Below, piece by piece: positions 1-64,000 of a DNA stretch of 64,000 bases (position 1 is its first letter; each line of letters starts with the position of its first letter). The notes under the pieces were generated by a model that saw only the letters and a program-made list of their open reading frames with translations, searched no databases and was not told the origin of the DNA. Source of the DNA: Debaryomyces hansenii CBS767. Its lineage: Eukaryota > Ascomycota > Pichiomycetes > Serinales > Debaryomycetaceae. The stretch covers positions 1,178,001-1,242,000 of the forward strand of contig NC_006045.2 in the NCBI RefSeq assembly GCF_000006445.2. Direction: 5' to 3'. Made by a program: the position numbers and the translations under genes.

Positions 1-582
1 TGGTTTACTTTATACTCGCGATCCTTATGATGGATTTTTTGTCAACTCTGAACATCTCTTTTATACATCATTTATACGGGTTTCCCCTACCCATTATGGC
101 GTGAGCATTTAATATTCTCCTCATGAGGTATTTAGAGTTCATTAACTACCATGTATTGCTTTTTGGCAATAACCGCATAATTAACTTCTTTGGTCATGCA
201 ACCATTCTCGAGCACCAGGCTCCCATACAAAATAATGGCTATTGCATTGATTAACAGGGATATAATTTTTACGAGTGTTTTATCTAAATCCAGGCTTGAT
301 CATAGAGCAGGTTCAATATACACCATTACTAATGATAACACTAAAGACTTTTCTTATGGTTAGGTTGCTAGTGGGTTAGACTTAATAATGGCTAAAGCGG
401 CACATATATAGAACTTTTTTTTCAGAAAGTTTGATTCCTGATCAACACTCTTCAACAGCCGATCCGAAGTGCTTTAATGTGGACTGGTGTTCCAATCTAC
501 CACGACATCGTGGTACCGCCATTTTGCAATCTTATATAAGCATCAAGAAATTTTTTCAACGCGATAGTAGAATTGGCGATAA
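1..582. other. Intergenic region upstream of GDA1
   Basis: I see no convincing gene, tRNA or repeat here. The stretch is AT-rich with stops in all frames. TATA-like elements near 403 and 533 lie within 200 bases of the GDA1 start and could serve its promoter. The window edge cuts whatever lies to the left. Confidence 0.5.
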
Positions 583-2370
583 ATGCACACCTTCATATTG
601 GTAAATATGAACCAAAAAGGTGTTCTTTTCAATAAAATAGCCATACAGCAGTCATATTCCAGAATGATTTCCAATCGTAACGTTCGTGTGATTGTGTCTG
701 TATTTGCAATCTTTGCAGTGATTATTTTTTTCGCTACGTCGCAGAGTTCATTCGGTAATTCCGTTCAAAGAGTCAATACACCTAGTAATGGAGATGCTAT
801 TTTCCAGCATGAACAAGAGTCGAATACGCTCCAAGGAAAGCCATACGACGGCAGCCAGCCACCATACTCACAAGAGGACAAGAAGGTGCCAGGTAAACAA
901 GAAAATGGTGGAAAAGATGGTAAGATTATAGCTGATAAGAGCACCGGCGAGAAATCAAGCCAGAATAAAATTGGCAATAATGACAACAAAAATGCGGCCG
1001 ATAAAGGTATAGACAAGGGTACTAATGGAGGAAGCGCAGATACATGCAATGAAGTTGATTATGTGGTGATGATCGACGCAGGATCAACGGGATCGCGTGT
1101 CCATGTGTACGAATTCGACACCTGTAAATCACCACCGGTATTGTTGAGTGAGAAATTCGAGATGTTGAAGCCAGGGTTATCGCAATTCGATACTGATACT
1201 AAGGGTGCAGCTGCGTCGTTGGATCCATTGTTGAAAATAGCCATGGATACGGTTCCAAAAGCCAAGCAAGGTTGTACACCAGTTGCAGTAAAGGCCACGG
1301 CTGGGTTGAGATTATTGGGAGAAGAAAAGTCGAAGAATACCTTGGCAGAAGTCAGACGTCACTTGGAAGAAGATTATCCATTTGCTGTTGTCGAAGACGA
1401 GGGAGTTTCCATTATGGACGGTAAAGACGAAGGTGTATATGCCTGGATTACCACCAATTACTTATTGGGTAATATCGGGAGTTCCGAGAAGCTTCCAACT
1501 GCCGCCGTGTTCGATTTGGGGGGTGGATCTACCCAAATTGTATTTGAGCCAGAATTCGGCAACAAAGAACAAATGGTTGACGGAGAATACAAATACCAAT
1601 TCACCTTTGGTGACAGAGAGTTCACCTTATACCAATTCTCGCATTTAGGATTTGGTTTGATGCAAGGAAGAAATAAGATTAACGGGTTAGTCGTTAAATC
1701 AAAGTTGAAGGATAATAAAGAATTAGACAATGCTAAGTTTACTTCTGAAAAAGCCATGAAGGATGCCAAGGCGACCGTGACTATCACAAACCCATGTATT
1801 GCTCCTGGTGTTACTGCCGAAAACGTTCAAGTTAAAATGAGCGAGGAAGAGTTTTATCTTGTGAATATGAAGGGTCCATCGGTGGCTGCTGGTGCCCAAT
1901 GTCGTTTCCTTGCTGAAAAGGTGTTGAACAAGGACGCGGAATGTACTACCAAACCATGTTCATTTAATGGTGTCCATCAACCTTCATTGACCAAGACGTT
2001 CAGAAAGTCGTCTGACATGTACGTTTTCTCCTACTTCTACGACAGAACCAACCCATTGGGTTTCCCATCGTCGTTCACAGTTGAAGAATTATCTGAATTG
2101 GCCAAGGTCGTATGTAAGGGTGACGAACTCTGGAAAGATGTCTTATTAGATGACCACGTCAAGGAATTAAATGAAGAACCTCATTGGTGTTTAGATTTAT
2201 CTTTCATTACTGCCATGTTGCACACCGGTTATGATATCCCATTTCACAGAGAATTAAGAACCGCAGAGAAGATAGACAACAATGAATTAGGCTGGTGTTT
2301 AGGTGCTTCATTACCTTTATTAGATAAGACTAATTCAAAGTGGAAATGTAGAGTTGAGCAAGTTAATTAA
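583..2370 (+). CDS. GDA1: Guanosine diphosphatase of the Golgi (GDA1/CD39 nucleotidase family)
   Basis: Hydrolyses GDP to GMP in the Golgi lumen, giving the GMP that is exchanged for cytosolic GDP-mannose, so it supports mannosylation. The 595-residue product is a type II membrane protein with one hydrophobic segment at about residues 34-52, followed by a Ser/Gly/Lys-rich stem to about residue 150. The apyrase-conserved regions appear in order: DAGSTGSR near 165, KATAGLRLL near 237, the DEGVYAW block near 280 and DLGGGSTQ near 311. The first ATG is at 583. ATGs at 607 and 664 would also keep the anchor, and the one at 664 gives a cytosolic tail closest in length to S. cerevisiae Gda1, so the true start is open. 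The functional partner OCH1 lies 5 kb downstream. The next gene is an NAD kinase, the same neighbour as in S. cerevisiae (GDA1-YEF1). Confidence 0.95.
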
Positions 2371-2662
2371 TTTTAACCACTGAATATTTTTAAATCTTAT
2401 ATATAAGTATAAACCCGGCTCTTTCCAACTTAGGAGAGCTAATAGATAAATACATTAGCTAATAAGAGATCTGATTGTAATATTAAAATATGGAAATGTA
2501 AATCTCCGGATATTTTTCTCTCCGAGCTCGCTACTAATCTTTTTCCTAGCCATCAGCATTCTCCCCGTTAAATAATAAATATAATTCACAGTTTCTAATA
2601 ACGACTTTGAATAGACAATTTTAAATACATTCGACTTCTAGAAGGCCCTAATACCACTGAAT

Positions 2663-4300
2663 ATGTCAAAGTACGGTTTAGAATCACACCAAAGTCAATT
2701 AACTCAGGGATTAAGGAGAAATAGATCACATAGGCAATCGCTTGGTCAAAACAAGTTAAGCAAGAGTCCATGGGAAGAAGAGAATGATGCGTTGAATAGA
2801 GAAGCTCCTATGATACACAACAAGTTGTATTGTGACCTGGTCAAGAAAAATGTGAAATTGAGGCAAGTATCGTCTAGTGTGCTCCTGAAGCTAGGTACGG
2901 ATGATTTGCGTTCGGTCAAATCACACACAGAATTGGCAGAAACAGCTAACGGGGTTCGTATGTTAGCCAAAAACTTGGCGAAGGCTACGATTCAGTTGGA
3001 GGTTAAGGCAATTATGATAGTGACGAAGGCAAGAGACAATTCATTAATTTATTTGACCAGAGAGATAGTGGACTATTTATTAGCGAAAAACAAAGACATT
3101 ACAGTATACGTGGATCGTAATTTACAGAAGCTGAAACGATTCAACGCAGTTAATTTGTATGAGACCGTTCCAAAGGCCAAAAAGTACGTCAAGTACTGGG
3201 ACAAGAAGTTTGCATTACAGAACCCGCAAAAATTCGACTTGGTGGTTACATTAGGTGGGGACGGGACGGTGTTGTATGTGTCGAACCTATTCCAGAGAGT
3301 GGTGCCACCGGTGATATCGTTTGCGCTTGGTTCGTTGGGGTTTTTGACAAACTTCAAATTTGAACAGTTCAGGGAGAGAATGTCTAACGTATTGGATGCC
3401 GGTGTCCGGGCATACTTGAGAATGAGATTCACCTGTCGTGTTCACAGGGCCGATGGGAAGCTTATTTGTGAGCAACAGGTGTTGAACGAGTTGGTGGTGG
3501 ATAGAGGTCCCAGTCCGTATGTGACTCAGCTCGAATTGTACGGAGATGGCTCGTTGTTGACAGTGGCCCAGGCAGATGGCCTCATCATCGCTACACCCAC
3601 TGGGTCTACTGCGTACTCACTCTCAGCCGGGGGGTCGTTAGTGCATCCCGGTGTCAGTGCAATAAGTGTTACGCCGATCTGTCCTCACACCCTCTCGTTC
3701 CGTCCAATATTGTTGCCCGACGGCATGTTCCTCAAGGTCAAGGTCCCCAGTACCAGTCGGTCCACAGCATGGGCGTCGTTTGACGGTAAAGTCAGAACCG
3801 AGTTGCACAAGGGCGACTACGTCACCATCCACGCTAGTCCGTTCCCCTTCCCCACTGTCATTTCGTCCAAAACAGAATACATCGACAGTGTTAGCCGCAA
3901 CTTAAATTGGAATGCCAGAGAACAACAGAAACCTTTCACCCACCTTCTCAGCGAAAACAACAAGAAAATCTACGAAAATTCGCCCGCAAACCTCGACTCC
4001 CACATCAACAACCTCTCTCTCGCCCCCGACGAGTTCGATATCGACTACACCGACGAAGAAAACTCATCCCTCTCCGACGAGGACATCCCCTTTGTCCCTT
4101 CTCCCGAAGAAGGCTTGGAAACTCCCCCTACCTACGGAACATTCGAAGACCGTCCCTGCTTCGCACATCCGAATGCAAAAATATCGCTCAACGGCTCGTC
4201 GTCCATGTCCAATTTTTCGTCTCCTACATCTGCCGAGTCCGACACCCTTACTATGTATCCTAAACATAGAATAAACAACAACCACACCCCTAACAATTGA
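2663..4300 (+). CDS. UTR1: NAD(H) kinase, UTR1/YEF1 type
   Basis: Phosphorylates NAD (and probably NADH) to NADP(H) in the cytosol. The 545-residue protein has the NAD-kinase diacylglycerol-kinase-like fold: the GGDGT phosphate-binding motif near residue 198 (within LGGDGTVLYVSNLF) and the TPTGSTAYSLSAGG motif near residue 312, followed by the PICPHTLSFRP block. Residues 1-100 are a divergent N-terminal extension. About 430-545 form an acidic, Ser-rich tail not needed for catalysis. It has no mitochondrial presequence, so it is the cytosolic type and not POS5. S. cerevisiae has two copies from the genome duplication, UTR1 and YEF1; this single gene is the ancestor of both. Codons in the last third (from about 3560) are richer in C than in the first half. 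Confidence 0.93.
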   Translation: MSKYGLESHQSQLTQGLRRNRSHRQSLGQNKLSKSPWEEENDALNREAPMIHNKLYCDLVKKNVKLRQVSSSVLLKLGTDDLRSVKSHTELAETANGVRMLAKNLAKATIQLEVKAIMIVTKARDNSLIYLTREIVDYLLAKNKDITVYVDRNLQKLKRFNAVNLYETVPKAKKYVKYWDKKFALQNPQKFDLVVTLGGDGTVLYVSNLFQRVVPPVISFALGSLGFLTNFKFEQFRERMSNVLDAGVRAYLRMRFTCRVHRADGKLICEQQVLNELVVDRGPSPYVTQLELYGDGSLLTVAQADGLIIATPTGSTAYSLSAGGSLVHPGVSAISVTPICPHTLSFRPILLPDGMFLKVKVPSTSRSTAWASFDGKVRTELHKGDYVTIHASPFPFPTVISSKTEYIDSVSRNLNWNAREQQKPFTHLLSENNKKIYENSPANLDSHINNLSLAPDEFDIDYTDEENSSLSDEDIPFVPSPEEGLETPPTYGTFEDRPCFAHPNAKISLNGSSSMSNFSSPTSAESDTLTMYPKHRINNNHTPNN

Positions 4301-4502
4301 TATAGCCTCCTACTCCCTTCCATCCTATGATAAGAAATCACTATCATCACGTGTATGTAACAATAAAAAGAAAGAAAATTTTCCAACAAAAAAAGAAATC
4401 AGTCGTGCCAGAACCGACGGAAAAAAAAGTGAAAGGTCTTATAAAAGAATCTTTTCTTCGCCTTTATACTGTTCTTCTTTAATATTATACAATTTATAGT
4501 AA

Positions 4503-6419
<1,917 letters not shown>

Positions 6420-7393
6420 GTTATACCGTGATTCACTACTATGATATTCATCCCAATGCGGTGTTTATTAATTTTTTTTTATCGGTTTTGTTGATCGGCA
6501 TATTTTTTTAGAATGTTGCTTGATTTTTTGTTATGTTGAATTCACTTTGCTGTGCATTTCGTTGTTACCTTTCGATGTCTCAATCTTACTGTTTGTTAGG
6601 AAAAAAAGAAGATTTTTGTTCAGTTGTTTTGCATTAATCACTTATGTTTTTTTGCTTCCATCTTATTTTTATTAATTAAAATATTTTTAATTAAACATTT
6701 TTTTTGTTTGTTGGTTTTTTTATACGTTTGATATTTTGGAGTTGCGTTCTAGTTTGATTTTATTGTTACTTGTCATTGTTGTTATTATGAACCACTAATC
6801 ATCGAGAATAGGAGCTCAATTCCAATTGTTTGTCGCCAGAATGTGTATGTATAGTATCTTTTATTGAATGAAAGAAAGAAAGAAAATATTTTATCAGAGA
6901 ATAAAAAAACATTATAGAAAGTTATTAATGGGTTACTTATAAATCTTTTTTGTTTTCGTGAGTTGGGGTTTTTAAAGTTGAAGTTCTTATTTATAAGTTA
7001 ATATTTTGGATTTAGACATTGGGTTATTTATATTTGTTGTTGAAATGCATTATTAAAGTGTATATATATCTATTATATATATATATCATTATTATATTAT
7101 TATTATTATTATTATTATTATCCTTGTATTATGAGTAGTTGTATTTTATGCATGTAGATAAGGTCAGTAATCAAATTATAAGCTGTTCGCTACTGACGTC
7201 TTTTCAGTTATTGTTCCTAGTCCTCAGCACGAGAGGATTAGATGATATCTATGCTAGTTGCTGTAATACCTTGTCTACAAATACAAATTTCCACTGTTCA
7301 TGGTTCATACACGCGCGATCTAGTATTTCGATATTTCAACATCGTCAGACTGTAAAAGTACCATAAAATACAACCAATAAGGCGATAAGAACC
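6420..7393. other. Long AT-rich intergenic region between DED1 and OCH1
   Basis: About 970 bases of T-rich and A-rich sequence, with many T runs of 6-9 just after DED1 that probably belong to its 3' UTR and terminator. It includes a TA/ATT microsatellite near 7060-7122. The only ORF (7139-7366, 75 codons) has no recognisable features and I do not call it. The last 200 bases should hold the OCH1 promoter. Confidence 0.5.
7060..7122. repeat. TA dinucleotide and ATT trinucleotide microsatellite
   Basis: Alternating TA tracts are followed by a nearly uninterrupted run of about ten ATT units between 7090 and 7122. It lies in noncoding DNA and is probably length-variable between strains. Confidence 0.8.
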
Positions 7394-8524
7394 ATGATTA
7401 AGAAAAGAATAGAGGTTATAGTGAAGGTTGTCGCCATATTATACCTAATATATTTATTTTGTAGGTCATTTTCGGTGCCGAAATATAAATCAAAAACAGA
7501 ATTTCACACCAATACCTTAGATCTGATCAAAGAATTGGAACACCATACAAACTGGCTTAAGTATGGGTTCAAATTTCATTCAAATGCAAGGGCTAATTTA
7601 CCAGAGCATGCCACATTAAGACAACAATTATCATTTCAGTTTCCATACGAACCTGCAAAACCATTCCAGAAAAATATTTGGCAAACGTGGAAGGTACCCA
7701 TTGAACATCCAAACTTTCCAAAGAAATATAAGAAATACCAAGCTACATGGGATGATAAGAATCCAGGCTATAAGCATTATGTGATTCCTGACGAATCTTG
7801 CGAACAGTTAATTAATCAATTGTATGCTACAGTTCCGGATGTTGCTAGGGCGTACAATATTATGCCTAAAAGTATTTTAAAGGCTGATTTCTTCAGGTAC
7901 TTGATTCTATATGCAAAAGGGGGATTATACACAGATATTGATACTATTAGCATCAAACCAATAGATACTTGGGTCTCCATGAATGAAACTGTTGATGGCT
8001 CGCCAAATATGGCAGGATTGGTAGTTGGTATAGAGGCAGATCCTGATAGGGAAGATTGGGCTGATTGGTATGCAAGGAGAATACAGTTTTGTCAATGGAC
8101 CATACAAGCAAAAAGAGGACACCCGATGCTAAGAGAGTTGATTTCTCGAATCACGGACATAACATTAACCAGAGAAAAGAAAGGCCAATTGAACAAAATT
8201 CTTGGTAAGGATGCTGGTGGAGATATTATGAACTGGACTGGTCCCGGTATTTGGACAGACGTGGTATTTGAATACATGAACAATATTTCACAACCACCAG
8301 ATAATTTCAAAACTAAGACATACGATGATATCATTAACGTATCGGTATTTACAGGTATGACAATACCTGTAGCAATTCAGGATGTGCTAGTATTGCCAAT
8401 TACTTCCTTCAGCCCAGACGTTGGACAAATGGGTGCCAAGGACACCTCGCATCCTATGGCTTATGCCAAACATATGTTCCTGGGTAGTTGGAAGCCTGAA
8501 GATGAAAAAATTATAAATACATAG
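7394..8524 (+). CDS. OCH1: Initiating alpha-1,6-mannosyltransferase of the Golgi
   Basis: Adds the first alpha-1,6-mannose to the N-glycan core in the cis-Golgi, starting the outer chain. The 376-residue type II protein has a signal anchor at about residues 8-24 and the DXD nucleotide-sugar motif in GGLYTDIDT near 176. Blocks shared with S. cerevisiae Och1 include GIEADPDR-DW, YARRIQFCQWTIQAK, IMNWTGPGI and LPITSFSPDVGQMGA, so this is OCH1 and not the paralogue HOC1. It is shorter than S. cerevisiae Och1 (480 residues) mainly because insertions between the DXD and C-terminal blocks are missing. Codon 363 (8480-8482) is CTG where S. cerevisiae has Ser in KHMFSGSWK. A retrotransposon begins 36 bases after the stop, so the transcript probably ends in the LTR. 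Confidence 0.95.
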   Translation: MIKKRIEVIVKVVAILYLIYLFCRSFSVPKYKSKTEFHTNTLDLIKELEHHTNWLKYGFKFHSNARANLPEHATLRQQLSFQFPYEPAKPFQKNIWQTWKVPIEHPNFPKKYKKYQATWDDKNPGYKHYVIPDESCEQLINQLYATVPDVARAYNIMPKSILKADFFRYLILYAKGGLYTDIDTISIKPIDTWVSMNETVDGSPNMAGLVVGIEADPDREDWADWYARRIQFCQWTIQAKRGHPMLRELISRITDITLTREKKGQLNKILGKDAGGDIMNWTGPGIWTDVVFEYMNNISQPPDNFKTKTYDDIINVSVFTGMTIPVAIQDVLVLPITSFSPDVGQMGAKDTSHPMAYAKHMFLGSWKPEDEKIINT

Positions 8525-8541
8525 TATAGTTCATTATATAT

Positions 8542-8547
8542 CACGTG
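8542..8547. promoter_or_regulatory. CACGTG E-box in the former OCH1-PNC1 gap
   Basis: A perfect CACGTG palindrome lies between the OCH1 stop and the 5' LTR. In yeasts this is bound by bHLH factors such as Cbf1. Before the insertion it would have been about 73 bases upstream of the PNC1 ATG. It is now about 6 kb away. Whether it ever acted on PNC1 is inference. Confidence 0.3.
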
Positions 8548-8554
8548 TAGATAG

Positions 8555-8559
8555 TATGA
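8555..8559. repeat. Target-site duplication TATGA, left copy
   Basis: The five bases immediately before the 5' LTR are TATGA, identical to the five bases after the 3' LTR at 14488-14492. A 5-bp duplication is standard for Ty1/copia integration and fixes the element ends. Confidence 0.93.
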
Positions 8560-8938
8560 TGTTGGTTTTGTGTCACTATCAGAATCTATAAAGATTCTGA
8601 AACAAATCATTGTAAGAACCATAAATAGTCATGCTAGTGATACTGATAGTCATAAGAGGATATGGGAATAATCTTAATGAGTTGAAACGAAACAAGAATA
8701 TAAATTAGGAATGAATCTCCAAGAAGAAGATGAATTTTCTAATTAACGAACAGCAATTAAGCAGAATATACTTAATTAAGACTACCCTAAAAAGTCATCG
8801 ATAGGTAGATCGATCACTTAACTACTTCTATAGTAACCAATATTGATATATAAGACCAGTATATCTATAATACTAATACATAAGTATTCTTCCCTACATA
8901 TTTCAGGTATTCACACGACCTTTATCATAATCCCAATA
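8560..8938 (+). repeat. 5' LTR, 379 bp
   Basis: It begins TGTTGG and ends CCAATA, a nearly perfect terminal inverted repeat. A perfect 7-bp hairpin (AGAATCT/AGATTCT) lies about 20 bases inside the left end. A TATATAAG box at 8847-8854 is the likely promoter TATA. The right end is set by the matching end of the 3' LTR and by the target duplication. Confidence 0.95.
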
Positions 8939-8955
8939 GATTAGAAGTCAAACTA
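8939..8955 (+). other. Primer-binding site matching a tRNA-Arg(UCU) half molecule
   Basis: The sequence directly after the 5' LTR starts GATTAGAAGTC. Its complement, GACTTCTAATC, is the anticodon stem-loop of yeast tRNA-Arg(UCU): C32, U33, anticodon UCU, two A, then the start of the 3' stem. It does not match a tRNA 3' end. The minus-strand primer is therefore likely the 5' half of tRNA-Arg cut in the anticodon stem, analogous to the initiator-Met half used by Ty5 and copia. The right limit of the site is approximate. Confidence 0.8.
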
Positions 8956-8969
8956 AGTGTTACACTTCA

Positions 8970-9980
8970 ATGTCAGAACAATTTACGTATTCTGATCCTA
9001 CTCATGTCAAACATGCAAAAACCGTTAATAACAGAGTCTATGAATCGAGTAATGAAGAAGAAATGGGGTCAAAAACCTATAAAATCCATCATTCTAAATC
9101 TTCTGATGTGATCAATAAATTTGATTCATCATCGCTATTGAAATTTAACCAAAAAGAAATTGTTGATAATGCCATTGAACAAGCAAAAGAATTGTACCAA
9201 TGTTACTTTGAGAAAATACCTTTTGTTCACGTTAATGATGTTTCAACTTTGTTATTACTCCAAAATGCGTTTAATAAATTGTTATCAAATAACAAAGGTC
9301 TTGGAAAATTATTGTTAATTAATGATCCAACGATCCAGGACTATGGAAAAGTAAAGATGTCTTCAGTATATTGTCAAAATAATAATCTCCAGATTTGGTT
9401 TCCCGTTTTTAGAGAATTATTATCTCAATCATTATTCCATAAAACACTGGCGATACAGAAATATTATCCAGAGTATGTTTTTTCTTTAAACTATACGTAT
9501 AAATATATTCGTGATAATAGAGAGGTATTTGTTAGTGAAATTTTATTAAAACTTATTAATTTCTATATTCATGCAATGGATAATCCTTTTATGGACGTAA
9601 CTGATATTTCTGCAACTGCTACTTATGGAACTGGTCAAGAAATTGATTTGGAAATAAATGATTTTATTAAAAAATTGGACCTATATCGAATAATCTTAAT
9701 TTATAAAAGACTTAAGACTAATATAAAGAACCTGGAAGCATTTATTGATGAATTAACATTTGCTTATCTTGAGTTTCCAAACAACAATAACTTGCTAAAT
9801 CTAGATCAAATTATTGTAAATTTGAAAAGAAATACAAGGTTTATTAAACCCAAATATTTTCAGGAGAAAACTGATAATTATTCAAACAGATTCGATAATA
9901 ATAAAAAGAAGCAACTGAAGAAAAATAATAAATATGAACATAGGAATCAAAATTCTTCAAAGGATAATGATGAAAATTAA
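8970..9980 (+). CDS. Retrotransposon Gag (capsid) protein
   Basis: Structural protein of the retrotransposon particle, 336 residues, starting only 31 bases after the LTR. The body is helix-rich and Asn/Lys/Leu-rich, and the last 30 residues are very basic (KKKQLKKNNK) and probably bind RNA. I see no CCHC zinc knuckle, which many copia Gags have, so nucleic-acid binding would rely on the basic tail, as in Ty1. The ORF ends with TAA at 9978-9980. The next codon (CAA) opens pol in the same frame. Reading into pol would give a Gag-Pol fusion of about 1,677 residues. Confidence 0.9.
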   Translation: MSEQFTYSDPTHVKHAKTVNNRVYESSNEEEMGSKTYKIHHSKSSDVINKFDSSSLLKFNQKEIVDNAIEQAKELYQCYFEKIPFVHVNDVSTLLLLQNAFNKLLSNNKGLGKLLLINDPTIQDYGKVKMSSVYCQNNNLQIWFPVFRELLSQSLFHKTLAIQKYYPEYVFSLNYTYKYIRDNREVFVSEILLKLINFYIHAMDNPFMDVTDISATATYGTGQEIDLEINDFIKKLDLYRIILIYKRLKTNIKNLEAFIDELTFAYLEFPNNNNLLNLDQIIVNLKRNTRFIKPKYFQEKTDNYSNRFDNNKKKQLKKNNKYEHRNQNSSKDNDEN

Positions 9981-10069
9981 CAAATTGGTAGTCACAATAC
10001 TGATATAAAATTATCTAGTTTTTCAATAAATAATATTATTTCAAGTGACCAACCAATCAATAATCAGTA
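9978..10069 (+). promoter_or_regulatory. Gag-pol recoding site: UAA stop with downstream pseudoknot
   Basis: The stop UAA (9978-9980) is followed by C, a leaky +4 base. Three bases later stem 1 starts: 9984-9989 (ATTGGT) pairs with 10052-10057 (ACCAAT), and 9991-9995 (GTCAC) pairs with 10045-10049 (GTGAC). Inside its loop, 9998-10004 (TACTGAT) pairs perfectly with 10063-10069 (ATCAGTA), which lies outside stem 1. That crossing pairing is a pseudoknot. Stem 1 has 11 bp with a small internal loop and stem 2 has 7 bp. Position and topology fit stop-codon readthrough, as reported for Tca2 of Candida albicans with UGA. Function here is inferred. Confidence 0.75.
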
Positions 10070-13000
10070 CATCTATGATAATAATAAAATAGATGATAGC
10101 AAAAATTATGTTTTCGACAGCGGAGCAAGCGTTACTGTGGTAAATGATATAAAACAATTAATAAATATAAAGGAAGATTTAGAAGATAGTGAAAGGCTAT
10201 TCTATACTGTTTCAAATGTACCAATTTATGCAAAAGCTAAGGGTGATTTAGTTATAAAAATCAAAAACTGCAAATTTACAATTAATAACGCTTATTATAT
10301 TCCAGGAATCCAACTGAATCTAATAAGTTTCAATGATTTATTGAATAAAGGTTTTCTAATATTATTTGACAACGATTATTTATTTCTTATTAAAAAATCT
10401 AATGGAAAATGTTTTAATATTGCAAAACGAGATACGAATTCTAATTTGTTTAACAATATTAGATCAAGAGATTTTTTCAGTATGAAACTATCTCGAAAAA
10501 TTATAGATGAATTAAACAATATGAATCAGAAAATTATCAACAAGAAAACATTGAATTATTTCAATAATAAGTACATTAAGATTTCTAACATGAATCATGA
10601 AATCGCAAATCCGTTTAAACGCAAACGCGATCTAATGTACTATCATCTTATGGGTAACCATATGTCTCTTGAAAGTATGAAATACTTAATTAAAAGTGGG
10701 CATATAAAAATGAGTTCTGAAATAACGGCTTCGGAAGAAGAAAGGGTTAAATCTTGTAATGAATGCTTAGCAATCAATTCAAAACAATCCTCACATAACC
10801 ATACTCATTTCACAGCACCCAGAAGGTTATTTAGATTACATTCAGATACGTTGGGAATATTTAGTCACCGAGGCAAAAAGTATTACATTACAACCTTAAT
10901 TGATGAATACTCCGGTTACTTAAATACAATATGGTCTGAACATAAATCAATTCAAGATTTATTATTTGAAAAAATAAGAATTTGGAATAATAAATTTGTA
11001 GATGCAAATGTTGCGTTCTTTCGAACTGACAATGCATTGGAGATGCCTACTAAAGATCAATTAGCAGAAATCGGTATTGAAAAAGATGAAATTGCATCTT
11101 ACAGTCCAGAATTAAATGGAATTAGTGAAAGAACTAATAGATCCATAATTCAATTTATAAGAAAAGCCCTCTTACCCATACAAGATACTAGAACTCTTTA
11201 TCTTCTACCTAAGATTGTTGACTATGTAACATACATAAGGAACATGACACCTGTTCGTTCAAAAGGAGGTCTGTGTCCGTATGCATTATTCTATGATACG
11301 AATAAGTTCCATTATAATCCTATACAATTTGGTCTAGACGTAATTGTTAAGTTAAGTTCCACAGTGGAAGCTAAAAAGTATGGAGTCAGCAACTCAAAAA
11401 CTAGTCCATGTATTTTATTTGGTACATTTATTGGTTACGGTACAGACGTACACGTTTATAAAGTTATTTTATCTACCAAAGACTTTCCAATAATAGTGAC
11501 ACCAAATATTACATTAATGAAATCAATGGATAATTTAAAAGTCTATCTAAAGAGTCTCGATTACCTTCAAGACAAAGATGCTCAAGACATCGATATTTCA
11601 CTTGGAAAACTTACAGATAGAACAGATGAAAAATTATCTATAGCAATAGAGCATATGAATCAAGATACAATTTATGAATGTAATGAGTATGATACCCAGG
11701 AAAGTCTAGTAAATTCAAACTCAACGATTCAAGACGTAGCTCAACATATATTCGAAAGAACACATGAATCAAATTCACTAGGAATGTCAAATCCAGTCCA
11801 CTCTAATTACACAATGGTGACTGATACGTCAAATGATTTTGATTATACCATAGAGGAAACTATGAACGAAGTTAATCTGAATCCATCTGATACAAATGAA
11901 ACGACAACTGATTCAAATATCACAAAAACTAATTTCAATGACTCACTGAATAGTAGTGATAATTCACAACAAAAATCGTCTACTCATCAAACGTTACCTC
12001 ATCCACTGGCCCCGGATAAAAATGATGAAATAAATAAGATAAATGAAGATGGTAATACACATTTATCATTAGAGTCGAGTACATTATCGGAAAAGACACC
12101 GACAACTCAAAATAATGTACGGGTTTCAACTAGAAGTAAAAAAGCCATTGTAGAGACGGTTGAACCCAGAGGAAAAATAACCTCAAGTAAAGATTCGAGA
12201 GTTAAAAAGGATCCACATAAAACATCTTTACGCAATTCTTCAAAATCCTCGAAGAAAATAAATGACTTACAATCGCATGCACCTAAAGTAAATAAGTCAT
12301 TAGAAACTATTCCATATACTGTCATAACTCGATCTATGTCAAGGAAACTAAACTCACAATCATCCAAATCTAATTCTTTAGTCACTCGGAAAATTAATAC
12401 TGTATATCGAAAAGTCGATTTAACAGATAACAACTGGAAGCAGTCAATACAACGCGAATTAGATACTTTTAAGAAATATGAAGTATATACGGTTGTGAAA
12501 ATTCCTAAAAATGTCAAACCTATTCCAACTACTTGGGTTCATACACATAAAATTAACGATCTCAAAGAAGTTCAGTATAAATCACGTTGCGTTGTACAGG
12601 GCTTTAGGCAAATTGCAAATGAACACTATGATACCTCGAAGGTGTCATCTCCTGTGATTGAATTATCCATAATTCGTTTACTTACAGCGATAGCAGTTGA
12701 ATATGAATGGCCGATACATCATCTTGATATATCTTCCGCATATTTACATGCAGATATCGACTATGAGAAATCCATATTTGTTAAACCACCACCTGGATCG
12801 AATATTGATTCTGGTAAATGTTGGCAATTAAACAAATCTGTTTATGGAATGAAACAAGCAGGGTATATGTGGTATCAATGTATAACTAAGGTTCTTATGG
12901 ATCTTAATTTCGAACCTGATACTGCCATTAGCGGAATGTTTTGTAAATATTTTGGTGAAAATAAGAAGCTCATCGTTGCACTATATGTGGATGATATGTT

Positions 13001-14003
13001 TTTAACTTCGTCTAATATTACAATTCTTAACGATTTCAAACTTGAACTCGCTAAACATTTCGACCTTAAATATTTCGCTGACATATCTGAATTCTTAGGA
13101 ATTGAATTCATTCAAATTGCAGGGGGGTATAGATTATCACAACACAATTTCTTGAATTCTGTAATTAAAAAATTCAATTTAACAAATAATTATGGAAAGT
13201 ATATTCCAATAATTAAAGAGAAAAATAAAATTTCCGAAACTCAACTAAAGAGTGAATTTACTAATGACGAAGTCATTAAAAATGAATCATTGCTAAATGA
13301 AGAAGATAAAAGACTATATCAATCAGGTGTTGGTTCGTTATTATGGGCAGCTAATAACACGCGGCCAGACATAAGTTTTGCTGTAAATCAATTGAGCTCA
13401 AATAATCAAAATCCGACATCAGTCGATCTTGAAAAATTGATATATTGTTTACGTTATGTAAAACAAACAATATCTTTTAGTTTAGAGTATAAGCGGAATC
13501 GATTTTCACATAAAAAGGGATCATTTATCATTCAAACTTTTTCAGATGGATCTTTTGCACCCACAAAAGATAGAAGACTGATTACAGGTTATACAGTTTA
13601 TTTAAATGGTAATCTAATAAATTGGTCTACCATAAGGCAGAAGGTTATCACTGATAGTTCTGCAGCTTGTGAAATCAATGCACTACATTCAGCTGTGAGA
13701 AGTACACTTAAATCAAGACAAGCTATATTAGATCTAAATTTAGTTATTGATGAAATTACATTATTTGAAGACAACGCCGCAGTTATAGCGAACTGTAATA
13801 ATGAAGGTACTTCATATTCAAGGCGTATGGTCGATATCAAATTAAAATTTATCAGACAGTTAGTTTCTGAAGGTATATTAAAATTAAAATATGTTAACAC
13901 AAGTATTAATATAGCAGATATGTTAACAAAGGCATTAAGCCGAAAATTATTTGAAAATCTTCGTTCACTACTATTTGAAAGAAATGATTTAAATAAAGAA
14001 TAG
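9981..14003 (+). CDS. Retrotransposon Pol polyprotein (protease, integrase, RT, RNase H), expressed by readthrough
   Basis: This ORF of 1,340 codons is open from the base after the gag stop, with no ATG needed. The aspartic protease motif DSGA is at 10116-10127. The integrase has an HHCC zinc site (His-Leu-Met-Gly-Asn-His ... CNEC) near 10640-10780 and a DD-E core: Asp in LHSDTLG, Asp in FFRTDNA, Glu in LNGISERTN. A long Ser/Asn/Thr-rich linker covers about 11600-12350. Reverse transcriptase shows LDISSAYLHA, YGMKQAGYMW and the catalytic YVDD near 12990. RNase H shows SDGSFAP, DSSAACEINAL and DNAAV. No frameshift or internal stop is present, so the enzyme set looks intact. Confidence 0.95.
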   Translation, partial: QIGSHNTDIKLSSFSINNIISSDQPINNQYIYDNNKIDDSKNYVFDSGASVTVVNDIKQLINIKEDLEDSERLFYTVSNVPIYAKAKGDLVIKIKNCKFTINNAYYIPGIQLNLISFNDLLNKGFLILFDNDYLFLIKKSNGKCFNIAKRDTNSNLFNNIRSRDFFSMKLSRKIIDELNNMNQKIINKKTLNYFNNKYIKISNMNHEIANPFKRKRDLMYYHLMGNHMSLESMKYLIKSGHIKMSSEITASEEERVKSCNECLAINSKQSSHNHTHFTAPRRLFRLHSDTLGIFSHRGKKYYITTLIDEYSGYLNTIWSEHKSIQDLLFEKIRIWNNKFVDANVAFFRTDNALEMPTKDQLAEIGIEKDEIASYSPELNGISERTNRSIIQFIRKALLPIQDTRTLYLLPKIVDYVTYIRNMTPVRSKGGLCPYALFYDTNKFHYNPIQFGLDVIVKLSSTVEAKKYGVSNSKTSPCILFGTFIGYGTDVHVYKVILSTKDFPIIVTPNITLMKSMDNLKVYLKSLDYLQDKDAQDIDISLGKLTDRTDEKLSIAIEHMNQDTIYECNEYDTQESLVNSNSTIQDVAQHIFERTHESNSLGMSNPVHSNYTMVTDTSNDFDYTIEETMNEVNLNPSDTNETTTDSNITKTNFNDSLNSSDNSQQKSSTHQTLPHPLAPDKNDEINKINEDGNTHLSLESSTLSEKTPTTQNNVRVSTRSKKAIVETVEPRGKITSSKDSRVKKDPHKTSLRNSSKSSKKINDLQSHAPKVNKSLETIPYTVITRSMSRKLNSQSSKSNSLVTRKINTVYRKVDLTDNNWKQSIQRELDTFKKYEVYTVVKIPKNVKPIPTTWVHTHKINDLKEVQYKSRCVVQGFRQIANEHYDTSKVSSPVIELSIIRLLTAIAVEYEWPIHHLDISSAYLHADIDYEKSIFVKPPPGSNIDSGKCWQLNKSVYGMKQAGYMWYQCITKVLMDLNFEPDTAISGMFCKYFGENKKLIVALYVDDMFLTSSNITILNDFKLELAKHFDLKYFADISEFLGIEFIQIAGGYRLSQHNFLNSVIKKFNLTNNYGKYIPIIKEKNKISETQLKSEFTNDEVIKNESLLNEEDKRLYQSGVGSLLWAANNTRPDISFAVNQLSSNNQNPTSVDLEKLIYCLRYVKQTISFSLEYKRNRFSHKKGSFIIQTFSDGSFAPTKDRRLITGYTVYLNGNLINWSTIRQKVITDSSAACEINALHSAVRSTLKSRQAILDLNLVIDEITLFEDNAAVIANCNNEGTSYSRRMVDIKLKFIRQLVSEGILKLKYVNTSINIADMLTKALSRKLFENLRSLLFERNDLNKE

Positions 14004-14069
14004 AATCATTTACTATATGTCAAAGAGTACCAATTGTTTTTTACCACAAAGTTAGGTTTTACAATATAA

Positions 14070-14101
14070 AGATCTTATGATTAAACTAATCTATAAGATC
14101 T
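14070..14101 (+). repeat. 9-bp inverted repeat just before the polypurine tract
   Basis: AGATCTTAT (14070-14078) is the exact reverse complement of ATAAGATCT (14093-14101), with 14 bases between. The hairpin ends directly against the polypurine tract. Its role is unknown. Confidence 0.7.
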
Positions 14102-14108
14102 AGGGGAG
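14102..14108 (+). other. Polypurine tract for plus-strand priming
   Basis: AGGGGAG directly precedes the 3' LTR, the expected place and composition for the RNase H-resistant primer of plus-strand DNA synthesis. Confidence 0.85.
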
Positions 14109-14487
14109 TGTTGGTTTTGTGTCACTATCAGAATCTATAAAGATTCTGAAACAAATCATTGTAAGAACCATAAATAGTCATGCTAGTGATACTGATAGTC
14201 ATAAGAGGATATGGGAATAATCTTAATGAGTTGAAACGAAACAAGAATATAAATTAGGAATGAATCTCCAAGAAGAAGATGAATTTTCTAATTAACGAAC
14301 AGCAATTAAGCAGAATATACTTAATTAAGACTACCCTAAAAAGTCATCGATAGGTAGATCGATCACTTAACTACTTCTATAGTAACCAATATTGATATAT
14401 AAGACCAGTATATCTATAATACTAATACATAAGTATTCTTCCCTACATATTTCAGGTATTCACACGACCTTTATCATAATCCCAATA
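14109..14487 (+). repeat. 3' LTR, 379 bp
   Basis: Same length and, by reading both through, the same sequence as the 5' LTR. Its TATATAAG box at 14396-14403 points toward PNC1, whose ATG is 146 bases further on, so transcripts started in this LTR would run into PNC1. Confidence 0.95.
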
Positions 14488-14492
14488 TATGA
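14488..14492. repeat. Target-site duplication TATGA, right copy
   Basis: Matches the left copy at 8555-8559 exactly and lies immediately after the CCAATA end of the 3' LTR. Confidence 0.93.
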
Positions 14493-14548
14493 CTTGAAAA
14501 GTCAGACTGATTAGCAAGGCAATATAATTGAATTGGAGTACAAGCACT

Positions 14549-15253
14549 ATGAAAGGCAAATTAGCGCTAGTTGTAGTAGATTTGCAAGAGGACTTCTTGC
14601 CAGATAATGGATCGTTGGCTGTAGCTGAAGGAAGGTCCATTGTTCCATTAATTAATGAATTGCTTAATACAGAAAAATACCGGTGGTCTGCAGTGATTGC
14701 AACTCAAGATTGGCACCCAGAAGATCATTGTTCGTTTGCATCACAGCATAAAGTTTCTCCGTACTCAGAGATGGAATTTAAGCATCCTCTTGGAGAGCGG
14801 GATACGAATGGTGAGATAAGGACGCAAATGCAAGTTGTGTGGCCTGATCATTGTATTCAGAATTCGTTTGGATCAAAACTTGATCCACAGTTCGAAGCTG
14901 CATTCAATCAGCTAGACCCGAATATTCCTAGGACAATTGTGAAGAAAGGGTACTTGAAGGACAGGGAATACTATTCCTGTTTTCAAGATTGTTGGAAACT
15001 ACACAAGACCGAAATGCAAGACTATTTGCGAAATCTTGGTATCAGCGATGTTGTCTTTGTCGGAATTGCCTACGACTTTTGCGTTTTGAACTCAGCTCTT
15101 GATTGTGCAAAGTCAGGTTTCAATACGTATGTCATTAAGGATTGCTGTAAAAGTGTGTTTCCTGACAAAGTGTTGGCTACAGAAAAAATATATGCTACTG
15201 AAAACGTGAAAATTATATCAACAGAGGATTTATCGTTCAATGAACATAAATAA
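14549..15253 (+). CDS. PNC1: Nicotinamidase
   Basis: Converts nicotinamide to nicotinic acid in the NAD salvage pathway and so relieves nicotinamide inhibition of sirtuins. The 234-residue isochorismatase-fold protein has the catalytic triad: Asp in VVVDLQEDF near residue 11, Lys in IVKKGYLK near 132, and Cys in GIAYDFCVLN near 175. Metal ligands are Asp and the two His of DWHPEDH near 54-60. I use the ATG at 14549; a longer in-frame reading from 14528 begins with TTG and is not a start. Only 61 bases separate the 3' LTR from this ATG, and about 91 bases would have separated it from OCH1 before the insertion, so its present promoter is mostly LTR. It converges on ISY1 with 13 bases between the stops. 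OCH1 and PNC1 are also adjacent in S. cerevisiae. Confidence 0.95.
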   Translation: MKGKLALVVVDLQEDFLPDNGSLAVAEGRSIVPLINELLNTEKYRWSAVIATQDWHPEDHCSFASQHKVSPYSEMEFKHPLGERDTNGEIRTQMQVVWPDHCIQNSFGSKLDPQFEAAFNQLDPNIPRTIVKKGYLKDREYYSCFQDCWKLHKTEMQDYLRNLGISDVVFVGIAYDFCVLNSALDCAKSGFNTYVIKDCCKSVFPDKVLATEKIYATENVKIISTEDLSFNEHK

Positions 15254-15266
15254 GTGTCTCTAATTA

Positions 15267-16163
15267 TTATTTATTAATTCCTAATCGTGCGATTAGTTCC
15301 GCTCTCTTTTTATTAACAATCCATTTCGTGACTTCATCAGATGTAGGTACTTCCTTTTCAAAATTGGTTATAACGTTAGAGTCCGCTTCGTCATTGTGTT
15401 GGTTATTCTTGAATTTTCTAAAGAGCTTTTTGCCCCTATTCTTCTCAAACTCAATGAGATTATCTACCCCTTGTGCCTTATGAGCGACATAATATTCATT
15501 TATGTCATCTACTGGCTTTATTATTTCATCTCCTAACACTTCATTTACTTGATTTATAATATCTCTTTCATTACTGGCAATTATGTCGTCATTGCCATCA
15601 TTAATTTCGTCATAGACCCCGTAATAATCCGCCTTTATTCTTTGGTCTTGTTCGTTCAATAATCTGTTTTGCTCCAATTCTTTGGCATGTTTCGATTTAT
15701 TGGCGTGGCCTTTCTTCTGTTGCAACATGAGTACCTCCTTTACATCCGGTAGCTCTTTAGCCCTACCAAAGTATCGGTAGCCCTTTATATGACTTCCCAG
15801 TGAATCAAGCTGACTTAATTTCCCTGCATTATTGAAATCTTTATTAAAATGCATGTAATCTGCACCTCCAAGATTCTTAATATGATATTCCCAAGATCTC
15901 TTTTCGTTGAATAATTTATTCAACGAATCATTAATATCCCTTATTTGGTATTCATTTAATGCTGGATCTTGAATTTTCGTTAGCTTCACCGATATTTCAC
16001 CTATTATTGTTGATCTCCATTTTTCTGCTTGAGGTAAAGAGTCAACAGACTGAACATATTTAGGTCGGAAATTTGGATTACTTTCAAGCACACCAGCCTC
16101 TTTATTTTTCAATGCTTGGAATCTATTCAAAGAAGATTGCGCCTTTTCAGTATTTCTTGACAT
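15267..16163 (-). CDS. ISY1: Pre-mRNA splicing factor Isy1 (NineTeen complex)
   Basis: Spliceosome component of the Prp19-associated complex that helps position the first-step reaction and proofreading. The 298-residue product starts with the family hallmark: an MSRN-KAQS-LNRF block, then a RP(K)YVQSVDSLPQAEKWR stretch, the helical IRDINDSLNKL region and the GGADYMHF motif near 105. The remainder is charged and less conserved. The length is somewhat above S. cerevisiae Isy1 (235 residues). In S. cerevisiae ISY1 neighbours UTR1; here the two are 11 kb apart, or about 5 kb if the retrotransposon is removed. Confidence 0.92.
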   Translation of the reverse strand: MSRNTEKAQSSLNRFQALKNKEAGVLESNPNFRPKYVQSVDSLPQAEKWRSTIIGEISVKLTKIQDPALNEYQIRDINDSLNKLFNEKRSWEYHIKNLGGADYMHFNKDFNNAGKLSQLDSLGSHIKGYRYFGRAKELPDVKEVLMLQQKKGHANKSKHAKELEQNRLLNEQDQRIKADYYGVYDEINDGNDDIIASNERDIINQVNEVLGDEIIKPVDDINEYYVAHKAQGVDNLIEFEKNRGKKLFRKFKNNQHNDEADSNVITNFEKEVPTSDEVTKWIVNKKRAELIARLGINK

Positions 16164-16319
16164 TAATGGATAAAAAATCGTGTTATGGTAGTAGGTTTAA
16201 TGGTATAAACTATTTAAGAGTAAAGTCATTCCTGTATACTATGAGATGAGATAACTATGCATTTTTATTAACTATGAATATTAATTACGTTATATACTGT
16301 ACAAGTTGATGATATTAGC

Positions 16320-18380
16320 CTACATACCACGGAAAGCATTTTTAGAGGCTCTTCTACGACCATCAAATCTTTGCTTTGTTCTTCCAGAATTTTTAGTGCT
16401 TTCAGGATCTTCTGAGTTGTCAGATTCAAACCTAACCTTAGGCTTCTTCTCCAGCTTGTGGGGGACGAACGTAAGTTCAGCTTCTCCTCTAGCATGACGA
16501 CGTAATCTTGAGTCGTTGTTAAAAGTCTTCGGCTTTTGGATTTTGTTATTTTTCAGCAATTGAGAACCAAAAGATTCAACACCTTTTTGTTTAGTGTTAT
16601 CTTCGGTCATAACCTTCATCTTATTCATGAAACGGTTAGATTCTTCTTGTGCTTCTTTCTTACGACGTAATTTTTCCATTTCCTTCTGAACTCTTTGATT
16701 GTGTAATTTCCTGGTTTCTTCATCTTCAGATTCCGATTCAGAATCAGAATCATCCGAATTGGATTCGTGGTCACTTACGCCATTGTTAAGGTTTAATCTT
16801 TCCTCATCAGATTCTTCAGCAGCAGTCAAAGCAGGCGCTGAAACATCCTTTGTAGATTTAACAGGATTAAGTTGCTTATATTCGTGAGATTGTTCATCAA
16901 TAGCAAACTCTGGATTTTCGAACATTTCCTTGAAACGATCATCATTAATAACAGTCTCGGCATCGGTGGAACCTTTCTTGTCTTGTAATTTGGACGCCAA
17001 ATCTTTGTTGACTTTAATCTTAGTATTAGTAATGGCTCCAGTGGATCTGATTCTGGATTCTCTTTCCTTTTCAATTCTTTTTCTGATTTCTCTTTCTCTT
17101 TGGTCTTGGTACGAGTTAGGATTAGCAATCAAGTTAACCTTATCATATAACTCGGTATCAATGAAAAAACCATGCATATAAGAACGTAATACTTTTGAAC
17201 CGATTAAATGTGCAATATTTAACTTGGTGACTTGATCTCTAGTAATGAATCTATAGTTTGAATAGACGGAATCTGCAGGCTTTTCTTCTAATTCTTCAGT
17301 AACATTATCCAAGAATGAACACCATCTTGGTGCTGGCCCTAAGTTTGGAATATAGTACGTGTGCATTGGTATTCCTTCGTTAGCCATGAAAAACATACCT
17401 GAGTTTTTAATATACTCGATGTCATTTATATCTACACTTGGTTCCATCGAGGCAAAAGGCTTACCGTCGTTTCTATCCCAAATTTTGGCAATTCTCTTAT
17501 CTGTCGTCAAGATTTTATCGGAATCTGATGAGTTTTCGTCTAACCATATTATCTTTTTAATACCATAGCCATATCCTTGATCCTTTATTATGGAAGGTGT
17601 TGAAGTTCTTAAATCGTAAATTAATGATTTACCATTAGATGTACCACAAGCAAAATTTAAACCATCGTTACGGAACGAGGTTGCAGTGATCTCAACTTTT
17701 TCATTTAACTGATCGCCGACGAACAATTTTGCTGCTCTTTGTCTACTTCTAGGATCCCAAAATTCAACCGTTCCATCTTCTAAACCAGCTGTGACTAATC
17801 CGTGGACTGGGTTAATGTCAACAGAGTTAACACCTCCCGTGGTATCCAAAACATAAGGGTTCAAGAAACGACCCTTATCCAAATTTAATCTGTATAATTC
17901 GTTGCCTGATGCACCAACCAATAAGTCACAATTAGATGCATTATAAGCCATACTTCTTCCAAACTTTGGAATTCTTGATCTATAGTGAATACCACCCTTT
18001 GTGTGAAACTCAATAGATCTGTCATTTTGTAAATGAATCGACTTTGTCCAATCGTTGGATAAAACAAGAAAATCAATATTTTCACAATCGGTATGTCTAT
18101 CAAACTTTAACGACAAATTAGCAAAATCATAAACATGTATTTGTGGTTTATAGGTACCAGTAGCCATTGCATATTGACCATCTGGTGAGACTCTAATTTT
18201 ATTAGAAGCTTCACTAAATTCAAAATCTTGAATCAATTCAATACGATTTTGGTACTCTATATCGTTTTTTAAAGCCCTCTTTCTCTTTTTTGCAATCCAA
18301 TCAGGTAATGAACGAGATACATTACTACCCGACACTTGATATACAGAGACATTCCCTGCGGAAGTAGATTTCAACACCAT
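16320..18380 (-). CDS. ENP2: Nucleolar WD-repeat protein Enp2, 40S ribosome biogenesis
   Basis: Essential small-subunit processome component needed for 18S rRNA maturation. The 686-residue protein opens with the Enp2 signature (VYQVSG, SLPDWIAKKRKRALK), carries a WD-repeat propeller over about residues 40-370 (for example GLEDGTVEFWDPRSR and KIWDRNDGKPF), then a NUC153-type motif (DDRFKEMFENPEFAID) near 495. The C-terminal third is acidic then strongly basic, ending in a nuclear-localisation-like RRRASKNAFRGM. The promoter side has RRPE- and PAC-like elements close together, typical of ribosome-biogenesis genes. Confidence 0.93.
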   Translation of the reverse strand: MVLKSTSAGNVSVYQVSGSNVSRSLPDWIAKKRKRALKNDIEYQNRIELIQDFEFSEASNKIRVSPDGQYAMATGTYKPQIHVYDFANLSLKFDRHTDCENIDFLVLSNDWTKSIHLQNDRSIEFHTKGGIHYRSRIPKFGRSMAYNASNCDLLVGASGNELYRLNLDKGRFLNPYVLDTTGGVNSVDINPVHGLVTAGLEDGTVEFWDPRSRQRAAKLFVGDQLNEKVEITATSFRNDGLNFACGTSNGKSLIYDLRTSTPSIIKDQGYGYGIKKIIWLDENSSDSDKILTTDKRIAKIWDRNDGKPFASMEPSVDINDIEYIKNSGMFFMANEGIPMHTYYIPNLGPAPRWCSFLDNVTEELEEKPADSVYSNYRFITRDQVTKLNIAHLIGSKVLRSYMHGFFIDTELYDKVNLIANPNSYQDQREREIRKRIEKERESRIRSTGAITNTKIKVNKDLASKLQDKKGSTDAETVINDDRFKEMFENPEFAIDEQSHEYKQLNPVKSTKDVSAPALTAAEESDEERLNLNNGVSDHESNSDDSDSESESEDEETRKLHNQRVQKEMEKLRRKKEAQEESNRFMNKMKVMTEDNTKQKGVESFGSQLLKNNKIQKPKTFNNDSRLRRHARGEAELTFVPHKLEKKPKVRFESDNSEDPESTKNSGRTKQRFDGRRRASKNAFRGM

Positions 18381-18424
18381 GTCTGATAATTTCGTCTATT
18401 CTATAAATGTCTTACTTCAATACC

Positions 18425-18442
18425 TGAAAATTTAGAGATGAG
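18425..18442. promoter_or_regulatory. RRPE-like and PAC-like motif pair upstream of ENP2
   Basis: TGAAAATTT at 18425-18433 is followed by GATGAG at 18437-18442, 45-62 bases upstream of the ENP2 ATG. These match the cores of the RRPE and PAC elements that co-regulate ribosome-biogenesis genes in yeasts (Stb3 and Dot6/Tod6 sites). Both are short motifs, so the pairing and the gene function carry the argument. Confidence 0.5.
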
Positions 18443-18531
18443 GTTTTAATTTTTTTTTATACATCAATAAATCACGTGCAGATAGGAACATTTTATTATG
18501 AACTAAGAAGCCTATGGACTTATACAACTGA

Positions 18532-20712
18532 TTATACTTTCCCATATTGATCGACATGGATACTTTGTTGTCTTGCAAAATTAGTGACATAGTTTGATTT
18601 TAGTGGTGTTGAAGCATTTGCAATTTCTGGCTCAAATATAAACAACAGATCATTATTATTTGAATTATTGTAATGTTTTTTACTCTCAGTATGGTCTTGC
18701 ATATTCGGATACGTATGAGCGACATTAACATACGGATCATTTGTGGTCAAGCTATCCATTCTTAACTCTTCAGTAATTGTGTCTGGGTTGACTGGTTGCT
18801 GTTGCCGATGAGGATACATGAATTTATATTCATCATAGGAAATTTCGACAGTAACCGAACTCGCCTTTGATGATTTCTCTTTCTTGTAATCTGCTCCACT
18901 AATTTGACAAGAGGTTTCTTGATTGCTAAACGTAGTGAAATAAAAGTTTAAGGCACTTTTCACTAGCTCATCTTCTAATATAGCATTCGAAGCTGTCTTG
19001 TCCACCAAAAACTTGAATAGGGACTCAAATATGGGGACAAACCTTAAGTTAATGTAACAAATATCGCTAGCGAAGTTGATTAGACATACCCACATTAAAG
19101 AATTCTGAGTGAATCTAAGATCAATCGAAATCAACTTGTGATAGATATCTAATATTATGTCTCGGATTGCATTTGTATCTTTGTTATGCTCATCATACTT
19201 TTGTAGAAATACCAATGATGGGAACAAGGAAGAGAACAATAAGTCGATCAACCGAAATATTAATTTCAGATTAACTTGATCCGCAGCGTAAGTGTTCATC
19301 ATCGAAATTGCGTATAGTTCATCTTGGAGAATTTGCAGCAATAAGTGCAAGTTTAACGATTGACAATGCATTAGTCTAATTATATTACCACTGTTATTAG
19401 CTAAACGTAAGTCATTATCAAAGGAGTCTTTATTATGAAAACTGTCAAAAAAATAATCTGACTTTGGCAATGGCGGTAATCTTGTTTGCTTGAAATGGGT
19501 TGAAATGATTTCAGGAATTTCTTCATTATCAGTATAGATACTAAGTAATGAAGTCGAAACAATATAGTTCAAGTTAGCTAAAAGAGCAGTTAATGATATC
19601 TTTGAGTTAAGCTGGTTGTACTGTTGATATAGGTTCTGTTTACCGCATAGGAATAGATTATTCAAATTTCTCAATGAAATGGTGAGGTAGGAAAGCAAAT
19701 TATATGATTGCAAATAATTGAAGTCATTACCATGGTCGAGTATCTCTAGAATAAACAAGATCGAGTGCTTGGTGTCTAGCTTAATTGAAATACTGCTTGT
19801 CTTTGAAAGGCTCGAAATAACTTTCTTTGTAGATGTTAGACATGGATCGTTCCATATTAGAGTATTTCGGATCATTTCAAGCACCTTCGAGATACTCTTT
19901 TTGTTAACACTAGATATTTCAAGTTCCGAAAGCGATTCTAAGTTCTCAATCAGTCTCGTGGTCGAAAACATTAAGGCCAACAACTCTTTCTTTGATTCCA
20001 ATCCAAATCCTTCAATTAATAAGATCAACATATCGGTCAATTTCTGATTATTGTCGTTGGTGAATGTAGAGACCATACTCATGCTTTCCAACTCTAATAT
20101 GATCTGATACCATTCTTCGACGTTTTCTGTGACCAATTTGACGTACCCCATAGAAATGGCATGCCATTCGTGTTTCATATCTTCTGAAAGAGCGTCTGTA
20201 ACTTTTCTGGTATACCAATACGCATACGGAAAATTGACAGGTTGTAATTTCGGCGCTAATTCTAATATGAGTTTGCAGAATTGCTTCATGATCGTATCAT
20301 GAGAAGTGAAAAGCCTCATAAAGTTTTTAAATAATACCGGATGGTTCATGTGGTGCCAAAGTAGCATTCCATATGTGTCTGTTAATGCCACTACGTCCTG
20401 ACCCCTTGATAGATTTATTGAGATTAGCTTCATCAACGGATAAAACAAATTCAAGTCTTGGTGATCTATCACTTCCGAAGGAAACTGGGGGTGTCTGTTA
20501 AGCATCTTAATCAAATCATCATATATCTTTTTAATCTTATTTAGCAACTCACCACTATAATTTGCCTTGCTCTTATCTTTTGTTTCAAGTTTTTGTAATT
20601 CGTTATTAACATTCACTATGGCCAATGCAACCGACGTGCTATCAATATTTTTCACCATACCACCGCTTGTTGCCCCTATTTTAGTGGTCTTTGCTTGTTC
20701 CGTTGTTCTCAT
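18532..20712 (-). CDS. Large helical protein of unknown function
   Basis: I do not recognise this 726-residue protein. It has no signal peptide or clear membrane segment. Residues 20-560 are rich in Leu/Ile/Asn and read as successive amphipathic helices (for example near LNLFYPLMKLISINLS and LKLIFRLIDLLFSSLF), suggesting a helical-repeat scaffold. About 600-726 are polar and probably disordered, with Asn and Gln runs. It is a real gene by length and steady amino-acid composition. The ATG at 20712 is preceded by in-frame AT-rich sequence. It is tandem with ENP2 (151 bases). No function is assigned. Confidence 0.8.
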   Translation of the reverse strand: MRTTEQAKTTKIGATSGGMVKNIDSTSVALAIVNVNNELQKLETKDKSKANYSGELLNKIKKIYDDLIKMLNRHPQFPSEVIDHQDLNLFYPLMKLISINLSRGQDVVALTDTYGMLLWHHMNHPVLFKNFMRLFTSHDTIMKQFCKLILELAPKLQPVNFPYAYWYTRKVTDALSEDMKHEWHAISMGYVKLVTENVEEWYQIILELESMSMVSTFTNDNNQKLTDMLILLIEGFGLESKKELLALMFSTTRLIENLESLSELEISSVNKKSISKVLEMIRNTLIWNDPCLTSTKKVISSLSKTSSISIKLDTKHSILFILEILDHGNDFNYLQSYNLLSYLTISLRNLNNLFLCGKQNLYQQYNQLNSKISLTALLANLNYIVSTSLLSIYTDNEEIPEIISTHFKQTRLPPLPKSDYFFDSFHNKDSFDNDLRLANNSGNIIRLMHCQSLNLHLLLQILQDELYAISMMNTYAADQVNLKLIFRLIDLLFSSLFPSLVFLQKYDEHNKDTNAIRDIILDIYHKLISIDLRFTQNSLMWVCLINFASDICYINLRFVPIFESLFKFLVDKTASNAILEDELVKSALNFYFTTFSNQETSCQISGADYKKEKSSKASSVTVEISYDEYKFMYPHRQQQPVNPDTITEELRMDSLTTNDPYVNVAHTYPNMQDHTESKKHYNNSNNNDLLFIFEPEIANASTPLKSNYVTNFARQQSIHVDQYGKV

Positions 20713-21726
20713 CTAATAAAACGTTTTTTATTATGTTTCTTACAAAGAAGTTATACTAAAGAAGTATTAAGAAAAGAAATCTAATGTGGTACCGTATGTT
20801 CTTTAGACCATGTTTCAAATAATATGTTGCAAAATCGATTTTCCGACACAAGTCGAGACTATCATTTTTACCGATAACGTTTAGCAACGTCAAGATACAC
20901 CGGATTTAGATATTAACGGGCCAGATCATTATAGATAAGTTCGATCTCTACTCCAAATTTCTTCGAAATGCCGTTCGTTCCATAGGTCATTTTACAATTT
21001 ATATATATGATACGCGTTGGTGCAGATTAAAGTGGATTCGAGTGTGGGGCAGCATTATAACATCTGATTCTTTTTATTTCTAAAAAAATATAATCTTGCA
21101 TGATTCAGGTATTTGCATAGGGAATTTCCTCGGCAAATCATTGTATTGAATCATTCTTATGTGTTTCCGACCGCACAATTGTTCGATAGCTATGGCTGCG
21201 AAATACTAATCAGAATAAGGTTCAGATGGAATAATTAACCGTATATTAGATTAAGATGACTGGCTATTGTATAATCTTAGTTAAGCTAAGGGTATTATAC
21301 GAAATGATTCCCTGCATTATTACCTTGATTGGTATGGGTTTCACAAGATTACCAACAAAAGTGAGGTTTGATAATGGAGTCTCCTCACACGGGCTTCCTA
21401 GATGATGAGTCTGGCTCCATAGAAACAACATGTTGGGAAGGATGTGGAGGTAATATGGAGTCCCGGGTGGCTTTCAGATGTACGCCCTTCCTCAGCTGAG
21501 ACTGAGGCTGTTCCTCTGGGGGTCACATTTATATTACATACATGTACATTAAAGTGCATAAAGGCAGGTTGTACGCTGGGTTTGCATAGTATGCCAAAGG
21601 ATATGATTTATCATATTGTCTAGATCAAACCGAACTTTTATTGCATTCGAAAGTATAAATGAGAGGTGGGTTTCGATAATTTAGAACTTAATTGACAGTA
21701 TAAATATTCTAAAATATTCGTTAAGT
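20713..21726. other. Intergenic region between two divergent genes
   Basis: About 1 kb with no ORF I would call. A segment at about 21360-21530 is clearly richer in G and C than its surroundings and contains short self-complementary stretches (for example TCAGCTGAGACTGAGG). I could not build a snoRNA or tRNA from it. The rest is AT-rich promoter-like DNA. Confidence 0.4.
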
Positions 21727-22653
21727 ATGCTTAATTTTAGTTATTCGTTTAATAGAGCAAAACGTCGCTCTAATGACATAAACGACAGCTCGCATCCTTA
21801 TTCACCGAAGAATATATTTCATAGGAGATCAGACTCGATTGATGATGGATACTTTCCTAAAAACGCAGAATTCCAAAGGAAATCTGAAGGCAGCGACACT
21901 TTAAATTCTGATTTCCGTGAAGGCTCTAGTTATTCGGCTCCGGATTCACCTACAGGTTTGAACCGATATAATAACAGTGCAAATACCTCTATTGATTCCC
22001 AGCCAGTTATAGACTTGAATGATGTGCAGAAAGAGACTTCGAAGTTCAAGAGGAGCTTGAGCTATCCATCTCAAAGTGTTTACAATGGGCGCAATGCTGG
22101 GGAATATTATATAAGAGGATATTCCACGGGAGATCATATCCCTAATTATAGTTCCCAGGCTAGAAATAGTGAATATGCCTATGTTCTTTCAGGACGTGAC
22201 CAGATTTCAGTCATGAACAAGGCTGGTATTCCAGTGCATGATTTAAATGTTAAATCAAAGAAGCAACAAGATCTACTTCATGAGCCAGATAAGGCAAAAC
22301 ATTTGGAACCAGGAGATCTTGATATAGATGAGATACTTTTTGCTGGACAACTCGCCTTTGAAAAAGATGGAAGTATCAAACAGAGATCAGCTACAAAAAT
22401 TCGCTTTCTTCCTGAAGCATCGGAGGAATTGCTTTCTAGACTTCAATTAAAAAATGCTGGCATTATTGATGTTTCGGGTAGAAATAAGAAAGAAGAAGAA
22501 GATGAAGAAGAAGAAGATGATGATGATGAAAATGAGGATAATTATAATAATGTATTTGATAGCAAACAAATACGAGATAGACGCATAAAAGATGGTCGTA
22601 AGAAGATGACGTTCATATCAAAGACAATATCGAAATTAAGCCCTGGTTTTTAG
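21727..22653 (+). CDS. Hypothetical Ser-rich protein with an acidic tract
   Basis: I do not recognise this 308-residue protein. Residues 1-130 are rich in Ser, Asn, Arg and Tyr with several RRSDS/RKSEGS/KRSLS patterns, which look like sites for basophilic kinases. A more ordered block follows at about 165-245 (NKAGIPVHDLN ... PGDLDIDEILFAGQLAFEKDG ... IRFLPEASEELLSRL). Residues 258-275 are almost all Glu/Asp. A basic tail (RRIKDGRKKMTF) ends the protein. The defined block and open frame argue for a real gene, probably restricted to related yeasts. It converges on ARG4 with 100 bases between stops. Confidence 0.75.
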   Translation: MLNFSYSFNRAKRRSNDINDSSHPYSPKNIFHRRSDSIDDGYFPKNAEFQRKSEGSDTLNSDFREGSSYSAPDSPTGLNRYNNSANTSIDSQPVIDLNDVQKETSKFKRSLSYPSQSVYNGRNAGEYYIRGYSTGDHIPNYSSQARNSEYAYVLSGRDQISVMNKAGIPVHDLNVKSKKQQDLLHEPDKAKHLEPGDLDIDEILFAGQLAFEKDGSIKQRSATKIRFLPEASEELLSRLQLKNAGIIDVSGRNKKEEEDEEEEDDDDENEDNYNNVFDSKQIRDRRIKDGRKKMTFISKTISKLSPGF

Positions 22654-22753
22654 CGGTTATATCATTTTCTATTTATTGGAACTACATAAATATTCCATTT
22701 ATATGATTTTAATATTATAGATATCTATTGTGCAATTATAAACTTACAGTACT

Positions 22754-24151
22754 TTATTTTAATTCAGCTTCTAGTTGTTCCAATTGCTTTAACACAGCCG
22801 ACTTAGCTGTACCACCGATAGCAGTTCTTCTTTCGACACTAACTTCGAAATCAAAGACATCCGTCACATCGTCCGCAAATCTTTCATCAATTTCCTTGAA
22901 TTGTTGCAAAGATAACTGATCAATTCCTGACAATTTCAAATCTTCTGCAACTCTAACGCATTCACCAGAAATATGATGAGTTTCTCTGAATGGTACACCT
23001 CTTCTAACTAAATAATCGGCTAAATCAGTAGCCAACATATCCATTGTTAAAGCCTCTCTCATCTTTGTTTTGTTAATAGCCAAGGTTGATATCACACCGG
23101 TGGCAATCAATACAGAGTGTTCAACAGTGGTCAAAGCATCGAATAATGGTTCCTTGTCTTCTTGCATATCCTTATTATAAGTAGAAGGGATTGACTTAAT
23201 AGACATCAAGAAACCGGATAAAGAACCGAAAACACGACCCGACTTACCTCTTAATAATTCTAAGGAGTCAGGATTCTTTTTCTGTGGCATCAATGATGAG
23301 CCGGTAGAGTAAGCGTCAGCTAATTTAACAAATCCAAATTCACCAGTTGAATAAATTATCAAATCTTCTGAGAAACGGGAGATATGATTCATGAATAAAG
23401 TTGACCAGAATAAAGTTTCAACCACAAAATCACGGTCACTGACAGCAGTCAAGGAATTACCAATAGGGAAATCAAAACCTAATCCCTGCGATAAAAACTC
23501 TCTATCAATACCGTAAGGGTGGCCAGCTAAAGCACCGGCACCTAATGGGCATTGATTGACTCTTTCTAAGATTTGCTTCAATCTTTTATAATCTTCAGTG
23601 AAATATGTAGCATACATAGATAACCAATGAGACCATCTAATAGGCTGAGCCTTTTGTAAATGCGTGTATCCTGGCATCAAAACGTCTATTTCTTCCTTAG
23701 CTCTTTTAGAAATGGTCTTAATAAATCCCGCCAAAAATTCAAGCATCTTAGTCAAGTTTTCACGGACATAGATTCTCATATCAGTAGCAACTTGATCATT
23801 TCTGGATCTACCTGTATGAACCTTCCCTGCAATATGCTTGCCAATAATTTCTCCTAATCTTCTTTCATTAGCTGTATGAATATCTTCATCTCCAGCCTTT
23901 TCAACAAAACTACCAGCTTCCCATTCCTTTTGAATCTCACCCAATCCCTTATGAATAGCAACTAATTCTTCATCAGTAATCAACCCAATCTTATTCAATC
24001 CTTGGGTATACACTTTTGTACAGTTCAAGTCAGCTTCAAACATTCTTTTGTCATATGGTAACGAAGAATTATACAAGTCCATTAATGGGTCAGTGGCTCC
24101 AGTGAATCTACCACCCCATAACTTGCTTTCAGCTGGTTGTTCTTGCGACAT
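22754..24151 (-). CDS. ARG4: Argininosuccinate lyase
   Basis: Splits argininosuccinate into arginine and fumarate, the last step of arginine synthesis. The 465 residues match the usual family length (about 463). The fumarase/aspartase-superfamily signature [12 protein letters not shown] is present near residue 284, with the catalytic Ser in GSS. Other family blocks are [20 protein letters not shown] and [12 protein letters not shown] with the catalytic His. A Gcn4-type site lies 158 bases upstream. ARG4-DED81-ProRS have the same order and orientation as S. cerevisiae YHR018C-YHR019C-YHR020W. Confidence 0.97.
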
Positions 24152-24308
24152 CTTGAGTTAATATAATCTAATATTGTTTATAGATTTAATAGAGGGTGAA
24201 AAATTTCTGGTGAAAAATTATGGGTATTTATGGACACTATCTGATAGTCTGATTCATCACCGCGCTTAACAATTGCCGTTTTAAGAAGTCGTGGTTTACA
24301 CAATTTGT

Positions 24309-24315
24309 TGAGTCA
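24309..24315. promoter_or_regulatory. Gcn4-type site TGAGTCA upstream of ARG4
   Basis: A perfect TGASTCA element lies 158 bases before the ARG4 ATG, between ARG4 and DED81. A one-mismatch copy (TGAATCA on the minus strand) is about 50 bases closer to the gene. ARG4 is a known Gcn4 target in S. cerevisiae, so general amino-acid control is likely conserved. Confidence 0.6.
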
Positions 24316-24374
24316 TATAACAGCTATAATATTAATTAAATCTATACATTAAACTACCTATTATAAGCAATTAT

Positions 24375-26033
24375 CTATGGCTTACATCTTCCAGTAAATC
24401 TTGGATATAAGGAACAATCTCTGACAGTGAATCTGTCACATAACCAAGCTAAAATTCTTTCAGTACCTAAACCATAACCACCATGTGGACATGTACCATA
24501 CTTTCTTTGATCAGTAAACCAGTAGTATGAATCTAAGTCAAGACCTTCTCTTTTGATAGCGGCAACCAATTCATCGTTGTCATAAGTTCTCATAGAACCA
24601 CCGGTGATTTCACCCACAGTTGGCATCAAGACATCGACCGATTCGGTGACTCTTGGATCATCGGCGCACTTTTGCATGTAGAATGATTTAATTTCGACTG
24701 GGAAACGGATTAACAAGATTGGAACACCAATGGTGTCGGTCATCTTACGTTCAGCAGCTTCTGCAATATCGTCACCAAACTTGAATTTTTCACCATCTTC
24801 GTTTGGAATGCCGTGTTCGTTCAACCAGTCTAAAGCATGGATGTATTCCATTCTCTTGAAAGGCATTTGTGGGGGAACAAAGTTAGGGTTCAACTGTTTG
24901 ATTAAAGGACCAGCTACTGGGTCTTCAACAACGTACTTGACAACGTAGGTGATTAAACGTTCAAGATGTGTTAATAAATCATCGAATTCTATGAATCCTA
25001 ATTCACTTTCAATGTGAGTATATTCGGATAAATGTCTTCTAGTGTGGGATTTTTCGGCACGGAATGACTCTTGAACACAGAAAACATCACCTAATGCTGG
25101 TAAACAGGTTTCCAAGTATAATTGGGAAGATTGAGTTAAGTAAGCTTCTTCACCGTAGTAATCCATTTTGAATAAAGTAGATCCACCTTCAACTTGGGTT
25201 TGAACCATACATGGTGGTGTGACTTCCAAAAGACCTTCTTCAGCGAAAAATCTTCTAATCGCTTGGAGTAAAGTAGATCTGACCTTCATAACAGCCGACA
25301 AACTTTCTCCTCTTAAGGCTAAATGACGTTGGTCTAACAACAATGATGGATCCGCGTTTTCTTGCACCTTGTTACTGAAAGCCTCTTCACCGCTTGGGGC
25401 AAGACCCACAACCTCATAGTAATCCACCTTCAATTCAACTCCTCCTGGAGCAGACTTACCTTCTGGCAACTTGTTGATAACACCCTTGATGGTAACAGTA
25501 GATTCCAAAGTAAGTTCGTGCGTGGTCTTGCATTTGGCTAAGTCTCCAGTCAATATACATTGGATGAATCCAGTACCGTCTCTCAAGGTGATGAATCCCA
25601 ATCCCTTTTGCAATCTCAAACGGTGAATCCAACCCTGAACAACGACTCTGGTACCAATGTTATCTTGTACAGTTCTCAATTTGATTTTTTTGGCCTGAGG
25701 AAGCGATTCGTCTTCCTTAATGCTGATCAAGTCCATTTCTGCAAATTTTTTAGCAGCATCATCTTGATGTTTTCTTTGTTCTTCCTGTAACTTGGCCTGT
25801 TTTTCTTGTTTCTTCTTTAATCCTTCGGCTCCCTTCTTGGCTTTTTTCAAAGCAGATGCCGAAATTTCGCCGTAACCAAATTCTTCCGAGTCTTCTAACT
25901 GTTTGTAAACCAAAATCTTAGCGTCTTCGTTCTTAAACAATGCAAATGCTGGCGTCTGGAACGGTTGTTGTTCTGATCCGCTGACATCAGTGCTGTCAGC
26001 GCCTGTCTTCTCGTTAACATATACTTGAGACAT
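24375..26033 (-). CDS. DED81: Cytosolic asparaginyl-tRNA synthetase
   Basis: Charges tRNA-Asn in the cytosol. The 552-residue class IIb synthetase has the eukaryotic N-terminal extension (residues 1-110, including ISASALKKAKKG and a Lys/Glu-rich helix), an OB-fold anticodon domain (VVVQGWIHRLR, TLRDGTGFIQC), motif 2 (FRAEKSHTRRHLSEYTHIE) and motif 3 (GYGLGTERILAW), ending GRCKP. The class IIb fold alone would also fit aspartyl-tRNA synthetase. The N-terminus, the HLSEYTHIE motif and the position between ARG4 and ProRS identify Ded81. I start at the ATG at 26033; the four codons before it begin with TTG. It shares a 261-base divergent promoter with ProRS. Confidence 0.95.
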   Translation of the reverse strand: MSQVYVNEKTGADSTDVSGSEQQPFQTPAFALFKNEDAKILVYKQLEDSEEFGYGEISASALKKAKKGAEGLKKKQEKQAKLQEEQRKHQDDAAKKFAEMDLISIKEDESLPQAKKIKLRTVQDNIGTRVVVQGWIHRLRLQKGLGFITLRDGTGFIQCILTGDLAKCKTTHELTLESTVTIKGVINKLPEGKSAPGGVELKVDYYEVVGLAPSGEEAFSNKVQENADPSLLLDQRHLALRGESLSAVMKVRSTLLQAIRRFFAEEGLLEVTPPCMVQTQVEGGSTLFKMDYYGEEAYLTQSSQLYLETCLPALGDVFCVQESFRAEKSHTRRHLSEYTHIESELGFIEFDDLLTHLERLITYVVKYVVEDPVAGPLIKQLNPNFVPPQMPFKRMEYIHALDWLNEHGIPNEDGEKFKFGDDIAEAAERKMTDTIGVPILLIRFPVEIKSFYMQKCADDPRVTESVDVLMPTVGEITGGSMRTYDNDELVAAIKREGLDLDSYYWFTDQRKYGTCPHGGYGLGTERILAWLCDRFTVRDCSLYPRFTGRCKP

Positions 26034-26294
26034 AATTACCTTCAATGAATCTTAAACAGTATAAAAATACCTGATAACCTGTATGATTCATCTCTGAAAA
26101 GTGGAAAATTATATTGTACTGATATTAACTATATGTACGGGTAATTGAGGGACTGATCAACATAAACTGTAAATCATCATAAAAATTTATATTTTTCAAA
26201 TTTGCAGGTTACCGGGCGACTTATGGAAAAATAGTTACTCAAACATGATGGACTAGTGTAAAGTGGGTCTTGATTCATAGATAAAAGCACTAAA
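26034..26294. promoter_or_regulatory. Divergent promoter shared by DED81 and prolyl-tRNA synthetase
   Basis: Only 261 bases separate the two start codons, so the two synthetase genes must share control DNA. I see no exact Gcn4 site in it. The same head-to-head arrangement exists in S. cerevisiae. Confidence 0.6.
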
Positions 26295-28343
26295 ATGGCT
26301 TTAGAACAATCATTAGCAGCATTATCATTAGCAACTGTTTCGTCAGAATCTGCAGTTTCAACTAAGACTTTGGTTTTCAAGCCTAAGACGGCTAAGAGCG
26401 CTACACCAGTACCAGTAGTTGTTTTCGCTTTACAAAGTACACAAACACCATCTCCGGTTATTGCTAAGGCCGCTGGAGTCAAGGAACCAAGATTGGCAAA
26501 GGACGACTTGGTGACGGAATTTTTCACTGTTTCGGCCAAGGAAGTGTCAATTGCGAACTTACACAAGGACTTAGCAGGTAAGATCAAGCTTGTTGTCGAT
26601 GAGAACATCACCAAAGCTTCAGACGATACAGTTTTAGAATTATCTACTGCATCTGCCAAGGCCAGCATCTCCGCGAAGGTTCTTAACGAGTACATTGCTT
26701 CTACTGGCATTGAGGTGGTTTCAGTCGATTTTTCAGCCGAACAAGCTGCTGCCCCAGCTGCTGACACCTCTAAGAAGGATGCTTTGAAGAAGGAAAAACA
26801 AGCAGCCAAGCTTGAAGATGCAAAGTTGATCGGTATCACTGTTGATAAGGCAAAGGATTTCTCTTCCTGGTACTCTCAAATTGTCACCAAAGGTGAAATG
26901 TTGGACTACTATGACGTCTCTGGTTGTTACATTTTAAGGCCAAACTCTTACTCTGTCTGGGAAACTATTCAAGAATGGTTTAATTTACGTATCAAGAAGA
27001 TGGGAGTTCAAAATTCATACTTCCCAATGTTCGTCTCTTCTAGGGTTTTGGAAAAGGAAAAGGATCACATCGAAGGTTTTGCTCCAGAAGTAGCCTGGGT
27101 TACTCGTGCTGGTAACTCTGAATTAGATGAACACATTGCCATTAGACCTACGTCCGAAACTGTTATGTATCCATATTATGCTAAATGGATTAGATCTCAC
27201 AGGGACTTGCCATTGAAGTTGAATCAATGGAATTCTGTTGTTAGATGGGAATTCAAGCATCCACAACCATTTTTAAGAACCCGTGAGTTCTTATGGCAAG
27301 AAGGTCACACTGCTCATTTGACCAAGGAAAGTGCTGCTGAAGAAGTTGAACAAATTTTGGATTTGTATGCTGGTATCTACGAAGAATTATTAGCCGTTCC
27401 TGTTGTTAAAGGTAAAAAGACCGAAAACGAAAAATTCGCTGGTGGTGATTATACTACTACTTGTGAAGGTTTCATTGCTGAAACTGGTAGAGGTATTCAA
27501 GGTGCCACTTCCCATCACTTAGGAACCAACTTTTCTAAAATGTTTAACATTTCTGTTGAAAACCCAGAAGGTGCTGACAAGCCAAGAGTCCATGCTTTCC
27601 AAAACTCTTGGGGTTTATCTACCCGTGTCATTGGTGTTATGGTTATGACTCATTCAGACAACAAGGGTTTAGTTTTACCTCCTCGTGTTGCCCAAACCCA
27701 AGTTGTAGTTATTCCTGTTGGTTTGACTGCTAAGACCCCCGATGAGCAAAGAAAGGCCATCAATGATGGAGCAGCTAATATAGAACATATTTTGAAGCAG
27801 ACTGATGTCAGGGTTACTGGGGATTATAGGGATAACTATTCTCCTGGGTGGAAATTCTCAAACTGGGAATTGAAGGGTACTCCATTACGTTTAGAATTCG
27901 GACCTAAAGATTTAGCTTCTGAACAAGTTACCGCTGTTAGACGTGATAACAGCCAAAAATACTCCGTCAAATTAAACGAATTAGAAAAACGAATCCCAGA
28001 AATTTTACAAGAAATGCAAGTTGGATTATTAGAGAAGGCTCGTAAAGACTTTGACGAGCACCGTGTTATGGTTCATGAATGGAAAGACTTTGTCCCAACA
28101 TTAAATGCTAAGAATGTCATTGTTTCCCCTTGGTGTGGTGATGGTGATTGTGAAGATGATATTAAGGACTCGTCTGCTAAGAAAGATGATGGTGAAGAAG
28201 AAGAGGTCGATGAAAAATCACCATCTATGGGTGCAAAATCATTATGTATTCCATTTGACCAACCAGAATTAAAGTCAGGCCAAAAGTGTGTTAAGTGTGA
28301 TAGACCAGCAGTGACTTACTGTATGTTCGGTAGATCATATTAG
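26295..28343 (+). CDS. Cytosolic prolyl-tRNA synthetase (YHR020W type)
   Basis: Charges tRNA-Pro. The 682-residue protein is the eukaryote/archaeal-type ProRS. It has an N-terminal accessory domain of about 165 residues (possibly related to the YbaK editing fold; inference), a Lys-rich linker, and a class II core starting near 180 (DFSSWYSQIVTKGEMLDYY). Motif 2 is visible in RPTSETVMY and VVRWEFKHPQPFLRTREFLWQEGHTAH, motif 3 in GATSHHLGTNFSKMF and QNSWGLSTR. The anticodon domain follows, then a zinc-binding-like C-terminal domain with Cys pairs (CGDGDCEDD, CVKCDRP) and the terminal Tyr typical of this type. A long minus-strand ORF over its N-terminus is a shadow. Confidence 0.95.
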   Translation: MALEQSLAALSLATVSSESAVSTKTLVFKPKTAKSATPVPVVVFALQSTQTPSPVIAKAAGVKEPRLAKDDLVTEFFTVSAKEVSIANLHKDLAGKIKLVVDENITKASDDTVLELSTASAKASISAKVLNEYIASTGIEVVSVDFSAEQAAAPAADTSKKDALKKEKQAAKLEDAKLIGITVDKAKDFSSWYSQIVTKGEMLDYYDVSGCYILRPNSYSVWETIQEWFNLRIKKMGVQNSYFPMFVSSRVLEKEKDHIEGFAPEVAWVTRAGNSELDEHIAIRPTSETVMYPYYAKWIRSHRDLPLKLNQWNSVVRWEFKHPQPFLRTREFLWQEGHTAHLTKESAAEEVEQILDLYAGIYEELLAVPVVKGKKTENEKFAGGDYTTTCEGFIAETGRGIQGATSHHLGTNFSKMFNISVENPEGADKPRVHAFQNSWGLSTRVIGVMVMTHSDNKGLVLPPRVAQTQVVVIPVGLTAKTPDEQRKAINDGAANIEHILKQTDVRVTGDYRDNYSPGWKFSNWELKGTPLRLEFGPKDLASEQVTAVRRDNSQKYSVKLNELEKRIPEILQEMQVGLLEKARKDFDEHRVMVHEWKDFVPTLNAKNVIVSPWCGDGDCEDDIKDSSAKKDDGEEEEVDEKSPSMGAKSLCIPFDQPELKSGQKCVKCDRPAVTYCMFGRSY

Positions 28344-28405
28344 ACTTGTAATTATAATAAGGAAATGATTAAATAGGTGTATAATTAATAAACAGTTGTA
28401 TATAA

Positions 28406-29371
28406 TCACTTGTATTGATCCCAAAATTTTGACTTATCTAGCTTCAGAACTAACTCACGTTTAGTAACCGTCTTCATATTTTCATCCAAATCCAAATAAT
28501 AGATGTAGTCTAGATTGAGTACATCCCTAGCATATTCCCAAGCTTTATGAAAATTCAAACCAACTTGTGCTATCGAGTGTGAGTCGTCAGAAAGACAAAA
28601 TTTACCATTTCCATACTTCAATATGGCACCACACATGTCCTTTTTAGGATAAGGAGATGACCATCCTTTTCGAATGGCTGCTGAGTTTAATTCAAATAAA
28701 CCACCATAGTCATTGATGAATTTAACATTCCGAGTTATTGATTCCCATACATCTGGCCAATCGCTTTCAATATTGATATCCTTGAGAGGTTTATTTGTGG
28801 TTTCATCAATTTCATCTGTAGGCTCAAAAAGACGAATCAAATCAAAATGACCTACCACTGGTGGTTTTAGTGTCAGAACAACATTGTACTGGAGGTCAAA
28901 ATAAGCTTTATACAAAGATCTTGTTGTCTTATCTAGTGTCGAGTCTCGAGCTTCCTTCCACAACTCTGATGAAAAATCAATTGGTATTTGGTTGACATAA
29001 TGGACAGATCCCACTGACATGTTCACATACGGATTCTCCTTTATAATCGTTTTGGAACTATACTCAATATGCGATTCATCTATGCCTTCGACTTCAAACC
29101 CAATTAATATCTTCATGCGACCTTCTGCATTATACTTGTCCTGTAATTTCTTAGCATGTTCCAAATAACGTTTAAAATCATCATCTAATTCTCTAATAGA
29201 GTAATTTTTCTCTATCTCTTCTGGATAAAGAAATTTATTTTCCAACCGGGGCATATGTTCTGTAAGACAAAAATGGGTAAACCCCATCGATTGAGCTTTG
29301 CGGACTATGGATTCTAAATCATCTGCTGCGTGTGATACATATGTACCACTATGTGAATGATGGGAATGCAT
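28406..29371 (-). CDS. HIS2: Histidinol-phosphatase
   Basis: Removes phosphate from histidinol phosphate, the eighth step of histidine synthesis. The 321-residue PHP-domain protein starts with a metal-binding His cluster (MHSHHSHSG) and has the other PHP ligands in FCLTEHMPR near 40, GFEVEG near 100, MSVGSVHYV near 130, VVGHFDLIR near 184, and CLSDDSHS near 260. Length fits S. cerevisiae His2 (335). The start is at the first ATG, needed to keep the His motif. Its ATG is 149 bases from the divergent SLM5. Confidence 0.93.
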   Translation of the reverse strand: MHSHHSHSGTYVSHAADDLESIVRKAQSMGFTHFCLTEHMPRLENKFLYPEEIEKNYSIRELDDDFKRYLEHAKKLQDKYNAEGRMKILIGFEVEGIDESHIEYSSKTIIKENPYVNMSVGSVHYVNQIPIDFSSELWKEARDSTLDKTTRSLYKAYFDLQYNVVLTLKPPVVGHFDLIRLFEPTDEIDETTNKPLKDINIESDWPDVWESITRNVKFINDYGGLFELNSAAIRKGWSSPYPKKDMCGAILKYGNGKFCLSDDSHSIAQVGLNFHKAWEYARDVLNLDYIYYLDLDENMKTVTKRELVLKLDKSKFWDQYK

Positions 29372-29520
29372 GTCTTTGGATGGCTATGGAATAGAATATT
29401 GCAACATTCTTTATCATGTTAATGGTTATAGAAATGGCCACCATATACAGGATAATGTATTAAGACCAGAAATTTTTCAGTTCAACCAGATAAGTATTTT
29501 ACCAACCGTCACTAGGTGGG

Positions 29521-31047
29521 ATGAGGATACTTAATGCAAGCTATAGTCGGATGCCATCAAGATGTGCATCGTTAAATTTTAGGTCTTATTTTAGTAGCTT
29601 AAAACCTACCATTAAAGACTTATTCATATCACCTCCCAGTATAGAGTCCACTATATCAACGCAAGGACACATTAAATCTATCCGTCAGTTTAAGAATATA
29701 GGTTTCATTGACCTATCAGATGGAACTACATTTCACAACTTAAGTGTTGTTCTACAAGACCCAGAATCAACGCTTTCTGAATTGCATTTGAAAGTGGGCC
29801 AAAGCATCAATGTCGCTGGAAAATGGATTGCATCGAAAGGAACCCAAAAATATGAACTTTTATACAATCCTGAAGCAAATGACCATAACCTTCAAGTTAT
29901 TGGAGATGTAGAGGATGCATATCCCATTCAAAAGAAATCGCAAACGTACCAATTCTTGAGAGGATTGCCAACTTTAAGACATAGAACTGCATCATTAGCA
30001 TCTATGTTACGATTCAGATCATTTATGGAAACTAAACTAATGGAATTTTTCAATAGTCAGAATTTTACAAAGACAACACCACCGTTGATTACTAGTTCTG
30101 ATTGTGAAGGAGCCGGTGAACAATTCAAAGTCGAGCAGTTGCATAAAAAAGAAGTCGTTGTTGATGGTGCTGTTCAGGAGGAGCATTTCTTTGGGAAACC
30201 AGCCTTCTTGACCGTTTCCACTCAACTTCATCTTGAAGTATTGACGTTATCTTTGAATAGAGCTTGGACTTTGACCCCGTGTTTCAGAGCAGAGGATTCT
30301 AATACAAATCGTCATCTAAGCGAATTCTGGATGCTAGAGGCAGAAATATGCTACATCGACCATGTTAGCCAATTAACTGACTTTACAGAGGACATGATAA
30401 GATATGTCACTGGTGCATTGAAGTCCGAAGCTATAAATGAACAATCTAGTGGCCATTCGACTGATTTACTAAGTTCCAGGTTCAAGAAAGAGGAACTCGA
30501 AACCTTGAAAAACAGGTGGGAAACCATTATGGCACCTCAAAAATGGCCTTCTGTAACGTATTCTGAGGCCATTGATATCATTAACAAGGTCAAAAATAAG
30601 AATAAGCTGAAAAATCGCTTAACTTGGGGCGACGATATCCAGACTGAACACGAAAAATGGCTTGCTGGTACGCATTTCCAGTCTCCTGTCTTTATTACAG
30701 ACTACCCAAGATCTCAAAAGCCGTTTTACATGCCCAAGTCTCATTCAAGTGTGTACAACCCGGAAAGGCCCACTGTTGCGTGCTATGACTTGATTTTACC
30801 AGAAATAGGGGAGCTAGTAGGTGGTTCAATGAGAGAACATGACTACGAGAACCTAGTACAAGAAATGACAAGAAGAAATATGAACCTAAAGGAGATGGAC
30901 TGGTATTTATCAACCAGACTTAATGGAACAGTTCCGCATGGTGGTTTCGGTATGGGCTTTGAGAGATTACTTTCCTACATTGGTGCAATGGAGAACGTTA
31001 AGGATGTCATCCCCTTTCCTCGTGTTCCCCAATCATGTACCTGTTAA
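29521..31047 (+). CDS. SLM5: Mitochondrial asparaginyl-tRNA synthetase
   Basis: Charges mitochondrial tRNA-Asn. The 508-residue class IIb enzyme has a basic, Ser/Arg-rich presequence without acidic residues over about 1-28 (ASYSRMPSRCASLNFRSYF), then an OB fold (TQGHIKSIRQFKNIGFIDLSDG), the STQLHLEVL block, motif 2 (CFRAEDSNTNRHLSEFWMLEAEI) and motif 3 (HGGFGMGFERLLSYI). It ends in the family tail PRVPQSCTC. An internal ATG at 29551 could give a form with a shorter presequence. The window thus has both the cytosolic (DED81) and mitochondrial AsnRS genes. Confidence 0.93.
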   Translation: MRILNASYSRMPSRCASLNFRSYFSSLKPTIKDLFISPPSIESTISTQGHIKSIRQFKNIGFIDLSDGTTFHNLSVVLQDPESTLSELHLKVGQSINVAGKWIASKGTQKYELLYNPEANDHNLQVIGDVEDAYPIQKKSQTYQFLRGLPTLRHRTASLASMLRFRSFMETKLMEFFNSQNFTKTTPPLITSSDCEGAGEQFKVEQLHKKEVVVDGAVQEEHFFGKPAFLTVSTQLHLEVLTLSLNRAWTLTPCFRAEDSNTNRHLSEFWMLEAEICYIDHVSQLTDFTEDMIRYVTGALKSEAINEQSSGHSTDLLSSRFKKEELETLKNRWETIMAPQKWPSVTYSEAIDIINKVKNKNKLKNRLTWGDDIQTEHEKWLAGTHFQSPVFITDYPRSQKPFYMPKSHSSVYNPERPTVACYDLILPEIGELVGGSMREHDYENLVQEMTRRNMNLKEMDWYLSTRLNGTVPHGGFGMGFERLLSYIGAMENVKDVIPFPRVPQSCTC

Positions 31048-31243
31048 TAGCTATCAGCAAATAGATCTACTTGTATATACCATATAGACTGATTATATAA
31101 TATGGGACATAAATCAAGACCTGCATATATTCTTGCCTTCAAAATTTTTGCGTTCTCGTCGAGCCTACTAAAGCAATACTAACAGTTTCATTTAACGTTA
31201 TCTTTAAGATATATTTCAATAAATAAAATAGATATTAGTTAAA

Positions 31244-31598
31244 ATGGACCAATTAAATGTTAAGGAACAACAAGATTTTCAACAAATCGTTGAACAAAAG
31301 CAAATGAAGGACTTTATGAGATTATACTCAAACTTAGTCTCCAAATGTTTCGATGACTGTGTCAACGACTTTACATCTAACAACTTGACCACCAAGGAAA
31401 CTGGTTGTATCACCAAATGTTCTGAAAAGTTCTTGAAACACAGTGAAAGAGTTGGCCAAAGATTCCAAGAGCAAAAGTAAGTAATTTTTCAAGTCGAAAT
31501 TATAGGATAAGATATGGAGATGCCATCTCGTAATTTTTCAGAGACGAATACTAACCCATTTTAGTGCCTTATTGATGCAAAATATGCAAAAACGTTAG
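31244..31598 (+). CDS. TIM9: Mitochondrial intermembrane-space chaperone Tim9, one 3'-terminal intron
   Basis: Small Tim protein that escorts hydrophobic precursors with Tim10 to the inner membrane. The CDS joins 31244-31476 and 31565-31598, giving 88 residues (S. cerevisiae 87). The twin CX3C motifs are KCFDDC and GCITKC. The 88-bp intron has GTAAGT, a perfect TACTAAC (31549-31555) and TTTTAG. Splicing turns the apparent stop into QEQNALLM..., restoring the QEQNA seen in S. cerevisiae Tim9. Unspliced RNA would stop at the TAA inside the 5' splice site after 78 residues, with both CX3C motifs still encoded. Confidence 0.92.
31477..31564 (+). other. TIM9 intron, 88 bp
   Basis: 5' splice site GTAAGT at 31477-31482, branch site TACTAAC at 31549-31555, 3' splice site TTTTAG ending at 31564. 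The TAA of the 5' site (31478-31480) is in frame with exon 1. Confidence 0.9.
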
Positions 31599-31909
31599 TG
31601 ATGGTTTGTGTTTGTTTGGGCATAAAGCCCATTATGAAAATAAAGACAGATTTCATGTAGATGAAGTCACATAACGAACTTTTTCTTCCTGTTCTTTCAA
31701 GTAATGAATGGAACACTCTTTATACTTATTGTACATATTTAGTCTTGACATAATACAAATGTTATTCTGGTTATCAATGAATCGATTATAGAGTCTGTAA
31801 TGTAGGAACTACTTATTAAGTATTAGAATGCTATTACACAAAATTAATTTTCATTTAATTCATTAATCAAAGCATACGAAGTAAACACGGCTACATACCA
31901 ATACATATA
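31599..31909. other. Intergenic region TIM9 to bromodomain gene
   Basis: AT-rich sequence with no ORF or RNA gene that I can see. It should hold the TIM9 3' UTR and the promoter of the next gene. Confidence 0.5.
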
Positions 31910-33598
31910 ATGGCTGCTATAGAATCACTTGATAAAGATCTTGTACTGATAATTATAGCATCCACTATCAACAGCTCTGTTAAACAGTTGAAGGATCTTA
32001 CAGGCCAATCAACCGTTGAATTAAGCTTAGATGCCTTTTTGGCAAAAATGAATGGTTTGATTGTGGACTATACTGAAGCATTCAATCAGGCTCCGGTAGA
32101 TTACAAGGTAGATAAATTAACATTTGCTACATTAATAAAAGAAAGAAAGTTTGCAGACTTTGTTGAAGTATCAGGCAACATATTAAAAATCGAAACAAAT
32201 GCTAAAGCATTTCAAGCCATATTGAGCAATATAGCAGTGACGTCTACATTGAACTATGCTAAGCTTCTTATTAAAAACATTGATGACTTAGGTATTATAT
32301 ATAGAAGCTCGATGGATAAAACTGGTGCTGTAGGGTCAGAAAAAGGTGAAAATGACAATGCTCTACAAGATACAAATATAGAGAAGTATACCATAGAGGA
32401 AGAAATCGGAAGTGGTGAAGTTCAAGAAGATACTGAAAGTAATGAAGAAACAAAGCAAGAAGGTGAAGTTCAAAAGGCTTATGAGCAAGATATAGAAGCG
32501 GAAGATGATCAAGAAGAAGATAAAATTGGATTAGACGTAGAAGTAGAGCATGACCATAATGAAAAAGACATTGAAGACATAGAAGAGCACGAGAATAATG
32601 AATTGGATAAAGAGGAAACAGAAAATATAGAACTCGGAGAACAAGGAGACAACATAGAAGAAGAACAAGTTGAAAACAAAGATGAAAATCCAGACGAGCC
32701 AGAAGACAAAGAACAAGAAGAAGACAAAGAACAAAAAGAACAAGAAGAACTAGAAGAAGACAAAGAACAAGAAGAACAAGAAGAACAAGAAGAACAAGAA
32801 GAACAAGAAGAACAAGAAGAACAAGAAGAACAAGAAGAACAAAAAGAACAAAAAGAACAAGAAGAACAAAAAGAAAAAGAAGAAGCAAAAGATGAAGCAA
32901 AAGATGAACAAGAAGTGGACGAACAAGAAGATCAAGCAGTAGAAGGTCAAGAAGAACAAAAAGAAGAACTAAAAGAAGAGCCAAAGGAGCAAGAAGATCA
33001 CGAAGTACATGAAGAAGAAGAACAAGATGAAGAGAAATTGGAATTGAACTTGGAAGAGGAACAAGATCAACAAGTAGATAAAGATGCAAAGAAAGTCAAA
33101 GGTGAGCAAGGCAATGCTACTCCAGTTGAGTCCAAAAATAATGTTCAAACTCCCGAACCTAAATCATCTGATGGTAGTATTAAAGAAGAATTACGTTCTC
33201 AGTCATCTAGAAAGCGTTCCCGATCATTGTCAGTATCTACTCCTCAACAACATAAAAGGTTCCAACATATTGCTGTTAATTTGATAAATAACATACAGGC
33301 CCATAGATTTTCATCCCCTTTCTTGCAAGCAGTTAATACCAAAGAGGCACCAGATTATCATGAGGTAATTTATGAACCAAAAGACTTGAAAAACATTTTA
33401 AAGTCAATTAAGCTGAAGAACGATCCACCAGAATATCAACTGATCAAACAATTAAAAAGAGATATTATGTTAATGTTAGCTAATTGTATTATGTATAATA
33501 AGTCTGACACAGATTTGGTTCAATTAACCAAAAGCATGAAGAATGACGTGAATAATATATTCAAATTATTCGAAGAGGCTGAACTGGATACTAAATAA
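31910..33598 (+). CDS. Bromodomain protein with long Glu/Gln repeat (Brd8/Bdc1-like)
   Basis: Probably a chromatin protein that reads acetyl-lysine. The 562 residues fall into three parts. A helical N-terminal domain (1-145; DKDLVLIIIASTINSS) comes first. A highly acidic Glu/Gln/Lys region (about 145-405) follows, including a run of EEQ units at 32768-32840. A C-terminal bromodomain (about 440-560) ends the protein, with PDYHEVIYEPKDLKNI, then DIMLMLANCIMYNKSD, where the Asn of the YN pair is the acetyl-lysine contact. One C-terminal bromodomain after a charged region resembles Brd8/Bdc1 of NuA4-type complexes, but the complex is inference. A nuclear-localisation-like RKRSRS precedes the bromodomain. 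Confidence 0.8.
   Translation: MAAIESLDKDLVLIIIASTINSSVKQLKDLTGQSTVELSLDAFLAKMNGLIVDYTEAFNQAPVDYKVDKLTFATLIKERKFADFVEVSGNILKIETNAKAFQAILSNIAVTSTLNYAKLLIKNIDDLGIIYRSSMDKTGAVGSEKGENDNALQDTNIEKYTIEEEIGSGEVQEDTESNEETKQEGEVQKAYEQDIEAEDDQEEDKIGLDVEVEHDHNEKDIEDIEEHENNELDKEETENIELGEQGDNIEEEQVENKDENPDEPEDKEQEEDKEQKEQEELEEDKEQEEQEEQEEQEEQEEQEEQEEQEEQKEQKEQEEQKEKEEAKDEAKDEQEVDEQEDQAVEGQEEQKEELKEEPKEQEDHEVHEEEEQDEEKLELNLEEEQDQQVDKDAKKVKGEQGNATPVESKNNVQTPEPKSSDGSIKEELRSQSSRKRSRSLSVSTPQQHKRFQHIAVNLINNIQAHRFSSPFLQAVNTKEAPDYHEVIYEPKDLKNILKSIKLKNDPPEYQLIKQLKRDIMLMLANCIMYNKSDTDLVQLTKSMKNDVNNIFKLFEEAELDTK
32760..32890 (+). repeat. GAACAAGAA tandem repeat in the bromodomain gene
   Basis: About nine consecutive near-perfect 9-base units encoding Glu-Glu-Gln run from about 32768, decaying into Glu/Lys/Gln variants. 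Such in-frame repeats vary in copy number by slippage. Long antisense ORFs here (phenylalanine- and leucine-rich) are by-products of the repeat. Confidence 0.85.
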
Positions 33599-33618
33599 TT
33601 TCATTTCTTGATTAAATA

Positions 33619-33622
33619 TATG

Positions 33623-33658
<36 letters not shown>

Positions 33659-33671
33659 GATAATAATAATA
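33619..33671. repeat. TAA/AAT trinucleotide microsatellite
   Basis: About ten AAT units between the convergent ends of the bromodomain gene and the FEN2-like gene. Noncoding and probably length-variable. Confidence 0.8.
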
Positions 33672-33697
33672 TAATCAAACATTATTGCAAATGTTTA

Positions 33698-35128
33698 TCA
33701 TAATTCAATCTTGGTATATATCAGCGAGTTTTCTGGTTCTTCAATAATATCTTTATTAATTATGACCGTGTCTAATACGGAATACTTCCTTTCCCTCAAC
33801 TGAAGATATCTTATAAGAAGCACGACCACTACGCTGCTAATACAGGTTGCCAACATTGCCCAACATCCTTTTCTAAATTTTGGAGCATCAGTTGCAACAT
33901 AAAATAAAAGCGACCACCAAGCATTAACTGCATTACTAAACATATTCATAGATCCTAATACAATTGATCTTTCTTCTAAATCATCTTGGCAAACAATATT
34001 AGCCCACGCAAAGAAAGTTGCTTGCCCCGCGTATGAAATGCCAGAAATATAATGAGCTGCAAAAACATAGCTGGCAGATAACGGTCTTAATATAAGTAGA
34101 ATAGTCGAAATAACCATACTTATTGCAATCACTATTCCAATTCTCCAATGATATCGTGCATGTGTACCATCAATATAAACTGCAAATGCAAATGTCGCAA
34201 GTACACCTATAGCATACACACCCATGGGGTAATGGTTTCTATGAGGAACAGTATAGTTAAAATATTGCAACCAAATTGCAAAAAGTGAATTACTACCAAA
34301 TGACTCGTTTTCACCCCCTAATATCCATAACATGGAAAACAGCCACCAGTGCCATCTTCCTAATACCCTCTTAAATATGGACCAATCGAGCTTTGTGTGA
34401 GGTCTTTGGTGTACTCTCAGTTTAGCTAATTGAACTTCTTTTTCATTGAAGTAAAATGCTTTGCTAGTCTCAGGTGTATCGGGAAAAAATATGAACCCGT
34501 ATATAGCTATGGGAATTGTTATAATAAAGTCAATAATAAATAGCCATCTCCAGCCAGCTATACCATTAAGATCATGCATATTTGTGTAAATGGCACTTTG
34601 CATCGTACTGGAAAATATATTGCCTATTAGTCCTGCGGAGGTGAATATAGCACTTCTCTTCGTGAGTTCCTCTTCTTTATACCAAGACCCTAGAATTAGG
34701 TGAACCCCAACAAAAGTCGAGCTTTCAAATGCTCCTTGAAAAAATCGAATTGCATATATTTGCCGGTAAGAGGTCACCTTGTATATACCCAAAGTTAATA
34801 AGCCCCATGCGATTGCGCAGAATGTCAACCAATACCGAGGCCTTATTCTCAACAAGATCAAGTTATTTGGTATTAAAAATACAATGTATCCAATATTAAA
34901 ACATGTATTTATTATATTGAATTCGTTTCCTTCCATTTTCAAATCTTCTTTCATACCCGAAACATATGCGTTGGAAATATTCAATCTGTCAACGTAATTC
35001 ACCCAGTATAATAGACAGGCAAATGATAACACAAACCAATCAATTTTGACTAGTAATCTTGCTTCCTCAGGATCATCGGGTGTCTTACCCCAGAGTACAA
35101 TTTTCACTTTTCGAAGTATTGAACTCAT
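33698..35128 (-). CDS. FEN2: Pantothenate transporter-like protein (FEN2 type, Dal5/ACS family of MFS)
   Basis: Likely imports pantothenate, the precursor of coenzyme A, by proton symport at the plasma membrane. The 476-residue protein has about 12 membrane segments and matches S. cerevisiae Fen2 block for block: WVNYVDRLNISNAY, SGMKEDLKM, FFQGAFESSTFVG, LGSWYKEEEL, GWRWLFIIDF, IYGFIFFPDTPE, GRWHWWLFSMLWILGGEN, SGISYAGQATFFAWANI and MFSNAVNAWWSLLF. I use the ATG at 35128; the codon before it is TTG. Close Dal5-family relatives carry other anions, so the substrate is inferred from the Fen2 match. SLM5 and FEN2 are also near each other on S. cerevisiae chromosome III. Confidence 0.87.
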   Translation of the reverse strand: MSSILRKVKIVLWGKTPDDPEEARLLVKIDWFVLSFACLLYWVNYVDRLNISNAYVSGMKEDLKMEGNEFNIINTCFNIGYIVFLIPNNLILLRIRPRYWLTFCAIAWGLLTLGIYKVTSYRQIYAIRFFQGAFESSTFVGVHLILGSWYKEEELTKRSAIFTSAGLIGNIFSSTMQSAIYTNMHDLNGIAGWRWLFIIDFIITIPIAIYGFIFFPDTPETSKAFYFNEKEVQLAKLRVHQRPHTKLDWSIFKRVLGRWHWWLFSMLWILGGENESFGSNSLFAIWLQYFNYTVPHRNHYPMGVYAIGVLATFAFAVYIDGTHARYHWRIGIVIAISMVISTILLILRPLSASYVFAAHYISGISYAGQATFFAWANIVCQDDLEERSIVLGSMNMFSNAVNAWWSLLFYVATDAPKFRKGCWAMLATCISSVVVVLLIRYLQLRERKYSVLDTVIINKDIIEEPENSLIYTKIEL

Positions 35129-35738
35129 CAAAAATGGCTCACTAATAAATAAATGTCTTTCTTGTTTGCGAATATTAGTTACTAGGTTGCTATATCATTA
35201 CTAGTTATGACTACACTGAAGGATGCAAACCTTTATTTACCTCTATTTCTAATCTTGATAAAAATCTATCAAATTTTTTTTTATGCGGCGCTCGTATACT
35301 ACTCAGATACTTGTTAGACCTTGAACATAATGACATGAGGTTTCAACATTATCTTATACGCTTAAATGAACTACTCGAATATCGTACACATTAGAATAGT
35401 TGATTTCCTAAGACTGTAGAAAATTTGAATTGTATGACCCAAATGAACTTCGTGGCTTGCATGAGTGATATCTTTAGTTTCCCTGAAGGTTTAAAGAAGT
35501 GTTTTACAAATTCAATAAGATATCCTTTAATCTGAGACTTCCTTTACAGTATTTCCCTTACGTAAATATGTATTCAAGGGTATTCATATGTCTTACATAT
35601 TTATCGATGCCTGAAATTTTTCGAATCTCACTACTGCAACTTTTTTCAAAAAGCCTAAGACATCTAGTATAGCTGTTTTCTTGACATACTTTAAAAATTC
35701 TATTCAAAACGAAGAACATTAGTAGAGGATTTTGCAAA
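35129..35738. other. Intergenic region between divergent transporter and protease genes
   Basis: About 600 bases of AT-rich promoter-type DNA. A 62-codon minus-strand ORF at 35558-35749 overlaps the next gene's start and looks random. No RNA gene seen. Confidence 0.45.
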
Positions 35739-38700
35739 ATGGTGTCCACTATACTGCAATCCCATTTTGTTAAACAAACATCGTTCAGTGTAGAATATGC
35801 ACCAGCTCATATTACTAAATGGAGATCAGAAAGAACAGGATTACAGGTAACTTATATTGATCAGCCGTCACCAGTGGTAAATGGTTATTTTGCCGTTGCT
35901 ACAGAAATCTCAGACAACTCAGGGTGTCCTCATACTTTGGAACATTTGATTTTTATGGGTTCCAAGAAATTTCCATACAAAGGTTTGTTAGATAACCTTG
36001 GTAATAGGTTTTTCTCTTCTACTAATGCTTGGACAGCAGTGGACCAAACGGTGTATACTTTAACTACTGCAGGCTGGGAAGGGTTTAAAACGTTGCTTCC
36101 TATCTATTTGGACCATTTGTTTAACCCTACTTTAACAGATGAAGCCTGCTTAACCGAGGTGTACCATATTGACGGAAGCGGTAAAGAAAAAGGTGTTGTT
36201 TTCAGTGAGATGCAAGGAATTGAAAGTCAATCATGGTTTATCTCATTTTTAAAAATGCAACAGACCTTGTATGCTAAAGATTCGGGATACTCGTCGGAAA
36301 CAGGTGGGTTGATGTCTGAGTTACGCCATCTTACGAATGATCAAATCAAGGAATTTCATAAATCGATGTATAGACCGGATAATTTATGTGTTGTTATTAC
36401 CGGTTCAGTCGATGAATCAGAATTATTACGTATAATGGAGGATTTTGACAATGAATTATCCCCATTGCCATCAGTACCAAATAAGAGGCCATTTGTTGAC
36501 TCAAAGCACGACTTCCCCTTAACAGAAACTATCATTAACGAAGTAGAATTTCCTGATAAAGATGAATCCATGGGAGAATTGTTAATCGCGTGGATTGGAC
36601 CAACGGCAGACGAGACTGTTCTCAATGTTGCCTTAGATATGGTGGGATCATTTTTCACTGACAGTGCCATTTCTTTATTCAACAAGCACTTAGTTGAAAT
36701 AGAAAATCCTATGGCTACAGAAATTGATTACAGCACAGATGATTATATCAGAACTGGGTTGAACTTTACTGTTAGCGGAATCCCTACTGATAGGTTATAT
36801 GAGGTCGATCTTAAAATCAAAGAATTAATTAAAACTCAAACTGATCCAAAAACTTTAGACTTAGATTATTTGAAGCAAATCTTGAACCAACAAAAACTAA
36901 AGTTTATATTTACTACAGAAAAGTCCCCAAGCACTTTCTCGAATATTGCAATTTCGGAATTCATTTACGGCAAGACTGATGGTTCTGATTTGAGTAAATG
37001 GTGTAAAGATTTAAGAGAATATGAGATATTAGAAGGTTGGACTGCAGACCAATGGTGTACATTAATTAAGACATACTTCGTGGAGAACAAGTCGGCAACT
37101 ATCTTAGGTAGACCTTCAGCAAGATTGAACACGTTACAAAAGCGTGAAAATAAGGAACTTTTGAAATCAATTAGAGAGAAGTATGGTAAGGATGGGTTGA
37201 AAGAATTGACTGATAATTTAGAAAAAGCTCAGGAAATAAACGATACGCCTATCCCTGACTCTATCTTAACCCAATTTGGTAAACCTGACCCATCAAAAAT
37301 TTCCTTTATTGAAACTAACTCGTATAAAAGTGGTTCCAATAATATTGAAACAGATTATATTAAAGAAAATTCTTTCGATAAATTATTGAAGAAAGATTGT
37401 CCAGAAAATTTTCCTATGTTTTTCCACCTTGAAGACTTTAAATCCCAATTCACGACTATAAACTTAGTTATGTCTTCAACTAAAGCTGACCCAGCGTTGT
37501 TGCGTTACATGTCAATTTTGGAGGAAATATTCTCATTTCCAATCAAATTACCATCAGGCGAATATATTCCTTATGAAGAAGTCATTTCTAAAATCAATGA
37601 CGATTTGATCGAATACCAATTAGATAATGGTTTTGACAGTCAATTTTTAGAATTAATCAACGTTAAGGTCAAATTCGAAACAAAGAATTATAACAAGGCA
37701 ATTGAATGGTTATTATACGTTTTAAAGTATTCTGTTATTGAACAATCTAGAATTAAGATTATTATCGAAAAAATTATCAACTCTTTACCAGACAAGAAAA
37801 GAAATGGCGAATTGATGATGTATTCTTCTCAATACAGAACATTATTTAATGACTCTACATTAAGGAAGGCCCAAGATTGTCTTAATACAGAAGAATTTTA
37901 TAAGGACTTACTTCAGAAGATTAATGATGGAAGCTTTCATGAAATCGAGCAGGATTTGAACAACCTAAAGAATCAACTTTTCAATTTGAATAATTTCAAG
38001 ATATTTGTTGTTGGTAATTCCAGTTCGTTATCGACACCGATTTCCTCATGGACTGAATTTGCTAATGATTTTAAGGACAACAACAAGTACGTGTTAGAAC
38101 CTTTTGAAAAGATGCCTCGCTCATTCCAATTCAAATCTGATATTGGTGTGAAATGTTCAGAAGACGCCTTTATAGTCACCACTCCAGCTACTGAATCAAC
38201 TCATTTAATTTCATCAACACCAATTCCAACTGATTACTTGGACAAGGATATTTTCAAAATAGCTTTGGCAAGTGAATTTTTAACTGCGGTAGAAGGTCCT
38301 TTCTGGAGGGGTATCCGTGGTGTAGGTTTAGCATACGGTGCTAGTATTCGTCGTAATATTGAAACGGGTTACTTGAACTTTTCGATTTACAGAGGTGCCG
38401 ATGCTGAACAGGCATGGCTTACCGGTAAAAAGATTATTGACGATTATAGTAATGGTACTTTGAAATTCGATACTGTTAGTATTGAAAATGCAGTTGCAGC
38501 GATTGTGAATGAGTTAGCAAATGGTGAATCCAATAATTATGATTCCGCCAATTGCAAAATTTCTGATAATCTTTTCAAGGGAAGAGGACCAAATTACGGT
38601 ACCCTTTTCTTGAAGGAGTTAAACATGTTGACTGCAGATGACTTAGTATATACTACAAAGAAATACTTCCAACCTTTGTTTGATGCTAAACATTCCGTTT

Positions 38701-38942
38701 TATTTACTTGTTTGCCTCCTGCTAAGGCTGAGAGCTTTCAGAAGTTTTTAGTTGATCAAGGTTATAAAGCTACAATTGAAGAAATTAATGCTGACATTGA
38801 ACACGACTGTGAAAGTTGTAATAGCGATGAAGGAGAAAGTGATGAAGAAAGTGAAGAAGAAAGTGGAGAAGAAAGTGGAGAAGAAAGTGATGAAGAAAGT
38901 GATGAAGAAAGTGATGATGATGCTATGGTGGCTGATAAATAA
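35739..38942 (+). CDS. M16-family metallopeptidase (YOL098C/SDD3-like)
   Basis: Large zinc peptidase of the insulinase/presequence-protease type. The 1067 residues contain the inverted zinc motif HXXEH as HTLEH near residue 65, with the family context GCPHTLEHLIFMGSKKFPYKG. Further M16 lobes follow, for example GFKTLLPIYLDHLFNPTL, GVVFSEMQG, RPDNLCVVITG and a second homologous half after about 560. Length and sequence blocks resemble S. cerevisiae YOL098C. I see no mitochondrial presequence, so it is unlikely to be the matrix enzyme Cym1. The C-terminus is an acidic Glu/Ser repeat (SDEESEEESGEE pattern, residues about 1025-1060), as in the yeast homologue. The substrate is unknown. Confidence 0.88.
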   Translation: MVSTILQSHFVKQTSFSVEYAPAHITKWRSERTGLQVTYIDQPSPVVNGYFAVATEISDNSGCPHTLEHLIFMGSKKFPYKGLLDNLGNRFFSSTNAWTAVDQTVYTLTTAGWEGFKTLLPIYLDHLFNPTLTDEACLTEVYHIDGSGKEKGVVFSEMQGIESQSWFISFLKMQQTLYAKDSGYSSETGGLMSELRHLTNDQIKEFHKSMYRPDNLCVVITGSVDESELLRIMEDFDNELSPLPSVPNKRPFVDSKHDFPLTETIINEVEFPDKDESMGELLIAWIGPTADETVLNVALDMVGSFFTDSAISLFNKHLVEIENPMATEIDYSTDDYIRTGLNFTVSGIPTDRLYEVDLKIKELIKTQTDPKTLDLDYLKQILNQQKLKFIFTTEKSPSTFSNIAISEFIYGKTDGSDLSKWCKDLREYEILEGWTADQWCTLIKTYFVENKSATILGRPSARLNTLQKRENKELLKSIREKYGKDGLKELTDNLEKAQEINDTPIPDSILTQFGKPDPSKISFIETNSYKSGSNNIETDYIKENSFDKLLKKDCPENFPMFFHLEDFKSQFTTINLVMSSTKADPALLRYMSILEEIFSFPIKLPSGEYIPYEEVISKINDDLIEYQLDNGFDSQFLELINVKVKFETKNYNKAIEWLLYVLKYSVIEQSRIKIIIEKIINSLPDKKRNGELMMYSSQYRTLFNDSTLRKAQDCLNTEEFYKDLLQKINDGSFHEIEQDLNNLKNQLFNLNNFKIFVVGNSSSLSTPISSWTEFANDFKDNNKYVLEPFEKMPRSFQFKSDIGVKCSEDAFIVTTPATESTHLISSTPIPTDYLDKDIFKIALASEFLTAVEGPFWRGIRGVGLAYGASIRRNIETGYLNFSIYRGADAEQAWLTGKKIIDDYSNGTLKFDTVSIENAVAAIVNELANGESNNYDSANCKISDNLFKGRGPNYGTLFLKELNMLTADDLVYTTKKYFQPLFDAKHSVLFTCLPPAKAESFQKFLVDQGYKATIEEINADIEHDCESCNSDEGESDEESEEESGEESGEESDEESDEESDDDAMVADK

Positions 38943-39497
38943 ATAGTAGATTATAGATTTAATTAGAATATTTCAATTTCGCAAGAAAGTTATCAATATA
39001 TGCTTGCAACATTAATTTGCAACTGTTAGTGAAAAATTCATCACAACGAAAAATAATAGACGAACCATTAAAGGTCAGCAAATTCAATAGTCTCAAATGA
39101 ATTAGGACATGTCATATTACTCAAACATAACCCAAGTGATTATTAAAGCTTCATACAAAGGTTCATAAAATTCTTCAGTATACGGAATTTTGGAACACAA
39201 ATTCAAGATTGCGACTTTTTAAGGATGTCGTACAGTAATATTTAAACTTGATTTGAGTTACTACTGAATTAACACAGAAAAGCTATTACTAGTTGGTGAT
39301 TTCTGATTGGCTACGTCGTGAGAGCTTCCTGCTGGTATACATTACTAAAAAAACGGAATTCCCTATTAAAAAAGAAGTTATTAGAAACTCCTGCATATAC
39401 ATCTTTGATATCAAAAAGTCAATTCTTGCCACTAGTTAAAATGGCAAAGATGCAAAACTACCGCCAATACTTTTTACAGGGAAGAAGCTTATAGTGA
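38943..39497. other. Intergenic region upstream of the UFD1-domain gene
   Basis: About 550 bases of AT-rich DNA with no called gene other than a 17-codon upstream ORF at 39441-39494, listed separately. Confidence 0.45.
39441..39494 (+). promoter_or_regulatory. 17-codon upstream ORF ending 3 bases before the main start
   Basis: ATGGCAAAGATG starts a 17-codon frame that ends with TAG at 39492-39494; the main ATG follows at 39498. A second ATG lies within it. Scanning ribosomes would meet this frame first, so it could damp translation of the UFD1-domain protein unless the transcript starts downstream of 39441. Confidence 0.4.
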
Positions 39498-41636
39498 ATG
39501 ATGGGATATAACTTACAATTTGAGTTGAAGGTGACGCCTGGATCAAATTTGCCTCGGTATTCTGATCGAGCCATTCTTCCTCCCTCGGTTTTGTCATCGA
39601 TTATTGATACCTACAGCGAATCGAGTTTGCCCCATCCACTAATATTTAGAGCCTGGCATAATAATAACTCCTGTTACATTGGAGTGAAAGAGTTCTCATC
39701 AAATGAAGGGGAGATACTTTTGCCTCGCATTATCACTGATAAAATAGGAGCGGAAAATGACGATACTGTAAGAGTTGAATTGGTTAGTAACATTCCCAAA
39801 GGTAAATCATTAACATTGAAACCATTACAGTTTTATCCACAAATTCACAACTGGAAGTTTTTCCTTGAATCTAAGTTGACGAACTTCTATACTACCTTGA
39901 CTAAGAATAGCGCACTTTATATTGAAGATGGGCCTACTGTTTATGAGTTATATGTTGAAGCAGTTGATGAATCATTAGATACAATTGGCATTATAGATAC
40001 TGATATTATCCTTGACGTCATTCCGTTAAATGATATAATGGCAAACCAGCAACTAGAATTCAATAAGAATTTCAACCATGTAGATTCCAATAATATTAAT
40101 GAACTTTTTTTGAACGATGAAGTGCAGATAATTGAATTAAAACCATTTACATCTAGCGATTTCCGACCACAGGTCTACAAATTGGATCTTTCAAATTATG
40201 ACAAATCAAAACCCTTGACAGTAAAGGTTACTAGTCTGAATCATGATTATTCATCTCTCTTTAATCTTGATTTAGTTGTTGGTTTGGATAAGTTGGTAAG
40301 TTTGGAAAACTTTCGATGGACTACCATGAATGACGATTTTGATTTACAATTTAAATTAGAAAACAATATGACCAATACATACGAAAAGATGATAACTATA
40401 AACATGCAACAGGATGACGAACTTTTGACCAAGATTCATAAAATCGATGATGATATATCCGATCATTTCATATACATTGTGCCATTTACATGGGAATTGA
40501 ACGGGAATCTTACACTCTCCATAACGAACGAACAAAACAGTCCCAAAGATTCTACAACCATTGACCATAATTATGAAACATCTGATGACACTGTTAAGTG
40601 TTCGAATTGTAACAAGGCAATATCCAAAGATAAAATTTTGCTTCATGAATCATTCTGCTTGAGAAATAATGTCAAGTGTTCTTGTGGTTTGGTATTTTTA
40701 AAGGAAATTCCTGCAAGCCACTGGCATTGTGATGAATGCAACGATTCCGCAAAATATGGAAATTCATCATTGCTTAAGTTCAAGCACGATAAGTTGTTTC
40801 ATGAAGCGTCTTATGAATGTAATCAATGCTCTAGCACCGCAGAATTTAATGATTTTATAGACCTAGTCATTAACCACAAGGGATCTGTATGTCCCGGGAA
40901 ACTCCACGAATGCCGGTTTTGTTTTTTGATAGTACCACAAGGGGAGTCCACCTTTCAAGATAAGGTAGCCAATCTAACGAACCATGAAAACACTTGCGGC
41001 AACAAGACCACCGAGTGCTTTAAGTGCAACAAAATACTAAGAACAAAAGACTTGCCCAAACACTTGAAGATGCATGACCTCGATAAGATACAAATGAACC
41101 AGAATACTAAAATCAATTTTAACAAGTGTCTGAATGAGAATTGTATTATAATAATCAAGGATAACACAAGTAACCAGCTAGGACTCTGTGATTACTGCTT
41201 TGGCTCGATATACACACCCCAACACGATCCCACCAACATCAAACTCCAGAGCAGAATCGAGAGGAAGTATATGATCCAATTAACGAAGGGATGTGGCTTT
41301 GACTGGTGCAAAAATAACAATTGCAAAACCTACAATCCCACCCGTTTCACAGGTATGTCCCACAAAGAACTTCTAGTCTACATCAACGACTCCTTATTCT
41401 CCAGCATCCGCACTCCCGAACTCCCAGTCAACAAGAATAAACCATCTCCCCCGGTAAACAGGCTATGGTTCTGTGTTAATGAGTCAATTCAACTGCGCAA
41501 GGACATCCTCTATCTCTTATCATCCGAGAACGAATACGACGAAGAACTAATTTACAAGCCGATTAACGAGCTATCAGTCGTAAATGAAGACTCAGTGAGG
41601 GACTGGCTTCTACATAATGGTGTCAAAAAGACGTAG
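39498..41636 (+). CDS. UFD1-domain protein with Cys/His-rich zinc-finger region
   Basis: Probably a ubiquitin-pathway cofactor. The 712-residue product begins with a UFD1-like domain (about 1-200; RAILPPSVLSSIID, LLPRIITDKIGAENDDTVRVELV), the fold that Ufd1 uses to bind ubiquitin and Cdc48 adaptors. After a middle region, residues about 350-535 hold many spaced Cys/His pairs (CSNCNKAIS, CSCGLVFL, CDECND, CNQCSS, CRFCFLIV, CFKCNKIL) that read as several TRAF/XAF1-like zinc fingers. The C-terminal part (about 540-712) has further Cys pairs and a KGCGFDWCKNNNC motif. This architecture is known from uncharacterised fungal proteins. It is not Ufd1 itself, which lacks the fingers. The cellular role is not known. 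Confidence 0.8.
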   Translation: MMGYNLQFELKVTPGSNLPRYSDRAILPPSVLSSIIDTYSESSLPHPLIFRAWHNNNSCYIGVKEFSSNEGEILLPRIITDKIGAENDDTVRVELVSNIPKGKSLTLKPLQFYPQIHNWKFFLESKLTNFYTTLTKNSALYIEDGPTVYELYVEAVDESLDTIGIIDTDIILDVIPLNDIMANQQLEFNKNFNHVDSNNINELFLNDEVQIIELKPFTSSDFRPQVYKLDLSNYDKSKPLTVKVTSLNHDYSSLFNLDLVVGLDKLVSLENFRWTTMNDDFDLQFKLENNMTNTYEKMITINMQQDDELLTKIHKIDDDISDHFIYIVPFTWELNGNLTLSITNEQNSPKDSTTIDHNYETSDDTVKCSNCNKAISKDKILLHESFCLRNNVKCSCGLVFLKEIPASHWHCDECNDSAKYGNSSLLKFKHDKLFHEASYECNQCSSTAEFNDFIDLVINHKGSVCPGKLHECRFCFLIVPQGESTFQDKVANLTNHENTCGNKTTECFKCNKILRTKDLPKHLKMHDLDKIQMNQNTKINFNKCLNENCIIIIKDNTSNQLGLCDYCFGSIYTPQHDPTNIKLQSRIERKYMIQLTKGCGFDWCKNNNCKTYNPTRFTGMSHKELLVYINDSLFSSIRTPELPVNKNKPSPPVNRLWFCVNESIQLRKDILYLLSSENEYDEELIYKPINELSVVNEDSVRDWLLHNGVKKT

Positions 41637-42081
41637 ACTCCACAATGTCCTATTTTGGTAATAAGCTACCTTCTTCTTACCAATTTAGATATATATATAT
41701 AGACTACAATAAAACAACTATAATTACCCGACTTTGTTTATCATTCGACAAGCCTTTACTTTATCTCTACACGCATTACGAACTTGTAGCTCTTATCGGC
41801 CATCCACAGTTCAATCTAGGAAGGTTTACAATGGGCCTTTGCTTATCAGTGATATATTCTCATATCACACGACTTTGATTAGTAGATGACACAAAATTAA
41901 AAGTATGGCTGGACTTGGGCCTCAAACGGTTTCAGATAAATTACTTATCGCCACTATATCCCTTTTCTACGATAAACTAGATTATCTTCGTTAGTATTGT
42001 ACTTATTATACTATTATACGTTACAATTACTTATACAAACTACTCAAATAAAGAATAAACTCATAAATAATTAAAAAAAAT
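41637..42081. other. Intergenic region upstream of PRB1
   Basis: AT-rich with TA repeats near 41690. A 77-codon ORF (41645-41878) begins 8 bases after the previous stop but has no recognisable feature and I do not call it. The rest is the PRB1 promoter. Confidence 0.45.
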
Positions 42082-43725
42082 ATGTTATTATCAAGATCCG
42101 TTGCTATTTCCATTTTGGCTACCTTGGGGGTCCAAGGTTTAGTCATTCCATCAGTAGATGAAGTCATTGATGTTTTTGGAAAAAATAACGAAAAAGGTGT
42201 TGTGTCGAGCAATAATGCATTAGGACAAGCTGCAAGCAGTGTAGCTTCTAGCTTAAATGTGGAGTTATTATCGGTCAAGGAGGCAGCGCCAGTGGCCAAT
42301 GCCGAGTCGGTCAGAGATATCATTCCAAATAAATATATTGTTGTTTTCAAGGAAGGATTGAGTGCAGACGAAATCCAATTCCACCAAGAGTGGGTTGCTG
42401 CTGAACATGCTAATTTGATGGGTAACTTGGGCGAAAACGATCCATTTATGCATGCTATCAAAGAGTTGGATATCGCAGGCGGTATCCTGGACTCCTTCAA
42501 CATCAACAATTTGTTATCTGGTTACACCGGATTCTTCAACGAGGCTACTATTAACATGATTCGTCGTAACCCATTGGTTAAGTTTGTTGAGAAGGACTCC
42601 ATGGTCTATGCATCTGAATTTGACACCCAAAAGGGAGCTCCATGGGGTTTAGCCAGAGTGTCCCACAGAGAACCATTGAGCTTGAACTCATTCAACCAAT
42701 ATCTTTACGATACTGAAGGTGGTAAGGGTGTTACTGCTTATATTATTGATACTGGTGTCAATGTGGACCATGACGAATTCAAGGGTAGAGCCAAGTGGGG
42801 TTCCACCATCCCTGAGGGAGATGCTGATGTCGATGGTAATGGACACGGTACCCATTGTGCTGGTACTATTGGATCCAATGCTTATGGTGTTGCCAAGGGC
42901 GCAAACCTTGTTGCCGTCAAGGTTTTAAGATCCAATGGATCTGGTAGTATGTCTGATGTTGTCAAGGGTGTTGAATTTGCTACCAAGGCACATTTAGAAG
43001 CTGCCAAGGAAAATAAGAAGGGATTCAAGGGTTCCACCGCTAACATGTCGTTAGGTGGTGGTAAATCCCCAGCATTGGACTTGGTTGTTAATGCTGCTGT
43101 TAAGGCTGGTATTCATTTTGCTGTTGCCGCTGGTAACGAAAACCAGGATGCATGTAACACCTCTCCAGCCAGTGCTGAAAATGCTATCACTGTCGGTGCT
43201 TCAACCATTGCTGACGCTAGAGCATACTTCTCCAACTACGGTAAGTGTGTTGACATTTTCGCCCCTGGTTTGAACATTTTGTCCACTTACATTGGTTCCG
43301 ACTCCGCCACTGCTACCTTATCTGGTACCTCCATGGCCTCTCCACATATCTGTGGTTTATTGTCCTACTACCTCTCTTTGCAACCAAGTGGTGATTCTCA
43401 ATTCGCCATGTCAGGTAGTGGTGTGTCTCCAAACCAATTGAAGAAGAACTTGATCCATTATGGTTCCAAGGGTGTCTTAAGTGATATTCCAGAAGATGGC
43501 ACTCCTAACGTCTTAGCTTTCAATGGTGCTGGCCATAACTTAACCGAATTCTGGAACGATGCTGAGCAACAACAAGTTTCTGACAAAGAAACAAAGCTTT
43601 CCGCCAAACTTTCTAATTTCGAATCTAAAGTCGAAAAGTTGATTTATAAAGCTGAACACGAAAGTGAAGGCTTATATAACGATATTAAGAATTTGGTGGA
43701 CGATGCCTACAAGAATTCCAATTAG
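42082..43725 (+). CDS. PRB1: Vacuolar proteinase B, subtilisin-family serine protease
   Basis: Vacuolar endopeptidase that degrades proteins and processes other vacuolar hydrolases. The 547-residue precursor has a signal peptide (about 1-20), an I9 inhibitor propeptide (PNKYIVVFKEGLSADE near 84, ending about 185) and an S8 catalytic domain. The triad is Asp near 222 (YIIDTGV), His near 255 (GHGTHCAGT) and Ser near 417 (GTSMASPH), with the oxyanion-hole Asn in the AAGNENQDAC block. A charged C-terminal extension after about 465 is probably trimmed. It is shorter than S. cerevisiae Prb1 (635), mainly in the propeptide. A retained Cys in HGTHCAG marks the proteinase K branch. Confidence 0.94.
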   Translation: MLLSRSVAISILATLGVQGLVIPSVDEVIDVFGKNNEKGVVSSNNALGQAASSVASSLNVELLSVKEAAPVANAESVRDIIPNKYIVVFKEGLSADEIQFHQEWVAAEHANLMGNLGENDPFMHAIKELDIAGGILDSFNINNLLSGYTGFFNEATINMIRRNPLVKFVEKDSMVYASEFDTQKGAPWGLARVSHREPLSLNSFNQYLYDTEGGKGVTAYIIDTGVNVDHDEFKGRAKWGSTIPEGDADVDGNGHGTHCAGTIGSNAYGVAKGANLVAVKVLRSNGSGSMSDVVKGVEFATKAHLEAAKENKKGFKGSTANMSLGGGKSPALDLVVNAAVKAGIHFAVAAGNENQDACNTSPASAENAITVGASTIADARAYFSNYGKCVDIFAPGLNILSTYIGSDSATATLSGTSMASPHICGLLSYYLSLQPSGDSQFAMSGSGVSPNQLKKNLIHYGSKGVLSDIPEDGTPNVLAFNGAGHNLTEFWNDAEQQQVSDKETKLSAKLSNFESKVEKLIYKAEHESEGLYNDIKNLVDDAYKNSN

Positions 43726-44076
43726 ATGAATATGGGGTTATTTTCCTTTTATTCTCTCTTTTTTTCTTTTTATTTAGCTTTATATTACAATTTGATTATC
43801 AGAATTCTTTAATCATCTCTATTTATCTATACCAATCATGTCTACTGCCTACGATTTGCCGTTGTTTTAATACATAAATTTTTTTATTCATCTTGTCTCG
43901 ATAACTATGTGCAGAATTATGCCTAAAATTACGTCTCATGAAGTACGAGTTTAAATGATAGTGGCAATATAGACAAATATCTCCAGTCCATTCATTACCA
44001 ATTTTAGGTTTACGACTTTACATTACATGAATTATACTTAGATAGCCTGATTGATATATTATAGAAGAAGTTATAA
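43726..44076. other. Intergenic region PRB1 to RAD6
   Basis: T-rich 3' flank of PRB1 followed by AT-rich sequence before RAD6. No gene seen. Confidence 0.5.
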
Positions 44077-44692
44077 ATGTCCACGCCAGCTAAAAGAAGA
44101 CTTATGCGTGATTTTAAGGTACGTCGATGCTTAATAATTTTTAAAACATCGGATCAATACTAACGTAGTACAGCGTATGCAACAGGACGCGCCGAGTGGA
44201 GTCTCTGCATCTCCTTTACCAGACAATGTTATGAGTTGGTAAGTATATTATTTGAAATTAAGTTGAAAAATCGGATTACTAACAAAATATAGGAATGCAG
44301 TTATCATAGGTCCAGCCGATACGCCGTTTGAAGATGGTACATTTCGATTAATCCTACAATTTGATGAACAGTATCCAAACAAACCACCGTCGGTTAAGTT
44401 TATTAGTGAAATGTTTCACCCAAATGTTTATGCATCAGGCGAATTGTGTTTGGATATTTTGCAAAATAGATGGTCGCCCACGTATGATGTGTCGAGTATC
44501 TTAACGTCCATCCAGTCATTATTAAACGACCCTAATATAAGCTCTCCTGCAAATGTGGAGGCGGCCAACTTGTATAAAGATCATAGATCCCAGTATATTA
44601 AGAGAGTGAGAGAAACAGTGGAAAACAGTTGGAACGAAGATGATGAAGATGAAGACGAAGATGAGGACGAAGACATCGATGACGCTGAGTAA
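44077..44692 (+). CDS. RAD6: Ubiquitin-conjugating enzyme E2 Rad6, two introns
   Basis: E2 that monoubiquitinates histone H2B (with Bre1) and PCNA (with Rad18), and serves the N-degron pathway (with Ubr1). The CDS joins 44077-44118, 44174-44238 and 44293-44692, giving 168 residues. The first exon encodes the invariant N-terminus ([14 protein letters not shown]). The active-site Cys is residue 88 in GELCLDIL, the same number as in S. cerevisiae, preceded by the HPN motif. The C-terminal tail is almost all Glu/Asp, as in yeast Rad6. Without splicing only an ORF from 44411 is visible and the N-terminal half would be missed. S. cerevisiae RAD6 has no introns. Its neighbours GEP7 and PKP2 flank RAD6 in S. 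cerevisiae too. Confidence 0.96.
44119..44173 (+). other. RAD6 intron 1, 55 bp
   Basis: 5' site GTACGT, branch site TACTAAC at 44158-44164, 3' site ending TACAG at 44173. It falls between codons 14 and 15. Confidence 0.93.
44239..44292 (+). other. RAD6 intron 2, 54 bp
   Basis: 5' site GTAAGT, branch site TACTAAC at 44277-44283, 3' site ATATAG ending at 44292. It splits the Trp-36 codon after its second base. Confidence 0.93.
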
Positions 44693-44758
44693 ATGTGCAT
44701 AACACTAGAACCATTATGTGTTGTATATATATTAAATAAACATATTCTATTTACAGAG

Positions 44759-45568
44759 TTATTTTAACCATAAGTAATACCATTTGCGGGACAGTTTCTT
44801 TTCGTCGTCGAGTTTTTTCAAAAGTTCATGTTCTAGTTGTTCTTGTCTGGCTTGTCTGGCTTGTCTTTGATTTTCGTACTCATCCTCGATGATAACCTCT
44901 GCGGGTCTGAATTCTTCGCCGTAGTTTTTGTCTCTGTAGATTGCAAGCATAGATATAAATATAGTCAAATAAATAAAGAACTTTGAAACTCCGTCTACTC
45001 TTTTGAAGTCAAATTGCTTAGTTCTAACAGGTGTTTCGGATAATATCACAGGGGGGTTTATCTTATTAATCTTCGTGGTGTTTGTTGGCTTCGTAGTTTT
45101 CACTTTACTCGGGATATGAAATGGTAAATCGTAAGGTGCTTCATTAGTATTCCAATTTTTAAAATCTTCCCTAACACCCCAGTCTCCAAAGTAAATGTAG
45201 TATCCTAATCTCTTGTCTTCTAATGTCAACTTTGTCCATTTCAGGTCAAATTTAGCTTGTAATTCTTTCAATACTTGTCCTTGATGGAGTAAGCTTAAAC
45301 TTCCAAACAATTTTGGATTTTGAAAAACAGGTTTGGTTTCAATCGGTTGAGTAGCATCGTCAGACGAAGACGAAGAAAAAAGACCACCTAAATCTTTAAT
45401 AGATTGCATAGCTAATTCTGCAGCTTCTTTCTTAGCTTGTTCTGGACTCTTTTCCTCTTTCTTAACATTTTCAGTCGACGTAGAATATCTCAAATGAGTG
45501 AATTTAAATATCCTTGGGTTTATAATCCCACACCTTAAGGTGGATCTACCGACTATCATCGAATTCAT
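44759..45568 (-). CDS. GEP7: Probable mitochondrial protein Gep7
   Basis: S. cerevisiae Gep7 is a mitochondrial protein of unknown role that interacts genetically with prohibitins. This 269-residue product has a basic, acid-free N-terminus (SMIVGRSTLRCGIINPRIFKFTHLRYSTST) typical of a presequence and one membrane segment near 200-217 (FFIYLTIFISMLAIY). A charged coiled C-terminus follows. Resemblance to Gep7 is modest (a KLT-DxR-GDW-DFKN region and the VDGVSKF lead into the membrane segment). The stronger argument is position: it follows RAD6 in convergent orientation, as GEP7 does in S. cerevisiae. I use the ATG at 45568; the upstream in-frame codon at 45574 is TTG. Confidence 0.68.
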   Translation of the reverse strand: MNSMIVGRSTLRCGIINPRIFKFTHLRYSTSTENVKKEEKSPEQAKKEAAELAMQSIKDLGGLFSSSSSDDATQPIETKPVFQNPKLFGSLSLLHQGQVLKELQAKFDLKWTKLTLEDKRLGYYIYFGDWGVREDFKNWNTNEAPYDLPFHIPSKVKTTKPTNTTKINKINPPVILSETPVRTKQFDFKRVDGVSKFFIYLTIFISMLAIYRDKNYGEEFRPAEVIIEDEYENQRQARQARQEQLEHELLKKLDDEKKLSRKWYYLWLK

Positions 45569-45855
45569 TATCAAAATAGGGCTTCTTATGCTTAGAGTTT
45601 CAATATAATACCTTCAATGTTGTATAGTGAAAATCACGTTAAAAATTGAGGTCACTTAATAATACGCAACAAGATTCGAACCAAGGACACTTTTATTGAA
45701 ATTATTTCCTTGCGTAGTTTTATAGAGATAACGATGGACAAGAATAGTTCTATAATCAAGCAAGTGAAGATGATTTGTAGGTCAAAGAGTATCTACATCA
45801 ATAACATTACATTTGTTTAGAAAGTCTTAGTCTTATATTATAAAGTTTATATGTA

Positions 45856-47724
45856 TTACATAATTCTATTCATGAATCTTCCCATTGCAATCATAGGTGC
45901 ACATACAGCTTTCACCATCATGCACAATGCATCAATTAAGAGACTCAATTCGTAGAGGAGCCATAAAAAGATCACTAACTCAATCATTATTACTAACGTC
46001 TGCAAGTTTGGAAAATTCATAGCAATAATATCGATGGGTGCAAAAATAATTCTCATTATTTTAATATTCTTAATGAGAGTGTTCAAATTTGAAATGATAG
46101 CAACCGGACCTTTTGATGAGTCCAAGACCGATTGTCTTCTCTGCTTGTTAAACCTGGTTTGGGGATATAAGGACGAAAATGACGTCGGTGGATTTCTTTG
46201 CAACTGCCTACTAGTAGGATCATAGTATAGTTCCTCATCTACATAGCTTTCTTCGTCATTTCCATCATCAACTTCGATAACAAACTCTTGTGACAGATCA
46301 TCGAGCATTCCTGGAGGAGCCGCAATTACTGAACCCCCCAGGTTCCTCATTAAGCCTTTTTGATTCCGAGGAATTTGCCCATTATTAAATAATGCAGAAG
46401 CTGGCTGACCCCATCTGTTTACCACGCCTTTATAATTTTTCTTTATGTTTCTCATGTCGAATTTGACGGCATCTTTATTCATACCGTGTTTCATTTTTGA
46501 TCTAAAGTTATTATTAGCTATTGGTTCCTCTTGACACGCTGGTGGTTCAGTTTGATCATACGCCAACCAAGATAGTATATAGTTCCATAGAGGATGAAAT
46601 TCTGGACCGTTACTGGAAGAGGTACCTAAATTACCTATCTCCTTTGGTTCTTCTGGTTCAAGTACTATTGGTTCAGCTGATGGAATATCCTCTATCCGAC
46701 CATTTGAGTAATTAAGATTATTGGAATAATCCTTACCTAATTCTTTTGAAGCTTTCTTCAACTTTCTTTTCCATACATTTTTAAAGTTTTTATTTTTCTT
46801 CAATTGCTTCCTTTCTTCTTCCGTCAAGTATATTTTATTGTTCAAGTCATTTTCGTCGTCATCATTGCCAGTGTTAGTGGCCGTTGCATTAATAAATACA
46901 TCCCTCCTTTCGCTGGGAGATATATCTCTATTTTTATAATAATCGTATTCGTTGTAGTTATCTTTACCTAGTTTAGTCTGAATTGTTTTAAAAGCTCTTT
47001 TAAGTCTCTGACTTTGATCCTGTTCCCTTTTCGTTTCAGGGTCATCAAATACGGATTCCATAGGGTTATATTTTTCCAGTAACTCCTGCTCATCTTCAAA
47101 AACATCCCGGAACGTCTTATGAGTATAAAACTTGGGTTTGTATGGAGAACCATCATACCTTTGCTTCTGCTTAATGTAATAGTCCCCCTGAGAATACTTT
47201 ACAGGCTGTCTAATTGACTTTCCGTTTATCAACGCTTTATCTCTTGGAATCTTTTGTGGGTAACTTGGAGAGTTCTTATTCTGAAGAACATTTAACTCCG
47301 CCGGGGTTATTCCTTGCTCTAAGTAATCCGGATCATAGATAACGTCTTCCTTAGAAGCAGACTTGGTCCCTGATGCTTTCCCCATGGTTGCATTGAAGTT
47401 TTCCACAACTGGAGATGATAATGGCGACCCTGGCAGGCTCGAACTCTCTGAACATTGGGGCCTTGCGCCTTTTGCATCATTCATCTCTGAAGGTGTCCTT
47501 GGCCGTGATAATGGTGTCCTGGATCTAGCCACAGGAGTCCTTGACCTAGTCGAGCTCGGTGAACCATCTCCTGTAATACTTGTGGCTGTACGTGGACTAT
47601 GGGCTCTGTTCCGACTGAAGTAATCATATTGCTTCCTTTCGTTATCAGGCAGCCCAACATGTCGATTTCTGGTGACGTTATTGAGGTAATCTGACGTATA
47701 ATACCCTTTGCTGGTAACATTCAT
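45856..47724 (-). CDS. Membrane-anchored protein of unknown function
   Basis: I do not recognise this 622-residue protein. Residues 1-110 are Ser/Pro/Arg-rich with repeated SRTP and SRPRTP motifs that look like sites for proline-directed kinases. The middle is charged (KKNKNFKNVWKRKLKKASKELG near 310), with a conserved-looking block near 370-440 (FHPLWNYILSWLAYDQTEPP ... NRWGQPASALF). The C-terminal 75 residues hold one or two hydrophobic segments (IIFAPIDIIAMNF and TLVIMIELVIFLWLLYELSLL), so it is probably tail-anchored in the ER or nuclear envelope. It lies between GEP7 and PKP2, an insertion relative to S. cerevisiae. It is divergent from PKP2 with 254 bases between starts. Confidence 0.78.
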   Translation of the reverse strand: MNVTSKGYYTSDYLNNVTRNRHVGLPDNERKQYDYFSRNRAHSPRTATSITGDGSPSSTRSRTPVARSRTPLSRPRTPSEMNDAKGARPQCSESSSLPGSPLSSPVVENFNATMGKASGTKSASKEDVIYDPDYLEQGITPAELNVLQNKNSPSYPQKIPRDKALINGKSIRQPVKYSQGDYYIKQKQRYDGSPYKPKFYTHKTFRDVFEDEQELLEKYNPMESVFDDPETKREQDQSQRLKRAFKTIQTKLGKDNYNEYDYYKNRDISPSERRDVFINATATNTGNDDDENDLNNKIYLTEEERKQLKKNKNFKNVWKRKLKKASKELGKDYSNNLNYSNGRIEDIPSAEPIVLEPEEPKEIGNLGTSSSNGPEFHPLWNYILSWLAYDQTEPPACQEEPIANNNFRSKMKHGMNKDAVKFDMRNIKKNYKGVVNRWGQPASALFNNGQIPRNQKGLMRNLGGSVIAAPPGMLDDLSQEFVIEVDDGNDEESYVDEELYYDPTSRQLQRNPPTSFSSLYPQTRFNKQRRQSVLDSSKGPVAIISNLNTLIKNIKIMRIIFAPIDIIAMNFPNLQTLVIMIELVIFLWLLYELSLLIDALCMMVKAVCAPMIAMGRFMNRIM

Positions 47725-47978
47725 TACTTATAACTGTCTATGATGGTCAAATCACTCTCTAGAGCATCCTAGACATATTTTCTTCAACCATCTTTGTTTT
47801 CAGTAAATAAATTAGAGATGGCTGGTTAGCTTATATGGGGACTGCACATAAATTGTTCCTTAATTTTGGTTATGAAACATGTCAATATTGATAATCGGAC
47901 AGAAATGGGTCATAATTCAGGTCACTTTAGGATCGTATTGAATGATCCCTTATTGAAACGTATCCATTGAAGTATATA

Positions 47979-49442
47979 ATGATGCTCAAAACAAGTGGAA
48001 AAAGCTGTCGAAAAATAGTTCCCGGTATTTACAATTTCCCAAGATCAAAATTTAGTACTAAACAATCGCCAATTACGTCTCATTCGTATATAGATGATGA
48101 TTTCTTATCGTTGAACAAGGAAGAAATTGCAAGCCATGTGCAAGATTTGGGGCCATATCCGTCATATTCAAATATCTTAAATCAACATCACTTCTATCAG
48201 AATGAGGTATTAATGAAATACCTGAGAAAGGATCCCCATCCTGTGTCGCTTCGGCAATTGGCAGGCTTTGGTAAAAAGCTCAGCAAGCAAAAGATAGTAC
48301 ATAGTGCCAATTTCGTGAGACTTGAATTGCCTATAAGATTGGCAATGAGAATCAGAGATTTGCAGACGTTACCGTTTGGTATAGCTAATAATTTTCATTT
48401 GGGTCAAATATATGAAAGTTACTATCATCTGTTTAATGCATTTAGAAAAATTCCGCCTATTAATACGCTAGAAGATAATGACAGATTTTGTGAAACCCTT
48501 TCTTTTTTATTGGACGACCATATATTCAACTTGTCGCATTTAATGATGGGGGCATTAGAGGTTTCTATTTTGACCAATTTCCCAAGGGAAGAATTGGATA
48601 AGTTTATGAGTACTATGATCAGATCGCGGATTAGTAGAAGAGTTATTGTCGAAGAGCATTTATCGATGACTGAGAATTACCGGTCGCTGCCCAACTCGAG
48701 CAAACCTCCTGACTATATTGGTGAACTTTTCCAAACATGTAAAGCCAGTGATAACTTCCAAGAGGTGGGTGACTTGATTAAAAACTCAATGCTTGAATTT
48801 TATCCTAATAAAGAGAATATGCCTGATTTGGAAATCGAAGGTGACGTAGATACAAGCTTTCCTTTCATGGTGCCACACTTGCATTATTTGTTTGGGGAAA
48901 TCTTGAGAAACTCCTATGAGGCAGTTATAAATACCCACAAAGAGAAAACATCTAGAAAACTACCACCAATCAAGATCACAATTATTGACTCAAAAAAGCA
49001 TGTTCTTTTCAGAATCTCCGATCAAGGAGGTGGTATGACACATGACAAGTTATCAGATGTTTGGTCCTTTGGGAAGGGCTCTGAATTTGCCAGAAGAAGC
49101 TTGGCCAATTTTCATAGAATTCCCGGTTTACAATTATATTCAAACTTAGAAGTTACGGCAGCTGGCTCCTCCGTCATTAAAACTCTGGAAAATGATAATT
49201 TCCTAGAACAAACATCTTTGGGAAACATTTCTCCAAAGACTAAAAAGTCCACTTTGGACAGCTTAATTATCAGACCTCATGAATATAAGTTAGGCTTAGG
49301 CTTGCCAATGTGCAAAATTTATGCCGATTACTGGAATGGTAATTTGCTGATGAATTCCTTGGAGGGTTACGGTAGTGATACCTGTCTTACTTTAAGTAAG
49401 TTGGGTTTCCATTCCAATGTTATTCAATTAGATAGAGCATAG
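47979..49442 (+). CDS. PKP2: Mitochondrial protein kinase Pkp2 (pyruvate dehydrogenase kinase family)
   Basis: Phosphorylates the E1-alpha subunit of pyruvate dehydrogenase and so inactivates it in the matrix. The 487-residue protein has a basic presequence (about 1-28), the helical BCDHK/PDK N-terminal domain (LRQLAGFGKKLSKQKIVHSANFVRLELPIRLA) and a GHKL ATPase domain. Its N-box is EILRNSYEAVI near 309, G1 is DQGGGM near 351, and G2 is GLGLPMCKIYADYWNG near 446. Insertions around 395-430 are typical of Pkp2 rather than Pkp1. I start at the ATG at 47979; the frame before it opens with TTG. Its position near RAD6 matches S. cerevisiae YGL059W. Confidence 0.93.
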   Translation: MMLKTSGKSCRKIVPGIYNFPRSKFSTKQSPITSHSYIDDDFLSLNKEEIASHVQDLGPYPSYSNILNQHHFYQNEVLMKYLRKDPHPVSLRQLAGFGKKLSKQKIVHSANFVRLELPIRLAMRIRDLQTLPFGIANNFHLGQIYESYYHLFNAFRKIPPINTLEDNDRFCETLSFLLDDHIFNLSHLMMGALEVSILTNFPREELDKFMSTMIRSRISRRVIVEEHLSMTENYRSLPNSSKPPDYIGELFQTCKASDNFQEVGDLIKNSMLEFYPNKENMPDLEIEGDVDTSFPFMVPHLHYLFGEILRNSYEAVINTHKEKTSRKLPPIKITIIDSKKHVLFRISDQGGGMTHDKLSDVWSFGKGSEFARRSLANFHRIPGLQLYSNLEVTAAGSSVIKTLENDNFLEQTSLGNISPKTKKSTLDSLIIRPHEYKLGLGLPMCKIYADYWNGNLLMNSLEGYGSDTCLTLSKLGFHSNVIQLDRA

Positions 49443-49560
49443 TATGTATATAATAATACCCATATAAAAATTGTGCGAGTATGTATTTTTTTTTGGAATT
49501 TATAGTACGTTTGTTATTAGCTTGTGAAAATAAGTTTGAAGATACACTGACCACAGCATT

Positions 49561-51225
49561 ATGTCTCAGGACAATCAACCGGCATCCACTACCCCAGGGG
49601 GTCTTTTAAAAAGCCAGAATCTGGGATCTAATATTTCGAACATGGTACAAAAACCTCCTATAGCTAGCTCGCCGGTCTTAGCAAGATCAACCCAGAACAC
49701 CCCATTGAATTCAAACACAACATCCACGATTCCTTTACAACAATGGGTGTCACAGTATCAAACTACATTAGATATTTCCCCTGCATCAACAAGCAGAAAA
49801 GAATATCCAAATATAATTGATACGGATAATAGGCTGCCTACTATCGCAAATATGAACAATTTCAATAATAGTAATAATAACCTTCCTGGTTTAGGTCCAA
49901 TTCGGAGAAAATCGACTAAGCCAATCAAGCCGGTAGCAATAAAACCATCTCCATCTTTGCCTACTTTATTGCCAAAATCAGTCACCCCACCCAATCTCGC
50001 TCGATTAGCACCGAAAGAAGCAATTGGGATAGATCAAATTAAACAATTTCAAACAAGTTTCCATCTTGGCTCAAGTAAACCTTCTTACAATAAGACTTCC
50101 ATTAACGCTATAATTAATCTTGATTCCGAACCAGAAAACAAACCAGAACTTTCAGCTCCAAAGGAAAAGAAAAAGAGGGTACAAAAAAGGAAGCCTTCAG
50201 ATGACAATGGGACGCAAGCGATTAAGAAAAGAAAGTCTGAAAAGGTTAAGGATTCAGGGGGCTCTACGGTAGGTTTGCCGCAAGTTGAAAACACGGTAAC
50301 TAAAGCTTCAACCGAATCTCCAAAAAAGAAGAAAGCTGTCAAATCAAAACAGACGGACCCTAAGATTAATGAAACAAAAAAATCTGTTAAATCTAAGAAA
50401 AAGTCTGTAGAGGCAGTTACACCACCAAGCGCAGACCCATCCAAGTCCGTTGTTCATCCTAATATGACAACGGAAAGAAATGTAATCAAAGATAATGATA
50501 TATTATTACCCTCGCCCCAAATAATAGATTTGACTATGTCACCACCCAGTCTTAAAGAAGACGTTAAGATTGAAAAGGATAATAACAAAACATCTGAAAA
50601 CGATAAGGAAAGAGAGAAAGAGAAAGAGAAAGAGAAAGAGAAAGAGAAGGAAAAGGAAAAGGAAAAGGAAAAAGAGAAGGAGAAAGAGAAAGAGAAAGAG
50701 AGAGAAAAGGAAAAACCAGAACCACCAATAATTGCAATAAATATACCCTTAATTGACCCTTCCAATCCCAAGCCTGGCCAATCAGAAGTTGTGATAAATG
50801 TATTAAAGTTGGCTGAAGATAAATATGGATGGTCTGTAATACATCCTAATGCAAAATCCGCAATTGATTTGATGGATGAAATTATTGATGATGAAGACGA
50901 TGGAATGGAAGAAGATATTGAAGAAGATGAATTACCGATTATTGATGAGCAAGGTCCTATTTCCGGAAATCCTCTTGCAAAAAAGAAGAAGGCTACTGAA
51001 GAGGAATTAACAGAAGAACAATTAGCTAGAAGACATGAAGTTAAAATGAATAGAAAGGTGGGGAAATATGATTATGAAGACCCATTTATTGATGATGAAG
51101 AATTGCAATGGGAAGAAGAGATCACTTCGACAAAAGATGGTTTTTTCGTGTATTGGGGTCCTTTGGTTGACGACAGAAACAATACTACATCGAATAAAAA
51201 GGCATCCTCGAAAAGTAAAAAGTAA
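49561..51225 (+). CDS. HPC2: Histone-regulatory protein Hpc2, HIR complex subunit
   Basis: Subunit of the HIR histone chaperone that represses histone genes and deposits H3-H4 outside S phase. The 554 residues are mostly disordered: an N-terminal Ser/Pro/Asn region, basic Lys-rich patches (KKKRVQKRKPS, KKSVKSKKKS) and an unusual Lys-Glu repeat at 50605-50710. The diagnostic part is the C-terminal HUN (Hpc2/ubinuclein) domain at about 480-545: RRHEVKMNRKVGKYDYEDPFIDDEEL, then WEEEITSTKDGFFVYWGPL. That acidic segment binds H3.3/H3-H4 in ubinuclein. HPC2-YBP-ATG12 repeats the order and orientation of S. cerevisiae YBR215W-YBR216C-YBR217W. Confidence 0.92.
   Translation: MSQDNQPASTTPGGLLKSQNLGSNISNMVQKPPIASSPVLARSTQNTPLNSNTTSTIPLQQWVSQYQTTLDISPASTSRKEYPNIIDTDNRLPTIANMNNFNNSNNNLPGLGPIRRKSTKPIKPVAIKPSPSLPTLLPKSVTPPNLARLAPKEAIGIDQIKQFQTSFHLGSSKPSYNKTSINAIINLDSEPENKPELSAPKEKKKRVQKRKPSDDNGTQAIKKRKSEKVKDSGGSTVGLPQVENTVTKASTESPKKKKAVKSKQTDPKINETKKSVKSKKKSVEAVTPPSADPSKSVVHPNMTTERNVIKDNDILLPSPQIIDLTMSPPSLKEDVKIEKDNNKTSENDKEREKEKEKEKEKEKEKEKEKEKEKEKEKEKEREKEKPEPPIIAINIPLIDPSNPKPGQSEVVINVLKLAEDKYGWSVIHPNAKSAIDLMDEIIDDEDDGMEEDIEEDELPIIDEQGPISGNPLAKKKKATEEELTEEQLARRHEVKMNRKVGKYDYEDPFIDDEELQWEEEITSTKDGFFVYWGPLVDDRNNTTSNKKASSKSKK
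50605..50712 (+). repeat. GAGAAA hexanucleotide repeat encoding Lys-Glu in HPC2
   Basis: About 18 units of GAGAAA/GAAAAG encode alternating Lys and Glu. The composition predicts a single long charged helix. Antisense ORFs across it (Phe-Ser repeats) are artefacts. Confidence 0.88.
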
Positions 51226-51322
51226 AAAGTAAACTTCATCTGTATATGTTAATTAACTATGTTGACTATAATATAATAACAAAACATATATTACTAATAT
51301 ACCTAAACAGCATCAAACTGAA

Positions 51323-53359
51323 TTAAGCTCTTATCCTGTCAAGCGTAATGTTCAACATGTCAACTGCATTTAGTTCCGCTTTATCGGCATCTGAATCAGG
51401 CTTTCTATTCTGTTTAATTTGAGAAATATTCTCATCCATTAATTCTAATATTTTATCGATACGTGAAGGATCGGTTTTAATAGCAGGATCATCTTTAAGA
51501 ACGACCAAAAGATTCAAATAAGCAGATAAAGTTGAAAATTTAGATTGATTAAGTTCAACACTAACCTTGTCGCCACTTTCAGGATCTTCCACGAACGTCA
51601 ATTCAATTGCTTCATCAATTAATTCAAAGATATCATCTGCCTTTTCTTTATTCAATGTAAGAAATTTATTAGAATTTTTCGACACATCTCGGCTAGGTAA
51701 TATCGGAGCTGACTTACTCGTGTCCTTAATATTTAAGTTCATCATATTTTCAGTCAAGGAAGTTGGCTTCACCTTAGTCAACAATTCTTTCAACACGCCA
51801 ATCAAGACAGCTTTGACGTTATCATACGGGCAATTCATTAGCGAATCCTTAATAAAGGAAAATGAGATGTCCTCCGGTGATAATGTTAAAATTTTTGTCA
51901 ATAATGTTAACGTACCATACCTGAAGTTAGAAGCGGAAGGCAACGTGGTACAAATAAATAATAAAGCTTGATAATAAATAGATAATAAGGTACTTGGAAT
52001 TTTCGTTATTTCTAATTCGATTTTTTTATTATTTATAGTCAGTTTATGAATTGCAAGCCATGACCAAAATAAACATACATCGGCAACACCTCTTGATCTG
52101 AATGATGGATGTATTAAGCTTGGTATCACTGACCTCAACGTGAGAACTAAAGCATCCTTAAAAGTCAATTCTACTCTATCATAAAGCCTCTTCGAAGCAA
52201 TAGAATGAGTGTATAAAATTAAGCAGCCATTAACTGAATTATTAAGTTCCTTCACATTATTATCCACAATAAAATTCGATACATTTTCTTGGTAGTCAAC
52301 AATAACTTTCTCAAATATCTCACCACTAAGTTCATCCTGATCTGTGGTATAATCGAAAGAATGGAAAATTTTATGAGAGTCAACGATATACTGTTTAAAA
52401 ATTTTGCTCAAATCAATATCAAAAGATAACGCTAATTCAGTACATCTATCCATTAAAGTAGAGTCCGCACGATATGCAAAAGCCTTACCCGATGGGTTTT
52501 TATTAAGTTCCTGAAAGTATGACAATATATCCACAGAATAATCAAGAGACGTAGTTTTACCGACTAAGCTTGCAACTTCTGTTAAAAATCCCGTTAATAA
52601 TTTTCGTTGCAAATAGTCCTCATCTGCTTTAATTTTGTCGACCTCTTCCTTCGTCAAATCATCGAATTTATCAGGGAAAGGGGGCGTAGAATAACTCCTT
52701 GCAAAAACATATGCCCTCTTTAGAATAAAATGATTGTAACTTGAAGTACCCATATTCGCCTGCGTCGAATTGAGAAATGATGAAATGGTCATAGACAAAA
52801 ACCTAGAGGGATAGAAGGTCTTGATTTTCTTTAAGCAACTATCGATTAATTCAAAAATACAGTAAAGTTTAATCTCAAAGAATTTCTCTTTAAATTCGAT
52901 GTTATCTGTGGTATTGTTGTCAGAAACCTTGATATCATTCAATAATTCACAGCTCTTCAAAAACAACTCCTTTGGATTCCCATTCAACGCTAAACATTCA
53001 AATATTTTCAAAACCTTATACACATTGGGTGAACTCCTAATGGAGCCATCGAATTGAAAGTTCAGGTCTACGTATAGAATTAATAAATTTGGTAAATCCC
53101 ATCCAATTTCGTATGTCAATTCCGTATTATTGTTTAATATTGTTAGCAAATGCTCTAAGAGCTCTTCTCTTTCTTCGTATGAATACTTGTATGGGTCGCT
53201 TAAATATATGTCTAACAAAGTACTATACGAAAGATAATCTTTTGACTCATTGATATCCTCAACAGCTAATTCTAGACTCTTCAAGACTTTGTCGAACTCA
53301 AAAGTCTCGATGGTTGATTCGCTTGCATTAGTTATACTAGAAGTATCTGATTCTGACAT
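51323..53359 (-). CDS. YBP1/YBP2-family protein (Yap1-binding / kinetochore-associated)
   Basis: S. cerevisiae has two duplicates: Ybp1, which binds Yap1 and is needed for its oxidation by Gpx3 after peroxide stress, and Ybp2, which associates with the central kinetochore. This 678-residue protein is their single ancestor-type homologue. Key matches are [29 protein letters not shown] and [10 protein letters not shown] near 65-105, the [24 protein letters not shown] block near 170-190, and [13 protein letters not shown] near 213. The rest is a helical repeat. Which of the two roles it has cannot be read from sequence. Its ATG is 162 bases from the divergent ATG12. Confidence 0.87.
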   Translation of the reverse strand: [678 protein letters not shown]

Positions 53360-53521
53360 GATTATTGTAGTTTATTCCTAAAGACGAAAGTTGCTTGAAA
53401 AACCCAAAAGCTGGTCTTTTGATGAAGCAGATAAAATTAATGCGACTCAGTCAAACGGCCAATACTACAAAGCGACAATGTAATTTTTTACAAACTGTCC
53501 GCAAAACAACAAGGTATAGTC

Positions 53522-53983
53522 ATGTCCATGATACAATCTGATCAAGATGAATCATCTGATACTTCTGATGCTTCTGAAGTATCTGATACATTAGAGGATA
53601 AAGTTATTGAAGACGAGAAAATTGAAACTAGGATTCCATTATCTACATCTATAGTATTGGAAAAGCTTCCCGATCAAAAACAGGTACAATTGAGCAGAAT
53701 AACTAATGAAAGTGGTATATTCAAAGTCACAATTAGATTTCAGCCGATAGGCTCGACTCCTAGTATAAACCCAAGAGTATTTAAGATATCTTCTAATCAA
53801 TCGATATCAACGATAAGTAAGTTTTTGATCAAAAGATTGAAAATTAAAAGCAATCTAATTTACTTATATATACAGAATTCATTTCAGCCAAACCCTGATG
53901 AAAAACTAGGAGATTTGTACCACTTGTTCAAGACAAATAACGAGTTGATCATAAATTATTGTCATTCTATAGCATTTGGCTGA
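53522..53983 (+). CDS. ATG12: Ubiquitin-like autophagy protein Atg12
   Basis: Conjugated to Atg5 through Atg7 and Atg10. The conjugate is the E3-like factor for Atg8 lipidation. The 153-residue protein has a disordered acidic N-terminus (1-65) and a C-terminal ubiquitin fold ([13 protein letters not shown], then [53 protein letters not shown]). It ends in the essential Phe-Gly, so no processing is needed. The N-terminal extension is shorter than in S. cerevisiae (186 residues). Two ATGs, at 53522 and 53528, are both plausible starts. Confidence 0.93.
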
Positions 53984-54379
53984 TCCACCTTTAATCCATA
54001 CGTAACGAATGCTGAGATGCATCTAAAGCTTTGTATATAATCCACTAATTAATAATGATAATCGGTTAACCGTAATATGTTAATGACCACAATATCTTCT
54101 AACTAGTTTGTCGTAGTAGCTTTGAAATTTGTCTCCAAAGGCTTACACGTTCAATTGGTTCAAACAGGCTTAAACCTAGCAACAATGATATAATATTCTA
54201 CACGAATGAATTATTAACAAGTACTATTGCAATCTAAATAAAAAGAAAAACGAATGGATAATTAAATCCGTCTAATGAGACAAGAAGGTATAAAGGTATA
54301 ATAAACCACGAGAAGAAACGCAAACACCAACAATAGTAAATACATGAAAACATACTCAAACGCTAAGCTGTCCTACAAC
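53984..54379. other. Intergenic region between convergent ATG12 and SUN-family gene
   Basis: AT-rich 3' flanks of two converging genes. No gene seen. Confidence 0.5.
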
Positions 54380-55534
54380 TTAGTTGTAGAAGACAAATTT
54401 AGCCTTACCGGAGGAGACGGTGACGGTACAACCATCAGTACCCTTACCGTTGTAAGAACCATTTTCGTATTTACAGTCACCGTTGACGTCAGCACCGCTT
54501 TCGCCGACAATCTTAACGTTATAGTTTGGAGAGTCTTGGTTGTTTGGGTTTGGAATCAAAGATAAGTAAGTCTTACCATCAGTAACACCAGCACCTAAGA
54601 CAACAGGAGCCCAGTTACCGACACCGGAACCTTCAGTACCCCAGATACAACCGTCTTCAACAGTGACACCAGCGTTGTTAACGTAGTATTGGGTAGAGGT
54701 CTTACCACCCTTCCAGGTGTAATATTCAGCAGAGTCAACAACAGAGGCTGGAGCAGTATTACCACCTTCTAATAAGGTTGGAATGTTCATGTTTTCAGAA
54801 CCTGGGTAATCGGTACGACAGATAGCAATGTCCTTGCTGATTTCAGAAGAGAATTCAGCACTTTGTTCACCCCAAGAACATAAGTAGTCTTGGTCGGAGT
54901 TGGACTTGTATAAGTAACCACCCTTACAGTATAAACCACCAACGGAGATACCGCTACTTGGTTGTTCAGATGGCCATTGGGTCTTAGACATACCAGCTTG
55001 ACAAGCGTAAGAACAGTAGTAACCGTCCTGACAGTTGGAAGAGGTGTCACCGTCTTCGTTCATGATTGAAGTCCAACCACCGTTCAAACCGGAGATCCAG
55101 TCAACAGCAATAACACCTTGACCGGTTGGGACTTCAGAACACTTGTACTTACCGTCTTCGAACTTGTCAGTTGGATCGGAGAAGGCCTTCAAGTCACCGG
55201 AGATACCAGAAGATCCAGAAGAGGATCCACCAGTGGAAGATGAACCAGAGTCGGTTTCCGAAGCAGAACTCGAAGCAGCTTCACTAGAAGAAGCAGAGCT
55301 CGAAGTGATAGTGGACAAAGTGGTAGCAGAACCAGTTCCTTGCGAAGCTTGGGTGCTAGCAGCAGTACCAGAAGAAGTCACTGGGTTACCGTTGGAATCA
55401 ACGTAAACAACTTGGGTGACTTGCTTAACAACACTGTCTCTCTTGTGTTGATGTTGGTGGTGCTTGTGGCCTTCTAAAGGAGCAGCCAAAGAAGCAGTAG
55501 CTAAAGCTAAAACAGTTAAAACGGAGTATTTCAT
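54380..55534 (-). CDS. SUN-family secreted cell-wall glucanase-like protein (SIM1/SUN4/SUN41)
   Basis: Cell-wall protein of the SUN family (GH132), involved in septation and wall remodelling. The 384-residue precursor has a signal peptide (about 1-18, cleavage after SLAA), a His-rich stretch and a Kex2 site (KR at 32-33). A Ser/Thr/Ala-rich, probably O-mannosylated stretch spans about 58-112. The Cys-rich SUN domain covers about 115-384, with [35 protein letters not shown] and [14 protein letters not shown]. Short length and composition resemble SUN41/SIM1 of Candida species; I cannot choose between them. Codons are strongly biased, suggesting high expression. It has the longest upstream region in the window. 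Confidence 0.92.
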
Positions 55535-57479
55535 AATAATAATATCAAGTTTGTAGTTTTGATTTGAATTTCCTCTAAATGAATGTGTAGGAAATTAAGT
55601 GTAATATCAATTACGGGTATAAAAGATTGGATAATCAGTTAATAGCTATAATAAGGAAAGACTATAGTTGGTAAATAACTTTGCAAGAAAAGATAATAAA
55701 TTTAAAATTAAAATTTACTAAATTGATTTTCTGACAACAGCGAGTGTAACTTGAAATAACAGGTGAGATGAAAAAAACTAAAAAAGCCCTGCAATATTCA
55801 AAACAGCAAAATTATTGTTATTTATGTTTTTAATTAAGCCTATTCAGTGCCGTTAATTACATAGACGAGGTAAGAAAAAAATTCTTTTCGGAAGATCTGT
55901 TTATGATTCGACCAATTAAAGTTAAATTACAATTTCTTTTTTGAATGTGCCAGTTTGCGAGCACAGGCCTAGACCTCACACGCTGCGGTCGGTGCATTGT
56001 GAAGACGGTGCTGCGCGTATCAAAGTTTATGCGCGGCAAGATCGCATGTGGCCAATCGGTGTGCGAGAGTTTGCAGGGATTATGTAGTCCGTACAGCACA
56101 ACAGAGGTGGTCCGGGGATTCTAGACCAGGAGAGACAGCGAGGAAAAGCAGGGGCAAAAAGGGGACGATTGGGATGTAGACACGGCCAGAAGATGGCGAC
56201 AGTGGCGTATGATAGTATAGGATGAAGGATGGGGTACCGCGTATGAGTATGGATGAAACAATTATACGGAACAATAAAGGGCCTGATAATAGCCTTGGTG
56301 ATACACGGAACACGAAAAAGTAGCACCGGGGCAGAAGTTCATAATCTGTCGGTGGGGATTATTGCACAAAACGGTTAGAACACACAGGAGCAGAAGTGGG
56401 CCGAAAATAAGCAGAAATGTGCAGTGGTCACTGCATGGAAGCTACAAAGGGAAGGAAAAATTTGCGGATTGACATGACACAAAGGTTTGAGAGTGACGTG
56501 CGAGCTGTAATTACAATACCTGAACGAGATGAGATGGCTTTAATTACGTGCAGACACTGTACGCCTGGACCAGACTGATATGATGGCCAGACTGTAGCAG
56601 GATATTTTTCGTAGATCTGAAAGACTGGAGAGATATCCAAGAAGTCTGTGGGGTGGGAGTGTATTGGCAGCATAGAGTTTGGTTAGAGTTTGCGATAAAA
56701 TTTTGCAATTGCGTAAGGTTAAAGTTTGACTGTACGGTGAGGGGGATTAGAGTTAGCGAGTCGTAAACGAGAAAGCTAGAGCCGTTGACCTAGCTACTAG
56801 CGACTACATCATGAGTATGTGTGGGCATACACATATCACCTCCTGGTGTATAGTTAGTGGCCTCTACTCTTCAATAGGGGCATTACATGGACATTGGCAT
56901 TGTGGGATGCGGTAAATGTGTGCATTTACTAAGACGATGCCACTAGCAGACGTCCTGTTTATTGGCAGTTGTTATACGCCGCGCCGCCAGCGGTGTAAAT
57001 TCAACCGTAACCAGGTATAAATCAAACCGCTACAGGAGTGCCAAAAGGCCCGTCGTAGTTGACCATGAAACCTTTCCATTCATTACACTAAACATAAACT
57101 ATAATACAATCATAAACCTAACCCTTTGACGCGTTATTCCGCGACTTGTCATACTTGCCATATTATCAAAACCAATTCTTTTGACATCGCCTCCTATTAC
57201 GAGAGTTTGAGCGTCAATATTGCCACCAGTTCGTATTACTAGCGATGGTCTACCGTTAGATACCCGCCTATGCGATAATATTCATGCACGTAACCCTTGA
57301 TGCTGATTTGTAATATGAGCCACCAAGTAACTGTTTCGTACCGTAGAGTCCCCTAAATGACGCATTTTGAACGAGCTACAATCATTGAAGTCATTTGGAT
57401 ATCGTAAGCCCTCAGGCCTCTTCTATGCCTTCGCACAATTTCAGATCCACTGGGAAACCCCTTTTGAAAAATTACCGCT
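55535..57479. other. 1.9-kb intergenic region, partly GC-shifted, upstream of the SUN-family gene
   Basis: The first 350 bases are AT-rich promoter DNA. From about 55950 to 57250 the sequence is noticeably richer in G and C, with purine-rich stretches on the + strand and CG-containing words such as CGCCGCGCCGCCAGCGG near 56980. ORFs of 77-99 codons here overlap one another in different frames and have no protein-like features, so I do not call them. The region may be a long regulatory promoter or encode an unannotated RNA. Nothing specific identifies it. Confidence 0.4.
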
Positions 57480-59402
57480 TCAACCGACAGTCCCTTCATC
57501 CTCAATGCCAAGATTGAACCATGGGTGATCCAACGCCTCCAACGCCGTTAGTCTCTCGTCGGGATTAATAATCAAAAGGTTCTTGAGCAAGTCGATGAAG
57601 AACCACCAGAACGTGAAGTTGCCAAAATTAATCAAATGCTTGTTCTTATCAAAATTCTTCGACAACGAATAATCAAGGTTAATATTGAGGCCAATTCTGG
57701 AACTGATAAATAAATCAATTCGTGCTAGCAAGTTGACACTATTAATAAATTTTTGGGGTGTAGACTCTGTAGGAAATATTAACGATAAACTGTTCCCCCT
57801 AGTCAACTCATCATCGACAATTACGTCGTCATCTTGTTCGCTTTCGTCGTCGCTAAATCCGTTATACTCGTCAGTGAAATACTGTAATCCACACTCATTT
57901 TCTTTGGCTTTCGACAACAATACCATCGATTTGTCTATTTTATGGCCACAAACTTTTTCGATCATTGCCAAATGCTCTAGGTTATCGTGCGTCTTGAATA
58001 AAGGCTCGCCTATTACTAGTTCAACTAAAATGCATCCTACCGACCACATATCACACGGAAACGACCAGCCAACACCCAATACAATTTCTGGGGCTCTATA
58101 ATGCCTTGTTGATACAATAGACGAATGATATTCATCGTCGAAAATAGCACTCCCAAAGTCAATTATTTGTATCAACGGATTTTTCAAAATCTTTGAATAC
58201 TTGGGAATCTTTTTACTGGATGATTCGTTTAATTTTGTTAAACTTATGTAGCTTGCCGTGATCGTATTACTCCGCAACAACTTCTTGTTAAACGAATCAT
58301 CATGTAATAATATATTTTCCGGTTTTAAATCAGTGTGAATTAAACTCAAGTCATGCAAAAAAGTGACCGACCGTATAAGCTGCTTTGAAATGGCTTGTAT
58401 ATGTGAACCTGGGAATGCAATATATTTATTTTTTTCCAAGAAATCGTATAACGAAATTTGCAATAAATCTGTGACAATACAAATATGTCCTCTAAAATCG
58501 AAACATTCACGAAGATGAATACAATGGTTGTCATTTTGGTTGTCAAATTTCTTCAACGTGGATAAAATTCTCAATTCAATCTTAGCAGCATCTCTGTACT
58601 TGGGTATATTTCTTATTATCTTGATGGCAACCGTTTCACGGTTTACCTTGTCGTAGCATTCAACCACTTTACCAAAAGTCCCCTGTCCCAATAGTTTTAG
58701 TATTACAAATCTATTGGCGAACAAATCATTAATCTTAATAATATAATGGCCATCCTTATCGTCGCACGGGGGTAAATTCATTTGGTGAGGAATAATGTCT
58801 GTTCTGATATTTCCTAACTTAGGATATTGCAAAACATAATTGATTGGTTTGTTATAGAAACATTTCACTTGAGGTAACTGGGGCAACGAATTGGTTCTTT
58901 GCTTCTTAGACGTATTTGATATAGAAAAACTAGTGTGGCTAATCTCAAAATCCTCAGTATTATTCACATTGAACATATTATACGCCGCAAATGCATCAGT
59001 ATAGGTTAAAACCGAATCAGAATTGTTCCTCTTTGATTTGGTACTCTTAATTTGTCTTTCCTCGAGGATAATTATATCATCATCCTCGTCACATTCCGAA
59101 TCCAAATCTTCAATCACCGCATGGTCCTTATTGTAACCATCCATTCCAAAATTCACCTTCTTATTATTCGAATCATTCGTATTTATAGTGGTATCAGATT
59201 CGTTTAAGTTTATATTCATATTCAAATTTAGGTTATTACTCGAGCTGGGTGATATTTCGTTATATGTTGACCCCGACGATGACGAATTAGTATCGAAATA
59301 GCCGTTACTTGTTTTTGTTTTATTTGCAGCTGTCTTATCTGACGTCGTATCAAATGCTTCACTGAAACCTCTTGGTCTTTTTCTATTAGAAATCAATGAC
59401 AT
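57480..59402 (-). CDS. KNS1: LAMMER (CLK-type) dual-specificity protein kinase Kns1
   Basis: Kinase acting downstream of TORC1 in repression of ribosome and tRNA synthesis in yeast. The 640-residue protein has a disordered Ser/Asn-rich N-terminus (1-225) and a kinase domain over about 230-635: LLGQGTFGKVVE, VAIKIIRN with the catalytic Lys, IHTDLKPENILL (Thr in place of Arg in the HRD motif is a LAMMER hallmark), DFGSAIFDDEYHSSIVSTRHYRAPE. The signature helix reads EHLAMIEKVCG, a variant of EHLAMMERILG. An acidic insertion at about 525-545 lies in the C-lobe. I start at the ATG at 59402; the frame upstream begins with TTG. Confidence 0.93.
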   Translation of the reverse strand: MSLISNRKRPRGFSEAFDTTSDKTAANKTKTSNGYFDTNSSSSGSTYNEISPSSSNNLNLNMNINLNESDTTINTNDSNNKKVNFGMDGYNKDHAVIEDLDSECDEDDDIIILEERQIKSTKSKRNNSDSVLTYTDAFAAYNMFNVNNTEDFEISHTSFSISNTSKKQRTNSLPQLPQVKCFYNKPINYVLQYPKLGNIRTDIIPHQMNLPPCDDKDGHYIIKINDLFANRFVILKLLGQGTFGKVVECYDKVNRETVAIKIIRNIPKYRDAAKIELRILSTLKKFDNQNDNHCIHLRECFDFRGHICIVTDLLQISLYDFLEKNKYIAFPGSHIQAISKQLIRSVTFLHDLSLIHTDLKPENILLHDDSFNKKLLRSNTITASYISLTKLNESSSKKIPKYSKILKNPLIQIIDFGSAIFDDEYHSSIVSTRHYRAPEIVLGVGWSFPCDMWSVGCILVELVIGEPLFKTHDNLEHLAMIEKVCGHKIDKSMVLLSKAKENECGLQYFTDEYNGFSDDESEQDDDVIVDDELTRGNSLSLIFPTESTPQKFINSVNLLARIDLFISSRIGLNINLDYSLSKNFDKNKHLINFGNFTFWWFFIDLLKNLLIINPDERLTALEALDHPWFNLGIEDEGTVG

Positions 59403-60762
59403 TTTGTCGCCTAATCTAAGCAATTCTTATTATATTGAAAAAACCTTTACCGAACTTTATTAGCTTACTGAACGCTAATCAAGGGGTAAATAACTTCGAT
59501 TACTTCACCGAAAAAAAAAACCTTTAGCTTATTATCAACACAGCGTCCGTATTGTACTTCCGTATATCTAGACTTTAGTCAATATATATATATTGTGTAT
59601 TCCAACCTATCTTTTTAAGTACAAGGCTAATTAAGGGGATGATAAGATTTGAGATTTGATAAATTGCTAATAAATTAAAAAAATATTTAATTATGGGTGT
59701 TTGGATGTTCTGAGTTACACCCCCCCCCCCCAAAAGATGCTATGCTAAACAAAACTTTCGGCCCACCTCAATATGAACCCACTTGTCGTCGCCACTCGTG
59801 TACAGGAAAACCTAAGGTATTGTTAGGTCATTAATAAAAAGAGTTGAACTCTTAACTCCACGTTTCTCCTTATCGAAGTTTGGTGTGCGTTTACCAACAT
59901 GATCTCCTCTGATTGCAACTGTTCGTTACTAGAGAGACCAATGGATTGTAAGAGAGCTGCATATTGAGAAAATAATAGGCTCTAGATGGGGTACATGAAC
60001 CAGAATGAGTAATGAAAGAAAGAAGGATAGTTGTTAAAAGAAACTGTTAATCGAAACAATAGGTGGAGATTATCACTTTGGGGTATTTTCTGCGTCTGGC
60101 AGGGGAAATAGAAGAAGGTGCAAAGCAAATTTATTCTCTCGGAAAATAATCATCTTTAGCAATAGAGCCTAAAGGATGTCAGATTCGTAAACATCTGAAT
60201 CATTCGTATTTCTATTCGAAATTGTTGGCAACCTAAGGCTAGCCAATAACAGTTTATTGGACCTCACTGAGCCATCTAATTATGCTTCGATGGATCCTTA
60301 TATACGTCACCAGTAAATCAATAAATGTTTAGTATACAGTTGACTACGTATCAAATGTTAAAGGACTAGTGCATTGGTAATGCAGAGTAATATTTTTAAC
60401 AAGATAAGCACAAAATATGCGAAATCTGAAAATGTTCCAAATTTTGCGATATAATGATAATTTTCATGAAATATGTTACATACTATAAACTCCAGTAAAT
60501 ACTCTGAATTGCTTATACTAACGTTCGCATCACACATACGTACTAGAAACTAGTGCTATTGGTGTTTTGTTCCGGTCAATCGAATATATCATTCCTTTGG
60601 ATCTTGTGCGACATATTCAGCATACCAGATTTATTGCTGCCATACCTAATAAGTTGGGATAAAACCTATAACAACCTTCCAAGATCAATAATTTTTACAT
60701 ATGTACTGTAATACTTAGCTCCTTACATCAAACTTTACAATCCCTTTTCTTACAGGTGTACG
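59403..60762. other. 1.36-kb intergenic region between KNS1 and a small ORF
   Basis: AT-rich divergent promoter space. It has an uninterrupted run of 12 C at 59720-59731. Around 59840-59905 the minus strand shows D-arm-like and T-arm-like fragments of a tRNA, but the acceptor and anticodon stems do not pair and I do not call it. Confidence 0.4.
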
Positions 60763-61182
60763 ATGACTGCTATTAATGTTAGAAAGCTTACTGTAAAGTT
60801 CAACAGCACTACAACCGTATGCCAGTTTCCTACGCCAAAAGATGAAAACAACTTGGTCTACTGCAACTACGACTCAGCATACCTAAACGACAAGCAAAGC
60901 ATAATCAATACCTTAATTGATGACAATTGCATTATCCATAGCTTCCCGCATGCCTTCATAAACAATGTTCTCACAGCTCCCGCCTACACCATTTCAATTA
61001 GCTACGTGATCAACTGTATTGATGACTTGCATACATTGATCAAGATCCTAGCATCAATAGAGGGTGATCTCCTTGATACCAATTTTTCTCTCGAAATATT
61101 CTCTTATTCCTCTATCTTCAAGCAGTACATTATTGCGTATGCCGCAAAATGCTTGCAAAATTGTAAAATCTATATACACTAG
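60763..61182 (+). CDS. Small hypothetical protein, 139 residues
   Basis: I do not recognise it. The product is Ile/Asn/Tyr-rich with five cysteines and two hydrophobic stretches (SISYVINCI near 80-90 and IFKQYIIAYAAKCL near 118-132), but no clear signal peptide. Its composition is even along its length, which favours a real gene over chance, but nothing confirms it. A pyrimidine tract ending TTACAG sits 8 bases before the ATG and resembles a 3' splice site, so an upstream exon is possible. I found no well-placed branch site: the nearest TACTAAC is about 240 bases upstream. Confidence 0.45.
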   Translation: MTAINVRKLTVKFNSTTTVCQFPTPKDENNLVYCNYDSAYLNDKQSIINTLIDDNCIIHSFPHAFINNVLTAPAYTISISYVINCIDDLHTLIKILASIEGDLLDTNFSLEIFSYSSIFKQYIIAYAAKCLQNCKIYIH

Positions 61183-61800
61183 TTTTAGTTGCCCTTTTCG
61201 TTAATATACATACGTCATTAAAATAAATTATCCCTCCCCGTATAAGAGCCACAAACATGACACAGTTCTGGCAACGAGCATTCATCTATTCGCTTATTGT
61301 CTCCACCTTGTCTTTGGTATTGTTCAGCTAGAAAATTATCCATAAACGTACCCAGAGAAATTCTCCATACATTCTACTATAGGTTACCTTGCCGGAGTTA
61401 ATATCCCTTGGCTATCTACCATTCTACGATGTTTATCTCTGTTATTCTTGTTAGACGAAGAATCATCTGGGAAGAGGGCTGGCTTACCTAATCAAATATT
61501 CAAATAATGAGCTCTGCAAAATGTTCAAGTTTATAGACATTCCCCTAGTTTAGTATGCTTTTCTTTCAAAGGGACTTTTCTGGAAATATCTCTCATTATA
61601 GAAACAAACAGAATCCCTTTGAAGAAACCAAAGAGATAGAGAGAGACGGCGATTTGAGTTGAAATTATACCAGATTATTACTTTTTGAGACATTGTTTTA
61701 CAATCACGCATAAGCCCAGTTGAAAGCTTACAAGCAATAAAATACCCTATAAGGTGGTAGAGATCTAAACTTATTCTGCAGTTGCAGTTATAGAATCAAT
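61183..61800. other. Intergenic region upstream of the C2H2 factor
   Basis: About 620 bases. It contains a 24-codon ORF at 61257-61331 encoding a hydrophobic peptide (listed separately). Otherwise it looks like promoter and leader DNA for the zinc-finger gene. Confidence 0.4.
61257..61331 (+). CDS. Possible 24-residue hydrophobic microprotein
   Basis: The frame starts at an ATG 17 bases after a TATAAG sequence and ends at TAG (61329-61331). Its predicted peptide has a short polar start (MTQFWQRAF) and a membrane-like stretch (IYSLIVSTLSLVLF). An ORF of this size arises easily by chance, and I have no evidence of expression or homology. Confidence 0.15.
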   Translation: MTQFWQRAFIYSLIVSTLSLVLFS

Positions 61801-63123
61801 ATGGCGAAACAGGAGAATTCAATGTCAGGGTCTAGTGGCAACGATGCAGGTGCGAGACTGAGTCTATTGAAAACTACATTGTTGTCTAGGACCGGTGAAT
61901 CGAGTTCTAACACAGGTGAACAATCATCTGGCATCACAGGAACAAATTTTACGCCTCTGCCGATGATATCATTACCTGATGATATGTCTAACTTGGGGGT
62001 TAGTAAAGCTCGTGGGAAGAGACTTGCAGAACAGGATGCTTCTGGCATATCCCCAAACGACGGAGAGCATATACGGGAACCAATGAACAACGACAGCTCC
62101 AATACTTCCAGTTCGGGAGATATGTTGATTACAAATTCTAGCGCAAACTCCAGTACTACTTCTAGTGGAAGTCAGTTGCTGGAAGGAGCCATGCAAAAAA
62201 AGTATTTCTGCAAGGTATGCGACCAAGGTTTCACACGTAAACACAACATGGCGAGTCATGAATTAATACATTCTTCCTCGAAGCCCCATGTGTGTCGAGT
62301 GTGTGATTCGAAATTCAGGCGCATACATGATTTGAAACGTCATGAAAAACTACACACCGGAGAGAAACCGTTCCATTGCACTAAATGCACGAGAAGGTTT
62401 GCAAGACCGGACGCCTTAATCAGACACCAGAATTCGCCGAATGCTTGCTCTGGAAATACACATACTATCAATCGAGCGGGTGGAGCATTCTTTTCGCAGA
62501 TAGTGCCTAGTAGCACGTCAGTTTCAGCAATGTCTTCCCCAACAGCCAATACTGACTCTAGATCCAAAGATTCTGACTTGAGTAGGTGGAAGGTACTCCA
62601 GAACAGTGGCCTAAATTCACCCCCATACCAAGCATATGCTCCTGCGCAGACCCCAAATAGTGATATTAGGACGCCTACAATGGCTACAACGAATACTAGA
62701 CCCACATCCGATAATGAACAACAAGGGCAACAATTCAACGAATACTATCATGCATTAGAAAACCGAGAGCCTTACTTTCCTTTACAAAACCAATATTCAC
62801 CAAAGCAAGCGAATCCTCCATATCTACCATACTATCTGCCTGTATCTAATAGTCATCCTACTCACCCGAATAACCCACCACTTCCGCCTACAAATCACAC
62901 GAATCTGCATTCTGGCCAACAAAATGCTGCTCCTGCTGGCTTTGTCACCATTTCAAAATATCAAGATCTAGTGGCCTACACGCATAAATTACACGAAAGC
63001 TTAGCAAAAATGGACTCTAGGATCAAATACCTAGAGGACCGATCTACCAGCTGGCTGAAAGAACATGAAATATCGAACCAATCGAAGCGTACCAATAATG
63101 ATAGTACAGGTGATAGTGGATGA
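61801..63123 (+). CDS. C2H2 zinc-finger transcription factor, three fingers
   Basis: Probable sequence-specific DNA-binding regulator. The 440 residues have a disordered Ser/Thr-rich N-terminus (1-130). Three tandem C2H2 fingers cover about 134-218: CKVCDQGFTRKHNMASHELIH, CRVCDSKFRRIHDLKRHEKLH and CTKCTRRFARPDALIRHQ, the last with a longer spacer to its final ligand. The TGEKPF linker joins fingers 2 and 3. A Pro/Asn/Tyr-rich region follows, and a short coiled-coil (YTHKLHESLAKMDSRIKYLED) near 395-420 may dimerise. The pattern is not that of Crz1, Nrg1, Msn2 or Ace2. I cannot name an orthologue or target. Confidence 0.85.
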   Translation: MAKQENSMSGSSGNDAGARLSLLKTTLLSRTGESSSNTGEQSSGITGTNFTPLPMISLPDDMSNLGVSKARGKRLAEQDASGISPNDGEHIREPMNNDSSNTSSSGDMLITNSSANSSTTSSGSQLLEGAMQKKYFCKVCDQGFTRKHNMASHELIHSSSKPHVCRVCDSKFRRIHDLKRHEKLHTGEKPFHCTKCTRRFARPDALIRHQNSPNACSGNTHTINRAGGAFFSQIVPSSTSVSAMSSPTANTDSRSKDSDLSRWKVLQNSGLNSPPYQAYAPAQTPNSDIRTPTMATTNTRPTSDNEQQGQQFNEYYHALENREPYFPLQNQYSPKQANPPYLPYYLPVSNSHPTHPNNPPLPPTNHTNLHSGQQNAAPAGFVTISKYQDLVAYTHKLHESLAKMDSRIKYLEDRSTSWLKEHEISNQSKRTNNDSTGDSG

Positions 63124-63675
63124 CAGTAATTAGGTGCATTTAGATACGAGTCGCTAACGAGATATGAGGAATATTTAATAGATTATTTAATTGTATATTA
63201 TATCATATGGTTTCCATATTGTCTTAGACAGTAGAATGTATAGTGTATCCTATTTTGCATCCAGTTGGCACAAACAAACATTTTTATTTTTATATAATCT
63301 TCCCAGACTATGTTTCGAAATTTTTGGAACATCCACTTTCTACTTTCCTGTTGTAGCTCACATATGGATATTTATGCTACATATGATCTTCAATAGATTT
63401 GAAGCACTATTAGTACTTCATGTATGATATGCACAGGGTCTTAATTATATGTTTAACTGAGACATAATTACCTGCAGTACGTTATCGCTATCAGTAAGTA
63501 ACTTAAAGGGATAATAAGGGAGGCAAAATTAAGTACATTTGTAACAGAATATATATTTAATAAATACGTAATTTGAGTACGTTTTAATACTACTATACAA
63601 AGATTATTCAATAAATAGAAAGGTATTAACTTTTAGAGAATTAAATTTAATTATTAGCGATTGGCACGGAAATTT
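63124..63675. other. Intergenic region after the C2H2 factor
   Basis: AT-rich 3' flank and promoter DNA. A 78-codon ORF at 63191-63427 is hydrophobic and irregular and I do not call it. Confidence 0.4.
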
Positions 63676-64000
63676 ATGATGCAATCTATTCATAATGATG
63701 AAGACTGGTCAATCATTTCGTCGTCTTCGGATATGGATGATGACCAGTCGACTGGTAGCTCTGCGCTCGGAAACAGCAAGGAGTTAAGCTTAGACCAAGA
63801 TAAAGAAGTTTCCAGTGTTGGCACGTTAAAACTACCTGTGATTGCCCCAGATTTTGAAACAACGAGCAAAAGTGAAACAATTAAGAGTCCTAAAAAGCCC
63901 ATCGTCGAACCCATTATAGACGATTCTTCGCAGTATGAGGATAGACATATTGATAATGTGATCAGGTTTTATGAGAATCTTTCGTTTAGAACAGGAAAAT
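63676..64000 (+). CDS. N-terminus of an unidentified protein, cut by the window end
   Basis: An ORF opens at 63676 (a second ATG follows at once) and stays open through the last base, 108 codons so far. The visible part is acidic and Ser-rich (DEDWSIISSSSDMDDDQS), then polar, ending in a more ordered segment (RHIDNVIRFYENLSFRTGK). DWSII near residue 11 fits the Atg8-interacting motif W-x-x-I/L/V preceded by acidic residues. The protein cannot be identified from this fragment. Confidence 0.65.
   Translation, partial: MMQSIHNDEDWSIISSSSDMDDDQSTGSSALGNSKELSLDQDKEVSSVGTLKLPVIAPDFETTSKSETIKSPKKPIVEPIIDDSSQYEDRHIDNVIRFYENLSFRTGK

Follow-up and report, generated by a model that had tools for sequence, protein, structure and literature searches.

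In a complete Ty1/copia retrotransposon of the yeast Debaryomyces hansenii CBS767, gag and pol share a reading frame and are separated by a UAA stop codon that is followed at once by CAA and then by sequences able to pair as a pseudoknot. The recoding site at this junction is real and well placed, and it is probably functional, by a mechanism that is proposed here. The most likely reading, which we hold with moderate confidence, is programmed readthrough of UAA through a combined signal of CAA and RNA structure. The CAA, absent from the initial annotation of this DNA, is as relevant as the knot. The sequence compared was a window of 64,000 nucleotides inside the 12.18-Mb host genome (eight contigs); unless a contig is named, positions are those of the window.

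A Ty1/copia element with UAA between gag and pol

The element is 5928 bp long, with LTRs of 379 bp, and is flanked on both sides by the target duplication TATGA (8555-8559 and 14488-14492). Its primer site complements the region around the anticodon of tRNA-Arg(UCU), and nine of the ten genomic places with the 13-nt primer-site pattern were tRNA-Arg(UCU) genes. Tca2 of Candida albicans is presumably also primed from inside this tRNA. A purine-rich tract, AGGGGAG, stands immediately upstream of the 3' LTR. Pfam comparison of pol matched RVT_2 (E 6.9e-124, residues 833-1079) and Pol_BBD (residues 44-125), and gave 21.5 bits for gag_pre-integrs (residues 198-263), under the 28.4 cut-off. An rve integrase domain was not matched in the element's pol by Pfam; one 38% relative had a weak rve match. 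With a copia-type reverse transcriptase, integrase-side domains ahead of it, LTRs, duplication, primer site and purine tract, the element is a Ty1/copia LTR retrotransposon.

Table 1 Features of the element and of its gag-pol junction, in window coordinates.
Feature	Position	Strand	Basis
Complete Ty1/copia element	8560-14487	+	LTR and flank comparison; Pfam RVT_2 and Pol_BBD in pol
5' LTR	8560-8938	+	379 matching bases, identical to 3' LTR
Primer binding site	8939-8953	+	15-nt match to host tRNA gene
gag, 336 codons, UAA end	8970-9980	+	ORF; relatives P0001, P0002
UAA stop separating gag from pol	9978-9980	+	read directly
pol frame	9981-14003	+	ORF, in frame with gag
CAA triplet immediately 3' of stop	9981-9983	+	read directly
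Stem 1, 5' strand (6 bp + A9990 + 5 bp)	9984-9995	+	pairs verified
Stem 2, 5' strand (7 bp)	9998-10004	+	pairs verified
Predicted AU-rich hairpin in loop, 10005-10017 with 10027-10039	10005-10039	+	adjoins stem 2
Stem 1, 3' strand	10045-10057	+	pairs verified
Stem 2, 3' strand	10063-10069	+	pairs verified
3' LTR	14109-14487	+	LTR comparison

At the junction, gag ends in AAU UAA and pol opens with CAA AUU; CAA makes up 2.6% of the pol codons. As initially annotated, gag and pol share a frame that only the UAA interrupts, and pol has no early ATG. The first in-frame ATG lies at 10482, downstream of the protease motif DSGA at 10116, and the first pol-frame GTG at 10137. None of ATG, CTG, GTG, TTG and ACG occurs in the pol frame between the stop and DSGA.

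Three full copies are present in the host genome (C2:326808, C3:1069071 and C3:1186560), each with its own 5-bp duplication (TATGA, TTTTG or ATTCC). All have the UAA, and the 601-bp junction region is identical among them, so that these copies show no covariation. Over the whole element they differ at eight sites, all in pol, and with the CTG-Ser code six of these changes are synonymous. Under random change, at least six synonymous among seven transitions would have a P of about 0.006 (pooled 0.012). Seven of the eight variable sites are common to two copies, and thus represent few events. Because a usable start codon is lacking, the three young copies all keep UAA and the changes in pol are mostly synonymous, Pol must, judging from the sequences, be made past the UAA. 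The initial annotation had stated that Pol needs readthrough; the need to pass the stop holds, whereas readthrough would be the probable route.

The family LTR was detected at 15 genomic places at least, six of which belong to the full copies. Nine more LTR matches (loci L001 and L008-L015; 77-100% identity, one partial), at which no gag was detected, would be solo LTRs or older remnants of this family. Another copia family accounts for 17 of the 20 pol matches in the genome, at 24-29% identity. It was read at three places: one holds an uninterrupted gag-pol frame of 1496 aa, and the frame is broken up at two. Since this family has a single gag-pol frame at one of the three places, a stop after gag is not a host habit. 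The family (loci L019-L035, contigs C1-C7) occupies one short region per contig, e.g. 942-965 kb on C7 and 978-992 kb on C3, with a single match on C1; these clusters may mark centromeres.

Predicted RNA structure behind the stop

An 11-bp stem three bases past the stop had been noted initially, as had a 7-bp pairing of its loop with sequence further downstream. All of these pairs are present. Stem 1 is built of 6 bp (9984-9989 with 10052-10057) and 5 bp (9991-9995 with 10045-10049) around a small internal loop, in which A9990 faces 10050-10051. It begins 3 nt after the stop, and its upper half after 10 nt. The seven pairs of stem 2 are all Watson-Crick and cross stem 1.

For each point, H-type knots with a stem 1 beginning no more than 12 nt away were scored by the summed stacking of their stems. 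The junction scored -25.5, a value attained in none of 1000 dinucleotide shuffles, none of 1000 synonymous resamplings (pol codon usage) and two of 1500 native windows matched for GC; when GC was not matched, 26 of 1500 random positions in the window reached it. Among in-frame gag and pol positions it was reached at four of 1641, all at the junction. On the plus strand of the element, 12 of 5818 start positions reached it, all neighbours within the junction site, and on the minus strand none of 5818. The lead of the junction is small, since the runners-up scored -24.8 (at 9297) and -24.2 (in both LTRs). The telling point is that the top-scoring site falls at the stop. The stretch with the second-best score, 9297-9400, lies inside gag.

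Taken alone, stem 1 was matched in 15 of 3000 dinucleotide shuffles and at 57 of 5818 element positions, corresponding to this site and four others. With stem 1 fixed, the energy of stem 2 was matched in 78 of 3000 shuffles, or in four of 3000 if both short connecting loops were also required. A bare 7-bp helix between loop and downstream sequence appeared in 870 of 2000 mononucleotide shuffles with Watson-Crick pairs only, and in 1337 of 2000 with G-U pairs allowed. Stem 2 alone is therefore modest, and the weaker evidence. Nested folding of the junction gave a z of -0.66, a stability that 41 of 200 shuffles equalled or exceeded. With assumed penalties between 7 and 9.6, crude estimates put the knot at -11.0 to -13.6 kcal/mol; the nested hairpin lies at -13.6, and these energies do not tell the two apart. 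For the pseudoknot described initially, the pairings are real, exceed chance and yield the highest knot score found in the element; the actual formation of stem 2 is a prediction.

These results also bear on the possibility that UAA-CAA alone causes readthrough, in the style of tobacco mosaic virus, and that the knot is incidental or has another use, e.g. in RNA packaging. CAA does lie directly past the stop, CAA-containing hexanucleotides gave robust readthrough in the yeast reporters described in PMC4446449, stem 2 is modest by itself and the nested fold is unremarkable. However, when CAA AUU is compared with the CARYYA motif, CAA agrees with the CAR part and AUU departs from YYA, and the top knot score of the element sits at the stop. 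We regard this explanation as rather unlikely.

Relatives and other possible routes past the stop

Two Gag relatives were found among 1631 candidates, P0001 (79%) and P0002 (88%). P0002 has its C-terminus at the same residue as the Gag of the element, as would be expected if the stop position is shared. In P0001 the end lies in a different frame; its tail, back-translated in the shifted frame, agrees at 17 of the last 18 positions (9974-9991) and at only 18 of 24 over all those tested, a mere hint that the stop-CAA-stem string may be kept. Pol relatives were found for 19 of 7995 scored candidates, one of which, P0003, is this element. Two unnamed ones, P0004 (38%) and P0005 (34%), are frames with pol alone, 1399 and 1415 aa long; no Tca2-labelled sequence was in the pol comparison. 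Their predicted starts lie upstream of the protease motif, where P0004 also has an internal Met, and their first residue may represent GTG or TTG. Given the Gag end of P0002 and the pol-only P0004 and P0005, gag and pol seem to have long been separate frames in this lineage.

A third protein search gave three of 4315 candidates, close but partial. P0001, P0002, P0023 and P0024 stem from metagenome assemblies. At the DNA level there were no relatives among 14 and 114 pattern matches in viral contigs or 69 in genome contigs, and none among phages. Three plasmid records (H1, H2 and H3), considered as relatives for covariation, were too distant to use (~26% identity to P0004). These small records, under the names Streptomyces, Kitasatospora and Candidatus Protofrankia, contain copia-like reverse transcriptase sequences, which are perhaps eukaryotic contamination.

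Splicing of a 546-nt in-frame stretch (9473-10018) would remove the stop and leave a shortened Gag fused to Pol. Splice candidates were enumerated with our own motif lists, and this one has a GTATGT donor at 9473, a branch-like TACTGAT at 9998, a TAG ending at 10018 and a length divisible by three. However, a comparably loose branch and acceptor follow within 800 nt at 17 of the 41 GTATGT sites of the window (both strands), the branch motif is two bases off TACTAAC, and the product would lack half of Gag. The stretch looks no better than chance, and we consider splicing highly unlikely. Its branch-like TACTGAT coincides with the 5' strand of stem 2, base for base.

Even less likely is a separate start of Pol at the junction, whether from an internal promoter, by internal ribosome entry or at a non-AUG codon. 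The Tca2 junction was weakly promoter-active, and an AUG in the loop of its knot was used in reporters, where it was a confounder (PMC2194720). In the same report, however, Tca2 Pol in C. albicans tracked the LTR promoter and not the junction promoter (PMC2194720), and here the five common start codons are absent before the protease, rarer near-cognates such as ATT being outside the codons checked.

The UAA might instead be a mutation that inactivated one parent, which intact elements elsewhere then copied in trans, and the near-identity of the copies means that a single mutated parent could have been copied. Against this, the host genome yielded no copy with gag and pol fused: gag matched only the three full-copy places, and pol closely matches only those too, so no fused helper copy or further gag was found. 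The common end residue of P0002 and the synonymous bias in pol also speak against it, and we rank it below a separate start, as very improbable. Ribosome hopping, in which the peptidyl-tRNA slides past the stop to a later matching codon, is the least likely of all: PMC5009743 mentions in-frame stop hopping as something that could account for certain cases taken as readthrough, but according to the same source no natural occurrence is known.

Proposed readthrough at UAA and comparison with other systems

In programmed readthrough at this junction, most ribosomes would terminate at UAA and release Gag. A minority would accept a near-cognate tRNA at the stop and continue into Pol, yielding a small share of Gag-Pol. 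Two local aids would act, the CAA just past the stop and the structure downstream. When UAA occupies the A site, the ribosomal mRNA channel would hold the lower part of stem 1, whose 6 bp would be too near the ribosome to remain paired. The ribosome would then meet the upper 5 bp of stem 1, topped by the 7-bp stem 2, from 10 nt past the stop, not far from the 8 nt that separate stop and knot in murine leukaemia virus (MuLV). In this scheme we infer that readthrough occurs and at what level, that CAA and the structure contribute to it, and that the knot forms.

Data from Saccharomyces cerevisiae suggest that the near-cognate tRNA would be a tyrosine or glutamine tRNA. Yeast UAA is reported to be best read by these two, though supplying more glutamine tRNA(UUG) made no marked difference in that paper's own assay (PMC6614816). 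In an S. cerevisiae survey, C at +4, A at +5 and A at +6 were each in the most permissive class, and UAA-C attained the overall median; UAA, U at -1 and U at +9 were least permissive (PMC8087045). The junction also has this U at -1 and U at +9. CARYYA is described as able to act on UAA (PMC3542737).

Tca2 (pCal), a Ty1/copia element of C. albicans, likewise has gag and pol in one frame, with a single stop and a possible knot behind it, as proposed by Forbes et al. 2007 (PMC2194720). Its stop is UGA rather than UAA. The Tca2 spacer is purine-rich and 8 nt long, whereas here CAA directly precedes stem 1 (from 9984). Tca2 has 280-bp LTRs and a length of 6426 bp (PMC7175516), compared with 379 and 5928 bp here. 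In S. cerevisiae, 300 nt of the Tca2 junction gave ~0.3% readthrough, equal to background (PMC2194720). The initial annotation had cited Tca2 as a reported case of readthrough, which this background-level result makes too strong; the part of the precedent that holds is the proposed knot. By analogy, the Tca2 result would count against readthrough in our element. Forbes et al. 2007 suggested remote sequences or a Candida factor (PMC2194720), and the way in which Tca2-like elements pass the gag stop, open in 2007 (PMC2194720), was described as still undetermined in 2020 (PMC7175516). It is conceivable, though doubtful, that a hybrid signal of CAA and a three-stem pseudoknot, its lower stem opened by the ribosome, works only with the ribosomes or under the conditions of CTG-clade yeasts. 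If true, this would explain the failure of the Tca2 junction in S. cerevisiae.

The gag-pol signal of MuLV, a gammaretrovirus, likewise combines an in-frame stop with an H-type knot whose first loop is short. It has UAG, an 8-nt spacer, a 1-nt loop 1 and an 18-nt loop 3 (PMC4178896), in contrast to UAA, a 3-nt spacer to stem 1 and a long loop with its own hairpin here. With UAA in place of UAG, MuLV readthrough persisted at a reduced level (one of a mutant pair with a 1.7- to 3.1-fold decrease; PMC4178896). The type I (CARYYA) motif of tobamoviruses and the yeast BSC4 and PDE2 contexts share the CAA right behind the stop; most natural type I cases use UAG (PMC3542737), whereas our junction has UAA, and AUU for YYA. 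Among the LTR elements of fission yeasts, Tj1 and Tosmo/Tcry also have gag and pol separated by an in-frame stop (PMC10085805). In Tj1, Pol lacks an AUG, as here, and the gag stop is required for transposition (PMC4600332). Unlike our element, these belong to the Ty3/gypsy group, and their stop is TGA after GAA and before CT.

The junction follows the gag-stop-pol strategy in a variant form, with UAA, CAA and structure together. In the open-licence literature, we found no natural retroelement with a type I-like context and structure on UAA; a 2002 survey of yeast LTR elements may already describe this element. If readthrough occurs, this would be a natural retroelement that joins both on UAA. 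The element is also a cleaner test than Tca2, with the least permissive stop, five common start codons absent before the protease, CAA behind the stop and three young copies.
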